From an uncultured Mycoplasmatota bacterium (lineage in GTDB: Bacteria > Bacillota_I > Bacilli_A > RF39 > UBA660), in assembly GCA_948467605.1 (NCBI GenBank), contig CAOKET010000012.1:1-45086 (forward strand): 45,086 nt of DNA, written 5' to 3'. Under the pieces are notes generated by a model. It was not told the DNA's origin. It did no database searches and saw nothing but the letters and a program-made list of their open reading frames with translations. Below, piece by piece: positions 1 to 45,086 of the stretch (its first letter is position 1; every line of letters starts with the position of its first letter). The position numbers and the translations under genes were made by a program.

Positions 1-85
1 TATTGCTTTTTTTTAGCATTATTTCTTTAAATGGTCTATCGTATTTACATGTATAAAATTTATTATTATCTGTATTATTACTCAT
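1..85 (-). CDS. Unknown protein, N-terminal part only (cut by window edge)
   Basis: An ATG at 85 reads leftward off the window for 28 codons without a stop. It is preceded by a near-perfect Shine-Dalgarno AAGGAGGT (91-98 on the plus strand), so the start is convincing. The visible peptide is polar (Asn-rich), followed by YTCKYDRPFKEIMLKK. The D-RPFKE pattern resembles the N-termini of Rpn/PD-(D/E)XK transposase-associated nucleases, but 28 residues do not allow an assignment. The Shine-Dalgarno lies inside a short inverted repeat. Confidence 0.55.
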   Translation of the reverse strand, partial: MSNNTDNNKFYTCKYDRPFKEIMLKKSN

Positions 86-89
86 CTAA

Positions 90-105
90 TACCTCCTTAG
101 AGGTA
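90..105 (-). promoter_or_regulatory. Hairpin that could sequester a Shine-Dalgarno
   Basis: A perfect 6-bp inverted repeat (TACCTC, CTTA loop, GAGGTA on the plus strand) contains the AAGGAGGT Shine-Dalgarno of the gene starting at 85. If it folds in the minus-strand RNA, the ribosome binding site is paired. Seen in sequence; a regulatory role is inference, and the repeat could follow simply from a strong SD with a chance complement. Confidence 0.35.
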
Positions 106-154
106 AGTATATATGATTAGTTATACTTAAGTAAAATGACATATTTTTATTATA

Positions 155-202
155 TTATAAAAAGATATAACCAATTTTTATTTTCTATTAGTCATATCTT
201 TT
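155..202 (-). terminator. Intrinsic terminator downstream of alaS
   Basis: Arms at 160-174 and 188-202 pair over 15 positions (two G-U pairs). In the minus-strand RNA the stem is followed by U-rich sequence. It lies about 70 nt past the alaS stop. The A/T symmetry lets it act on both strands. Confidence 0.6.
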
Positions 203-271
203 ATTTTTGTTATTACATATATTTTATTTTATAAGGTTTGTAGTTTTTTTATTTTTTTAAATTAAATCCTT

Positions 272-2017
272 TTATTCTAAAACAGCCTTTATTCTTCTAA
301 CACCAGCACTAGATGCTTCCTCTTTAATTATTTTAAAATAACCTAATTCACTAGTATTTTTAACATGTGGCCCCCCACATAATTCATGTGATACATCTCC
401 AATACTGTATACTGTAACAATATCAGGATATTTTTCTATAAACATGCATTCTGCACCAGATGAAACAGCATCTTCCTTACTCATTTCTTTAACTGTTACA
501 TTAAGTCCATCATTTATCCAAGAATTAACCAATTCTTCTGTTTTAATCTTTTCTTCATCTGTTAACTTATGATCACAAGAAAAATCAAAGCGCATTCTTT
601 CACTTGTAATATTACTTCCCTTTTGATGAACATCTTTACTAACCACTATTTTTAAAGCAGCATTTAGTAGGTGAGTTGCAGTATGATATTTAACTTCCAT
701 ATCACCAGTACTTGCAAGACCACCTTTAAACTTTTGGCTAGATCCTGCTCTTGACAATTCTTGGTGTGCCTTAAATTTTTCTTTAAATCCATCTACATCT
801 ACATCTAAATTTAATTCATCTGCAAGTTCGCAAGTAAGTTCAATTGGAAAACCATAAGTATCATATAAATGAAAAGCAGTTAAACCATCTATAGCTCTAT
901 TATTCTTAGTTACCTTCTCAAACTCTTTTAGACCTTTTTCAAGAGTACGATTGAATTTATTTTTTTCAAGTCTTAATACTTCTAATACAACATCCTTATT
1001 TGCATCAAGTTCACTGTAGTATGAAGAATACTTATTTATTATAATTAACGCTAATCGTTCTTCCCAATTACTATTTATATCAATATTTAATCTTCTAGCA
1101 TGTCTTATTGCCCTTCTAATTAATCTTCTTAAAATATATCCCTGATCTGTATTAGATGGCTTAATCATAGAATTATCAGCACTTATAAATACCGCTGTTC
1201 TTATATGATCTGCAATAATTCTCATACTTACTTCATTACCCTCATATTTTAAACCAGAAATACTTTCAATTTCATTAATTACATCTTTCCAAATACTAGA
1301 TTTATAATTATCATCTACACCTTCAATAACTGCAGTAATTCTCTCAAATCCCATGCCAGTATCAACATTCTTTTTAGGAAGTTCCGAGTATTTTCCACTC
1401 TCATCTTTATAAAACTCCATAAATACATTATTCCATATTTCAACCCATCTATCATCATTAGGATCAAATACTTCAGGTATAGAATCATTACTTCTAAAAT
1501 AAAATATTTCTGTATCAGGTCCACAAGGACCTACCTCACCTGCAATCCAAAAATTATCCTCTTTTTCTAAATATGCTAACCTTTTTTCACTTATTCCTAA
1601 ACTCTTCCATACACCAGCAGACACTTCATCTCTAGGAATATCATTATCACCAGCAAATACAGTAACTGCCAGTTTTTCAACTGGTATATTAAGAACCTTA
1701 GTTAAAAATTCAAAACTGTAATTAATAGATTCCTCTTTAAAGTAGTCACCTAAAGACCAGTTACCTAACATTTCAAAAAATGTGTGATGAGTTTTATCCC
1801 CTACCTCATCCAAATCATTAGTTCTAATACACTTTTGATAATCACATAATCTTTTGCCATATGGATGATCCTGCCCAATTAAATATGGAATTAATGGCTG
1901 CATACCTGCTGTATTAAAAAGTACTGATGGATCATTTTCTGGTACAACAGGAGCGCTTGGTATTTGTTTGTGACCTTTACTTTTAAAGTAATCTATATAT
2001 AAATCTTTTATGCTCAT
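272..2017 (-). CDS. alaS: Alanyl-tRNA synthetase, compact form (AlaRS)
   Basis: Charges tRNA-Ala with alanine and edits mischarged Ser/Gly. The class II catalytic domain occupies about residues 1-240 (motif with FNTAGMQPL, motif 2 RTNDLDEVG, motif 3 DTGMGFER), followed by the tRNA-recognition helices. The editing domain keeps its zinc/catalytic ligands, H445-x3-H449 and C547-x3-H551 (CGGPH instead of the usual CGGTH). At 581 residues it is about 290 shorter than standard bacterial AlaRS. The beta-barrel linker with its usual AESGGQ motif, which normally separates the catalytic and editing domains, is missing, and the protein ends at the editing domain with no C-Ala/DHHA1. The start ATG has SD AGAGGT and overlaps the upstream kinase-like gene by 35 bp, so the two are co-transcribed. 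No T-box is visible. Confidence 0.93.
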   Translation of the reverse strand: MSIKDLYIDYFKSKGHKQIPSAPVVPENDPSVLFNTAGMQPLIPYLIGQDHPYGKRLCDYQKCIRTNDLDEVGDKTHHTFFEMLGNWSLGDYFKEESINYSFEFLTKVLNIPVEKLAVTVFAGDNDIPRDEVSAGVWKSLGISEKRLAYLEKEDNFWIAGEVGPCGPDTEIFYFRSNDSIPEVFDPNDDRWVEIWNNVFMEFYKDESGKYSELPKKNVDTGMGFERITAVIEGVDDNYKSSIWKDVINEIESISGLKYEGNEVSMRIIADHIRTAVFISADNSMIKPSNTDQGYILRRLIRRAIRHARRLNIDINSNWEERLALIIINKYSSYYSELDANKDVVLEVLRLEKNKFNRTLEKGLKEFEKVTKNNRAIDGLTAFHLYDTYGFPIELTCELADELNLDVDVDGFKEKFKAHQELSRAGSSQKFKGGLASTGDMEVKYHTATHLLNAALKIVVSKDVHQKGSNITSERMRFDFSCDHKLTDEEKIKTEELVNSWINDGLNVTVKEMSKEDAVSSGAECMFIEKYPDIVTVYSIGDVSHELCGGPHVKNTSELGYFKIIKEEASSAGVRRIKAVLE

Positions 2018-2570
2018 TTTCTACCTCTTCTATCATTTTAATTATTTTTTCCCTTAAATCTTCAATCGAACTATCATTCTGAATAATGTAATTATAAGAA
2101 TCATAATCATTTAAATCGTTTTCTGTTGAGTGATTTTTCTCACTTTCACTTAAACAATTATCAAAATTTGGTCTTCTAACACCAATATCAATTACATCAT
2201 CAAAAGTTTCTTTAATTGTTGTTATTTCAGTCTTAAGTCTAGCATCACTAATAATAATTACATCAAAATAGTAAGAATATACTTTTATATCTCCTATCAT
2301 TCTTTCTATAAAAAACATAGGATTTATCTTATTTCTAATTATTTCTGTACCAAGGGTTTGAAGAAGTGTCCTAGGTTTAGTATCATCATTACCATCCCAG
2401 TCAGATATTCTTTTAGCATATTCTTTAATATACTGTCCATATGCAAGATTTATTACTTTTTTTCCACCTTTTTCATAATATTCTTTTATTATCTCAGTAG
2501 TTGTATCTTTACCACTTCTTGCTTTTCCACTAATTACATATATTTTAGGATTTTTAAGTTCTATATTCAT
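1983..2570 (-). CDS. P-loop nucleotide kinase, dNMP-kinase-like
   Basis: A 195-residue P-loop protein. Walker A is GKARSGKDTT near residue 15, a form typical of phage-type deoxynucleoside monophosphate kinases (T4 gp1/T5 group). Other visible features are VIISDARLKTE, a likely Walker B/substrate region, and VRRPNF further on. This would fit phosphorylation of (d)NMPs, but related dephospho-CoA-kinase-like folds remain possible. The ATG overlaps the stop of the upstream permease gene (ATGA) and has SD GAGGTGGAG, so translational coupling is likely. The 3' end runs 35 bp into alaS. A phage-like kinase embedded between housekeeping genes suggests either old acquisition or a host nucleotide-salvage enzyme. 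Confidence 0.55.
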   Translation of the reverse strand: MNIELKNPKIYVISGKARSGKDTTTEIIKEYYEKGGKKVINLAYGQYIKEYAKRISDWDGNDDTKPRTLLQTLGTEIIRNKINPMFFIERMIGDIKVYSYYFDVIIISDARLKTEITTIKETFDDVIDIGVRRPNFDNCLSESEKNHSTENDLNDYDSYNYIIQNDSSIEDLREKIIKMIEEVENEHKRFIYRLL

Positions 2571-3721
2571 TTTATCTCCACCTCAGATGCTTCTTTTTCA
2601 TCCTTTAATGAAAAAAAGTGAAATTTACTATCTACATAAGTAAATATTATTTTAAGACACGCTATTACAGGAGTTGCAATTACCATTCCAATAATACCAA
2701 AGAAATGTTGAAAAATTAATAACCCAACAATAATAGTTACAGGATGAAGTTTCATAGTCTTGCTCATAATTACAGGTTGTAACACAAAACTCTCTAACAT
2801 TTGTGCAACAAATACAACTACTAATGTAAATATTCCAGTATCAACTCCACCTGCAAGTCCAACAATAACTGCAATCGCACCACCAATCCATGGACCAATG
2901 TATGGAATTAAATCCGTAATTCCACATATAAATCCAAATAATAAAGGTGCCTTTAAACCAGCAATAGAAAAACCAATACTACAAACTACAAATATTAGTG
3001 TTGCCAAAATACCAATACCCATAACATAATTTCTTAAAGAAGTATTTATTTTAGTACCAACATCAGATATTTCAAGTTTAAATCTATCTGGAATAAATGC
3101 AAGTAATGTTCTACTAACATCATTAAAGTTAAATAACATATAAAATCCAATAATAAGACCAAATGCAAATGTTCCAAGAGAAGAAAATGCATCTTTTGCT
3201 ATATTAACTGCTTTAACTGGAAGATTAGTTGATAAGTTAAAGCCAAATTCAGAAATAGAATTAAATAACTCCTCTTTATTTATAAACTTAAGTGCCTCAT
3301 TATTAAGTACACCATCCAACCACTTTTGAACTGATATTATTATTTTCGGTATACTTGCAACCAAATCATTTACTTGATCTAATATTAATGGTACTAAAGC
3401 CCAAATAATAAAATATATTATTATAATTAAAGCCAAATATACAATAGAAGTACCAATAACCCTATTTACACCTCTTTTTTGCAACTTAGTAATTAAAGGT
3501 TCCAATAGCCAAGCAATTATTATACCAATAAATAATGGAGATAAAATTTTTGCTAATGATAATAAAAAACTAACTATTTTAAGTTCCTTACAAATAAGCA
3601 TTAAAGCATATATACCAATTAAAAACATAAATATATAAACTATTTTTAATATCTTTTTAGTTAAAGTAAGCACATCATTAACTTTTTCAGCACTTACCTT
3701 ATCATCTTTTCTGTTAAACAT
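2567..3721 (-). CDS. AI-2E family transporter / PerM-like permease (UPF0118)
   Basis: About 384 residues with roughly eight hydrophobic segments. Family hallmarks in the C-terminal half are GLKAPLLFGFICGITDLIPYIGPWIGG and VLQPVIMSKTMKLHPVTII, in pieces. Members include TqsA, PerM and Bacillus YtvI; substrates vary (autoinducer-2, Na+/H+ exchange) and cannot be told from sequence. Two ATGs are available. The one at 3721 is preferred because AAAGGATGG sits about 8 nt upstream, whereas the ATG at 3730 directly abuts that SD. It is the first gene of a run permease, kinase-like gene, alaS, linked by a 4-bp ATGA overlap. Confidence 0.85.
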   Translation of the reverse strand: MFNRKDDKVSAEKVNDVLTLTKKILKIVYIFMFLIGIYALMLICKELKIVSFLLSLAKILSPLFIGIIIAWLLEPLITKLQKRGVNRVIGTSIVYLALIIIIYFIIWALVPLILDQVNDLVASIPKIIISVQKWLDGVLNNEALKFINKEELFNSISEFGFNLSTNLPVKAVNIAKDAFSSLGTFAFGLIIGFYMLFNFNDVSRTLLAFIPDRFKLEISDVGTKINTSLRNYVMGIGILATLIFVVCSIGFSIAGLKAPLLFGFICGITDLIPYIGPWIGGAIAVIVGLAGGVDTGIFTLVVVFVAQMLESFVLQPVIMSKTMKLHPVTIIVGLLIFQHFFGIIGMVIATPVIACLKIIFTYVDSKFHFFSLKDEKEASEVEIK

Positions 3722-3756
3722 AAAACCCATCCTTTCAATAAATATATTATAACATT

Positions 3757-5424
3757 TTACAAATCAATTATATATGGAAAATCATCATTAGTAAATGGAA
3801 AAATCCAGAAATTTGAATCATTTATATTATAATATCTAATAATACTCTCATTTAAATATGTATAATATATATTATAACCTAAATAATCCGTATAAAAATT
3901 ATTCCAAGTATATATTTCAGTCTTCTTAGGAATTTCTAATAAATAAATATTATCTGCTTTAGATAACAATTTACTTTGATTATAATCATGAATCATTTTA
4001 TTAAATCTATAACCACTATATAAATCAAAAAAATTATAAAGTAATATTAATAATATAGTAGTAAGTAATATATAATAGAAATTTATTCCCTTATTTCTAA
4101 AAACAAAATATAAAACAAAAAATACAATTCCAATCCAAATATTAATGAATAATAAAGTTGATAAAACAGATAAAATAAAAGATTTTTTATCATCTGATAA
4201 ATAAATTATTAACAAAAATATTGATATTAAAAATGGAAAACAATATCTAAATCCAACATACCTTAAACTAATAACAGGTAAAATAGATGAAACCATAGTT
4301 GATATAAATATATATATCATATATTTATTTTTTTTCATAAATATTTTAAATAGACAAAAAATTATAGATATAATGTATAGTAAAAAATATATTAAAGAAA
4401 ATGATATTAAAACATAATTATAAAGTTGTGGTGTAACAAAACAATGAAAACAATCATATAAAAAAGATAAATAGGTTTCAATAAGACCAAAATAGTTACT
4501 TAAAAAATATATATTTCCAAATAATATAATAATCATAGGTAAATAATATTTTTTCTTAAAATCAAGCATTTTAAAAGATACTAAAAACGAGAAAAAGCAT
4601 AAGTATAAACCACATACATTTTTATCTGTAAAATATCTAAAAATAGTAAACAAAGACGCATATAAATTCTTATATAATGGATACTCTATAATATTATGGT
4701 TATATCTAATAATATTACCTGCTGATACATATGTTACTAAAAGCAAAATAATAGATATTAAAAATAAATATAAATAATTTAAATTTTTTTTCTTTTCAAT
4801 TAAACTCTCTATAAATAGTAAGAATAATACACCAATAATAATAAAATTATATTGCTCTAAAACAAATGATATTAATAATATAATTAAAGTAAGTACTGCA
4901 AAATTCTTACTACTTAAATCTTTATAATATTTAATAAGATAATAGAAAAAATAAAATAATAAACACCCACCCCATATATATGGTATTCCAGCACTAGCCC
5001 AGTAAAGGGTTTCCCTAGATAATGCTACATTTAAGGTAATAATAAGAAAAGATATAATAAATAAAGTTGAAGAAAAATTAATTTTTCTAAACAAAGAAAC
5101 AATTTTAGTAATTATATACGATAATAAAAATACAAATATTACATTTAGATATATATAAAAGTCTATTCCAAAGAAAGTTAATCCAGATATAACAACAGTA
5201 TGAGTAATTATCCTATTAGACCAATTAGTTATAACATAACTAAGATTACTTATAATATACTCCAACTTATCACTAAATGTAGAAGCATCAAATTGAAATG
5301 CATAATTATAATCATCATCACAGATAACAACATTTCTCATTTGTAGAAAAAACAATAAATATACTAATATTAATAATATTATATACTTATATTTATTTAA
5401 AAAAGATAATAACTTCTTTAACAT
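3757..5424 (-). CDS. Polytopic membrane protein, DUF6056/GT-C-like
   Basis: About 555 residues, very hydrophobic, with 11 to 13 predicted transmembrane segments and a soluble C-terminal end of about 80 residues. The acidic cluster CDDDYNYAF directly after the first membrane segment and the LYWASAGIPYIWGG motif after the fourth resemble DUF6056-type proteins. Asp residues in the first outer loop are a hallmark of GT-C glycosyltransferases that use lipid-linked sugars. A cell-envelope glycosyltransferase is therefore plausible but unproven. The ATG at 5424 is chosen because AGGTGG lies 5 nt upstream; the in-frame GTG at 5433 is inside that SD. Codon use is even more AT-rich than in its neighbours, as expected for a Phe/Ile/Tyr-rich membrane protein. 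Confidence 0.6.
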   Translation of the reverse strand: MLKKLLSFLNKYKYIILLILVYLLFFLQMRNVVICDDDYNYAFQFDASTFSDKLEYIISNLSYVITNWSNRIITHTVVISGLTFFGIDFYIYLNVIFVFLLSYIITKIVSLFRKINFSSTLFIISFLIITLNVALSRETLYWASAGIPYIWGGCLLFYFFYYLIKYYKDLSSKNFAVLTLIILLISFVLEQYNFIIIGVLFLLFIESLIEKKKNLNYLYLFLISIILLLVTYVSAGNIIRYNHNIIEYPLYKNLYASLFTIFRYFTDKNVCGLYLCFFSFLVSFKMLDFKKKYYLPMIIILFGNIYFLSNYFGLIETYLSFLYDCFHCFVTPQLYNYVLISFSLIYFLLYIISIIFCLFKIFMKKNKYMIYIFISTMVSSILPVISLRYVGFRYCFPFLISIFLLIIYLSDDKKSFILSVLSTLLFINIWIGIVFFVLYFVFRNKGINFYYILLTTILLILLYNFFDLYSGYRFNKMIHDYNQSKLLSKADNIYLLEIPKKTEIYTWNNFYTDYLGYNIYYTYLNESIIRYYNINDSNFWIFPFTNDDFPYIIDL

Positions 5425-5480
5425 ATATACCACCTATATTAAATTTTAACATTTATAATATTACATATCAATATAGTATT

Positions 5481-5506
5481 AGAAAAAAGGGCCACAAGGC
5501 CCTTTC
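5481..5506 (-). terminator. Intrinsic terminator of the 47-residue gene
   Basis: An 8-bp GC-rich stem, AAAGGGCC/GGCCCTTT (5486-5493 and 5498-5505), with a 4-nt loop and TTTTTTCT following on the minus strand. It starts 2 nt after the stop of the small gene at 5508. Confidence 0.85.
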
Positions 5507-5507
5507 T

Positions 5508-5651
5508 TTACATCATATTTTCTAACTTGTCTGCTTTTTTCATTAATTTATTATAAGCTTTGTTAGTTTCTTTTTTTATAGTCTTACCATATTTTTGATA
5601 AGCTAAAACTGCTCCGGCTCCTAAAGCCATCATTGCTAATCCCTTTTTCAT
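5508..5651 (-). CDS. Small protein of 47 residues, one hydrophobic segment
   Basis: A short gene with a strong SD (GAGGTGAT about 8 nt upstream of the ATG) and a perfect terminator right after the stop, which makes it real despite its size. The protein begins MKKGLAMMALGAGAVLAY, a short glycine/alanine-rich hydrophobic stretch, followed by a Lys-rich amphipathic helix with repeated KK/NK pairs and a Met-Met end. It would suit a membrane-associated helix or small stress protein; I do not recognise the family. It lies 77 nt downstream of recD2 on the same strand. Confidence 0.7.
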   Translation of the reverse strand: MKKGLAMMALGAGAVLAYQKYGKTIKKETNKAYNKLMKKADKLENMM

Positions 5652-5728
5652 AGATTTTTATCACCTCACTAGCTAAAAAATATGACAGGCATCTTGTGCC
5701 ATTATTATTATTATCAAAAATATAACAA

Positions 5729-7930
5729 TTATTCGTCACTAGACAACATTTCACAAAGAGATGTCTTTCTAACATAATCCTCTTCCTTAAAAACAGATGA
5801 TTTAAAAACACTCTTACTTCCCAAAAGTATAAGACTATTTTTAGCACGTGTAATGCCAGTATATATCAATTTTTTATAAAGCATTCTAATATAACTACTA
5901 CATATTGGCATTATTATAATATTAAACTCACTACCTTGAGATTTATGTATACTTATCGCATAAGCATGTCTTATATTAACAAAATCTTTCTGCACATAAT
6001 TAACTATATTTCCATCAAAATCTACTACTATTTCATTAGTTTTATTACTAGACTCTTGCTTTGATATAACCTCAACAACAACTCCTATATCACCATTAAA
6101 TACATTATCATCTGGCATATTAGTTAATTGTAATACCTTATCATTTTCACGATATATTATATCGTTAACTACTATCTCACGTTTTTCTAAACAAGGTGGA
6201 TTTAAAACATCCTGTAAACTTTTATTTATATTATCAATACCATTAATTCCTTTATACATAGGAGATAAAACCTGTATGTCTTTATAAGAATATCCCTTTT
6301 CAATTGCCTTATTACATATAAGTACAAGCATGTCCTTAATATCGCCACTACCAACATCATAAAAACAAAAATCATCAGTCTTTATATCTAAATCTATATC
6401 TTTCTCATTTTTTATAGAATCTGCAAGAACTGGTATATAAGAATTATTATTCTGTCTATATAATAAATCTAAATATACAACCTCTATTATTTTAGAATTA
6501 ATTATATCCTTTAAAACCTGACCTGCACCAACACTAGGAAGTTGATTATAATCACCTACTAATATAAGTTTGACATTTTTAATTAAGCCCTTTAATAAAG
6601 ACTCAAATAATAATGTATCTATCATACTTACTTCATCTATTATTACAAATCTAACTTCACTTTTATTATGCTCATTAATTTGAAATGTATTTAACTCTTT
6701 ATTCCATTTTAAAAATCTATGTATAGTGTACGCTGGATAAGATGTATTCTCACTCATTCTTTTAGACGCTCTACCAGTTGGTGCTAAAAGAGCAATATGT
6801 TTATTAAAGTCATTATATGTAATACCATTTATATCCATATATATATCAATTATTGCTTTTATTAATGTGGTTTTACCAGTACCAGGTCCACCAGTTATTA
6901 CCAAGATATTATTCTTAAGTGCTAATTCAATTGCTTTTTTTTGATTATCATTGTATATAATGTTATTATTAGATTCAAGTACATTAATTTTATTATCGAA
7001 ATTACCCTTTTTAGGTTTTAACCTAGAAGAATATTTAAGAAATTCACTAATATTCACCTCAGAATTATAATATTTAGGTAAATAATATTTATCATCAATT
7101 ACAATTATTTTTTTATCAAAAGATAAAATATTAAAATAATCATTCATTGCCTCATATGAAATATCAATTCCTAATAACCTACATACTTCACCATATATTT
7201 CATCATAATAATTATATGTATTGCTTTTATTAAAACAAAGCAAATCCATAACATAACATATACACGCAAGTATTCTTCTTGAATCTCTTTCATCTATATT
7301 AAAATTACTTCTAACATCATCTATTCTTTTAAAACTAATTACATTTTCTTCTATAAGATCATATATATTATTATCAATTATTTCTAAAATATTATTTTTA
7401 TACTTATTATAAAAATAAAGACACAAATTAAATTCAAACCCTAAAGAAGATAATTTCATTATTATATCTTCACTTTCATTATATGTAATTAAAATATCAT
7501 GAATATATTTTGCTTTTTTTTCAGTCATTTTAGGTACTAATAACAAAGATTGATAATTATTTTTTATTACATCAAGTGTATCAGTACCAAACATATCTAC
7601 TATATTGTTCGCTTGTTTTACTGTAACTTTAGGAAATAATTTTGAAGATAAAAATTCTACTATCTTTGTTTTTGTAGAAGGTGCAACTCTTTCATAACGA
7701 CTAACGTTATATTGATAACCATACTTTGGATGCTCTACAAGTTCACCATAAAATATATATGTATCCCTCTCATCCAACTCCAAAAAATTCCCAGTAAAAG
7801 TTATACTTCTATTTATATATGTTTCCATATTAGAATCATTAGTTTCTATTACTTTAAAAACCCCTATTACAAACCCACTATCTGTAGAATATATTTTATT
7901 TTTATAGTTACCTTTAATATATAACTCCAT
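5729..7930 (-). CDS. recD2: RecD2-like SF1B DNA helicase
   Basis: A 5'-3' DNA helicase of the RecD2/YrrC type, working in repair without RecBC. The 733 residues carry an N-terminal OB-like region with GELVEHPKYGYQYNV, helix-hairpin-helix repeats, then helicase motif I GGPGTGKTT, motif Ia LLAPTGRASKR, motif II DEVSMID, motif III VGDYNQLPSVGAG, motif V SIHKSQGSEF and motif VI YTGITRAK. Length and motif order match the family. The start at 7930 has SD GGTGAT. A weak hairpin (GGCA/TGCC around 5687-5700) lies downstream. Alternative: a related SF1 helicase such as a TraA-type enzyme is less likely because no relaxase domain is present. Confidence 0.92.
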   Translation of the reverse strand: MELYIKGNYKNKIYSTDSGFVIGVFKVIETNDSNMETYINRSITFTGNFLELDERDTYIFYGELVEHPKYGYQYNVSRYERVAPSTKTKIVEFLSSKLFPKVTVKQANNIVDMFGTDTLDVIKNNYQSLLLVPKMTEKKAKYIHDILITYNESEDIIMKLSSLGFEFNLCLYFYNKYKNNILEIIDNNIYDLIEENVISFKRIDDVRSNFNIDERDSRRILACICYVMDLLCFNKSNTYNYYDEIYGEVCRLLGIDISYEAMNDYFNILSFDKKIIVIDDKYYLPKYYNSEVNISEFLKYSSRLKPKKGNFDNKINVLESNNNIIYNDNQKKAIELALKNNILVITGGPGTGKTTLIKAIIDIYMDINGITYNDFNKHIALLAPTGRASKRMSENTSYPAYTIHRFLKWNKELNTFQINEHNKSEVRFVIIDEVSMIDTLLFESLLKGLIKNVKLILVGDYNQLPSVGAGQVLKDIINSKIIEVVYLDLLYRQNNNSYIPVLADSIKNEKDIDLDIKTDDFCFYDVGSGDIKDMLVLICNKAIEKGYSYKDIQVLSPMYKGINGIDNINKSLQDVLNPPCLEKREIVVNDIIYRENDKVLQLTNMPDDNVFNGDIGVVVEVISKQESSNKTNEIVVDFDGNIVNYVQKDFVNIRHAYAISIHKSQGSEFNIIIMPICSSYIRMLYKKLIYTGITRAKNSLILLGSKSVFKSSVFKEEDYVRKTSLCEMLSSDE

Positions 7931-7989
7931 GATATCACCAAACTAATTATAACACAAACATACATTTGCGTTATAAAAAAAATACACTT

Positions 7990-8316
7990 TTATGATAAAT
8001 CTGATGTACTATTTTCATTAATATTCTTTCTTATATTAGATAAACATCTATGATAATCAATAGTAGACAAAAGTATTTGTATTATACCAAGAGCGCCCAT
8101 TGCAATCAAAGCATATGCAGATAAATTCCACATTATATATTCACCAAAAAGATTATTATCTAAAATAGACATTTCCTTAAGCATAATTAATAAAAGTATT
8201 CCAAGCAATAAAGCAGTAAGTAGTATTATACCTAAAAACCTTTCAAAAAGTAATTCATCTTTTCTCTTTTGTAATTCATCATAACTCATTTTATCAATAG
8301 ACTTACGTTTACTCAT
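7990..8316 (-). CDS. Small membrane protein, two transmembrane helices
   Basis: A 108-residue hypothetical. A basic N-terminus with an amphipathic stretch (YDELQKRKDELLFERF) leads into two hydrophobic segments at about residues 29-47 and 62-84, ending in a polar tail. SD AGAGGAG upstream of the ATG is strong. No family recognised. It lies between mtaB (38 bp upstream) and recD2 on the same strand and may be transcribed with mtaB. Confidence 0.7.
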   Translation of the reverse strand: MSKRKSIDKMSYDELQKRKDELLFERFLGIILLTALLLGILLLIMLKEMSILDNNLFGEYIMWNLSAYALIAMGALGIIQILLSTIDYHRCLSNIRKNINENSTSDLS

Positions 8317-8354
8317 AATAATCTCCTCTTATTATTAATTTATATAATTATTAT

Positions 8355-9644
8355 TTATTTGTCAATATCTATAAGCTCACCTATACATAAAGGATAACAT
8401 ACTTCTCTAATATATACACTACATATTTTACCAGTTATATCCTTAGTACTTTTAGTACTTACCTTAAGATAGTTTGATGTGTGGCCAATATAATTATCAT
8501 CAGTTTTTACTTCAAATAAAACGTCTAGTTTTCTACCAATAAACTTCATCATATATTCTAATTCTTTTCTTTCTTTAAGAACTAGTAATTTTTTTACCCT
8601 ATCAGCCTTAGTCACTTCATCAATCTGATTTTCCATACTAGCGGCTTTAGTAAAATCCCTTTTTGAATAAGGAAATACATGTAAAGAAGAAAAATTAATC
8701 TCATCTATAAACCTATACATATCCATAAAATCATTAGAATCTTCATTTGGAAATCCTACAATCACATCAGTTGTTATTGAAATATCTGGTCTTATCCCTC
8801 TAATACGTTCAATAGTTTCCTTAAAATACTCTGTATCATATTTTCTATTCATTAATTTTAATATTTTATTACTACCTGATTGAAGAGGTATATGTAAATG
8901 ATCAACAATAATATTAGATTTATCCAAAAGATCAAAAAAATCATCATGTAACTCAGTTATTTCAATAGAAGAAATTCTAAGTCTTTTTAATCCAGATATT
9001 TTTACAATACTTTTTAATAAATCACAAAAATCATGACCATCATAATTATAACTACCAGTATGTATTCCAGTTAAAACTACTTCCTTATATCCATTATTAA
9101 CTAGTGTTCTTATTTCACTAATAACAGATGAAAACTCCTTACATCTTATAGTACCTCTTGTATAAGGAATTATACAATATGAACAAAAATTATTACAGCC
9201 ATCTTGAATCTTCACATACGCTCTATGCTTATTATCAAATTTTTCTATACTCATTTCCTCAAATTCTTGGTTTCTAGAAACATTTACTTCAACAATTTGA
9301 GTTTTATCCTTTTTAAAATTATTAATACAATCTATTATTCTAGTTTTATTATTAGTACCAAGTATTATATTAATTCTTTTATTTTTAGATAGTTCCTCAT
9401 ATTTTACTTGTGAAAAACAACCAACTACCACTATTATAGCATTACTATTTTTTCTAATAGCCTGATTTATAACTTTTCTAGACTTCTTATCAGCAGTATT
9501 AGTTACAGTACAAGTATTAATAACACAAACATCACAACTGCAAGAATCAGTAATTTCATATCCCTCTACTTTTAAAAGATTAGCGATTACTTCTGATTCA
9601 TACGCATTTACTTTACAACCTAAAGTATATATAACAGCCTTCAT
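8355..9644 (-). CDS. mtaB: tRNA t6A37 methylthiotransferase MtaB
   Basis: Converts t6A to ms2t6A at position 37 of ANN-decoding tRNAs by radical SAM chemistry. The UPF0004 domain supplies cluster ligands C10, C45 and C76 (LGCKVN, NTCTVT, VGCFSQ). The radical SAM motif C150-x3-C154-x2-C157 sits in GCNNFCSYCIIP. A short TRAM-like RNA-binding tail follows from about residue 365. At 429 residues the length is normal. LGCKVN and YCIIPYTRG favour MtaB over MiaB. SD GGAGG at 9651-9655 lies directly behind the U-tract of the preceding terminator, so expression probably depends on read-through. In many Bacillota mtaB follows rsmE near dnaJ; here an acidic membrane gene lies between rsmE and mtaB, and dnaJ is 24 kb away. 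Confidence 0.93.
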   Translation of the reverse strand: MKAVIYTLGCKVNAYESEVIANLLKVEGYEITDSCSCDVCVINTCTVTNTADKKSRKVINQAIRKNSNAIIVVVGCFSQVKYEELSKNKRINIILGTNNKTRIIDCINNFKKDKTQIVEVNVSRNQEFEEMSIEKFDNKHRAYVKIQDGCNNFCSYCIIPYTRGTIRCKEFSSVISEIRTLVNNGYKEVVLTGIHTGSYNYDGHDFCDLLKSIVKISGLKRLRISSIEITELHDDFFDLLDKSNIIVDHLHIPLQSGSNKILKLMNRKYDTEYFKETIERIRGIRPDISITTDVIVGFPNEDSNDFMDMYRFIDEINFSSLHVFPYSKRDFTKAASMENQIDEVTKADRVKKLLVLKERKELEYMMKFIGRKLDVLFEVKTDDNYIGHTSNYLKVSTKSTKDITGKICSVYIREVCYPLCIGELIDIDK

Positions 9645-9655
9645 ACAAAACCTCC

Positions 9656-9675
9656 AAAAAAAAGCCCTAAGGCTT
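9656..9675 (-). terminator. Intrinsic terminator between the acidic membrane gene and mtaB
   Basis: Stem AAGCC/GGCTT (9662-9666, 9671-9675) with a 4-nt loop and eight U on the minus strand. The 5' arm overlaps the stop codon at 9674-9676. The U-tract ends exactly where the mtaB SD begins. Confidence 0.7.
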
Positions 9676-10480
9676 AATCTAAATTATTTCTAAAATCTTG
9701 CAAATTTTTTAAAAATGCTTCCCTTTTTTCAACACTTTCATCTTCATCAGTTACTTCTTCGATTTTTAATAAATCATCCTGTTCAGAGAACATATCTATC
9801 TTACGTGCTCCAAATACTGGAGAGATATCAATTGTTGGTCTAAACTTTTTCATAGCGTGTTTTGGTTGATCCTCATCGACGATTTTCTTACTATTAAACT
9901 CAAATACTACATCATCAATATACTCTTCTTCATTATCAGCATTAGCCTCAATTCTTGATGCTGCCTCTAATAATTCTTTATAACTTATAATAGCAGTTTT
10001 TTCTTGCTCATCCTCATAAGAATCAATATCAGTCATATCTTCTTCTAATCTAAGTTCCATTTCACGAGTAATAGATTTTATATCTAATTTTTGTAAAGCC
10101 TTGTTTACATTTTTTTCTTCTATTATTGAAGAATCATCTATACATTCAACATCATCAGGAATTTCTATTTTAGAAGCAATTTTTAATTCCTCTTTATCTA
10201 GTGAAATATCAATTATATTATTATCCTCTTCTAACCTTTCAGACTTTGCAACATTAATAAGTTCTTGAACTGGATCATCATTTTTATCATAATCATAGTC
10301 TTCATAATCATCTATATCAATTTTAGCATATTTTCTTTTTGAATCTTTATCACCTAACGACTTTACACAAGAGATAATAGAAATAATAAGTATAATAACT
10401 AATACTACTATTCCTCCCAAAATACAATATTCAATTATATTTCCATCCATAGATTCTAATAGTTTTGTAAAAAATTCCAT
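9674..10480 (-). CDS. Acidic single-pass membrane protein of unknown function
   Basis: 268 residues: a short N-terminus, one membrane helix at about residues 18-38 (GGIVVLVIILIISIIS), then a long, very acidic, low-complexity cytoplasmic part. Within it AIISYKELLEAASRIEA and the later RPTIDISPVFGARK look like short conserved docking motifs in disorder. Architecture recalls cell-division or scaffold anchors in Bacillota, but no family is recognised. It starts 4 bp after the rsmE stop with SD GGAGTGAG, so it is co-transcribed with rsmE, and is closed by its own terminator. Confidence 0.65.
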   Translation of the reverse strand: MEFFTKLLESMDGNIIEYCILGGIVVLVIILIISIISCVKSLGDKDSKRKYAKIDIDDYEDYDYDKNDDPVQELINVAKSERLEEDNNIIDISLDKEELKIASKIEIPDDVECIDDSSIIEEKNVNKALQKLDIKSITREMELRLEEDMTDIDSYEDEQEKTAIISYKELLEAASRIEANADNEEEYIDDVVFEFNSKKIVDEDQPKHAMKKFRPTIDISPVFGARKIDMFSEQDDLLKIEEVTDEDESVEKREAFLKNLQDFRNNLD

Positions 10481-10484
10481 AATC

Positions 10485-11195
10485 TCACTCCATTAAATCA
10501 TAATTTATTATACTAGTCATATATATAGGTGCAGTTTCCGTTCTAAGGATTCTACTACCTAATGAAACAGGAATAAAGCCGTTTTCTTTTAGTATTTGCT
10601 CTTCTCCATCAGTAATTCCTCCCTCAGGACCAACTACTATTAGTATTTTATCATATTTTTTAGAATTTTGTAATATTTTTTTGATATTTATTGAATTTTT
10701 TGTAGTACTGCACACCAACTTTAAATCATATTTTAGTTTAGATAACTCGCTAACAGTAAGTATTTCTCCAATAATTGGCGCAAAATTCCTATGAGATTGC
10801 TCAGCAGACTCTTTACAAATACTAATCCACCTATTTACTTTTTTATTGTAAAGTGATTTATCTAACTTTACAACAGACCTTTCCATAATAATAGGATAAT
10901 ACTTATACATGCCAAGTTCAGTACACATCTTTAATACAGTATCTAATTTTTGTTCACGTATTAACCCCTGGGCAATTGAAATTTTTAAACCCAACTCATT
11001 ATCAGAAACCAACTCATTCTTAATATAAACAGACATATTTTCTAAATTAATTTCACATAAATACCTATTTTTCTCATATACAACAACTATATTATCTCCT
11101 GTTTTCATTCTCATTACATTTTTTATATGATGCCAATCACTATTTTCTAATATTAAACACTCATCTAACTTATTTATTCCAAAATACTGCTGCAT
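10485..11195 (-). CDS. rsmE: 16S rRNA m3U1498 methyltransferase RsmE
   Basis: Methylates N3 of U1498 in the decoding region of 16S rRNA with SAM, as a SPOUT-fold dimer. The SPOUT knot is visible at the C-terminus: VVGPEGGITDGEE, then SLGSRILRTETAPI. The N-terminal PUA-like part has WHHIKNVMRMKTGD. The start at 11195 (MQQYFGINK) is chosen because GGTGAT lies just upstream and it matches the usual MQRYF-type beginning; the ATG at 11222 has no well-placed SD. The length, 236 residues, is normal. It is first in a two-gene unit with the acidic membrane protein. Confidence 0.93.
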   Translation of the reverse strand: MQQYFGINKLDECLILENSDWHHIKNVMRMKTGDNIVVVYEKNRYLCEINLENMSVYIKNELVSDNELGLKISIAQGLIREQKLDTVLKMCTELGMYKYYPIIMERSVVKLDKSLYNKKVNRWISICKESAEQSHRNFAPIIGEILTVSELSKLKYDLKLVCSTTKNSINIKKILQNSKKYDKILIVVGPEGGITDGEEQILKENGFIPVSLGSRILRTETAPIYMTSIINYDLME

Positions 11196-11263
11196 ATAAT
11201 CACCACAAATACTATTATACATAAACTTTTGAAACTTTCACCAAAAACATTAAAAAGGTTTAC

Positions 11264-11289
11264 AAAAAAAGATATAAATACTTATATCT
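11264..11289 (-). terminator. Intrinsic terminator of the family-6 UDG gene
   Basis: Stem AGATATAA/TTATATCT (11270-11277, 11282-11289) with a 4-nt loop and seven U on the minus strand. The 5' arm overlaps the stop codon at 11288-11290. Confidence 0.75.
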
Positions 11290-11773
11290 AATTTTTATCT
11301 AATATTTCTTTTATTATTAAATACTCTTTTAACTTATCTTTATAACTAAGACAAGCATATAAAGGACTAGTAGATGGCAAATATATAGCACTTATTAAAA
11401 CTTTATCATATAAATACTTATTATATAACTGATAAGCCTTTTTACCAGTTGTAAATATATATTTAATATCACTTGCATTTACAATAGATAAAATATCATT
11501 TACTACTACATCTTTTATACTACTATCCTTTGATTTTTCAATACTACAACTCTTTATTACATCCCACATTGCTATATTATGATTAATTAAAAATTGCCTT
11601 TTATCTACTATCTCTTCATTAAAAACATCTGATAATATACTCCAAAACTGATTTTTAGGATGAGAATAATAAAAGTTTTGTTCTCTAGATTTAATACTTG
11701 GAAAAGATCCTAATATAAGTATTTTAGAATTCCTATCATAAATAGGATTTATAGTATGAAACACATTTTCCAT
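11288..11773 (-). CDS. DNA-deoxyinosine glycosylase (UDG family 6, HDG)
   Basis: A base-excision enzyme of the uracil-DNA-glycosylase superfamily that in characterised members removes hypoxanthine from DNA. The 161 residues show the family's N-terminal LGSFPS with the following NFYYSHPKNQFW, a central MWDVIKSC, and the C-terminal LPSTSPLYACLSYKDKL intercalation motif. Length fits. The gene lies downstream of the Flp-like pilin, whose terminator U-tract abuts this gene's SD (GTGAGGTTGG at 11776-11785). The window therefore encodes two UDG-superfamily enzymes, this and Ung. Confidence 0.85.
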   Translation of the reverse strand: MENVFHTINPIYDRNSKILILGSFPSIKSREQNFYYSHPKNQFWSILSDVFNEEIVDKRQFLINHNIAMWDVIKSCSIEKSKDSSIKDVVVNDILSIVNASDIKYIFTTGKKAYQLYNKYLYDKVLISAIYLPSTSPLYACLSYKDKLKEYLIIKEILDKN

Positions 11774-11785
11774 AAACCAACCTCA

Positions 11786-11810
11786 CAAAAAAAGAAGTAT
11801 TAAAACTTCT
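11786..11810 (-). terminator. Intrinsic terminator of the Flp-like pilin gene
   Basis: Stem AGAAGT/ACTTCT (11793-11798, 11805-11810) with a 6-nt loop and a run of U on the minus strand. The 5' arm reaches into the stop codon (11809-11811), and the U-tract ends against the SD of the next gene. Confidence 0.65.
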
Positions 11811-12021
11811 ATGGCAATAAAGAGTCACCTTCACAATACCCTTCACCTGCTGTTGAACCCTCAATATAATTTTTACCAGCAACATTACAAGCAGTTTTAG
11901 TCATTGAATCTTTTAAATAACCACCCAAAAATTTTACAAGTCCTACAGCAATAACAGTAATTAACGCTATTATAAGTACATACTCTACTAAAGTTTGACC
12001 TTTTTGATTATTTTTTATCAT
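11809..12021 (-). CDS. Flp/TadE-type (class III signal) small pilin
   Basis: A 70-residue prepilin. The N-terminus MIKNNQKG ends at a prepilin-peptidase site G8/Q9, followed by QTLVEYVLIIALITVI with Glu at +5 and a single hydrophobic helix. This is the pattern of Flp type IVb pilins and archaeal-like class III signals rather than the GFTLIE type. Two Cys near the C-terminus could form a disulfide. The start at 12021 has SD GGAGG 7 nt upstream; longer in-frame starts lack a usable SD. The gene is divergent from a DUF192 gene and close to a second prepilin, suggesting a filament or secretion locus. No tad ATPase is adjacent. Confidence 0.8.
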   Translation of the reverse strand: MIKNNQKGQTLVEYVLIIALITVIAVGLVKFLGGYLKDSMTKTACNVAGKNYIEGSTAGEGYCEGDSLLP

Positions 12022-12049
12022 ATGACTACCTCCGATATTCACTAAATTA

Positions 12050-12101
12050 AGTTTATATCTTTTTAATACATTTGTCAATATAAGATTAATTGTGTTATAG
12101 T
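12050..12101. promoter_or_regulatory. Back-to-back promoters of the Flp-like pilin and DUF192 genes
   Basis: Minus strand: TTGACA (12073-12078), 17-nt spacer, TAAACT (12050-12055). Plus strand: TTGTCA (12072-12077), 18-nt spacer, TATAGT (12096-12101). The two -35 boxes share five bases, so the two polymerases could not bind at the same time. The plus-strand transcript would start close to the DUF192 SD, leaving a very short leader; that box is less certain. Confidence 0.45.
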
Positions 12102-12118
12102 TAATATAGGTGATTTAT

Positions 12119-12439
12119 TTGACTTTAAAAGTAGAAAAAAAAGATATTAAAATTATTGAATGCAAAACTTTTTTTAAAAGATTAATGGGTTTTATGTTCA
12201 AGAGAAAAGCAATTGATTATGGATTATTATTTGATAAATGCTCATCAATACACACATTTTTTATGTTTCAGAAAATAGATGTAATACTACTCGATAAAGA
12301 TAACAATATAATTAAAACTTACGAATCACTAAAACCAAATAGAATTATATTACCAAAAAAAGGTGTAAAAAAAGTATTAGAGCTTCCATTAAATACCATT
12401 ATAGACATAAAAGAGAATAAGATAAACATAAAAGAATAA
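12119..12439 (+). CDS. DUF192 domain protein
   Basis: 106 residues of the DUF192 family (PF02643). The typical pattern is visible: FKRLMGFMFKRK, GLLFDKCSSIHTFFM, IDVILLDKDN, LKPNRIILPKKG and a final VLELP. The function is not established in general; structures show a small barrel. The TTG at 12119 is preferred as the start because AGGTGAT sits 5 nt upstream; the in-frame GTG at 12110 lies inside that SD. No signal peptide is seen. It is divergent from the Flp-like pilin and shares promoter DNA with it. A functional link to pilin maturation or surface display is inference from this arrangement. Confidence 0.85.
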   Translation: MTLKVEKKDIKIIECKTFFKRLMGFMFKRKAIDYGLLFDKCSSIHTFFMFQKIDVILLDKDNNIIKTYESLKPNRIILPKKGVKKVLELPLNTIIDIKENKINIKE

Positions 12440-12456
12440 CACATGGTTATTCTTTT
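12430..12456. terminator. Bidirectional terminator between DUF192 and the long prepilin
   Basis: Perfect 11-bp stem AAAAGAATAAC/GTTATTCTTTT with a 5-nt loop. The DUF192 stop lies in the left arm. The prepilin gene on the other strand ends 10 bp away, so one hairpin serves both convergent genes. Confidence 0.75.
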
Positions 12457-12465
12457 ATAATGAAT

Positions 12466-13560
12466 TTATTTAATATTAGATTTATTTGTTATGATTACTG
12501 GACGAGCACCAAATTTAACATCATTGTTCGCGTGAGCTACATTGTTTAAATAGAAGTTAGTGTCAACATGATACACATAATTAACATTTGAACTATTTAA
12601 TGTCATTGTCCAGTAATTTATCGAATATAACCATTCTGGTACACTAATATATGTGTCTTTAAAATTAATAGAACCTGTTGTTATTGGTATACAATTATTA
12701 CTAGTATCAGTTGCATTTATTATATTACATATTTCTTGCAATGTTATTAACCTTATAGAGTTTATTGATGTTCCTCCATTTGCCTTCAAACTGTTATTTA
12801 TATATGGTAATACTTGATTATCTATAAATTTCTTTATTGTAGAGTCTTCAGTTACTGTACTCCCATTTGAGGCATACATATTACAACCATTTATAGGGCT
12901 AATACAATATGAATTATTTTCTGTTAATCTTGCATTTGCCTCATCAAATGCTATTTTATATTCGTCCATTACTGTTGTAAATCCTGATGCATCATTTTTT
13001 ATATTAGAACTTGCAAATAGTGTTACTGTTGAACTACTACTATCACTGTTTTCTATTACATACCATGTACTATTATCTTTTAGTGTTACTTGTTGCCCTA
13101 TATTATATGCAGTATAAGTTGGTGTAGGTGGTGTGCTACTTGTTCCATCATTCTTTACTATATCATTTATTCCTAAAGATTTGGCTTCTACTTCATTATT
13201 TACTTTATAATTATCGTCATTTACTCCAACTAAGATATACTTATAACTTCCATTATCATTTACTATTTTTATATTTCCTTTAAGACTAGTATTTGTATCC
13301 ATTGGTATATCTTGAATACTAACTAGAGTAGATTCTCCTTCATCTGGTAGTGTTATATTCATATCTGCTTGATTTAAAGCAGTTAACGCTACTTGTTGTT
13401 TTAAACTCTCTACATATAATAATACTTGGTTTTTAAATGTATTCTTTTTAGCCTTATCTAATACTCCTAATATTGTTGGTGCAGCAATTAAAAGTATTAT
13501 TGCTAATATTGCTATTACTGTTAATAGTTCTATTAGTGTAAATCCTTTTTTATTTTTCAT
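12466..13560 (-). CDS. Long type IV prepilin-like protein with C-terminal domain
   Basis: 364 residues. MKNKKG/FTLIELLTVIAILA is a classical prepilin peptidase site (G6, Glu at +5) with a hydrophobic helix, followed by the alpha-helical stalk. About residues 50-140 form the pilin-like part, then a Ser/Thr/Pro linker (STPPTPT). A C-terminal domain starts near YNIGQQVTLKDNSTWYVIE and includes WLYSINYWTM and the end VKFGARPVIITNKSNIK. That tail layout (WYVIE, YWT, GARPVI) resembles DUF6273-like/FGE-sulfatase-like surface domains found on Bacillota prepilins. It has three Cys, two flanking NSYCISPINGCN. SD AGGAGG. The same ending recurs in the gene cut by the right edge. Likely a minor pilin or surface-displayed adhesin. 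Confidence 0.85.
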   Translation of the reverse strand: MKNKKGFTLIELLTVIAILAIILLIAAPTILGVLDKAKKNTFKNQVLLYVESLKQQVALTALNQADMNITLPDEGESTLVSIQDIPMDTNTSLKGNIKIVNDNGSYKYILVGVNDDNYKVNNEVEAKSLGINDIVKNDGTSSTPPTPTYTAYNIGQQVTLKDNSTWYVIENSDSSSSTVTLFASSNIKNDASGFTTVMDEYKIAFDEANARLTENNSYCISPINGCNMYASNGSTVTEDSTIKKFIDNQVLPYINNSLKANGGTSINSIRLITLQEICNIINATDTSNNCIPITTGSINFKDTYISVPEWLYSINYWTMTLNSSNVNYVYHVDTNFYLNNVAHANNDVKFGARPVIITNKSNIK

Positions 13561-13678
13561 TTATACTCCTCCTAATATAATTAAATTATATACTTTGCAA
13601 TATAATATTTCAACATATAAATTATTCTATTTACACTTATTTTATCCAATATTTACTTAATATATTTATAATTTAACA

Positions 13679-13713
13679 CAAAAAAATTACAAGTTTATTT
13701 TTTGTAACTTTTT
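13679..13713 (-). terminator. Intrinsic terminator of ung
   Basis: Arms TTACAA/TTGTAA extended by A/U pairs (13681-13692, 13702-13712), with a U-rich run on the minus strand, starting about 5 nt after the ung stop. Confidence 0.6.
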
Positions 13714-13717
13714 AACT

Positions 13718-14377
13718 TTATAATTTCCAATCAATAGGCTTTATATTATTTTCTTCTAAAAACTTATTTGCTCTTGAAAAAGGTTTACTACCAAAAAAAC
13801 CATTATTACAAGAAAAAGGTGAAGGATGAGCAGATTCAATTATTAAATGTGCAGGGTTAGTTATATATTTTTTCTTATCCCTTGCAAAATTTCCCCATAA
13901 TATAAATACTATTGGTTCTTCTCTTTTATTTAATACTTGTATTATATAATCAGTTAAGTACTCCCACCCTAAATTTTTATGACTTGCTGGTTTATCTTTT
14001 TCAACAGTAAGTACTGCGTTAAGCAAAAGAACTCCTTCCTTAGCCCATTTAGTAAGGTCCCCACTACTAGATGGCTCTATTCCTAAATCATCATTTAATT
14101 CTTTATATATATTTTTTAAAGATGGTGGTAATTTTATTCCATCTTGCACTGAAAAAGAAAGTCCATGTGCTTCTCCTACTCCATGATATGGATCTTGTCC
14201 CATTATAACTACTTTTACATTTTCATATGGAGTAAGTTTTAAAGCATTAAATACATAATTCTTAGGTGGAAATATAGTTTTTTTATTATATTCCTGTTCT
14301 ACTATACTATAAAATTTCTTAAACCCTTCACTTTTCCATACACTATTTAAAATATTATCCCAATTATTTCCTATCAT
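13718..14377 (-). CDS. ung: Uracil-DNA glycosylase, family 1
   Basis: Excises uracil from DNA at the start of base-excision repair. The 219-residue protein has the catalytic water-activating motif VVIMGQDPYHG with Asp, the PPSLKNIYKEL Pro-rich loop, VLLLNAVLTVEK uracil-recognition segment, ILWGNFARDKK and the minor-groove loop ESAHPSPFS with catalytic His. All family motifs are intact and length is normal. The SD is modest (GTGAT). It stands between obg and the long prepilin and is closed by its own terminator. Confidence 0.96.
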   Translation of the reverse strand: MIGNNWDNILNSVWKSEGFKKFYSIVEQEYNKKTIFPPKNYVFNALKLTPYENVKVVIMGQDPYHGVGEAHGLSFSVQDGIKLPPSLKNIYKELNDDLGIEPSSSGDLTKWAKEGVLLLNAVLTVEKDKPASHKNLGWEYLTDYIIQVLNKREEPIVFILWGNFARDKKKYITNPAHLIIESAHPSPFSCNNGFFGSKPFSRANKFLEENNIKPIDWKL

Positions 14378-14403
14378 TTGACATCACAAAAATATTATAC
14401 AAC

Positions 14404-14431
14404 AAAAAATATAGGATTTAAACCCTATATT
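14404..14431 (-). terminator. Intrinsic terminator embedded in the 3' end of obg
   Basis: Stem AATATAGG/CCTATATT (14408-14415, 14424-14431) followed by a U-rich run on the minus strand. The 5' arm is made by the last obg codons (E-Y-R) and the stop codon at 14418-14420 falls in the loop. Confidence 0.75.
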
Positions 14432-15692
14432 CAAATTCAAAATCTAAAATTTTTACCTTATCCCCTGCTTTTGCTCCTAATTCTTCTAGTTTTTCATCAA
14501 TTCCAAGTTTTCTTAAACGTCTTGAAAATCTAATTATCGCATCATCACTATTAAATTTTGTCATTTTAAGAAGTTTTTCTATTTTTTCTCCTGATATTAC
14601 ATAATAGTCATTTTCTTTATAAACTCTATAAGAATCTTCTTTTTTAAATTTATATAATACATGGCTTTCTAGACTTTCTTCGTTGTATATTGGTTCACTT
14701 TCTAACTTTTCTACTAAATCTGCTATAAACTCTAATGCATCATCTACTCCATCTAAAAGTATGCTTGATATTGGAAATATTGGTATATCTTTTACCTTTT
14801 GTTTAAACTCACTTAAATTCTTATCAAACTCTGATAAATCCATTTTATTAGCCAAAATAACTTGTGGTTTTTTTAGTATATTTGGATTAAATTGTTCAAG
14901 TTCTTTTAATATAATTTGATAATCATCATATGGATTTCTTCCTTCAAAACTACCCATATCAATTATATGTGCAATTACTTTTGTCCTTTCAATATGTTTT
15001 AAAAACTGATCTCCTAATCCTTCTCCTAAAGATGCTCCCTTTATAAGTCCTGGTAAATCTGCCATTACAAATGTTTTATTCGTCTTTGTTTTAACAACCC
15101 CTAAATTAGGTACTAATGTTGTAAAATGATATGCAGCAACTTTCGCCTTACATGCAGAAACATTAGATATTAAAGTACTTTTACCTACACTTGGTAAACC
15201 AACTAATCCAACATCCGCTAATAACTTTAACTCTACTTTTAATTTTCTTTGTTCACCAGGTTCCCCGTATTCACTAATACTTGGTGCAGGATTACTTTGT
15301 GTTGCAAATGCTTTATTGCCACGTCCACCACGTCCACCATAAGCAACAATTACCTCATCATCATGATGTATCAAGTCTGCAACAATTAAACCAGTATCTA
15401 AATCTGTAATAGTAGTACCTTCTGGAACTTTTATGTATATGTCTTTAGCACCTTTACCATTTTTTGTACTACCCATACCATGAGCACCACGTTCTCCTTT
15501 AATTATCTTATGATACCTAAGATCAAGTAAAGTCTTAAGGCCTCTATCAACTTTAAATATTATGTTACTGCCATTACCACCATTACCACCATCTGGTCCA
15601 CCCATAGGAACATATTTTTCACGTCTAAAAGAAGTACAACCATCCCCGCCAGAACCAGCGGTAACATCTATTATAACCTCATCTACAAACAT
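14418..15692 (-). CDS. obg: Obg/CgtA GTPase
   Basis: An essential ribosome-associated GTPase in 50S maturation and stress signalling. The N-terminal glycine-rich Obg fold is at about residues 1-155 (MGGPDGGNGGNGS, GSTKNGKGAKD). The G domain has G1 GLPSVGKST, switch region FTTLVPNLG, G3 DLPG and G4 NKMD. The C-terminal OCT domain occupies about residues 345-424 (DDAIIRFSRRLRKLGIDEKLEE). The length of 424 is typical for Bacillota. SD GGAGG. It lies downstream of thrS on the same strand but is separated by a terminator. The ppGpp link of Obg is notable beside an RSH gene 3 kb away (known biology, not shown here). Confidence 0.97.
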   Translation of the reverse strand: MFVDEVIIDVTAGSGGDGCTSFRREKYVPMGGPDGGNGGNGSNIIFKVDRGLKTLLDLRYHKIIKGERGAHGMGSTKNGKGAKDIYIKVPEGTTITDLDTGLIVADLIHHDDEVIVAYGGRGGRGNKAFATQSNPAPSISEYGEPGEQRKLKVELKLLADVGLVGLPSVGKSTLISNVSACKAKVAAYHFTTLVPNLGVVKTKTNKTFVMADLPGLIKGASLGEGLGDQFLKHIERTKVIAHIIDMGSFEGRNPYDDYQIILKELEQFNPNILKKPQVILANKMDLSEFDKNLSEFKQKVKDIPIFPISSILLDGVDDALEFIADLVEKLESEPIYNEESLESHVLYKFKKEDSYRVYKENDYYVISGEKIEKLLKMTKFNSDDAIIRFSRRLRKLGIDEKLEELGAKAGDKVKILDFEFEYRV

Positions 15693-15746
15693 ACTATACC
15701 TCCAAATCTTTATATATTATAACACGAAATAAAAATTTAATGAATA

Positions 15747-15772
15747 AAAAGTGCCTTAATTTAAGCACTTTT
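15747..15772 (-). terminator. Intrinsic terminator of thrS
   Basis: Stem AAAAGTGC/GCACTTTT (15747-15754, 15765-15772), continued by U residues on the minus strand, 9 nt after the thrS stop. Confidence 0.75.
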
Positions 15773-15780
15773 ACTCTACA

Positions 15781-17541
15781 CTAATTATAATTTTTACCGT
15801 TTATATCAGTTTTTATAATATTAATAAATTCATCAATAGTTACTTGTTTTGTATCTTCACTACCTATTAATCTATATGAAATAATATTGTTATCAACTTC
15901 ATTTTGACCAATAATTAATATATATGGTATTTTTTTCATAACAGCGTCTCTTACTTTATATCCTAACTTCTCTTCTCTATCATCAAGTTCTACTCTAAAT
16001 CCATTTTGTTTTAATATATCAAATACTTTATTAGAATAATCTAAATGATAGTTATTATTTACTGGTATAACATTAACTTGTACTGGAGATAACCATGTTG
16101 GAAAAGCACCTTTAGTTTCTTCTATTAAAAATGCCATGAATCTATCTAAAGTACCTAGTATTGCTCTATGGATTACAACTGGTCTTTGTTTTTCTCCTTG
16201 TTCATTTATATAACTTAAATCAAACCTTTCTGGAAGTAGAAAGTCTAATTGACAAGTAGATAATGTTACATCATGTCCTATAGCGCTTTTTACTTGTACA
16301 TCAAGTTTAGGTCCATAAAATGCTGCCTCACCTATTGCTTCATAAAAATCAACGTTAAGATCAGTCAAAACTTTTCTAAGTTGACTTTCTGCCTTTTCCC
16401 ACATTTCATCATCTTGAAAATATTTTACTTTATCTTCTTTATCTCTTAAAGATAATCTAAATGAATAATCTTTAAAGTTAAAATCCTTATATACATCTAA
16501 TATAAGTTTTACAACTCCTGAAAATTCTTGTTCTATTTGGTCTGGTCTAACGAATAAGTGTGAGTCATTTTGACACATTGCTCTTACTCTTTCAAGTCCG
16601 CATACCGCACCACTTGCCTCATATCTAAAGTCATGTGCAAGTTCTCCAATACGTATTGGTAAATCTTTATAACTTCTTATTTTGTTTTTAAATATTAACA
16701 TATGATGTGGGCAATTCATTGGACGAAGTACTAATTCTTCTGAATCCATTTTCATTACAGGAAACATATCATCTTTATAATGATCCCAATGTCCACTTGT
16801 TTTATATAAATCTACACTACCTAATGATGGTGTATAAACATGATCATATCCTAAACTTATTTCTTTATCTTGTATATATCTTTCAAGTCTTCTTCTAATA
16901 GACGCTCCATTTGGTAAATACATTGGAAGTCCCCTACCAACTAAATCATCCATCATAAATAATTCTAACTCTTTTCCAACTTTTCTATGATCTCTTAAAC
17001 GTGCTTCTTCTAACATTTTTAAGTGTTCATTTAACTCTTCTTCTGTTCTAAAACAAACACCATAAATTCTTTGAAGCATCTTGTTGTTAGCATCCCCCTT
17101 CCAGTAAGCACCTGATACTTTTAATAATTTAAAATATTTTAATTCCTTAACTGATTCTACATGAGGACCACGGCAAAGATCAGTAAAATCACCTTGAGTA
17201 TAACATGATATAATAGTTTCATTATCATCCATTCTACTAATTAAATCTATTTTATATGGATCATCTTTAAACATCTCTAATGCTTCTTCTTTAGATATTT
17301 CATGTCTAACTATTCTTTTGCCATCTTTAGCAATTTTTTTCATTTCTTTTTCAATACTAACTAAATCTTCTTCTCTTATTACTTGATCTCCTAAATCAAT
17401 ATCATAGTAAAAACCTTCTTCAATAACAGGTCCTACCCAAAATAATGCATTAGGATACAAGTGTTTAACTGCCTGTGCTAGCATATGAGCACAACTATGG
17501 TTTATTATACTTAAATCTTTATCTTCTTTAATATTAATCAT
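15781..17541 (-). CDS. thrS: Threonyl-tRNA synthetase without TGS domain
   Basis: Charges tRNA-Thr. The editing (SAD) domain is present with H15-x3-H19 (HSCAH) and later DLCRGPHV. The class II core has [12 protein letters not shown], motif 2 [15 protein letters not shown] and [11 protein letters not shown]. The anticodon-binding domain is about residues 480-575. At 586 residues it lacks the N-terminal TGS domain (about 60 residues) of the standard protein and starts directly ahead of the editing domain. The ATG has SD AAAGGAG and overlaps the upstream unknown gene by 8 bp. A Thr T-box leader controls both genes. Confidence 0.95.
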
Positions 17542-18106
17542 TTCGTCTATTCTCCTTTTTTCTAGTATAAGAACGTCTTTCTCCTATTTCTTCTTTTCTT
17601 CTTAACCCTAACTCTTTTTTTACTTTAGCAATTAATATATAATAAGCCCCCATTGTAATTTTATTACACACTTCAAGTTTCCTTTTTAACTCTAATAATT
17701 CCCATTTTTTCATATCACAAAGTTCACTTAAAGGTATATTAGGTATATCTAATGGGTTTAGATACTCATCACTATCGGAGACTTCTTCATAATCCCTAAA
17801 TCTATGATATAATAAAGCGTTTTTAAATTCGTCTGACTTTTCAAAAACAGTGGTATCTAAATCAATACTTTGATTATAAAAAGGATTCTGGTAATACATT
17901 ATTTCACCTTCACAATCACTAATTTTAAGCCAAATACCCAATGAAATATTTTTATTTATAATTTCTTTATCTGTTTCATGTATACATTTTAACTCTGGAA
18001 AAAAATATTTTAAATTTTTATGCCTAAGATATTTTGTTTTACCACCTGAAATATTATAATACATTTTTAAAAATTTTGCCAATGAAATTTGATTATTAAT
18101 TTTCAT
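17534..18106 (-). CDS. Unknown protein in the T-box operon with thrS
   Basis: 190 residues, no family recognised. A soluble N-terminal half ([24 protein letters not shown], in part) is followed by an acidic middle ([13 protein letters not shown]) and [22 protein letters not shown], a charged helix. The tail is strongly basic ([19 protein letters not shown]) and would suit RNA or ribosome contact. The ATG at 18106 has SD GTGAGG 6 nt upstream; earlier in-frame starts overlap the T-box terminator. It is the first gene after the T-box and its 3' end overlaps the thrS start, so it is induced with ThrRS under threonine limitation (inference). A helper of ThrRS, for example replacing its missing N-terminal domain, is speculation. 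Confidence 0.7.
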
Positions 18107-18125
18107 AAAAAACCTCACAATATAC

Positions 18126-18329
18126 AAAAAAAGGCCCTAAAAAGGAGCGTTTATACGCGGTACCATCCTACCTTATAACTTTAAACTTTTAACGGAGTAA
18201 CCCGAAAACACTTTAGATGCATCAGTTTAGAAGGTAGTAATTATTTAAGAATTTTATAAGTTTACACCAATCACTTACTCTCTTTCAAAAACTCTTTAAA
18301 TAACCAAGTCCTCATCATCACCTTTTTCT
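18126..18329 (-). promoter_or_regulatory. T-box riboswitch leader (threonine)
   Basis: The T-box sequence AGGATGGTACCGCG is at 18156-18169 on the minus strand (one base from the consensus AGGGTGGTACCGCG); its UGGU bulge would pair with the tRNA acceptor end. The distal Stem I loop motifs AGAGAG and GATTGGTGTAAAC are at about 18262-18287. The 3' side of Stem I reads TTACTACC at about 18233-18240, offering ACU and ACC, both Thr codons, as specifier, which agrees with thrS downstream. The terminator (18126-18151) ends in seven U, but its stem is imperfect. Known mechanism: uncharged tRNA-Thr stabilises the antiterminator. Confidence 0.88.
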
Positions 18330-18335
18330 AAAATA

Positions 18336-18364
18336 AGTATATTATAAAGTTCGAAAATTGTCTA
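18336..18364 (-). promoter_or_regulatory. Promoter of the T-box/thrS operon
   Basis: TAGACA (18359-18364), 17-nt spacer, TATACT (18336-18341): both boxes match five of six consensus positions. It lies inside the last codons of the RSH gene, and transcription would start near 18329, at the T-box leader. Confidence 0.6.
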
Positions 18365-19832
18365 TATTTTTTTTACTTTTTAACAATTGTTTTATTCCTT
18401 CTTTAGCATATTCGGTTTGAGCAATATGAAGCCATTTTGATTTTGGAATATTTTTTATTTTATCACTACTATATATACTTAATATATCACCATCTTGTAA
18501 CTTATATACTATCTCAGCAGGCCTATTATTAACAAATATCGCAGTAAAACGCAAAATCAAATCACTTTCTAACTTAAACATTAAGTCTAAAGGAGTACTT
18601 CCAAGTGGAAGTTTAAAAATTTTACCATCTGGGGTATATACCTTTATCATAGGTTGGAATTGTTCTTTGACAAAATTAACCATATCTGTATTATCATAAA
18701 ATGATGAAGCCTTAACTAATTCGCTAAAGAAACTAAATTCTCTTTCTAATTCTTGCCTTATTTCATCATTTTCGCGTCCCTTTTGATAATATGAAATAAT
18801 CCCAGAAGATGCGAATTTATTCATTTCCTCTGTTCTAATACGTGCCTGTGCTAAATAAGGTGTACCAGTAAATAAAACCGTATGAAAAGACTGATAATGA
18901 TTTGATTTACCTTGTGATATATAGTCTCTTAATCTTTCATTCATGCAGTTATAAAGTGAATGTACTATTCCCAAAGAAGAATAACATTCAAGTACAGTAG
19001 GCACTATGACCTTAAGTGCTAATAAATCATGCATATTTTCTAAATCAATTCCATCATTTAATCTTCTATAAACACCATGAATATTCTTTATTGATAGCTC
19101 AATTCTAGAGTTAATACCACTTTTAATTAATTCATCTAAAATATTTCCCTTCATTTCAGATAATATATTATAAAATTGAGGTTTTCTTGCTGATAACATT
19201 TCAAATACTCTATTATATGAATCTTTATTTATATAATATAATGCAATATCCTCTAACTCTTCTTTTATTCTATAAAGACCATATCTATACGCTAATGGAA
19301 CATAAATATTAATTGTTTCCTTTGCCTTTAATATCTGTTTTTTCTTATCCATTGAAGACATAGTTCTCATATTGTGTAACCTATCAAAAAGTTTTATAAA
19401 AATTATTCTAACATCACTACACATACCATGTAATATTTTACTTTGATTTGCAATATTTTCCTGGTCTTTTGATTTAAACTGCATGTTTGTAATTTTAGTA
19501 ACACCATCTACTAAATTTGATATTCTTATACCAAATAAACTTCCAAGTTCATCTAAAGACATATCTGTATCCTCAACTACATCATGTAAAATAGATGCAC
19601 ATATAGTTTCATAATCTAATTTATATTGTGCAGCAATATAAGCAACATTTAAAGGGTGTATTATATAACTTTCACCAGATTTTCTAAGTTGACCAACATG
19701 CATCTTTTTAGCAATTAAATATGCTCTTTTTATCAACTCTAATTTAGATTCATCAACTATATAAGTTTTAAGTAAAGCAAGTAATTCATCATATGTATAA
19801 ATAACATTTCCAACTTCTTTATAATACTCCAT
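18342..19832 (-). CDS. RelA/SpoT homologue, hydrolase with degraded synthetase site
   Basis: An RSH family protein that turns over (p)ppGpp. The HD hydrolase domain (about 35-190) is complete: R50-K-S-G, H59, H83-D84, E87-D88, and D150-x3-N154 in DRLHNMRT. The synthetase domain (about 235-345) is recognisable (HDLLALKVI, DYISQGKSNHYQSFHT) but altered. The EVQIRT Glu, catalytic in Rel enzymes, is Gln (Q329 in LAQARIRT); Arg in AxR is Lys274; the GRxK lead-in is LSIK; and GVAAHW is GIISYY. A TGS domain follows at about 395-455, then the protein stops at 496 residues, without the ZFD/ACT region of full Rel (about 730). It is probably a (p)ppGpp hydrolase. SD GAGG before the ATG. Confidence 0.9.
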   Translation of the reverse strand: MEYYKEVGNVIYTYDELLALLKTYIVDESKLELIKRAYLIAKKMHVGQLRKSGESYIIHPLNVAYIAAQYKLDYETICASILHDVVEDTDMSLDELGSLFGIRISNLVDGVTKITNMQFKSKDQENIANQSKILHGMCSDVRIIFIKLFDRLHNMRTMSSMDKKKQILKAKETINIYVPLAYRYGLYRIKEELEDIALYYINKDSYNRVFEMLSARKPQFYNILSEMKGNILDELIKSGINSRIELSIKNIHGVYRRLNDGIDLENMHDLLALKVIVPTVLECYSSLGIVHSLYNCMNERLRDYISQGKSNHYQSFHTVLFTGTPYLAQARIRTEEMNKFASSGIISYYQKGRENDEIRQELEREFSFFSELVKASSFYDNTDMVNFVKEQFQPMIKVYTPDGKIFKLPLGSTPLDLMFKLESDLILRFTAIFVNNRPAEIVYKLQDGDILSIYSSDKIKNIPKSKWLHIAQTEYAKEGIKQLLKSKKNIDNFRTL

Positions 19833-19905
19833 AAAACCTCACCACCATAAACTAAAGTTAGTATATCATATATTTAGTAAAAATATCAAAATAATTACAT
19901 AAAAT

Positions 19906-19929
19906 TAAAAAAACAAGCCTATCTTGTTT
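19906..19929 (-). terminator. Intrinsic terminator embedded in the 3' end of rpmA
   Basis: Stem AAACAAG/CTTGTTT (19911-19917, 19923-19929), 5-nt loop, U-run on the minus strand. The 5' arm is coding (E-T-R) and the rpmA stop TAG (19919-19921) lies in the loop. Confidence 0.8.
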
Positions 19930-20206
19930 CATAAACACTAGCCTGTTTTTTATCTTTTCCTAATCTTTCAAATTTAACATATCCATCTATTAAAGAAAAT
20001 AATGTATCATCTTTTCCACGACCTACGTTTTTACCTGGATGAACTTTAGTTCCTCTTTGACGATATATAATAGAACCTGCTGAGATAAATTCACCATCAG
20101 CGGCTTTAGCACCTAAACGTTTAGATTCTGAATCTCTACCATTAGTAGTAGAACTTTGTCCTTTTTTATGAGCAAATAATTGTATATCAAAACTAAATCT
20201 ATTCAT
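19919..20206 (-). CDS. rpmA: Ribosomal protein bL27 with cleavable N-terminal extension
   Basis: A large-subunit protein reaching the peptidyl-transferase centre. 95 residues with the typical [16 protein letters not shown] and [19 protein letters not shown]. The first 11 residues end in DIQLF, followed by AHKKG, the site cut by the Prp protease in Bacillota. Its neighbour prp overlaps it by 8 bp. SD GAGGAGG. Confidence 0.98.
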
Positions 20207-20513
20207 GACTATCCTCCTCTACTCTAATATTTTTTTTATATTTTATTGTAAGTTCTTTTAATTCATCAATTAAATTAAGAAGAATTTTATTAGTTAAATC
20301 ATTATATTTATTAATAATTATATTTACATATCCATCTGATTTATCAACTTCTATAATAGATGAATCTATTATAGAAACTATATTTATAGTATTTATAACA
20401 ACACTACTAACTGATGCACATACAATATCTTTACCAAAACTATCATATAGTGCATGACCAGATATATTAATATTTGTAATATAATCTTTCTTCTTATACT
20501 TAACAGTTATCAT
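20199..20513 (-). CDS. prp: Ribosomal-processing cysteine protease Prp
   Basis: Removes the N-terminal extension of bL27 before ribosome assembly. 104 residues (formerly YsxB/DUF464) with the catalytic His20 in ISGHA and Cys32 in IVCASVS. The position between rplU and rpmA is the conserved Bacillota order. There is no strong SD before the ATG (rplU stop is only a few bases upstream), so translation is probably coupled to rplU, keeping protease levels low. Confidence 0.95.
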
Positions 20514-20518
20514 AATAC

Positions 20519-20815
20519 TTATTTTATACTAGTTATAACAACTTTAGTATATGGTTGTCTATGACCTTGACGTCTTCTATAATTAGTTTTTTGTCTATAT
20601 TTATAAACAATTATCTTTTTTTGTTTACCGTGCTTTTCAACTTTACCAGTTACTTTAGCACCTTCAACATATGGTGTACCAACCTTACCGTCTAACATTA
20701 ATACTTTGTCAAATTCTACAGTTTTACCAGTTTCTATATCTAGTTTTTCAATATAAATTACGCTATTTTCTTCAACTAAATATTGTTTTCCACCTGTTTC
20801 AATTACAGCTTTCAT
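20519..20815 (-). CDS. rplU: Ribosomal protein bL21
   Basis: 98 residues; [14 protein letters not shown] start, [14 protein letters not shown] centre and the basic [19 protein letters not shown] tail that binds 23S rRNA. SD AAAGGAGGT. First gene of rplU-prp-rpmA, preceded by an L21 leader and a strong promoter. Confidence 0.98.
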
Positions 20816-20845
20816 ACTTTTACCTCCTTTATTATATTCTAAGAC

Positions 20846-20914
20846 TCGCCCTTAAAGGTACTTAAAAGTTTAAAAAACCTTATTGGTGCGGTTGTAGAGA
20901 GAGGCTCTACAAAC
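20846..20914 (-). promoter_or_regulatory. Ribosomal protein L21 leader RNA
   Basis: The minus-strand leader begins with a hairpin TTGTAGAG/CTCTACAA and continues ACCGCACCAATAAGGTTT, then AAACTTTTAAG, then GGGCGAGTCTTAGAAT before the rplU SD. The order hairpin, ACCGCAC, AAGG(U), GGGCGAGUC matches the L21 leader motif known from Bacillota, thought to bind L21 for autoregulation. Boundaries are approximate. Confidence 0.75.
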
Positions 20915-20920
20915 ATTAAA

Positions 20921-20949
20921 ATTCTATCATAAAATTATATTCATGTCAA
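20921..20949 (-). promoter_or_regulatory. SigA-type promoter of rplU-prp-rpmA
   Basis: TTGACA (20944-20949), 17-nt spacer, TAGAAT (20921-20926). A perfect -35 and near-consensus -10 at ideal spacing, with predicted start about 20914, at the first base of the leader hairpin. Confidence 0.8.
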
Positions 20950-20968
20950 TTTTTAACTATTACAAATC

Positions 20969-21937
20969 TTATTTTTTTACTCTAACATATTTTGAATGTT
21001 CTCTTCTTACTTTATCTAAGTCACTAGTAATAGTCATAACATCCATCTGCATTGGACATATCATATTGCAAAATTGAATAAATTTTGGAGCACACTCTTG
21101 AAGTTTTATTATACCACCACTATTTATTAAGGGAATAAATTTACCATCTATATTCAAATCGACAATTCCTCTTATATTATGCGCTAATAACTGCTTCTTA
21201 GGACTTATAATACCAATATTTTTTAAAGATTTATATCTTAAAATCTCATCTAAAATAATGGGAACACAACCATTATGTGTATGACCGCATAATATAGCAT
21301 CATAATCCTTTATTAAATTGGCATTTCTTGCCTCTTCAATACCAATTCCAGAATGAAATAATGCTATTTTAGGAACATTATTAGGCAAGTTTTTATATAG
21401 TGATACCCTTGGTTTAAAATCTTGATATAATGCATTAGAATCTTCTTTTTTTTGATGTATCAAATTATAATAATACTCAAGAGTTTGCAAATAACCCATA
21501 ACAAATATATTACTATCATAATATGTACTATTATTTAATAAATGCATATTACATATGTTAGAAATTGCTCCCCAATATTTCTCATTATAGTTTAAAATAC
21601 CCTTTCCATTTATTTCATCAGCAAAATCATGGCTACCAAGAATTAACATAGTTTGTGCTATAGAACAAACATCTATAAAAAAATCAGTAAGTTCTCCTTT
21701 TCTAATGGGATTCTCCAAAACTTTTGGATCATCAATCATATCACCTAATAAAAATATATAGTCTGGGTTTTGAGATTGTAATTGATACTTAATCATATCT
21801 AATTTACGCCCAGTAACTAGTTTCTCACTCAAATGTATATCACCAAGTGCAGAAATTTTTATATCCCTTTTAACATGCTCATTGTATAATACACTATTTC
21901 TTACCTTAAAAAAATTATCATTTATAGATATAGCCAT
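20969..21937 (-). CDS. Calcineurin-like metallophosphoesterase
   Basis: 322 residues, cytoplasmic (no signal or membrane helix), with the dimetal phosphoesterase signature: GDIHLS, LGDMIDD, LGSHDF, ALFHSG and CGHTHNGCVP. The usual GNHD is GSHD here, replacing the Asn that bridges metal and substrate in characterised members; the rest is intact. The closest general type is the YkuE/YaeI group acting on lipid or nucleotide phosphates, but the substrate is unknown. It stands alone between rplU and the two-component pair, with SD GGAG. Confidence 0.85.
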   Translation of the reverse strand: MAISINDNFFKVRNSVLYNEHVKRDIKISALGDIHLSEKLVTGRKLDMIKYQLQSQNPDYIFLLGDMIDDPKVLENPIRKGELTDFFIDVCSIAQTMLILGSHDFADEINGKGILNYNEKYWGAISNICNMHLLNNSTYYDSNIFVMGYLQTLEYYYNLIHQKKEDSNALYQDFKPRVSLYKNLPNNVPKIALFHSGIGIEEARNANLIKDYDAILCGHTHNGCVPIILDEILRYKSLKNIGIISPKKQLLAHNIRGIVDLNIDGKFIPLINSGGIIKLQECAPKFIQFCNMICPMQMDVMTITSDLDKVRREHSKYVRVKK

Positions 21938-22049
21938 TTAAACCAACACTCCTTTTTTTATTTTACTACTATACTATAAAATAATATAAATATCAACCAT
22001 ATATTACTTTTTTAACCCATATAGTTTTATTAAACATTTCACCTTTATT

Positions 22050-23489
22050 TTATTTTTTCTTAGATTTATGTATTGTAAAACTAAATGTACTTCCAACACC
22101 AATTTCACTTTTTACCGAAATTTCTTCATTCATTATAGTTAATATTTCTTTAGCAATAGAAAGTCCTAATCCACTTCCTTCACTAGAATGAGATTTATCT
22201 ACTTTATAAAATCTTTCAAATATGTGATTTATGTCATTTAAGCTTATACCACACCCAGTATCACTAATATTTAATACAATCTTTTCTTTTAAATCATTAA
22301 CTGAAATTTCTATTTTTCCAGATGTAGTATGTTTAAATGCATTATCTATTAATATTATTAATATTTGTTCTATTTTTTCACTATTACTAAACACTTCAAT
22401 ATCTTTAGATGATTTTTTAACCACAAACTCTATATCTTTATCCTTACTTATATTTGTATATATTTCATTTACGTTATCTAATATTTCATTAATAAAAAAT
22501 TTATTTTTTTCTATTTTATAATTACCAGATTGTATTCTAGATAACTCTAATAAATCATTTACTAAATTTGATAACCTTATACTTTCCTTAACTATATTAT
22601 CATAATACTTTTGTTTCTTATCCTCATCTTTTACAAGACCATCCTTAAGAGTTTCACCAATTACTCTCATAGATGCGATAGGCGTTCTTAATTCATGACT
22701 TACATTAGCGACATAATCTCTTCTAGTAAGTTCTAATTTTTCTGATTCTTTAACACAAGTATTTATTGCCTTAGCAAGTTCTCCAACTTCTCCTCTTTCA
22801 TTCTCATCTGCCCTTTTTGAGAAATCACCCTTTGCCATAGCATTAGCAACTGTAGTCATTTGTTTTAGTGGCCTAACTATTTTTCTAACTATTAAATAAG
22901 AAGGCAAAAGCATTATTAAAAATACTCCTAAAGTACTTACTATTAGAGTTAAATATAAACTATTATTTGAAGAATAGTCCATTATTGGAGTTGGTCTTGT
23001 CAAAATAACGGCCGCTATTACTTTATTATCATCACTAAGTACAGGTAACCCAACAAAAATATAATTGGGTGTTTCCCTTACAACTTCTGCACCATTTAAT
23101 ACCTTTTTCAAAATATCTTCTGTATTTTTATTTTTAATATTATTCTTAATATTTTCCCTAATACTGTTTGGTTTTATATTTTCTAAATTGACATCACTTC
23201 TATAATTTAACATATAGGTGTTGCCAGATGCATCATATACTTCAATCTTAGTATCTGCAAAATTCATATTTATATCTAGTATACCTCTTACACCATCAAT
23301 TGATATTTTCTCATCATTCCCAATTAATTCAACAATACTTCTTCCCATAGATGTAAGTTCTGCTATCCTACTACTTACATATATTTTATTTGATATAGAT
23401 ATGTATATACAAAGTGTTAATATTGCAGATAATAAAAGTGTAATACCAATAAGGCAAAATATTTTACTTAATAAATTATCTTTTATCAT
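22050..23489 (-). CDS. Membrane sensor histidine kinase (PhoR/ResE-like)
   Basis: 479 residues. TM1 at about 10-30, an extracytoplasmic sensor of about 140 residues, TM2 at about 178-200, HAMP with PLKQMTTVANAMAKGDFSKRA, then HisKA with the phospho-His in VSHELRTPIAS, and HATPase with N box LIDNAFKHT, G1 DTGCGIS and G2 GSGLGLSIAK. It autophosphorylates and passes the phosphate to the regulator encoded upstream, whose gene overlaps its own by 14 bp. The signal sensed is not evident. Confidence 0.95.
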   Translation of the reverse strand: MIKDNLLSKIFCLIGITLLLSAILTLCIYISISNKIYVSSRIAELTSMGRSIVELIGNDEKISIDGVRGILDINMNFADTKIEVYDASGNTYMLNYRSDVNLENIKPNSIRENIKNNIKNKNTEDILKKVLNGAEVVRETPNYIFVGLPVLSDDNKVIAAVILTRPTPIMDYSSNNSLYLTLIVSTLGVFLIMLLPSYLIVRKIVRPLKQMTTVANAMAKGDFSKRADENERGEVGELAKAINTCVKESEKLELTRRDYVANVSHELRTPIASMRVIGETLKDGLVKDEDKKQKYYDNIVKESIRLSNLVNDLLELSRIQSGNYKIEKNKFFINEILDNVNEIYTNISKDKDIEFVVKKSSKDIEVFSNSEKIEQILIILIDNAFKHTTSGKIEISVNDLKEKIVLNISDTGCGISLNDINHIFERFYKVDKSHSSEGSGLGLSIAKEILTIMNEEISVKSEIGVGSTFSFTIHKSKKK

Positions 23490-24180
23490 TATCCTCTACC
23501 TCAAACTTATATCCAACACCATATATACTTTTAATTGAAAAATTAATATTCTTCTTAGGAAATTTACTTCTAATTCTTTTTATAGTTGTATCAATAGTTC
23601 TAGTGTCTCCAAAATACTCATATCCCCAAATAGTAGATAAGATTTGTTCTCTATCATATACCATTCCAGGATGAGATGCGAGTAAATTTAGCGTTTCAAC
23701 CTCTTTAGGAGTAAAACATAAAGAAACACCATCATATTTAACATCATAACTATTTATATCTATTTCTAATTTTTCTATTATAATTTTATCATTTTTATCT
23801 TCCTTAGAACTAGATTCAATTCTTCTTTTAATAGCCTTAATTCTAGCCACTAATTCCCTAATACTAAATGGTTTTACAATATAATCATCTGCTCCAAGTT
23901 CAAGTCCTAAAATCCTATCTATCTCTTCACCCTTAGCGGTTAACATTATAATAGGAACACTGCTAACTTGTCTAATTTCTTTACAAACATCAATTCCATT
24001 TTTCTTAGGCATCATTAAATCCAATATAATAAAATTAGGTTTTTCATTGTTAAATAAATTAAGTGCTTCCTCGCCATCATATGCTTGATATACTTGATAA
24101 CCTTCATTCTCCAAATAGGTAGTTACAGTCTCATGTATTACTTCTTGATCATCACATATAAGAACCTTATATTTATCCAT
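23476..24180 (-). CDS. OmpR/PhoB-family response regulator
   Basis: 234 residues. The receiver domain has the acidic pair DDQ, phospho-acceptor Asp in ILDLMMPKKNG, Thr in IIMLTAKG and Lys in DYIVKPF. The winged-helix C-terminal domain has LCFTPKEVETLNLLASHPG and the recognition-helix segment DTRTIDTTIKRIRSKF. It is a DNA-binding output partner of the kinase downstream (14-bp overlap). Resemblance is to PhoP/WalR/ResD-type regulators; which one is not decidable here. Confidence 0.95.
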   Translation of the reverse strand: MDKYKVLICDDQEVIHETVTTYLENEGYQVYQAYDGEEALNLFNNEKPNFIILDLMMPKKNGIDVCKEIRQVSSVPIIMLTAKGEEIDRILGLELGADDYIVKPFSIRELVARIKAIKRRIESSSKEDKNDKIIIEKLEIDINSYDVKYDGVSLCFTPKEVETLNLLASHPGMVYDREQILSTIWGYEYFGDTRTIDTTIKRIRSKFPKKNINFSIKSIYGVGYKFEVEDNDKR

Positions 24181-24268
24181 ACCTAATCACTTCCTAAAAA
24201 GTATTATAACTCGTTAATATAAATATTTAAAGTAATAATCATCTAAATTACAATTGTTCACTTTTTTG

Positions 24269-24469
24269 TCACATTTTATTATTTATTTGAATGCCATTTT
24301 CATCACAAATTTTAAATCTACCACAATTATAACTGTAGTGATTACTGCCAACCATATTAACAAAAAAATAAGGATTGCCTAATTCCTTTGATTCCAAATT
24401 AGAACATATCCCATATTTAAGAATTTCTATAAAGCCAAATATATTACCATTTAAACCACAATTTACATT
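24269..24469 (-). pseudogene. Open frame continuing the prepilin gene past its TAA stop
   Basis: Directly after the TAA (24470-24472) of the prepilin gene, the same frame stays open for 66 codons to a TGA at 24269. It reads like real protein: Gly/Cys-rich (NVNCGLNGNIFGF; later VGSNHYSYNCGRFKIC), five Cys, few low-complexity runs. In DNA this AT-rich so long an open run is unlikely by chance. It has no start codon or SD of its own at its beginning. Best explanation: the C-terminal part of a longer prepilin cut off by a nonsense change; read-through or a sequencing error are alternatives. The remaining 24181-24268 shows nothing recognisable. Confidence 0.45.
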
Positions 24470-25006
24470 TTAACCGCTATATTTAACATTAGTGTCCTGA
24501 TATAAATACAAAATATTTATATTATAATCTTTATTAGTAACAACATCCTCTAACCTTACATTTATTGTAATTGCTGAATTTTTATTACCTTCTCTTATAT
24601 TATGAAATATACTATTTTCATATCCCATACCACTATAAGTACTTCCACAATTAATACTTACTGGATTTACACCATCTGGTAATTTAGACTCATAATCACC
24701 ATAATATATTGTTCTACTATTTTTATCTATTCCAAATCTTACTTCCTGATCATCCATATAAAAGGAACAATATTCCCCATTAGCATCCCCAATAGCGCCT
24801 ACAAAATAAGTACTCATATGCCCCCTAGCATCTTTATAAAATCTAGATGTAAAATCTTCCTGAAGTACACTTATTTTAGAACTAACTATAAGTTCTTGAT
24901 TTCTATCATTCAACTTAAATGCAGTACTAAGTAAAAATATAGAAATTATCGTAGTTAATATAAATGCAATAATAAGTTCATATAACATATATCCTCTATT
25001 ATTCAT
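24470..25006 (-). CDS. Prepilin-like protein (ComGF/minor-pilin-like), possibly truncated
   Basis: 178 residues. MNNRG/YMLYELIIAFILTTII is a prepilin peptidase site (G5, Glu at +5) with a hydrophobic helix. The rest is a pilin-like beta domain ending in INILYLYQDTNVKYSG. It contains CSFYMDDQEVRFGIDKNSRTI-like strands (in part) typical of ComGF-type minor pseudopilins. SD GGGTGAT. It starts 4 bp after the preceding prepilin, so the two form one unit, divergent from the PilB-type ATPase. The frame stays open past its TAA for another 66 codons. Confidence 0.75.
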   Translation of the reverse strand: MNNRGYMLYELIIAFILTTIISIFLLSTAFKLNDRNQELIVSSKISVLQEDFTSRFYKDARGHMSTYFVGAIGDANGEYCSFYMDDQEVRFGIDKNSRTIYYGDYESKLPDGVNPVSINCGSTYSGMGYENSIFHNIREGNKNSAITINVRLEDVVTNKDYNINILYLYQDTNVKYSG

Positions 25007-25010
25007 AAAA

Positions 25011-25568
25011 TCACCCTATTACCTTTAAAGTAGTATACCAATACTTAGACTTACTATTTTCTATATTTCTTTCTTTTAATATTACAATAATTCTATAATA
25101 ACTAGTATTTGTAACAATTGGTATAGTACTAATATAATCTGTTGTAGTACCTTCAGTTATTACTGAATCACTAAAACCTCTTAATGCGGTTATATCATAA
25201 TTTGTAAATATTACTTTGTCTATTACAACATTACCAATCTCATTATTAACCTCTCCATAATTAAATACATAATTACATAATTCCTCTTCACCAGGATAAG
25301 AAGGATCAATAAAGTCACTACAGGTTACTGAATAGTACTTATTAGAACCAAGTCTACTTTTAAAATAATCTATTCCTTTATTATACATTAAGGTTCTTAT
25401 ATTATCTGCAGCGTATAAAGAACTTACATTATTATAATAAGATCTTTTATTATAATTATTAAGAAGTCCTAATACAGTAATATATAACAAAGTAACAACA
25501 GCAGTTACAACAGTTGCAACAATCAATGTCTCAGATAGAAAAAACCCCCTATTATTAATTTTTCTCAT
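25011..25568 (-). CDS. Prepilin-like protein
   Basis: 185 residues. MRKINNRG/FFLSETLIVATVV shows the prepilin peptidase site (G8, Glu at +5) and the hydrophobic helix. A helical stalk with YNNVSSLYAADNIRTL follows, then a beta-rich part with two Cys (VTCSDF, ELCNYVF) that may form a disulfide, ending RIIVILKERN, WYTTLKVIG. SD AAGGAGAG. Co-transcribed with the prepilin gene at 24470. Likely a minor pilin of a competence or type IV pilus system. Confidence 0.78.
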   Translation of the reverse strand: MRKINNRGFFLSETLIVATVVTAVVTLLYITVLGLLNNYNKRSYYNNVSSLYAADNIRTLMYNKGIDYFKSRLGSNKYYSVTCSDFIDPSYPGEEELCNYVFNYGEVNNEIGNVVIDKVIFTNYDITALRGFSDSVITEGTTTDYISTIPIVTNTSYYRIIVILKERNIENSKSKYWYTTLKVIG

Positions 25569-25669
25569 ATTTTACTCTCCTTAAAGTATTGCTAATATTA
25601 TAAAAATATTATATAATACTTTTATGATAAATGCTAGGGGTTTGGTTAAAATAATATAGAGGTGAACTA

Positions 25670-26854
25670 ATGATAAGAGAATTTGATTTTGAAAAATTGC
25701 CAATAGTTGAAGTAGTTAATGAAATATTGGTAGATGCTAGTGCAAGAGGAGCAAGTGATATACACTTTGATCCACTTGAAAATATACTAAAAATTAGAAT
25801 AAGAATTGATGGACAGCTAATAGATTATGCCCCAATACCAAACCATTTAAAAAGAAACTTAATAACACGTATAAAAATAATTGCTGGAATGAATATAACT
25901 GAAACTAGACTTCCACAAGATGGTGCGATTAAGGCTAATATTAAAAATACTCCACTAGATTTACGTGTTTCTTCACTTCCAACAATTAATGGAGAAAAAA
26001 TAGTTATTCGTATCTTGGATTATTCAGCAAGTGCTAAGGGAATCGAATATTTAGGATTTAGAGAAAAGAATTTTGAAAAACTTAAAAAAATGATTAACAC
26101 ACCAAACGGTATAATATTAGTAACGGGTGCTACTGGTACTGGTAAATCAACTACTGTATACTCTATTTTGCAAAAAATAAATAGAGAGGATGTCAATCTA
26201 GTTACTGTTGAAGACCCAATAGAAATGGATATCGAAGGAATTAATCAAGTGCAAGTTAACAGTGAAATAAACCTTACATTTGCTAACGTATTAAGAAGCA
26301 TCTTACGTCAAGACCCAGATATAGTAATGATTGGTGAAATAAGAGACGACGAAACTGCAAAAATAGCAGTTAGAGCATCTGTAACAGGACACTTAGTATT
26401 ATCTACCCTTCACACTAACAACTCACTTAATACAATAGAACGTCTACTTGATATGAATGTTGAAAGATACTTATTAGCAAGCGCATTATATGGAATAATA
26501 TCTCAAAAATTAGCAAGAAAGTTATGTGATCATTGTAAAGTAAAAAGACCAACTACACCATACGAAAAAAGACTATTTATGAATGTACTTGGAAAACATG
26601 TTGATGAAGTATATACAAGCCATGGATGTAATGAATGTGGTAATGGATTTAAAGGAAGAATTGCAATACATGAAGTATTACTTATAAATCAACAAATAAG
26701 AGATGCAATTAGTGATGGTATAAAAAAAGAAAAACTAAGAGAATTAGTTTATACAGACGATGTTGATACACTATTACAAGATGGGCTATATAAAGTTCTT
26801 GAAGGATATACAACAATAGAAGAAATATTAAATAGAATTGAATTAGAAGATTAA
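25670..26854 (+). CDS. PilB/GspE-family assembly ATPase
   Basis: A cytoplasmic hexameric ATPase that powers pilus or pseudopilus extension (ComGA/PilB/GspE). 394 residues: N2 domain with ASDIHFDP and RIRIDGQL, Walker A GATGTGKST at about 153-161, Asp box VEDPIE, Walker B DPDIVMIGEIRD, His box STLHTNN, and the zinc-binding tetracysteine CDHC plus CNECG near residues 280-325. The PilB-type N-terminal MshEN domain is missing, giving a ComGA-like size. The tetracysteine favours extension ATPases over PilT. SD AGAGGTGA. Divergent from two prepilin genes; the platform protein and prepilin peptidase are not in this window. Confidence 0.92.
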   Translation: MIREFDFEKLPIVEVVNEILVDASARGASDIHFDPLENILKIRIRIDGQLIDYAPIPNHLKRNLITRIKIIAGMNITETRLPQDGAIKANIKNTPLDLRVSSLPTINGEKIVIRILDYSASAKGIEYLGFREKNFEKLKKMINTPNGIILVTGATGTGKSTTVYSILQKINREDVNLVTVEDPIEMDIEGINQVQVNSEINLTFANVLRSILRQDPDIVMIGEIRDDETAKIAVRASVTGHLVLSTLHTNNSLNTIERLLDMNVERYLLASALYGIISQKLARKLCDHCKVKRPTTPYEKRLFMNVLGKHVDEVYTSHGCNECGNGFKGRIAIHEVLLINQQIRDAISDGIKKEKLRELVYTDDVDTLLQDGLYKVLEGYTTIEEILNRIELED

Positions 26855-26878
26855 CATACCATTGTGTATGTTTTTTTT
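26854..26878 (+). terminator. Intrinsic terminator of the PilB-type ATPase gene
   Basis: Stem ACATAC/GTATGT (26854-26859, 26866-26871), 6-nt loop, eight T. The first stem base is the last base of the stop codon. Confidence 0.85.
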
Positions 26879-26879
26879 A

Positions 26880-26920
26880 TAAAAAAAGATAAATTCATCA
26901 TCTTTTTACAAATTTATCTT
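26880..26920 (-). terminator. Intrinsic terminator of the DUF262 gene
   Basis: Stem AAGATAAATT/AATTTATCTT (26886-26895, 26911-26920), 15-nt loop, U-run on the minus strand, 10 nt after the stop. Confidence 0.65.
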
Positions 26921-26930
26921 AATTAATAAT

Positions 26931-28781
26931 TTATATATTAAATATTTCGCTTTTACTTAAATAATTTGAAAGATTTGTTGCTCTTTTAGAAATTTTACTA
27001 TATTTATTAAAAGTAGAATAATTTTTTAATTTAACAATAGAGTTACTCTTATCAATGTTATCTTTTCTCCACATTAATCTCAAATTTCCAATTCTATCTA
27101 ATACTTGTGTTGTAAATCTCTCATATCTCATGCCATCATAAACCTCAGGTATATCAAAATCATGATTATCCTTTAATTTCAACATCTCCTCACCCCTATT
27201 GCCTTCTATATAATAACTACACTTTTCATCATCTTTATCTGGCCTTTGAGGTAAAATATGATCTATTTGAATAGTATCTTTATTATTCATAATATATAAA
27301 GCCTTATCATAATCTATTTTATTACCATCAGAAAATTCATAAATTGCTAGTAAAATTCTTGATGCAGTCTTTTCTTTTGATTCAGAATAACCAACATAAT
27401 TTAAAATATTTGTTTTTATAGAGGATAAACTAATTCCATCTAAAATTAAACTTTCTTTAAACTCATTCATAATTTTCTTTGAATCAAAACCATTTTCAAG
27501 AATATCATTAATAATTTTCTCAAATGTTTTAATCTCATCCTTACTTTCTCTATTTGATATTGTTTGAAAAGAGAACATATATACAAAGGATGATTTCACT
27601 ATATCTATAAGTTTATTTTTATCAATATTTCCATTACCATATTCACAATATGCTCTAAATATCAATGGATTTTGATGTTTATATTCTAAATCTCTCAAAC
27701 ATGTAGTATAAAATTTAAATTTACTAGAATTAACTATAAAAATATTTCTATCAAACATATCCTTATAATATTTTACCTTACTATTCATATCATCTAGGAA
27801 TGCTTTTAAAGCATCACTCAAATTATCCTTTTTATAAAATTTTATTAAATCCTTATCAAGTTTCTTAAACTTTCTTGCGCCAATATCATTTACGTAAAAT
27901 CTAATAAATGCCTTTATAAAAGAATACATATATTTTTCTAAATTATCACTAGTTTCCTTTATTAAATTTCCCCATATATTTAAATATGTATTATAATCCT
28001 CATCATTAATATTTTGAAATATATAACTTTTTATAAGATCAATTTGATCTAATTGTTTACCTTTACTATTAATAGATTCAAATATTTCAAATAGTTTTTT
28101 TATAGAACCTTTACCTACTGTAATTGTAATAAACTTTAAATTATCAGATATAAAATCTATATAATTAAGTAAATATTCTCTATTTTCTTCTTCATCTTTT
28201 GATTTTAATATATAACTATTAATATTATTATTAATTATTACAATATTTGATAATACTCTTTGTTCTAATTCATTTTCTATATTATACTCATTAAGTTTAT
28301 CAAATAGGTCTTGACTACCAGCATTCACAAATATAGTATCAAATATATGCTTCATAATTTTATTTTCTAAACTACTAGAGTTTAATAGTGGTTCATCTTT
28401 ATTGTAAGACCTACCATCTGTTTTCTTCCATAAATATCCCTTTAAATTAATTACAGAATCATCTTTTTCTTCATTATATTTAATTGCATAATGATAAAGT
28501 AGTAAACACATTAGACTTAATGTTGTAATTCTTTGTTGACCATCTATAATTGAATATTTCGTTATACTACTCCTTACAACAGAGTCAATAGCCATGTATA
28601 CAGTTCCCATAAATAAATCTTCAGTAGAATTATTTTTAAAATACTCATTTATATCTTCAAATAATTCATTAATTTCCTCTTTTTCCCAACTATATGGTCT
28701 TTGAAATACAGGAATTGAAAAACAATTTTTAAATAATAGGCTAATATTTTCTATTTGTGGTTGATTAAATCCTTCTATCAT
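26931..28781 (-). CDS. DUF262/DUF1524 protein, GmrSD-like defence nuclease
   Basis: 616 residues. The N-terminal DUF262 domain has IPVFQRPYSW (23-32) and IIDGQQRITTL (78-88), the DGQQR loop that in GmrS and relatives handles nucleotide cofactor. The C-terminal DUF1524 domain has the His-Me/HNH-type motif IDHILPQRPDKDD and, later, DRIGNLRLMWRKDN with its Asn. Single-chain fusions of this type belong to the GmrSD/type IV modification-dependent restriction group; relatives (SspE, BrxU) act against phage DNA. No methylase or partner gene is adjacent. Its own terminator and SD (GGAG) suggest a monocistronic defence gene. The target is unknown. Confidence 0.82.
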   Translation of the reverse strand: MIEGFNQPQIENISLLFKNCFSIPVFQRPYSWEKEEINELFEDINEYFKNNSTEDLFMGTVYMAIDSVVRSSITKYSIIDGQQRITTLSLMCLLLYHYAIKYNEEKDDSVINLKGYLWKKTDGRSYNKDEPLLNSSSLENKIMKHIFDTIFVNAGSQDLFDKLNEYNIENELEQRVLSNIVIINNNINSYILKSKDEEENREYLLNYIDFISDNLKFITITVGKGSIKKLFEIFESINSKGKQLDQIDLIKSYIFQNINDEDYNTYLNIWGNLIKETSDNLEKYMYSFIKAFIRFYVNDIGARKFKKLDKDLIKFYKKDNLSDALKAFLDDMNSKVKYYKDMFDRNIFIVNSSKFKFYTTCLRDLEYKHQNPLIFRAYCEYGNGNIDKNKLIDIVKSSFVYMFSFQTISNRESKDEIKTFEKIINDILENGFDSKKIMNEFKESLILDGISLSSIKTNILNYVGYSESKEKTASRILLAIYEFSDGNKIDYDKALYIMNNKDTIQIDHILPQRPDKDDEKCSYYIEGNRGEEMLKLKDNHDFDIPEVYDGMRYERFTTQVLDRIGNLRLMWRKDNIDKSNSIVKLKNYSTFNKYSKISKRATNLSNYLSKSEIFNI

Positions 28782-28868
28782 ACATACTCCTTTACATCTT
28801 TATATAAGTAATTAAATTAATTATAAACAAAATAATGAATAAATGCAAACCCTAACACCATTAACTTT

Positions 28869-30431
28869 CTAATTTTGGGCTATAACTGATATAAGATTTT
28901 TTTCCCAATCCTTTAGTATCTTATATATATCTTCACTAGGTATTTCATTATATTTTAATCTTGCCTGAACTATTTTATTATCATGTATTTCAATAGTAAC
29001 AAAGGACTTATTTATATCTTCCTTTTTTCTCATGAGATAAATTTGACACTCATTATCAGCAATTCTTTCACAATAAGTACGCACACAATTCTTCTGTTGC
29101 CTACTTTCTTCAACTAAATCTTTTATTGATGAAACTGGATAAATTACATAATTATCATCTTCATACATATTTAATAATAAAGCCTTAGATAAACTACCTA
29201 TCTTATCTTCTATAACTGGATCTAAAACAACCTCAATTTGATCAAATAATTCATCATGTGCTTTCCTCAAACTAACTGGATATAAAACTTTTTTATCAAA
29301 CAAATCTAAGTTCAATTCTTTAGCCATATAAATATAATCAAAATATTCATTAATATTACGTCTTGAAGGATCTAAACATATAAGATAATCTTTTAATACT
29401 TTTAAATCAACTTTATACGAGTTTACAAGTTCACTAATATGATCTGTATAAACTTCTAACCATTCACTAAAAAATTTTAAGACTTCGATATCAGTTGTAG
29501 GATATATCTGTAATATCTTTAAATCTCGCAGATTAATATTACATTCTACCATAAATGGTAGATATTTTTTATCCACCCCAAATATTTCTTTAAAACTTTT
29601 ACCACTTTTAAAAATGTTAGGAGCATGAAGTGCTAGGTCATATAATTTGTAGTTTACTAAATATTCAAATTGAGGATAATATAAAGGATTTAAGGTTAAA
29701 TCAGAAATACAAAAACTATTCTCTTTATTTAAGAATTCAGTTATTTGCCATAACCTACTATACCTATAAACTGTATTCTTTAAATCATATAAATTGTCTA
29801 TATATAAATATGATTTTTGATCCATTAAAATATAATCACATTCTTTATATAAATTAGAAGATTCTACCTTTTCATAAAATTTATCATAATCATTACTAAT
29901 TTCATTATAACAATTAACTAAAAAATTAAATGGTATATAAATATTGGTTTTTAAATTTATCAAACCATCTCTTTTTATAAAATATGAATGAGTATTACAT
30001 ACATTTAATACACTAGACTTATATGGTTTTGAATAAAAGGGACTGTCATAAGATATTTTTTCTTCTATACAATATAACCAAACATTTTTATTAACTACAT
30101 TAAAAACAAAATAATTACGAGTGTTATTTAAATCGCTATTATATATTTTCTTATCTAATATAGTGATATCGTTACTAATATATAGATCATCTATATTAGT
30201 TGTATGTTTTTTATGCTGTACTCCACAACCAGAACAGTAAAAAGTTTCATCTAACGGTTCTACGCATTTACCACAATAAAAATTACCAGTATTTTCTTCA
30301 TAAAAAACCATTTTATTAGATGTATTTATTATAAATTTTTTAATATCATCTGGTATATCTTCTTTATTTTTCCAACACGGTATATCCATTATTACTTGAG
30401 TAAAATCATCATTAAATTTTAATTGAAACAT
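28869..30431 (-). CDS. PcfJ-like protein with N-terminal zinc ribbon
   Basis: 520 residues. The N-terminus carries a likely zinc ribbon, C53-x2-C56 and C66-x2-C69. The long helical middle is unassigned. The C-terminal part has the PcfJ-type signature: a YPVSLRKAHDEL segment, then SRQQKNCVRTYCERIADNECQIYLMRK and FVTIEIHDNKIVQARLKYNE, in pieces. PcfJ is named from enterococcal conjugative plasmids and homologues are common on Bacillota chromosomes and mobile elements; its biochemical role is not established. It lies 87 bp upstream of the DUF262 gene on the same strand. SD AGGGAAG. A mobile or defence origin is inferred from family and neighbour. Confidence 0.7.
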   Translation of the reverse strand: MFQLKFNDDFTQVIMDIPCWKNKEDIPDDIKKFIINTSNKMVFYEENTGNFYCGKCVEPLDETFYCSGCGVQHKKHTTNIDDLYISNDITILDKKIYNSDLNNTRNYFVFNVVNKNVWLYCIEEKISYDSPFYSKPYKSSVLNVCNTHSYFIKRDGLINLKTNIYIPFNFLVNCYNEISNDYDKFYEKVESSNLYKECDYILMDQKSYLYIDNLYDLKNTVYRYSRLWQITEFLNKENSFCISDLTLNPLYYPQFEYLVNYKLYDLALHAPNIFKSGKSFKEIFGVDKKYLPFMVECNINLRDLKILQIYPTTDIEVLKFFSEWLEVYTDHISELVNSYKVDLKVLKDYLICLDPSRRNINEYFDYIYMAKELNLDLFDKKVLYPVSLRKAHDELFDQIEVVLDPVIEDKIGSLSKALLLNMYEDDNYVIYPVSSIKDLVEESRQQKNCVRTYCERIADNECQIYLMRKKEDINKSFVTIEIHDNKIVQARLKYNEIPSEDIYKILKDWEKNLISVIAQN

Positions 30432-30468
30432 CTTTTACACTTCCCTTTTATGAGTCACCTAGTATTTA

Positions 30469-30496
30469 AAAAAAGTTATAACATTATAACTTTTTT
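30469..30496 (-). terminator. Strong terminator of the Cys-rich mini-protein gene
   Basis: Perfect 13-bp inverted repeat, AAAAAAGTTATAA/TTATAACTTTTTT around a CA centre, giving a stem with six U at its end on either strand. It lies 30 nt after the stop of the Cys-rich gene. Confidence 0.85.
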
Positions 30497-30526
30497 AAGT
30501 TTACCTTTATTTTTTATATAAAAAAA

Positions 30527-30682
30527 CTATTCTTCTTCTTGACAACAATCACAGTTGCATTCTCTTTCTTCTTCTGAACAGCAATCGCAAGTTTCATCGC
30601 AGCAGCAATCTCTTTCTTCTTTAGTTTCTTTTTCATCACAACAACAATCTTCACAATTGCATGAACGTAATTCTTTTTCCAT
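30527..30682 (-). CDS. Cysteine-rich acidic mini-protein (metallothionein-like)
   Basis: 51 residues, 15 of them Cys and 20 Asp/Glu. Cys come in clusters: C8-x-C10, C13-C14-C15, C26-C27-C28, C32-x-C34-C35, C42-x-C44-x-C46-C47. Spacing in three near-repeats (CNCEDCCC, CCCDETCDCC, CNCDCC) separated by charged KEE/EEER linkers points to internal duplication. There are no aromatic residues or membrane segment. CxC and CC clusters with an acidic background suit a soft-metal or zinc store, similar in design to metallothioneins, but no known family is recognised. SD GGAGAG, own TATAAT promoter, 5' hairpin and strong terminator show that it is a real, probably well expressed single gene. Confidence 0.8.
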   Translation of the reverse strand: MEKELRSCNCEDCCCDEKETKEERDCCCDETCDCCSEEERECNCDCCQEEE

Positions 30683-30700
30683 TTTTATCTCTCCTTTTTT

Positions 30701-30717
30701 GTAATTTATCTAATTAC
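30701..30717 (-). promoter_or_regulatory. 5' UTR hairpin of the Cys-rich gene
   Basis: GTAATT-AGATA-AATTAC, a perfect 6-bp stem that would begin at the predicted first base of the transcript and ends about 10 nt before the SD. A 5'-terminal hairpin could protect the mRNA; inference. Confidence 0.4.
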
Positions 30718-30723
30718 ATTTAC

Positions 30724-30752
30724 ATTATATGTCTTTACTAAAATAAAGTCCA
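30724..30752 (-). promoter_or_regulatory. Promoter of the Cys-rich mini-protein gene
   Basis: TGGACT (30747-30752), 17-nt spacer, perfect TATAAT (30724-30729). It lies in the short gap after ruvB, so this gene need not depend on the ruv transcript. Confidence 0.65.
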
Positions 30753-30757
30753 TAATT

Positions 30758-31759
30758 TTATTCAAACTTTTCAGGTACATCTAATCCTAAATGAATAAAT
30801 GCTTTCTTAGTAACCATTCTTCCCCTTGAAGTTCTTTTTAAAAGACCAGTTTGTAACAAATATGGTTCATATACATCTTCAATAGTAGTTTGTTCCTCAC
30901 CAATTGAACTAGCAATCGCATCTATTCCAACAGGACCACCATTAAATTTTTCAATAATAGATTTAAGTAAATTATAATCTGTGTCATCTAGACCAAGTTT
31001 ATCAACTTTAAGTCTATCAAGCGCTAAAGAAGCGATTTCCTTAGTAATAACACCATCCCCCATTACAAGAGCGAAATCCCTAACCCTTTTAAATAGCCTA
31101 TTAGCAATTCTTGGGGTTCCTCTACTACGAGACGCTAATTCTAAAGAAGCCTCCTCATCTATTTCACAATCCAAAACACAACTAGTTCTTTTAACTATAG
31201 TTTTAAGTTCATCTATAGTATAATAATTAAGTTTTGATACAATACCAAATCTATCTCTTAATGGACTTGTTAAGTCTCCCGCTCTAGTAGTCGCACCAAC
31301 TAAAGTAAAATGTGGTAAATCTATAGTTATATTTTTAGATGATGAATCATTTCCAACTATTATATCAAGTTTAAAGTCCTCCATAGCAGGATATAAAATC
31401 TCTTCAATAAATCTAGGAATCCTATGTATTTCATCAATAAATAATACATCATTTTCCTCTAATGTTGATAAAAGTGCTGCTAAATCACCTTGCTTTTCTA
31501 TGGATGGTCCACTTGCAGTTTTAATATTACTCCCCATTTCTCTTGCTATTATATATGCTAGTGTTGTCTTACCTAAACCTGGAGGTCCATATAATAATAC
31601 ATGATCAAGTGCTTCACCTCTCATTTTAGCGGCTTCCATAAAAACACTTAAATTATCTTTAACCTCGCTCTGACCAATATATTCATCTAAAAAAGAAGGC
31701 CTTAATTGATTTTCATTATTATCATAATCTAATTGTTCTGCTGTTAAAATTCTATCCAT
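30758..31759 (-). CDS. ruvB: Holliday-junction branch-migration ATPase RuvB
   Basis: A hexameric AAA+ motor that drives branch migration with RuvA. 333 residues: Walker [10 protein letters not shown], Walker [10 protein letters not shown], sensor 1 [19 protein letters not shown], sensor 2 [10 protein letters not shown], and the C-terminal winged helix ending [14 protein letters not shown]. The start ATG at 31759 (MDRILTAE) has SD GAGGTGA 5 nt upstream; the in-frame GTG at 31768 lies inside that SD. The gap to the ruvA stop is only 5 bp, so the two are translationally coupled. RuvC is not present in the window. Confidence 0.98.
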
Positions 31760-31764
31760 ACTCC

Positions 31765-32313
31765 TCACCTCAACAATAATTTTAATGCTTCCCTAACTTG
31801 ATCTTCTAACTTAGAAGATGTTATATTTGGCAATATTTTACTAATGTCATTTGCTTTATAGCCAAGTGATTTTAATGTTTCAGTTAATTCTTCGTTAACT
31901 ATTAATTTTGTGTCGCTACTACTTACTAATTTACCTTTTAAATCAAGTATAATTTGTCTAGCAACCTTATCACCTATTTTAGGAAACTTTTTCAAATAAT
32001 TAATATTTTCTTGTTCTATTGCAGATATAATATCATTAATATTACCAGATGCTAACATAGGTAAAGCCATCTTACATCCTAAACCCTTTACATTTATAAG
32101 TTTTAAAAAGAAATTTCTATCTTCTTTAGTCTTAAAACCATATAAACTATTCTCATCTTCTCTTATTTGTTGATATAAATATATTGTATATTCTTCATCT
32201 AATTTAAAAGAATATGGATTTGAAGTATAAATCTTATAACCAATACCACTATTATCTAAAACTATATAGTCACTTTCAATATCTTTTATTATTCCATATA
32301 AATACTCATACAT
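31765..32313 (-). CDS. ruvA: Holliday-junction DNA-binding protein RuvA
   Basis: The tetrameric junction-recognition partner of RuvB. 182 residues: N-terminal OB domain ([37 protein letters not shown]), tandem helix-hairpin-helix ([36 protein letters not shown]) and the C-terminal domain III that touches RuvB ([17 protein letters not shown]). SD AAGGTGAT. Ends in TGA just upstream of ruvB. Confidence 0.98.
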
Positions 32314-32332
32314 ATTATCACCTTACTTATAT

Positions 32333-32414
32333 AGTATAACATAAGAAATCATTTTTGTCGCACAAATGTTCTTAATATTTTTATGTTTACAAAATATTGA
32401 TTTTATAATATACT
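32333..32414. promoter_or_regulatory. Divergent promoters of ruvAB and the 294-residue gene
   Basis: Plus strand: TTTACA (32386-32391), 17-nt spacer, TATACT (32409-32414). Minus strand: GCGACA (32356-32361), 17-nt spacer, TATACT (32333-32338); this -35 is weak. The two sit back to back 24 bp apart in the only free DNA between the genes. Confidence 0.5.
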
Positions 32415-32456
32415 ATTTTTCATGAATAATTATAATATCTTAGGAGTAATGTAACT

Positions 32457-33341
32457 ATGAAAAAAGCAATTAATTATAAACCTAATATAAATAGTGTAGA
32501 TGGTTTTATAATCTATAAATTATGTATTATGCCAGAAAGTGTACTTGGTGAGAAGTATCGTAATTGTAGTTATAAATATTTAATGATGAATAATGAACTA
32601 ATAAAGTTACTAGAAATAAAACTATTTTCTAAAGAAATGTGTGATAATATATCATTAGATATGCTTTCATATTTAAAAAGTATCATAAGTGAATCTGTAA
32701 ATTTCTACAATTTTTTTAGTGAAAGAGCACAGACATTTTCAAAAAAGTTTAAAAGTAAAAAGATAAAACGTAGTTCAATAAGTTTAAAATTTAAAAAACC
32801 TAATGAGGATTTATACTTTGCTAAATATATATGTTATAAAGAAGCGTATGATTTAGAACTTCCATTAGATAAAATAAAAAACTTTGACATAGAAAAAGCA
32901 CAAAAAATATTAAATATGTTACATAGCATAATATTACCAAAGTTTAATTCAAAACAAGTAAAATATTTAAAATATGACATAATTCAATTACTAAAAGATG
33001 ATATTAACTTTAATATTAATTCAACTACATTAGAAACAATAAACATAAATAATATTTACTTTTTTAAAGCACTTATATGCCAACAGGAAGTACTAGATTG
33101 CATTAAAATTCTATTTTATCAAAATAAAATGTCAGATTACTCACTTGATTTATGTATAAAAATACTAAATTATAGTATAGATGCATCTAACGGGGTATTA
33201 AACTTAAAGTTATATTATTTAATAGATAAAAATGATATAAATTCATTTGATAAAAGCAGTGCTATTAAATTAAGAAACGACATGATATGTGAAAAATATA
33301 GAAGAATTGAATATGAACAAAAGGAATATAATTTAAAATAA
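32457..33341 (+). CDS. Unknown soluble helical protein
   Basis: 294 residues, no family recognised. It looks all-alpha with charged, amphipathic helices and no signal peptide or membrane segment. Notable are a basic patch KKFKSKKIKRSSISLKFKK (about 94-112), which could bind nucleic acid, and a C-terminal charged helix. Six Cys are scattered. SD AGGAG lies 9 nt before the ATG, and it has its own plus-strand promoter. It sits alone, divergent from ruvA and convergent with dnaJ. Confidence 0.65.
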   Translation: MKKAINYKPNINSVDGFIIYKLCIMPESVLGEKYRNCSYKYLMMNNELIKLLEIKLFSKEMCDNISLDMLSYLKSIISESVNFYNFFSERAQTFSKKFKSKKIKRSSISLKFKKPNEDLYFAKYICYKEAYDLELPLDKIKNFDIEKAQKILNMLHSIILPKFNSKQVKYLKYDIIQLLKDDINFNINSTTLETININNIYFFKALICQQEVLDCIKILFYQNKMSDYSLDLCIKILNYSIDASNGVLNLKLYYLIDKNDINSFDKSSAIKLRNDMICEKYRRIEYEQKEYNLK

Positions 33342-33372
33342 AAGTTTAACTTTATTTCTGTAATAATTAAAT

Positions 33373-33401
33373 AAAAAAACTGTTAATATAAATCAACAGT
33401 T
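33373..33401 (-). terminator. Intrinsic terminator of the dnaK operon (after dnaJ)
   Basis: Stem AACTGTT/AACAGTT (33379-33385, 33395-33401), 9-nt loop, seven U on the minus strand. The 5' arm overlaps the dnaJ stop (33400-33402). Confidence 0.8.
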
Positions 33402-34518
33402 AATTTGAGTTTGTACTAATAAATTCATTAAATGCTTTTATTTCTTTATTATTTTCTAAATCTTTACTATTTAGGCTTTCAAACATTTTCTTTTGTTCTC
33501 TATTAAGTTTTTCTGGAATTATTACTTTTATTACAACATACATATCTCCAACTCTTCTAGAGTTTACATCCTTTATTCCTTTATCTTTTAATCTATGTTT
33601 ATCCCCAGTAGAACTTCCTGCTGGAATAGATAAAACTACATTACCATAAATTGTAGGAACTTCCTTTTTACATCCTAAAACTGCCTCTTTTATTGTAATT
33701 GGAACTTCCACAATTATATCATTATTATTTCTTACAAATATTGGGTGTTTATCAACAATAAATTCAATATATAAATCTCCTGGTGCTCCACCATTTATAC
33801 CAGCCTCACCCTTACCTGCTAGTCTTAACTGATTACCAGTTGCAACTCCTTCTGGTATAGTTACAGTAATAGTTTTATTTTTCTTAACTCTTCCTGTACC
33901 ACGACATTCACTACAAACCTCACTATAAGTGTGTCCACTACCTTTACATTCTGGACATGTGGTTTTAGACATAAATGTACCTAGAAAAGAGCGTTGTTCC
34001 TCAACAATTACACCCTTACCCTTACATCTAGAACACTCCTTTTCATGAAAACCACCTTTTCCACTACATTTAGAACATTCCTCATCAACATTTAGTTGTA
34101 AATCTTTTTTACATCCAAATACTGCCTCCTTAAATGTAAGATGCATACTTATTACACTATCTCTACCTCTAGACTTTGAAGACCTTCCAGATCCACCAAA
34201 TCCAAATCCACCTCCGAATATATTGTCAAATATATCTGAGAAATCAAACCCACCAAAGTCATAACTAAATCCTCCACCTGATGAACCAGTTGGCCCTTCA
34301 AATGCTTGGTAACCGTATTTATCATATTTTGCTCTTCTATCTGGATCAGAAAGAATTGCATATGCCTCTTGGGCTTCCTTAAACTTTTCAGCAGCATTCT
34401 CCTCTTTAGAAACGTCTGGATGATATTTCTTAGCCAATTTACGGAATGCACTTTTTATTTCTGCCTCAGTTGCAGTTTTAGGTACTCCAAGTACCTCATA
34501 ACAATCTCTTTTATTCAT
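33400..34518 (-). CDS. dnaJ: Chaperone DnaJ (type I Hsp40)
   Basis: Co-chaperone that stimulates DnaK ATPase and binds unfolded clients. 372 residues: J domain at 1-70 with the HPD motif (KKYHPDVS), Gly/Phe region ([17 protein letters not shown]), four zinc motifs [24 protein letters not shown] and CSECRGTG, then the two client-binding barrels. SD AGGTGATG. It is the last gene of the heat-shock operon and is separated from dnaK by pepF, which is unusual. Confidence 0.98.
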
Positions 34519-34533
34519 TTTACATCACCTAAC

Positions 34534-36324
34534 TTAAAAATATAAACTTTTAAATTCCTCTAACAATCCTTCAAACATCTTAATAGCACTCATTACAACT
34601 TCTTTACTTTCTATATCAACTCCAGCAATTTTTAATTCATTAACTGGATAATCACTACCACCTGAACTTAGGAATTTAATATAGTTTTCAACTGCACCTT
34701 CTTCGTTATTAAGTATACTATTTGCTATATAACACGCTGAAGATAAACCAGTTGCATATTGATATACATAAAAATCGTTATAAAAATGTGGGATTCTTTC
34801 CCATTCATATTTTATTTCCTCATCACATATAACATCAGGACCAAAATACTTTTCTACTAACTCATAATATTTACTACATATTAAATCAGAAGTTAATATT
34901 GTTCCCTCACTATTTAATTTATGCATATCACGTTCAAATTCTGCAAACATTGTCTGTCTAAATATTGTTCCTTTAAATAATTCTAATAATTCATTTAACA
35001 CATATAACTTTTCATTTTTATCATTACTTGTTTTAAGTAAATGATTATACATTAATAATTCATTTACAGTAGAGGCAACTTCTGCAACAAATATTTTATA
35101 TGATGAATATATGTAATCGTTATTTTTACAAGATAAATATGTATGAACTGAATGCCCTAGTTCATGTGCTAAAGTAGATACATCATCTAAAGAACCTTCA
35201 AAGTTTAAAAGTACATATGGATTTGTATCATAAAATCCACTTGAATAAGCACCACTTCTCTTACCCTCATTATAATATACATCTATCCATCTTTCATCAA
35301 ATGCCTTATTTATTATTTTAATATAATCTTCACCTAAAATACTTAATGAATCAAGTACAATATCTTTTGCATCTTCAAAACTATACTCTTTCTCTAAATT
35401 TTGAACTAATGGAGTATATATATCATATAAATGTAGTTCATCTAATCCGAGTGCTTGCTTTTTCATTTTATAATAATCATATAAAACATCTAAATTACTA
35501 CTAACTGTATCAATTAAATTATCATATATTTTTATATCAACATTATCAGCATAAAGTGATGAGGCAATACTACTATTATAACCTCTAAGTTGAGATATTT
35601 CTCTTAAATATTCAACATTACCTCTAAATGTAGTTGCAATAGTATTTTTATAATCTGAATATACTTTATGCATAAGTTGAAAAGCATTTTTTCTAGTAGT
35701 TCTATTTTTACTCATCATATATTTACTATAGTTACTTTTAGTAAGTTCTTGAAACTCACCGTTACCATCTTCAAAACTTCCAAATTTAATATCTGAGTTT
35801 GTTAATGTTGAATATATTTCACTAGATGCATCTAAAGTTTTAGAAAATTTTGATATTACTTCTTCTATTTCTTTACTTAAATAGTGTTTTTTATATCTAA
35901 ATAATTGTTCAAAATAAAACTTATATTTTTCTAAAGCCTTATTCTCATTACAAAATTCTAATATATGATTGTAATCTTCCTTCAATATAGTTGGTTCAAA
36001 AAAAGAAACAAGTGAAGAATATAAAGTAAGTAAGTTTTCCTGTTTTTGATACCTTTCTTGATTTTTAGTATCTAATGTATCTGAATCATAGTTAAGATGA
36101 GCATAGTAAAATAATTTATATAGTCTTCTTTCTAAAGATTCATTTTCTTCTAAAAATGATAATAAATCATCACTTGATTTTACTAAAACTTCTTTATATT
36201 TTGTTATATTATAAACTTCTTTACTTAATGCTTCAAACTCTTTATCCCAATCTTCTTCGGTTTTAAAAATTGGTGTTAAATCCCACTTACTACTATTATC
36301 AATCTCATTTCTTTTTTTTGCCAT
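34534..36324 (-). CDS. pepF: Oligoendopeptidase F (M3 zinc peptidase)
   Basis: A cytosolic metallopeptidase that trims peptides of about 7-17 residues. 596 residues, with the M3 zinc motif HELGHSVH (in DVSTLAHELGHSVHTY) and third ligand Glu in FVAEVASTVNELL. Other family segments are DIYTPLVQ, KRSGAYSSGFYDTNPYVLLNF in pieces, and FYVYQYATGLSSA. Length is normal for PepF. SD GGAGAT. It lies between dnaK and dnaJ with gaps of 53 and 15 bp and no intervening strong terminator, so it probably shares the heat-shock control. Coupling a chaperone with a peptide-clearing enzyme is sensible, but the arrangement is not the usual one. Confidence 0.95.
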   Translation of the reverse strand: MAKKRNEIDNSSKWDLTPIFKTEEDWDKEFEALSKEVYNITKYKEVLVKSSDDLLSFLEENESLERRLYKLFYYAHLNYDSDTLDTKNQERYQKQENLLTLYSSLVSFFEPTILKEDYNHILEFCNENKALEKYKFYFEQLFRYKKHYLSKEIEEVISKFSKTLDASSEIYSTLTNSDIKFGSFEDGNGEFQELTKSNYSKYMMSKNRTTRKNAFQLMHKVYSDYKNTIATTFRGNVEYLREISQLRGYNSSIASSLYADNVDIKIYDNLIDTVSSNLDVLYDYYKMKKQALGLDELHLYDIYTPLVQNLEKEYSFEDAKDIVLDSLSILGEDYIKIINKAFDERWIDVYYNEGKRSGAYSSGFYDTNPYVLLNFEGSLDDVSTLAHELGHSVHTYLSCKNNDYIYSSYKIFVAEVASTVNELLMYNHLLKTSNDKNEKLYVLNELLELFKGTIFRQTMFAEFERDMHKLNSEGTILTSDLICSKYYELVEKYFGPDVICDEEIKYEWERIPHFYNDFYVYQYATGLSSACYIANSILNNEEGAVENYIKFLSSGGSDYPVNELKIAGVDIESKEVVMSAIKMFEGLLEEFKSLYF

Positions 36325-36346
36325 ATTATCTCCTTTATCATAATTA

Positions 36347-36366
36347 GAGTTCTATTGCTAGAACTC
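36347..36366 (-). other. Hairpin between dnaK and pepF without a U-tract
   Basis: GAGTTCTA/TAGAACTC, a perfect 8-bp stem with a 4-nt loop in the minus-strand RNA. It is followed by TAATTATG rather than U residues, so it is not a standard intrinsic terminator. It could be an RNA processing or stability element that lowers pepF-dnaJ relative to dnaK. Confidence 0.55.
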
Positions 36367-36377
36367 CATTATTTTTA

Positions 36378-38198
36378 TTATTTTTCTTCGTATTCTGCAT
36401 CCTTAACTGATGAATCTTTTGCATCATCACTAGAAGTATTTTCTTGTCCTGCTTGATTTTGTTTAGCAGCCTCTTCATATACTTTAGTTGCAAAGGCCAT
36501 TGCTTTTTCATTTAGTTTATCTTTTTTAGACTTAATATCATCTAAATCATCTTTAGATAAAGCCTCTCTTAAGTCTTTAATTAGATTTTCTGCTTCTTCT
36601 TTATCTTTAGAATCTATCTTACCATCTAAATCTTTAATTGCTTTTTCAGTTGCAAATATTGTTTGATCTGCTTCATTTCTAAGATCTGCTTCTTCTTTAC
36701 GTTTTTGATCTGCTTCACGATTTGCTTCTGCTTCTTTTACCATTTTATCTATTTCATCATCAGTAAGATTAGTATTTGATGTAATTGTTATTGCTTGTTC
36801 TTTTCCAGTACCTAAATCTTTTGCTTTAACATTAACTATACCATTAGCATCTATATCAAAAGTAACTTCGATTTGTGGTATTCCACGAGGTGCTGGTGGA
36901 ATATTTGTAAGTTGAAATCTTCCTAAAGTCTTATTATCGCTAGCCATTGTTCTCTCACCTTGTAAAACATGTATATCAACTGCTGGTTGATTATCTGCTG
37001 CTGTTGAGAACACTTGTGATTTACTTGTAGGTATTGTTGTATTACGTTCAATTAATACAGTCATAACATTACCCATAGTTTCAATTCCTAAAGAAAGTGG
37101 TGTTACATCTAGTAATACTATATCATTAACATCTCCAGTTAAAACTCCACCTTGTATAGCAGCACCCATTGCAACAACTTCATCAGGGTTAACTCCCTTA
37201 CTTGGTTCTTTACCTAACTCTTTCTTAATTAATTCTTGTACCTTAGGAATACGAGTAGAACCACCTACTAATAATACTTTATCAATATCTTTAGAAGAAA
37301 GTTTAGCATCTTTTAATGCTTTTCTAACAGGTTCAAGTGTACTTTCTAATAAATCATCAATTAAACTTTCAAATTTAGATCTACTTAAAGAAGTCTCATA
37401 ACTTATAGGTGAACCATCTTTTTGTGCTAAGAATGGTAATGAAATTTGAGTTGTAGTCATATTACTTAAGTCTTTTTTAGCCTTTTCAGCAGCATCTTTT
37501 AAACGTTGCATAGCCATTTTATCACTAGATAAATCGATACCATGTTCACTCTTAAATTCATTAACTAACCAATCTATAACTCTTTGATCAAAGTCATCTC
37601 CTCCTAAATGGTTATTACCACTAGTAGATTTAACTTCAAATACACCATCACCTATCTCAAGAATAGATACATCAAATGTACCACCACCTAAATCATAAAC
37701 AAGAATTTGTTCAGTTTTATCTTGTTTATCAAGACCATATGCTAGTGCTGCTGCTGTTGGTTCATTTATAATTCTTTCAACTTCAAGTCCAGCAATCTTT
37801 CCAGCATCTTTTGTTGCCTGACGTTGTGAATCATTAAAATATGCTGGTACTGTAATAACTGCTCTAGTAACTTTTTCACCTAAGTAACTTTCCGCATCTG
37901 CCTTCAATTTTTGAAGGATCATCGCACTAATTTCTTGTGATGAATATTTTTTGCCATCAATATCAACTTTATAATCAGTTCCCATATGTCTTTTTATAGA
38001 ACTAACTGTTTTTGGATTAGTTAAAGCACCACGCTTTGCAGTTCCACCTACTGTTATTTCTCCATCTTTTCCAAATGCTACTACTGATGGAGTAGTTCTT
38101 TCTCCTTCAGCATTGGCAATAACTTTTGATTCTCCACCTTCAAATATACTTACACAACTATTAGTTGTACCTAAATCTATACCTATTATTTTACTCAT
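36378..38198 (-). CDS. dnaK: Chaperone DnaK (Hsp70)
   Basis: The ATP-driven chaperone. 606 residues: phosphate-1 motif [33 protein letters not shown], phosphate-2 [14 protein letters not shown], adenosine motif [14 protein letters not shown], linker [16 protein letters not shown], then substrate-binding domain and lid with the Lys/Glu-rich tail ending in DAEYEEK. Everything is intact. Third gene of the CIRCE-controlled operon, 20 bp after grpE. SD AAGGATTGA. Confidence 0.99.
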
Positions 38199-38218
38199 AA
38201 TTTAATCAATCCTTTCTT

Positions 38219-38767
38219 TTATTCACTAACCTTAACCATCGCTGGTCTAATTACTCTGTCCTTTAACAAGTACCCTTTTTGTAATACCTCTAAAACCATT
38301 CCAGGCTCAACACCATCTTTATGTTCTAGCATAAGCCCTTGATGATATACTGGATCAAAAGGTTTATTACTACCATCTATTGGTATAACTTCAAACTTTT
38401 CTAATACAGAATTCAAATGACAATATATCATTTTTACCCCTTCAGAATATTTAAGTGTTGCCTCATCCTTACATTCATTAAAAGCATTTATCGCACGTTC
38501 AAAATTATCCATTATTGGTAATATTTCCTTAACTATATCTTCATTACTATATTTTAAGATTTTAGCAGTTTCTTCATCTTTTCTTTTCTTAAAATTTAAT
38601 ACTTCTGCTTTTTCTCTTAAAACATCTTCTTTCAAACTTTTTATTTCATTTTCCTTTTCAGTAATAATACCCTCTAATTCTTTTATTCTTTTATCAGAGT
38701 GTTTATCTTTCTTCTTTTTATCTTGCTTTTCTTCATCATCTTTTATTATTTCTTCATTATTTTCCAT
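38219..38767 (-). CDS. grpE: Nucleotide-exchange factor GrpE
   Basis: Releases ADP from DnaK. 182 residues: acidic disordered N-terminus, long coiled-coil dimerisation helix (about 30-80, KRIKELEGIITEKENEIKSL in part), IMDNFERAIN four-helix part and the C-terminal beta-wing ending VLQKGYLLKDRVIRPAMVKVSE, in part. The ATG at 38767 is chosen because GAGGAGG lies about 6 nt upstream; the ATG at 38797, which would overlap hrcA, has no SD. Confidence 0.97.
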   Translation of the reverse strand: MENNEEIIKDDEEKQDKKKKDKHSDKRIKELEGIITEKENEIKSLKEDVLREKAEVLNFKKRKDEETAKILKYSNEDIVKEILPIMDNFERAINAFNECKDEATLKYSEGVKMIYCHLNSVLEKFEVIPIDGSNKPFDPVYHQGLMLEHKDGVEPGMVLEVLQKGYLLKDRVIRPAMVKVSE

Positions 38768-38786
38768 ATCTTCCTCCTCAAGAACA

Positions 38787-39794
38787 TTAATCCTCATTTA
38801 TATTTTGGATAATATAATCAAGCATTGCAACCGCTCTATCATACTCCATCCTTTTAGGTCCTATTAACGCTATAGTTCCTTCTTCACCATTTACATTGTA
38901 TTTTGTTTTTATTACAGTAACATCATCATCAATATTATTCTCATGACCAATATAAATATTAATTCCATTACTATCCTCTTTTATGGATTCAACTATGTCT
39001 TTATCTTCAAATTTATCCATAATCTTTCTTATTTTATCAACTGAATCAAATTCAGGTTGTTTAAGAAATTTATTTTTACCAACAAAATACATATTACTTT
39101 TATTAGCAAAATCATTGAAAACATTATAAAATACATTAAATATTTCTTCCTGTTGTTTAATTTTTTCACCAATTATCGGTTTAATGTCATATTCTAATCT
39201 CTGACTAACCTCATCAATTAATGTTCCATAAAGCATCTTATTAATAATCTCAGTCACTTGCTTAATCTCATTTAGTGATATATTTTCCTCTATAACTATA
39301 TTTTTATGTTCTACATGACCTTTATCAGTTATAACAATTGCAACTATTTTATTCTGTTCAATTGGAAGTATTTCAACTCTCTCTAGTCTACTTATACTAG
39401 CAGAAGGGCCAAGTACAACAGATGTATAATTTGTCATCTCAGATATTATTTCTAGGCTTTTGCCAATCGCATCAGTAATCTGCAATGACTTATTATGAAA
39501 TATTTGTTGAAGTTTAAGCATGTCTTCACCAGTCATATCTTTAGGTTGCATTAGATTATCAACGTAATATCTATAACCGACCTCAGATGGTATTCTACCT
39601 GATGATATGTGTTCTTTCTCAAGATAACCCATAGCCTCTAACTCTGCCATTTCACTTCTTACTGTAGCAGAAGATACATCAAGTGAATCACATATTGATT
39701 TAGAACCAACTGGATGAACAGTCTTAATATATTCCTCAACAATTATCTTTAAAATTTCTTTTTGTCTAGAAGTTATTATTACCACCTCCAGCAC
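38787..39794 (-). CDS. hrcA: Heat-inducible repressor HrcA
   Basis: Represses class I heat-shock genes by binding CIRCE, and is released when GroEL is occupied. About 330 residues: N-terminal winged helix with TSRQKEILKIIVEEYI, PVGSKSICDSLDVSSATVRSEMAELEAMGYL (in part), the SSGRIPSEVGYRYYVD motif and the C-terminal dimerisation/GAF-like domain. The start is unclear. The GTG at 39794 gives the coordinates here, but it has no upstream SD. The SD GGAGGTGG (39782-39789) instead points at AUA codons at 39779 or 39776, just before TSRQKE. First gene of hrcA-grpE-dnaK-pepF-dnaJ, with one CIRCE overlapping its start. Confidence 0.95.
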   Translation of the reverse strand: MLEVVIITSRQKEILKIIVEEYIKTVHPVGSKSICDSLDVSSATVRSEMAELEAMGYLEKEHISSGRIPSEVGYRYYVDNLMQPKDMTGEDMLKLQQIFHNKSLQITDAIGKSLEIISEMTNYTSVVLGPSASISRLERVEILPIEQNKIVAIVITDKGHVEHKNIVIEENISLNEIKQVTEIINKMLYGTLIDEVSQRLEYDIKPIIGEKIKQQEEIFNVFYNVFNDFANKSNMYFVGKNKFLKQPEFDSVDKIRKIMDKFEDKDIVESIKEDSNGINIYIGHENNIDDDVTVIKTKYNVNGEEGTIALIGPKRMEYDRAVAMLDYIIQNINED

Positions 39795-39814
39795 TTATTA
39801 TACGCAAGTGCTAA
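39788..39814 (-). promoter_or_regulatory. CIRCE operator, proximal copy
   Basis: TTAGCACTT-N9-AAGTGCTGG on the minus strand, against the consensus TTAGCACTC-N9-GAGTGCTAA. It covers the predicted transcription start and the 5' end of hrcA, so HrcA would autorepress. Confidence 0.9.
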
Positions 39815-39818
39815 TATA

Positions 39819-39847
39819 AATATACCACCACATCTAGCACTTGTCAA
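39819..39847 (-). promoter_or_regulatory. SigA-type promoter of the dnaK operon
   Basis: TTGACA (39842-39847), 17-nt spacer, TATATT (39819-39824). The -35 box overlaps the distal CIRCE and transcription would start within the proximal CIRCE. Confidence 0.8.
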
Positions 39848-39860
39848 TAACAATTGCTAA
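39834..39860 (-). promoter_or_regulatory. CIRCE operator, distal copy
   Basis: TTAGCAATT-N9-AAGTGCTAG on the minus strand: the same 27-bp layout as the proximal copy, with one more mismatch. It overlaps the -35 box. Confidence 0.8.
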
Positions 39861-39875
39861 AAATTATAAATAATA

Positions 39876-39915
39876 AAAAACTGATATATACTTTTGTACA
39901 AAAATATCAGTTTTT
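39876..39915. terminator. Long hairpin with U-tracts between hrcA promoter and the Pro/Tyr-rich gene
   Basis: Perfect 12-bp stem AAAAACTGATAT/ATATCAGTTTTT (39876-39887, 39904-39915), 16-nt loop, with U-runs on both strands. It would insulate the dnaK operon promoter from upstream transcription as a second terminator. Sequence 39916-39989 shows nothing recognisable. Confidence 0.65.
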
Positions 39916-39989
39916 ATACACATTTTATACAAAATATATTAATAAATAGTTTTCTTATATTTAACCAATACTTTATTATATTTAGTATT

Positions 39990-40013
39990 AAAAAAACCAG
40001 CGATTTGCTGATT
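39990..40013 (-). terminator. Intrinsic terminator of the Pro/Tyr-rich gene
   Basis: Stem AATCAGC/GCTGGTT on the minus strand (one G-U pair; 39995-40001, 40007-40013) followed by seven U. It overlaps the stop codon at 40012-40014. Confidence 0.7.
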
Positions 40014-40236
40014 AAAATGGTCTAGGTGGATATGGATATGGTGGATACATTGGTGGATATGGGTATGGTCTAGGTGGATATGGTCTATAAAAATATGGTG
40101 TTAATACTGCTCCTGTTATACCACCAAGTAAAAATGGTGCTGCGAACCCTCCTCCTATAAGTCTTTCGTTATTTGATTGCATTGGCCTATTATACACTCT
40201 ATACTGCATATTAGGCATTTGATAATTTCTATACAT
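40012..40236 (-). CDS. Small Pro/Tyr-rich protein with Gly-rich hydrophobic segment
   Basis: 74 residues. An N-terminal Tyr/Asn/Gln-rich part (MYRNYQMPNMQYRVYNRP) is followed by GGGFAAPFLLGGITGAVL, a short hydrophobic glycine-rich segment, and a tail of repeated Pro-Tyr units (PYPPRPYPYPPMYPPYPYP). The layout is like small coat-associated or surface proteins of Bacillota, though nothing in the window indicates sporulation. SD GAGGAGG lies about 11 nt before the ATG. Own terminator. Divergent from the radical SAM gene. No function assigned. Confidence 0.7.
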   Translation of the reverse strand: MYRNYQMPNMQYRVYNRPMQSNNERLIGGGFAAPFLLGGITGAVLTPYFYRPYPPRPYPYPPMYPPYPYPPRPF

Positions 40237-40323
40237 GATATATATGTCCTCCTCAACATATATTATGTTATAATTAATTTATTGACTGGTCATAAGTAAC
40301 GATTATTAAAGGAAAGTGGTTAT

Positions 40324-41211
40324 ATGTCAAATAAATGTAATATATGTCCAAGAAAATGTATGATAGATAGAACGAAAAATAAGGGTTTTTGTGGTGAAAC
40401 ATACGATTTAGTTGTCGCAAGAGCATCTCTTCATATGTGGGAAGAACCATGTATATCTGGTAATAATGGAAGTGGAACAGTTTTTTTCTCTGGATGTAAT
40501 TTAAAATGTGTGTATTGTCAAAATTACAATATAAGCACTAAAAATGATGGAAAACAAATAACTATAGAAAGACTTTCAGAAATATTTCTAGAACTACAAG
40601 AAAAACAAGCATTAAATATAAACTTAGTAACGCCAACTCATTATGTATCTCAAATAATAGAAGCATTAAAACTCGCAAAAAATAAGGGTTTAACTATTCC
40701 AATTATATATAATAGTAGTGGTTATGAAAGTGTAGATACCTTAAAAAAATTAGAAGGGTTAATAGACATATACCTACCAGATTTTAAGTACTATGATGAT
40801 ATATATAGTATTAAGTATTCAAATGCTCCAAATTATTTTAATATCGCATCCAATGCTTTATCAGAAATGGTAAGACAAGTTGGAAATCCAAAATTTGATA
40901 AAAACAATATAATAAAAAAGGGAGTAATAGTAAGACATCTATTACTACCTGGATTAATTAATGATTCAAAGAAAATACTAAAATATTTATATGAAACATA
41001 TAAAGATAATATTTATATAAGTATTATGAATCAATATACCCCACTTCCACATGTAAAAAAATATAAAGAATTAGATAGAAAAATAACTGATAAAGAATAC
41101 GATGAACTAATAAATTACGCAATTGATTTAGGTATAACTAATGGATTCATACAAGAAGGAGAAACTTGTAAGGAAAGTTTTATACCTGATTTTAATAATG
41201 AAGGAGTATAA
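40324..41211 (+). CDS. Radical SAM protein, PflX-like (COG1313)
   Basis: 295 residues. The radical SAM [4Fe-4S] motif is CNLKCVYC within FSGCNLKCVYCQNYNIS. An extra N-terminal cysteine group, CNICPRKC plus C38 in NKGFCGE, is typical of the PflX/COG1313 branch and may hold another cluster. Further family parts are LVTPTHYVSQI, IYLPDFKYYDD, GVIVRHLLLPG and SIMNQYTPLPHV. The branch is related to pyruvate-formate-lyase activases, but its substrate is not known; no pfl gene is adjacent. Its stop meets the stop of the rluA-like gene on the other strand with no base between them. Confidence 0.85.
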   Translation: MSNKCNICPRKCMIDRTKNKGFCGETYDLVVARASLHMWEEPCISGNNGSGTVFFSGCNLKCVYCQNYNISTKNDGKQITIERLSEIFLELQEKQALNINLVTPTHYVSQIIEALKLAKNKGLTIPIIYNSSGYESVDTLKKLEGLIDIYLPDFKYYDDIYSIKYSNAPNYFNIASNALSEMVRQVGNPKFDKNNIIKKGVIVRHLLLPGLINDSKKILKYLYETYKDNIYISIMNQYTPLPHVKKYKELDRKITDKEYDELINYAIDLGITNGFIQEGETCKESFIPDFNNEGV

Positions 41212-42066
41212 CTATTTAAATAAGTTTTCAAATTTTCTAGGAGGTTTTGATTTAAATATCATAACCTCTTTTGTTTGAGGATGTAAAAGTTTTAAAGTTG
41301 TCGCATGAAGTCCCAATCTATTTAAAGGATTAGTTTTAGAATTATATTTTTTATCCCCAGCTATAGGATGTCCCAATTCTTTCATGTGTACTCTTATTTG
41401 GTTTTTTCTTCCTGTTTCAATAACTACATTTAAAAGAGAATATTTATTTGATTCCTTTAAGACTCTATAATGGGTTATTGCTAATTTTCCTTTAGATTTA
41501 TCATTAACTGAATACACTAAATTAGTAGTGTTCTCAGTTAAATAGGATTTAATCGTACCCTCTTTTTTATCTAACAGGCCTTCTACTACCGCAGTATACT
41601 CTTTCAATAATACATTTTTATCCCAATTATTTTGTAATAGTTGCTGAACCCTTTGATTCTTAGCAAACATCAATACACCAGATGTATCTTTATCAAGTCT
41701 ATGAACTATAAATACCTTAGATTTTTTAAAACTACTATTTAAATATTCTCTTACCATATGATAAGCAGTTTTTTCCTTTTCATGATTACTAGCAATAGTT
41801 AAAAGCCCAGATTCTTTATTTATAACTATTAAGCAACTGTCCTCATATAATATATCTAATCCGTTATCTCTCCTATCTACATTATAATTAATTGAAATTA
41901 TATTATTTTTATATATTTTATAATCATGTTTAGTTATTATCTTATTATTAACTAATATTTGACCATTTTTTAACAAAGATTTTATATTATTCTTTGACTT
42001 ACCATATAAATTGTCTATCAAATATTTTAATAAACAACAATCATATTTAACAACTATACTTTCCAT
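41212..42066 (-). CDS. RluA-family 23S rRNA/tRNA pseudouridine synthase
   Basis: Isomerises uridine to pseudouridine in RNA. 284 residues: N-terminal S4-like RNA-binding domain (about 12-60, IKSLLKNGQILVNNKIITKHDYK in part), catalytic domain with the active Asp in IVHRLDKDTSGVLMFAKN, and the KNQIRVHMKELGHPIAGDKKY and RLGLHATTLKLLHP motifs. It belongs to the RluA/RluC/RluD group; the exact uridine cannot be told from sequence. SD GGGAG. Confidence 0.93.
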   Translation of the reverse strand: MESIVVKYDCCLLKYLIDNLYGKSKNNIKSLLKNGQILVNNKIITKHDYKIYKNNIISINYNVDRRDNGLDILYEDSCLIVINKESGLLTIASNHEKEKTAYHMVREYLNSSFKKSKVFIVHRLDKDTSGVLMFAKNQRVQQLLQNNWDKNVLLKEYTAVVEGLLDKKEGTIKSYLTENTTNLVYSVNDKSKGKLAITHYRVLKESNKYSLLNVVIETGRKNQIRVHMKELGHPIAGDKKYNSKTNPLNRLGLHATTLKLLHPQTKEVMIFKSKPPRKFENLFK

Positions 42067-42151
42067 AATTCTTTTCTCCCATACTATCTTATTATAACAT
42101 AAGTATACTTTTTTTTATAATTAGTTTATAATTATTACGAGGTACTTAACT

Positions 42152-42739
42152 ATGCATGAAATAGAAGAAAATGTAGTAAACAAAATTGTAATTAATAAAT
42201 CTACTTTTATCACTCACCTATTTAAAATAAAAGATGAAGAAGAAATAAAAATAATAATAGATAATTTAAAAAAAGAGTACAAAGATGCGACTCATTATTG
42301 TTATGCTTATATTACTAATAATTCAAGAAAATCATCTGATGATGGTGAACCTGGTGGAACTGCTGGAATTCCAATGCTTGATTGTTTAATAAAGAAAAAT
42401 ATTACAAACGTATTATGTGTTGTAATAAGATATTTTGGAGGTATTAAACTAGGTGCTGGAGGTTTAGTAAGAGCATACTCAAAATCAGTTAAAGACGCTT
42501 TAGAAAACGTAAAATTACTGAAATTAATACCATCATTAAAAATTGAAATTATATTTAGTTATGACAAATCTAAATTAATAGATAATCTATTAAAAGATGT
42601 TTGTATTATAGATAAAAGTTTTAACGAAGATATTAAATATACAATAAATATAGAGTGTTCCAATAAAGAAATTATAGATAAATTAAAGAATATTTGTAAA
42701 ACTATGTCTATTATAAACACTAGTGTAATAACAAAATAA
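42152..42739 (+). CDS. YigZ/IMPACT family protein (UPF0029)
   Basis: 195 residues. The N-terminal UPF0029 domain has the signature DATHYCYAYI, SDDGEPGGTAGIPML, VVIRYFGGIKLGAGGLVRAYS. A short C-terminal domain follows (about 130-195, a DUF1949-like ferredoxin fold). The family is related to eukaryotic IMPACT, a regulator of translation control; the bacterial role is unsettled. SD GAGGT. Divergent from the rluA-like gene. The next 150 bp (42740-42889) hold no recognisable gene. Confidence 0.93.
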   Translation: MHEIEENVVNKIVINKSTFITHLFKIKDEEEIKIIIDNLKKEYKDATHYCYAYITNNSRKSSDDGEPGGTAGIPMLDCLIKKNITNVLCVVIRYFGGIKLGAGGLVRAYSKSVKDALENVKLLKLIPSLKIEIIFSYDKSKLIDNLLKDVCIIDKSFNEDIKYTINIECSNKEIIDKLKNICKTMSIINTSVITK

Positions 42740-42865
42740 TCTAGAGAAACATTATAATATACAACTATATTTGTTTTAAAAGATTATAGTTAATATTTAA
42801 AATAACCTATCTTAATTTAAAAATATATATAATGATTTCACATACTTTAAATGATATAAATAGAA

Positions 42866-42895
42866 AAATAAGAGAAAAAACTTTTCCTCTTATTT
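42866..42895 (-). terminator. Intrinsic terminator of cvpA-trxA
   Basis: Stem AAATAAGAG/CTCTTATTT (42866-42874, 42887-42895), followed by U-rich sequence on the minus strand. The trxA stop (42890-42892) is within the 5' arm. Confidence 0.75.
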
Positions 42896-43195
42896 ATTTT
42901 GTTCTATCCATGATTTAAGTTCATCTAAAGATTGAAACCCTACTCTTTTATCTATTTGTTCTTTATTTTTATAAAGAATTAATGTTGGTATACTCATTAT
43001 TCCATAACTTCTTGATTCTTCTTCATGTTCATCTGTATTAACCTTAATTACCTTAATACTACTGTCCTCTTTTTCTAGAGTCTCTAATACTGGTCCAAGC
43101 ATCATACATGGACCACACCATTCTGCAAAAAAATCTACTATAGTTAACTCATCTGTTAATACATCTAATACCTTTTCATTACCTAAATATCTCAT
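42890..43195 (-). CDS. trxA: Thioredoxin
   Basis: Dithiol-disulfide oxidoreductase. 101 residues, active site WCGPC (C27, C30) in VDFFAEWCGPCMMLGP, cis-Pro in IPTLILY, and the GF turn in KRVGFQSLDEL. The SD AAGGAGAGA lies inside the last codons of cvpA (1-bp gap), so the two are coupled. Confidence 0.95.
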   Translation of the reverse strand: MRYLGNEKVLDVLTDELTIVDFFAEWCGPCMMLGPVLETLEKEDSSIKVIKVNTDEHEEESRSYGIMSIPTLILYKNKEQIDKRVGFQSLDELKSWIEQNK

Positions 43196-43196
43196 T

Positions 43197-43907
43197 TTAT
43201 CTCTCCTTATATTTATCTAAAACCGATATACTCATATCTATTTTATCCTTTTCTATTAATTTTTCTAAAGTATCTATATCTACTAACTTATACTTAAATA
43301 GTATATCCAATGTTTCTTCATTTAAACCTGTATTACTATCCTTATCATCATAAGACTCAGTGATTGAATATATTTCATCAACTGCATTTAAGGTGTTATC
43401 TATTACTCTATTAAGAACTGGAGTCTTATGTAATATAAACATTCCTATACTTGAATCTTTTAAATTTATAGATGTAAAAGTTGGTTGATTTAAACAAAAC
43501 AAAACTATAAACGCTATTATATAATACTCTATAATACCCACTAAAGCACCTAATATTTTAGATGGAACTCCAAGTATTACAGTAAATTTGAGAAGTTTTT
43601 CAAATAATTTAGTTACAAACAAGATTATTTTAAATATAATCCAAAATACTATAACTAATATTATAAATGCTATTACTTCATATAATAATATATTCAATAT
43701 TGTAATACCTGTAAATAAGCCACCAAACGAAAAAAATGGGAAGTTTAAGCATAAAAACGTTGCAATCTCATTTTTTAATAAAAATGCTAATATCAAAACC
43801 AAAAGAAATCCTATAAAAGAAACTGTTTGATTAAAGAATCCCTTTTTTAGTCCAACTATACCACCCATTAATATAAACAAGACTACAATTATATCAACAA
43901 GATTCAT
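43197..43907 (-). CDS. CvpA family membrane protein
   Basis: 236 residues with four to five membrane segments in the first 155 residues, starting MNLVDIIVVLFILMGGIVGLKKGF, in part, the family hallmark (D then G-x-x-x-G-x-x-x-G). GVPSKILGALVGIIEYYII is the second typical block. A charged cytoplasmic C-terminal tail of about 80 residues follows. CvpA (PF02674) is linked to colicin V production in E. coli; in Bacillota (YshB) it sits near DNA-repair or division genes and its role is unclear. SD GGAGGAAG. First gene of the cvpA-trxA unit. Confidence 0.9.
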   Translation of the reverse strand: MNLVDIIVVLFILMGGIVGLKKGFFNQTVSFIGFLLVLILAFLLKNEIATFLCLNFPFFSFGGLFTGITILNILLYEVIAFIILVIVFWIIFKIILFVTKLFEKLLKFTVILGVPSKILGALVGIIEYYIIAFIVLFCLNQPTFTSINLKDSSIGMFILHKTPVLNRVIDNTLNAVDEIYSITESYDDKDSNTGLNEETLDILFKYKLVDIDTLEKLIEKDKIDMSISVLDKYKER

Positions 43908-43998
43908 CTCTTCCTCCTAACTTATCCTACTATTATTATATTATATTTTTTAAAAAAAATAAAGATTATATGATAAAATGGTATTGGACGTGATATTT

Positions 43999-44934
43999 AT
44001 GAATATAGTTTTTAAAGTTAGTGATAATGTTAAAGAGAAAATGATAGATTTTTATAAAGATAAAATTAGACCTAAAACTCCTCCTTATGCAATATTTCAA
44101 GCAATGGACGCTGATACAATTATTACACTTTATGAATCTGGTAAAGTTATGTTTCAAGGAGTTAGCGCTGATATAGACGCTTCCCTTTGGCGTGATATGG
44201 AATACCACTTAAATAAAAAAGTAATAGACATAACACCTAAAGATAAAAAAGAAAAAGCAGAAAAAAAAGAAAAAATTAACTCCACTAAATATTTTAATCA
44301 AAATACTCTTGGATCAGATGAAGTTGGCACAGGAGACTATTTTGGTCCAATAGTAGTTACCGCTTGTTTTGTAGAAAAAAAAGATATATCATTTTTACAA
44401 GAATTGAATGTTGGAGACTCTAAAAAAATAGATGATAACACAATTAAAAAACTAGCTCCAAAACTTATGGAAAGAATAAAATATGAAAGTATTGTATTAG
44501 ATAATACATCATATAATAAATATTACAAAGATAACTTTAACATGAATAAAATAAAATCAATACTACATAACAAAGTATTATATAAATTACTAAACTCAAA
44601 TAATTTTAATGTTGATTCAATAGTAATAGACCAATTTGTAAATAAAAATAAATATTATGAATATATTAGTGACACTCCATATATAGTTAAAAATATAACA
44701 TTCTTAACTAAAGCAGAAGATCAAGTGCCATCAGTAGCATGTGCATCTATTATAAGTAGATATTTTTTCTTAAAAGAAATGGCTAAAATAAGTAAAGAAT
44801 TAGCCTGTGAAATACCAAAAGGTGCTGGTAGTATAGTTGATGACTTCGCAAAAGAATTAGTTAATAAACATGGTAAAGAAATACTAACAAAATATGCAAA
44901 ACTAAATTTTAAGAATACAGAGAAAATATTGTAA
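43999..44934 (+). CDS. rnhC: Ribonuclease HIII
   Basis: Degrades the RNA strand of RNA-DNA hybrids. 311 residues: an N-terminal TBP-like substrate-binding domain (about 1-80, AIFQAMDADTIITLYESGKVMFQG in part) typical of HIII, then the catalytic core with LGSDEVGTGDYFGP (Asp-Glu-Gly), IVIDQF with Asp, and VPSVACASIISRY. A Lys-rich linker lies between. The ATG at 43999 is preferred (GACGTGAT just upstream, and the alignment with known HIII starts); the ATG at 43978 would add seven residues. Divergent from cvpA, an order also seen in other Bacillota. Confidence 0.96.
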   Translation: MNIVFKVSDNVKEKMIDFYKDKIRPKTPPYAIFQAMDADTIITLYESGKVMFQGVSADIDASLWRDMEYHLNKKVIDITPKDKKEKAEKKEKINSTKYFNQNTLGSDEVGTGDYFGPIVVTACFVEKKDISFLQELNVGDSKKIDDNTIKKLAPKLMERIKYESIVLDNTSYNKYYKDNFNMNKIKSILHNKVLYKLLNSNNFNVDSIVIDQFVNKNKYYEYISDTPYIVKNITFLTKAEDQVPSVACASIISRYFFLKEMAKISKELACEIPKGAGSIVDDFAKELVNKHGKEILTKYAKLNFKNTEKIL

Positions 44935-44962
44935 AAAACCAACTTTTATAGTTGGTTTTAAT
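44933..44962. terminator. Bidirectional terminator after rnhC
   Basis: Stem AAAACCAAC/GTTGGTTTT (44935-44943, 44951-44959), 7-nt loop. TTTT follows on the plus strand and six U on the minus strand, so it also ends the prepilin-like gene coming from the right edge. It begins one base after the rnhC stop. Confidence 0.8.
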
Positions 44963-45024
44963 GCTACCTAACAACTTAATAATTATATTCCTTATTTCCT
45001 ATATCATTTTTTATTCTTACATCA

Positions 45025-45086
45025 TTATTTGATATTAGATTTAGATGCTACTATTACTGGGCGAACACCGAGACTGCTGCTGTTAC
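45025..45086 (-). CDS. C-terminal end of a second prepilin-like protein (cut by window edge)
   Basis: Only the last 19 codons are visible, ending at TAA 45025-45027: NSSSLGVRPVIVASKSNIK. This matches the end of the long prepilin at 12466 (VKFGARPVIITNKSNIK) almost residue for residue, including the final KSNIK. The gene is therefore probably another member of the same surface/prepilin-like family. The start and N-terminal signal lie outside the window. The terminator at 44933-44962 would close it. Confidence 0.7.
   Translation of the reverse strand, partial: NSSSLGVRPVIVASKSNIK

Follow-up and report, generated by a model that had tools for sequence, protein, structure and literature searches.

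The window, that is, the whole 45,086-nucleotide stretch of DNA analysed here, is contig C12 of a draft genome (1.38 Mb, 91% complete), the only genome that represents its genus. The gene ruvB is followed in this region by a short Cys-rich ORF, a PcfJ-like gene and a GmrSD-type gene. The ORF (30527-30682, minus strand, ATG to TAG) encodes an acidic peptide of 51 amino acids, MEKELRSCNCEDCCCDEKETKEERDCCCDETCDCCSEEERECNCDCCQEEE, with 15 cysteines (29%), exactly as stated in the initial annotation. The translation also confirms the annotated spacing of the cysteines (CxC, CCC, CCC, CxCC, CxCxCC). They fall into three clusters on the same strand: CNCEDCCC (residues 8-15, 30638-30661), CCCDETCDCC (residues 26-35, 30578-30607) and CNCDCC (residues 42-47, 30542-30559). 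The peptide has 21 acidic and 6 basic residues, a pI of 4.05, a net charge of -15 (K+R minus D+E) and a mass of 6.0 kDa. Aromatic residues F, W and Y are absent, in agreement with the annotation, and so is histidine. This composition and the Cys motifs are far outside chance: this ORF has 15 cysteines in 51 amino acids of stop-free sequence, whereas no other such stretch of the window exceeds 9 and none in dinucleotide shuffles (n=60) exceeds 8. The gene is present in a single copy in its own genome.

The DNA of the ORF is TGY/GAR-rich, and because of this the other two frames across the stretch are open as well. Openness alone is therefore weak evidence for a gene. Better evidence is provided by the start codon with its Shine-Dalgarno box and by the hairpins on both sides. 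The box GGAGAG (30689-30694, minus strand) lies six nucleotides before the ATG, at the proper spacing and as annotated. The hairpin that had been placed at the predicted transcript start was indeed found in the 5'-UTR (TGTAATT-AGATA-AATTACA, 30700-30718, minus strand). It has arms of 7 bp, a loop of 5 nt and a folding energy of -3.6 kcal/mol (z = -6.6), and comparable hairpins appear in 10 of 1000 shuffles of the UTR. Elsewhere in the genome the arms recur exactly only once, with a loop of 8 nt, in a non-coding AT-rich contig, and this palindrome was rejected as a candidate regulon operator.

The annotated sigma-70-like promoter TGGACT-17-TATAAT is present at 30724-30752 (minus strand; 10/12 matches in a promoter scan), its -35 box starting just past the ruvB stop codon. 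However, such matches are not rare in AT-rich DNA. One match of this quality was found against 3.9 expected in shuffles, so that a promoter match of this kind is to be expected by chance at this base composition, and the suggestion of high expression is unsupported. On the other side of the gene, about 30 nt past its stop codon and before the PcfJ-like gene, there is an AT-rich hairpin of 12-13 bp with a T-run (30469-30496, minus strand). A hairpin of this length was seen in none of 300 local shuffles. It corresponds to the previously proposed 13-bp terminator, although it lies outside the interval for which the terminator had been proposed. It contains a single G-C pair and was not called by a consensus terminator scan, which demands such pairs; as a terminator it is thus plausible, though poor in G-C pairs.

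Coding constraint was assessed using internal repeats, orthologues to align being absent. The near-repeats encoding DCCCDE, AGATTGTTGTTGTGATGAAA and AGATTGCTGCTGCGATGAAA, differ at three nucleotides, and all three differences are at third codon positions and synonymous. All 12 of the best self-matches of the gene are in frame. These repeats favour selection on the cysteines, but the sample is very small, and a sequence with a triplet structure tends to match itself in frame anyway. Further, the cysteine codons (7 TGC, 8 TGT) include 47% TGC, compared with 9% in the neighbouring genes, and therefore the gene is not a recent or simple expansion of TGT. The Asp and Glu codons retain the AT-rich choice usual for this genome.

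One can consider the possibility that the ORF is non-functional, being low-complexity TGY/GAR-rich DNA that is open by chance. It would agree with the three open frames, with the chance-level promoter and with the lack of homologues in all searches, the source being a single draft genome of 91% completeness. However, it would not account for the correctly spaced Shine-Dalgarno box before an ATG, the synonymous character of the repeat differences, the codon usage of cysteine, or the UTR and 3' hairpins that are rare in shuffles. We regard this possibility as rather improbable, and the ORF as a probable tiny gene.

A short ORF rich in cysteine codons, with a terminator-like hairpin within some 30 nt and a co-directional gene beyond it, also resembles an attenuator. 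Polycysteine leader peptides exist in mycobacteria. In this case the 15 codons would sense the charging of Cys-tRNA, and the hairpin would attenuate the PcfJ-like gene at 28869-30431. However, in the predicted fold the hairpin arms are not paired with the Cys codons, and an antiterminator alternative is absent (z = -0.71). The PcfJ-like gene has no link to cysteine metabolism, and the ordered arrangement of CCC and acidic clusters exceeds what a leader peptide needs. Such regulation seems very unlikely here.

The PcfJ-like protein (PF14284; minus strand), encoded directly downstream of the Cys-rich gene, has a possible N-terminal zinc ribbon. The GmrSD-type protein (PF03235; 26931-28781, minus strand) resembles the PADLOC models HEC-06/Orf5 and is possibly a defence gene in a variable slot. 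Indeed, in 29 relatives with ruvB the next gene is often one that we take to be queA-like, as recognised by eye (MKT-DF-ELPE-LIAQTP), and otherwise one of various unrelated genes. Therefore the slot after ruvB holds variable cargo, and the Cys-rich gene is lineage-specific cargo in it. The same neighbourhood bears on another interpretation, in which the peptide is the precursor of a ribosomally made, post-translationally modified peptide. The ORF is short and Cys-rich, and the gene of a radical SAM protein lies some 10 kb from it (40324-41211). However, no maturase or transporter is adjacent, the neighbours being RuvB and the PcfJ-like protein; there is no division into leader and core, and the chain is strongly acidic, with cysteines along its whole length. 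This makes a modified-peptide precursor extremely improbable.

Homology searches detected no orthologue of the peptide in 145 genomes of the same family or 385 genomes of the same order, and no homologue in a single scan across 85,000 species or in viral contigs, plasmids and phages. A few matches at E > 0.02 were dismissed as chance, having no Cys-rich reading frame. No family in Pfam or NCBIfam matches the peptide, and no PDB sequence does at E <= 10, so the earlier statement that it belongs to no recognisable family holds. The pattern CCC[DE]..CC occurred in 16 of 141 genomes of the family, where the only hit in a small gene rich in Cys and acidic residues was the gene of the window. For CCC[DE]..CCC[DE] in 392 genomes drawn at the phylum level, there was, besides this gene, one match, whose gap does not preserve an open frame with acidic linkers. 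Thus the Cys pattern is not conserved in relatives at the family-to-order level, an outcome that the initial annotation had counted against its own interpretation. The test is weak, since the genus is represented by one genome and such Cys clusters vary in length among proteins of the CD1247 type (below). The absence of orthologues at every distance searched also counts against a metallothionein-like peptide. The AlphaFold model of the peptide is uninformative (pLDDT 57.8), which is not surprising when one sequence is the sole input and the fold may depend on metal.

Acidic modules with CCC blocks were then sought at the DNA level. The pattern for CCC[DE][DE]..CCC[DE] (TGT-TGY-TGY-GAN-GAN ... 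TGY-TGY-TGY-GAN), scanned over 85,000 species, yielded 33 loci, in 29 of which the two blocks share a frame; at least 19 of the loci encode proper-looking proteins. A heavy-metal translocating P1B ATPase of Methanosphaera (L085:2110-4353, minus strand; TIGR01525, 602 bits) has the N-terminal extension CCCDDDDCCCDDD..CNCDDCC. FKBP/SlyD-like proteins of Prevotellaceae (PF00254; L063, L073) end in CCC tails, and GrpE of Candidatus Ureaplasma intestinipullorum (PF01025; L068:6979-7932, plus strand; 46 cysteines in the protein) has a long Cys-rich acidic N-terminal extension. In Clostridia, CD1247-type proteins (NF045650 confirmed for L060) carry the module internally. In seven of them the Cys blocks stay in position, and the number of blocks and the linkers vary. 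Small, apparently membrane-anchored proteins of Clostridia have acidic CCC tails (L067:4940-5179 and L072:507-812, plus strand; L075:3399-3752, minus strand; L088:4026-4406, plus strand). Three of these (L067, L072, L075) had no match in NCBIfam, and L072 and L075 had none in Pfam. The literature was searched for CD1247 and for small Cys-rich proteins of bacteria, and nothing relevant was found.

As these loci were chosen by the pattern, their similarity in Cys and acidic residues is by construction, and independent evidence comes only from the domains that accompany the module. Those with a known role belong to metal handling or to chaperones; most of the loci, namely those of the CD1247 type and the apparently membrane-anchored ones, encode proteins without known function. 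The C-terminal region of SlyD binds metals, in H. pylori via His and Cys residues (PMC7840056). The peptide has no significant alignment with the ATPase extension, and the matches, judged by sequence, are a similarity of kind rather than alignable homology. Given the constant blocks and variable linkers of the CD1247-type proteins, a free-standing module might lose alignable homology quickly.

Among known proteins, the metallothioneins SmtA/BmtA and MymT are likewise small, Cys-rich, free-standing and devoid of aromatics, with CxC and CC groups; however, no profile or sequence match to them was obtained in Pfam, NCBIfam or PDB sequences. SmtA-like metallothioneins have Cys9His clusters (PMC7387436), whereas this peptide has 15 cysteines, CCC runs and no histidine, and is very acidic. 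The gene of SmtA-type proteins is adjoined by a divergent SmtB regulator, whereas here the neighbours encode RuvB and the PcfJ-like protein. Proteins with the CD1247 N-terminal domain share the CCCDDD..CCCD blocks, low complexity and variable length, but in them the module is a linker between that domain and a zinc-ribbon-like end (CPxC..CPxC), whereas here it is the whole protein; the peptide has no NF045650 match in NCBIfam. The Cys/His/Asp extension of the Methanosphaera ATPase shares CCCDDDDCCC and CNCDDCC motifs but is a part of a membrane pump, and the similar SlyD-type acidic CCC tails, such as CCCDEDPNCCCDDDPDCCC, are fused to an FKBP domain. The small proteins of Oscillospiraceae and Clostridia (L067, L072, L075, L088) have acidic CCC clusters and no known family, but their N-termini are hydrophobic and the window peptide is soluble.

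By analogy with these proteins, the peptide is probably (with a probability of about 0.6) a lineage-specific, soluble cytosolic metallothionein-like metal buffer. This is the best-supported reading, and the proposal of a metallothionein-type peptide is supported in part, by the occurrence of the acidic CCC module on the P1B ATPase and SlyD-like FKBPs: since such modules sit on metal-handling proteins, a metal-thiolate role is suggested. It agrees with the low mass, the high share of cysteines in CxC, CCC and CxCC groups and the lack of aromatics, all typical of metallothioneins, and with the Shine-Dalgarno box and hairpins that bracket the ORF. We infer that the peptide is expressed. Its cysteines form five groups, adjacent or alternating, that are embedded in acidic linkers, and their 15 thiolates would form clusters around several metal ions of soft or borderline character, presumably Zn, Cu(I) or Cd; the carboxylates would keep the chain soluble. 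The peptide would thus buffer or detoxify metal, and scavenging of oxidants would be secondary.

The reverse emphasis, a thiol redox buffer or oxidant sink whose CC and CxC pairs would alternate between the dithiol and disulfide states during oxidative stress, would be consistent with the adjacent Cys pairs, the strong negative charge and the 15 reducible thiols. Scavenging of reactive species is also within the capacity of metallothioneins (PMC7387436). However, a thioredoxin-like CxxC motif does not stand out, and the module partners of known role are a metal pump and chaperones of a metal-binding type, not redox enzymes. We consider a primarily redox function unlikely.

On the best reading, the peptide works like a metallothionein, but it falls outside the known bacterial metallothionein families. 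More tentatively, the acidic CCC-[DE] modules may constitute an undescribed, fast-evolving metal-thiolate class, reaching over pumps, chaperones, CD1247-type and apparently membrane-anchored proteins in Clostridia, Prevotellaceae, a ureaplasma and Methanosphaera. The window peptide would then be its free-standing soluble form and a new class of bacterial metallothioneins; this is possible, but we do not consider it the likely case. If the peptide does bind metal, reduced-genome bacteria may have metallothionein-like peptides without detectable homology to known metallothioneins, and homology searches would therefore undercount them. The set of proteins with the module (the heavy-metal pump, SlyD-like FKBPs, GrpE and the CD1247 type) provides a testable hypothesis for several unannotated Clostridia proteins rich in Cys and acidic residues.

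The metal physiology of the host may be relevant. No heavy-metal P1B ATPase above the cut-off was found in the window's genome, whereas such a pump is encoded in 13 of the 14 control genomes; this absence is provisional, the genome being 91% complete. There are two CDF exporters, one of them directly preceded by an ArsR/SmtB metalloregulator (the pair at L105:1378-2636, plus strand, on another contig). In the absence of a P1B ATPase, sequestration would be useful alongside the CDF pumps. The promoter of the ArsR/CDF pair contains a palindrome, TTGAATATATATTCAA, which by inspection is a probable operator. No copy of it is present at the promoter of the Cys-rich gene, a point against the metallothionein-like reading, although a different regulator is possible.

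No CIRCE element was found in the window at up to 3 mismatches. The region 33400-39794 (minus strand) contains a cluster of hrcA, a 192-amino-acid ORF in the grpE position, dnaK and dnaJ, with pepF (oligoendopeptidase F) between dnaK and dnaJ. A ribosomal protein L21 leader (RF00559, 59.2 bits) is located at 20832-20903 on the minus strand.
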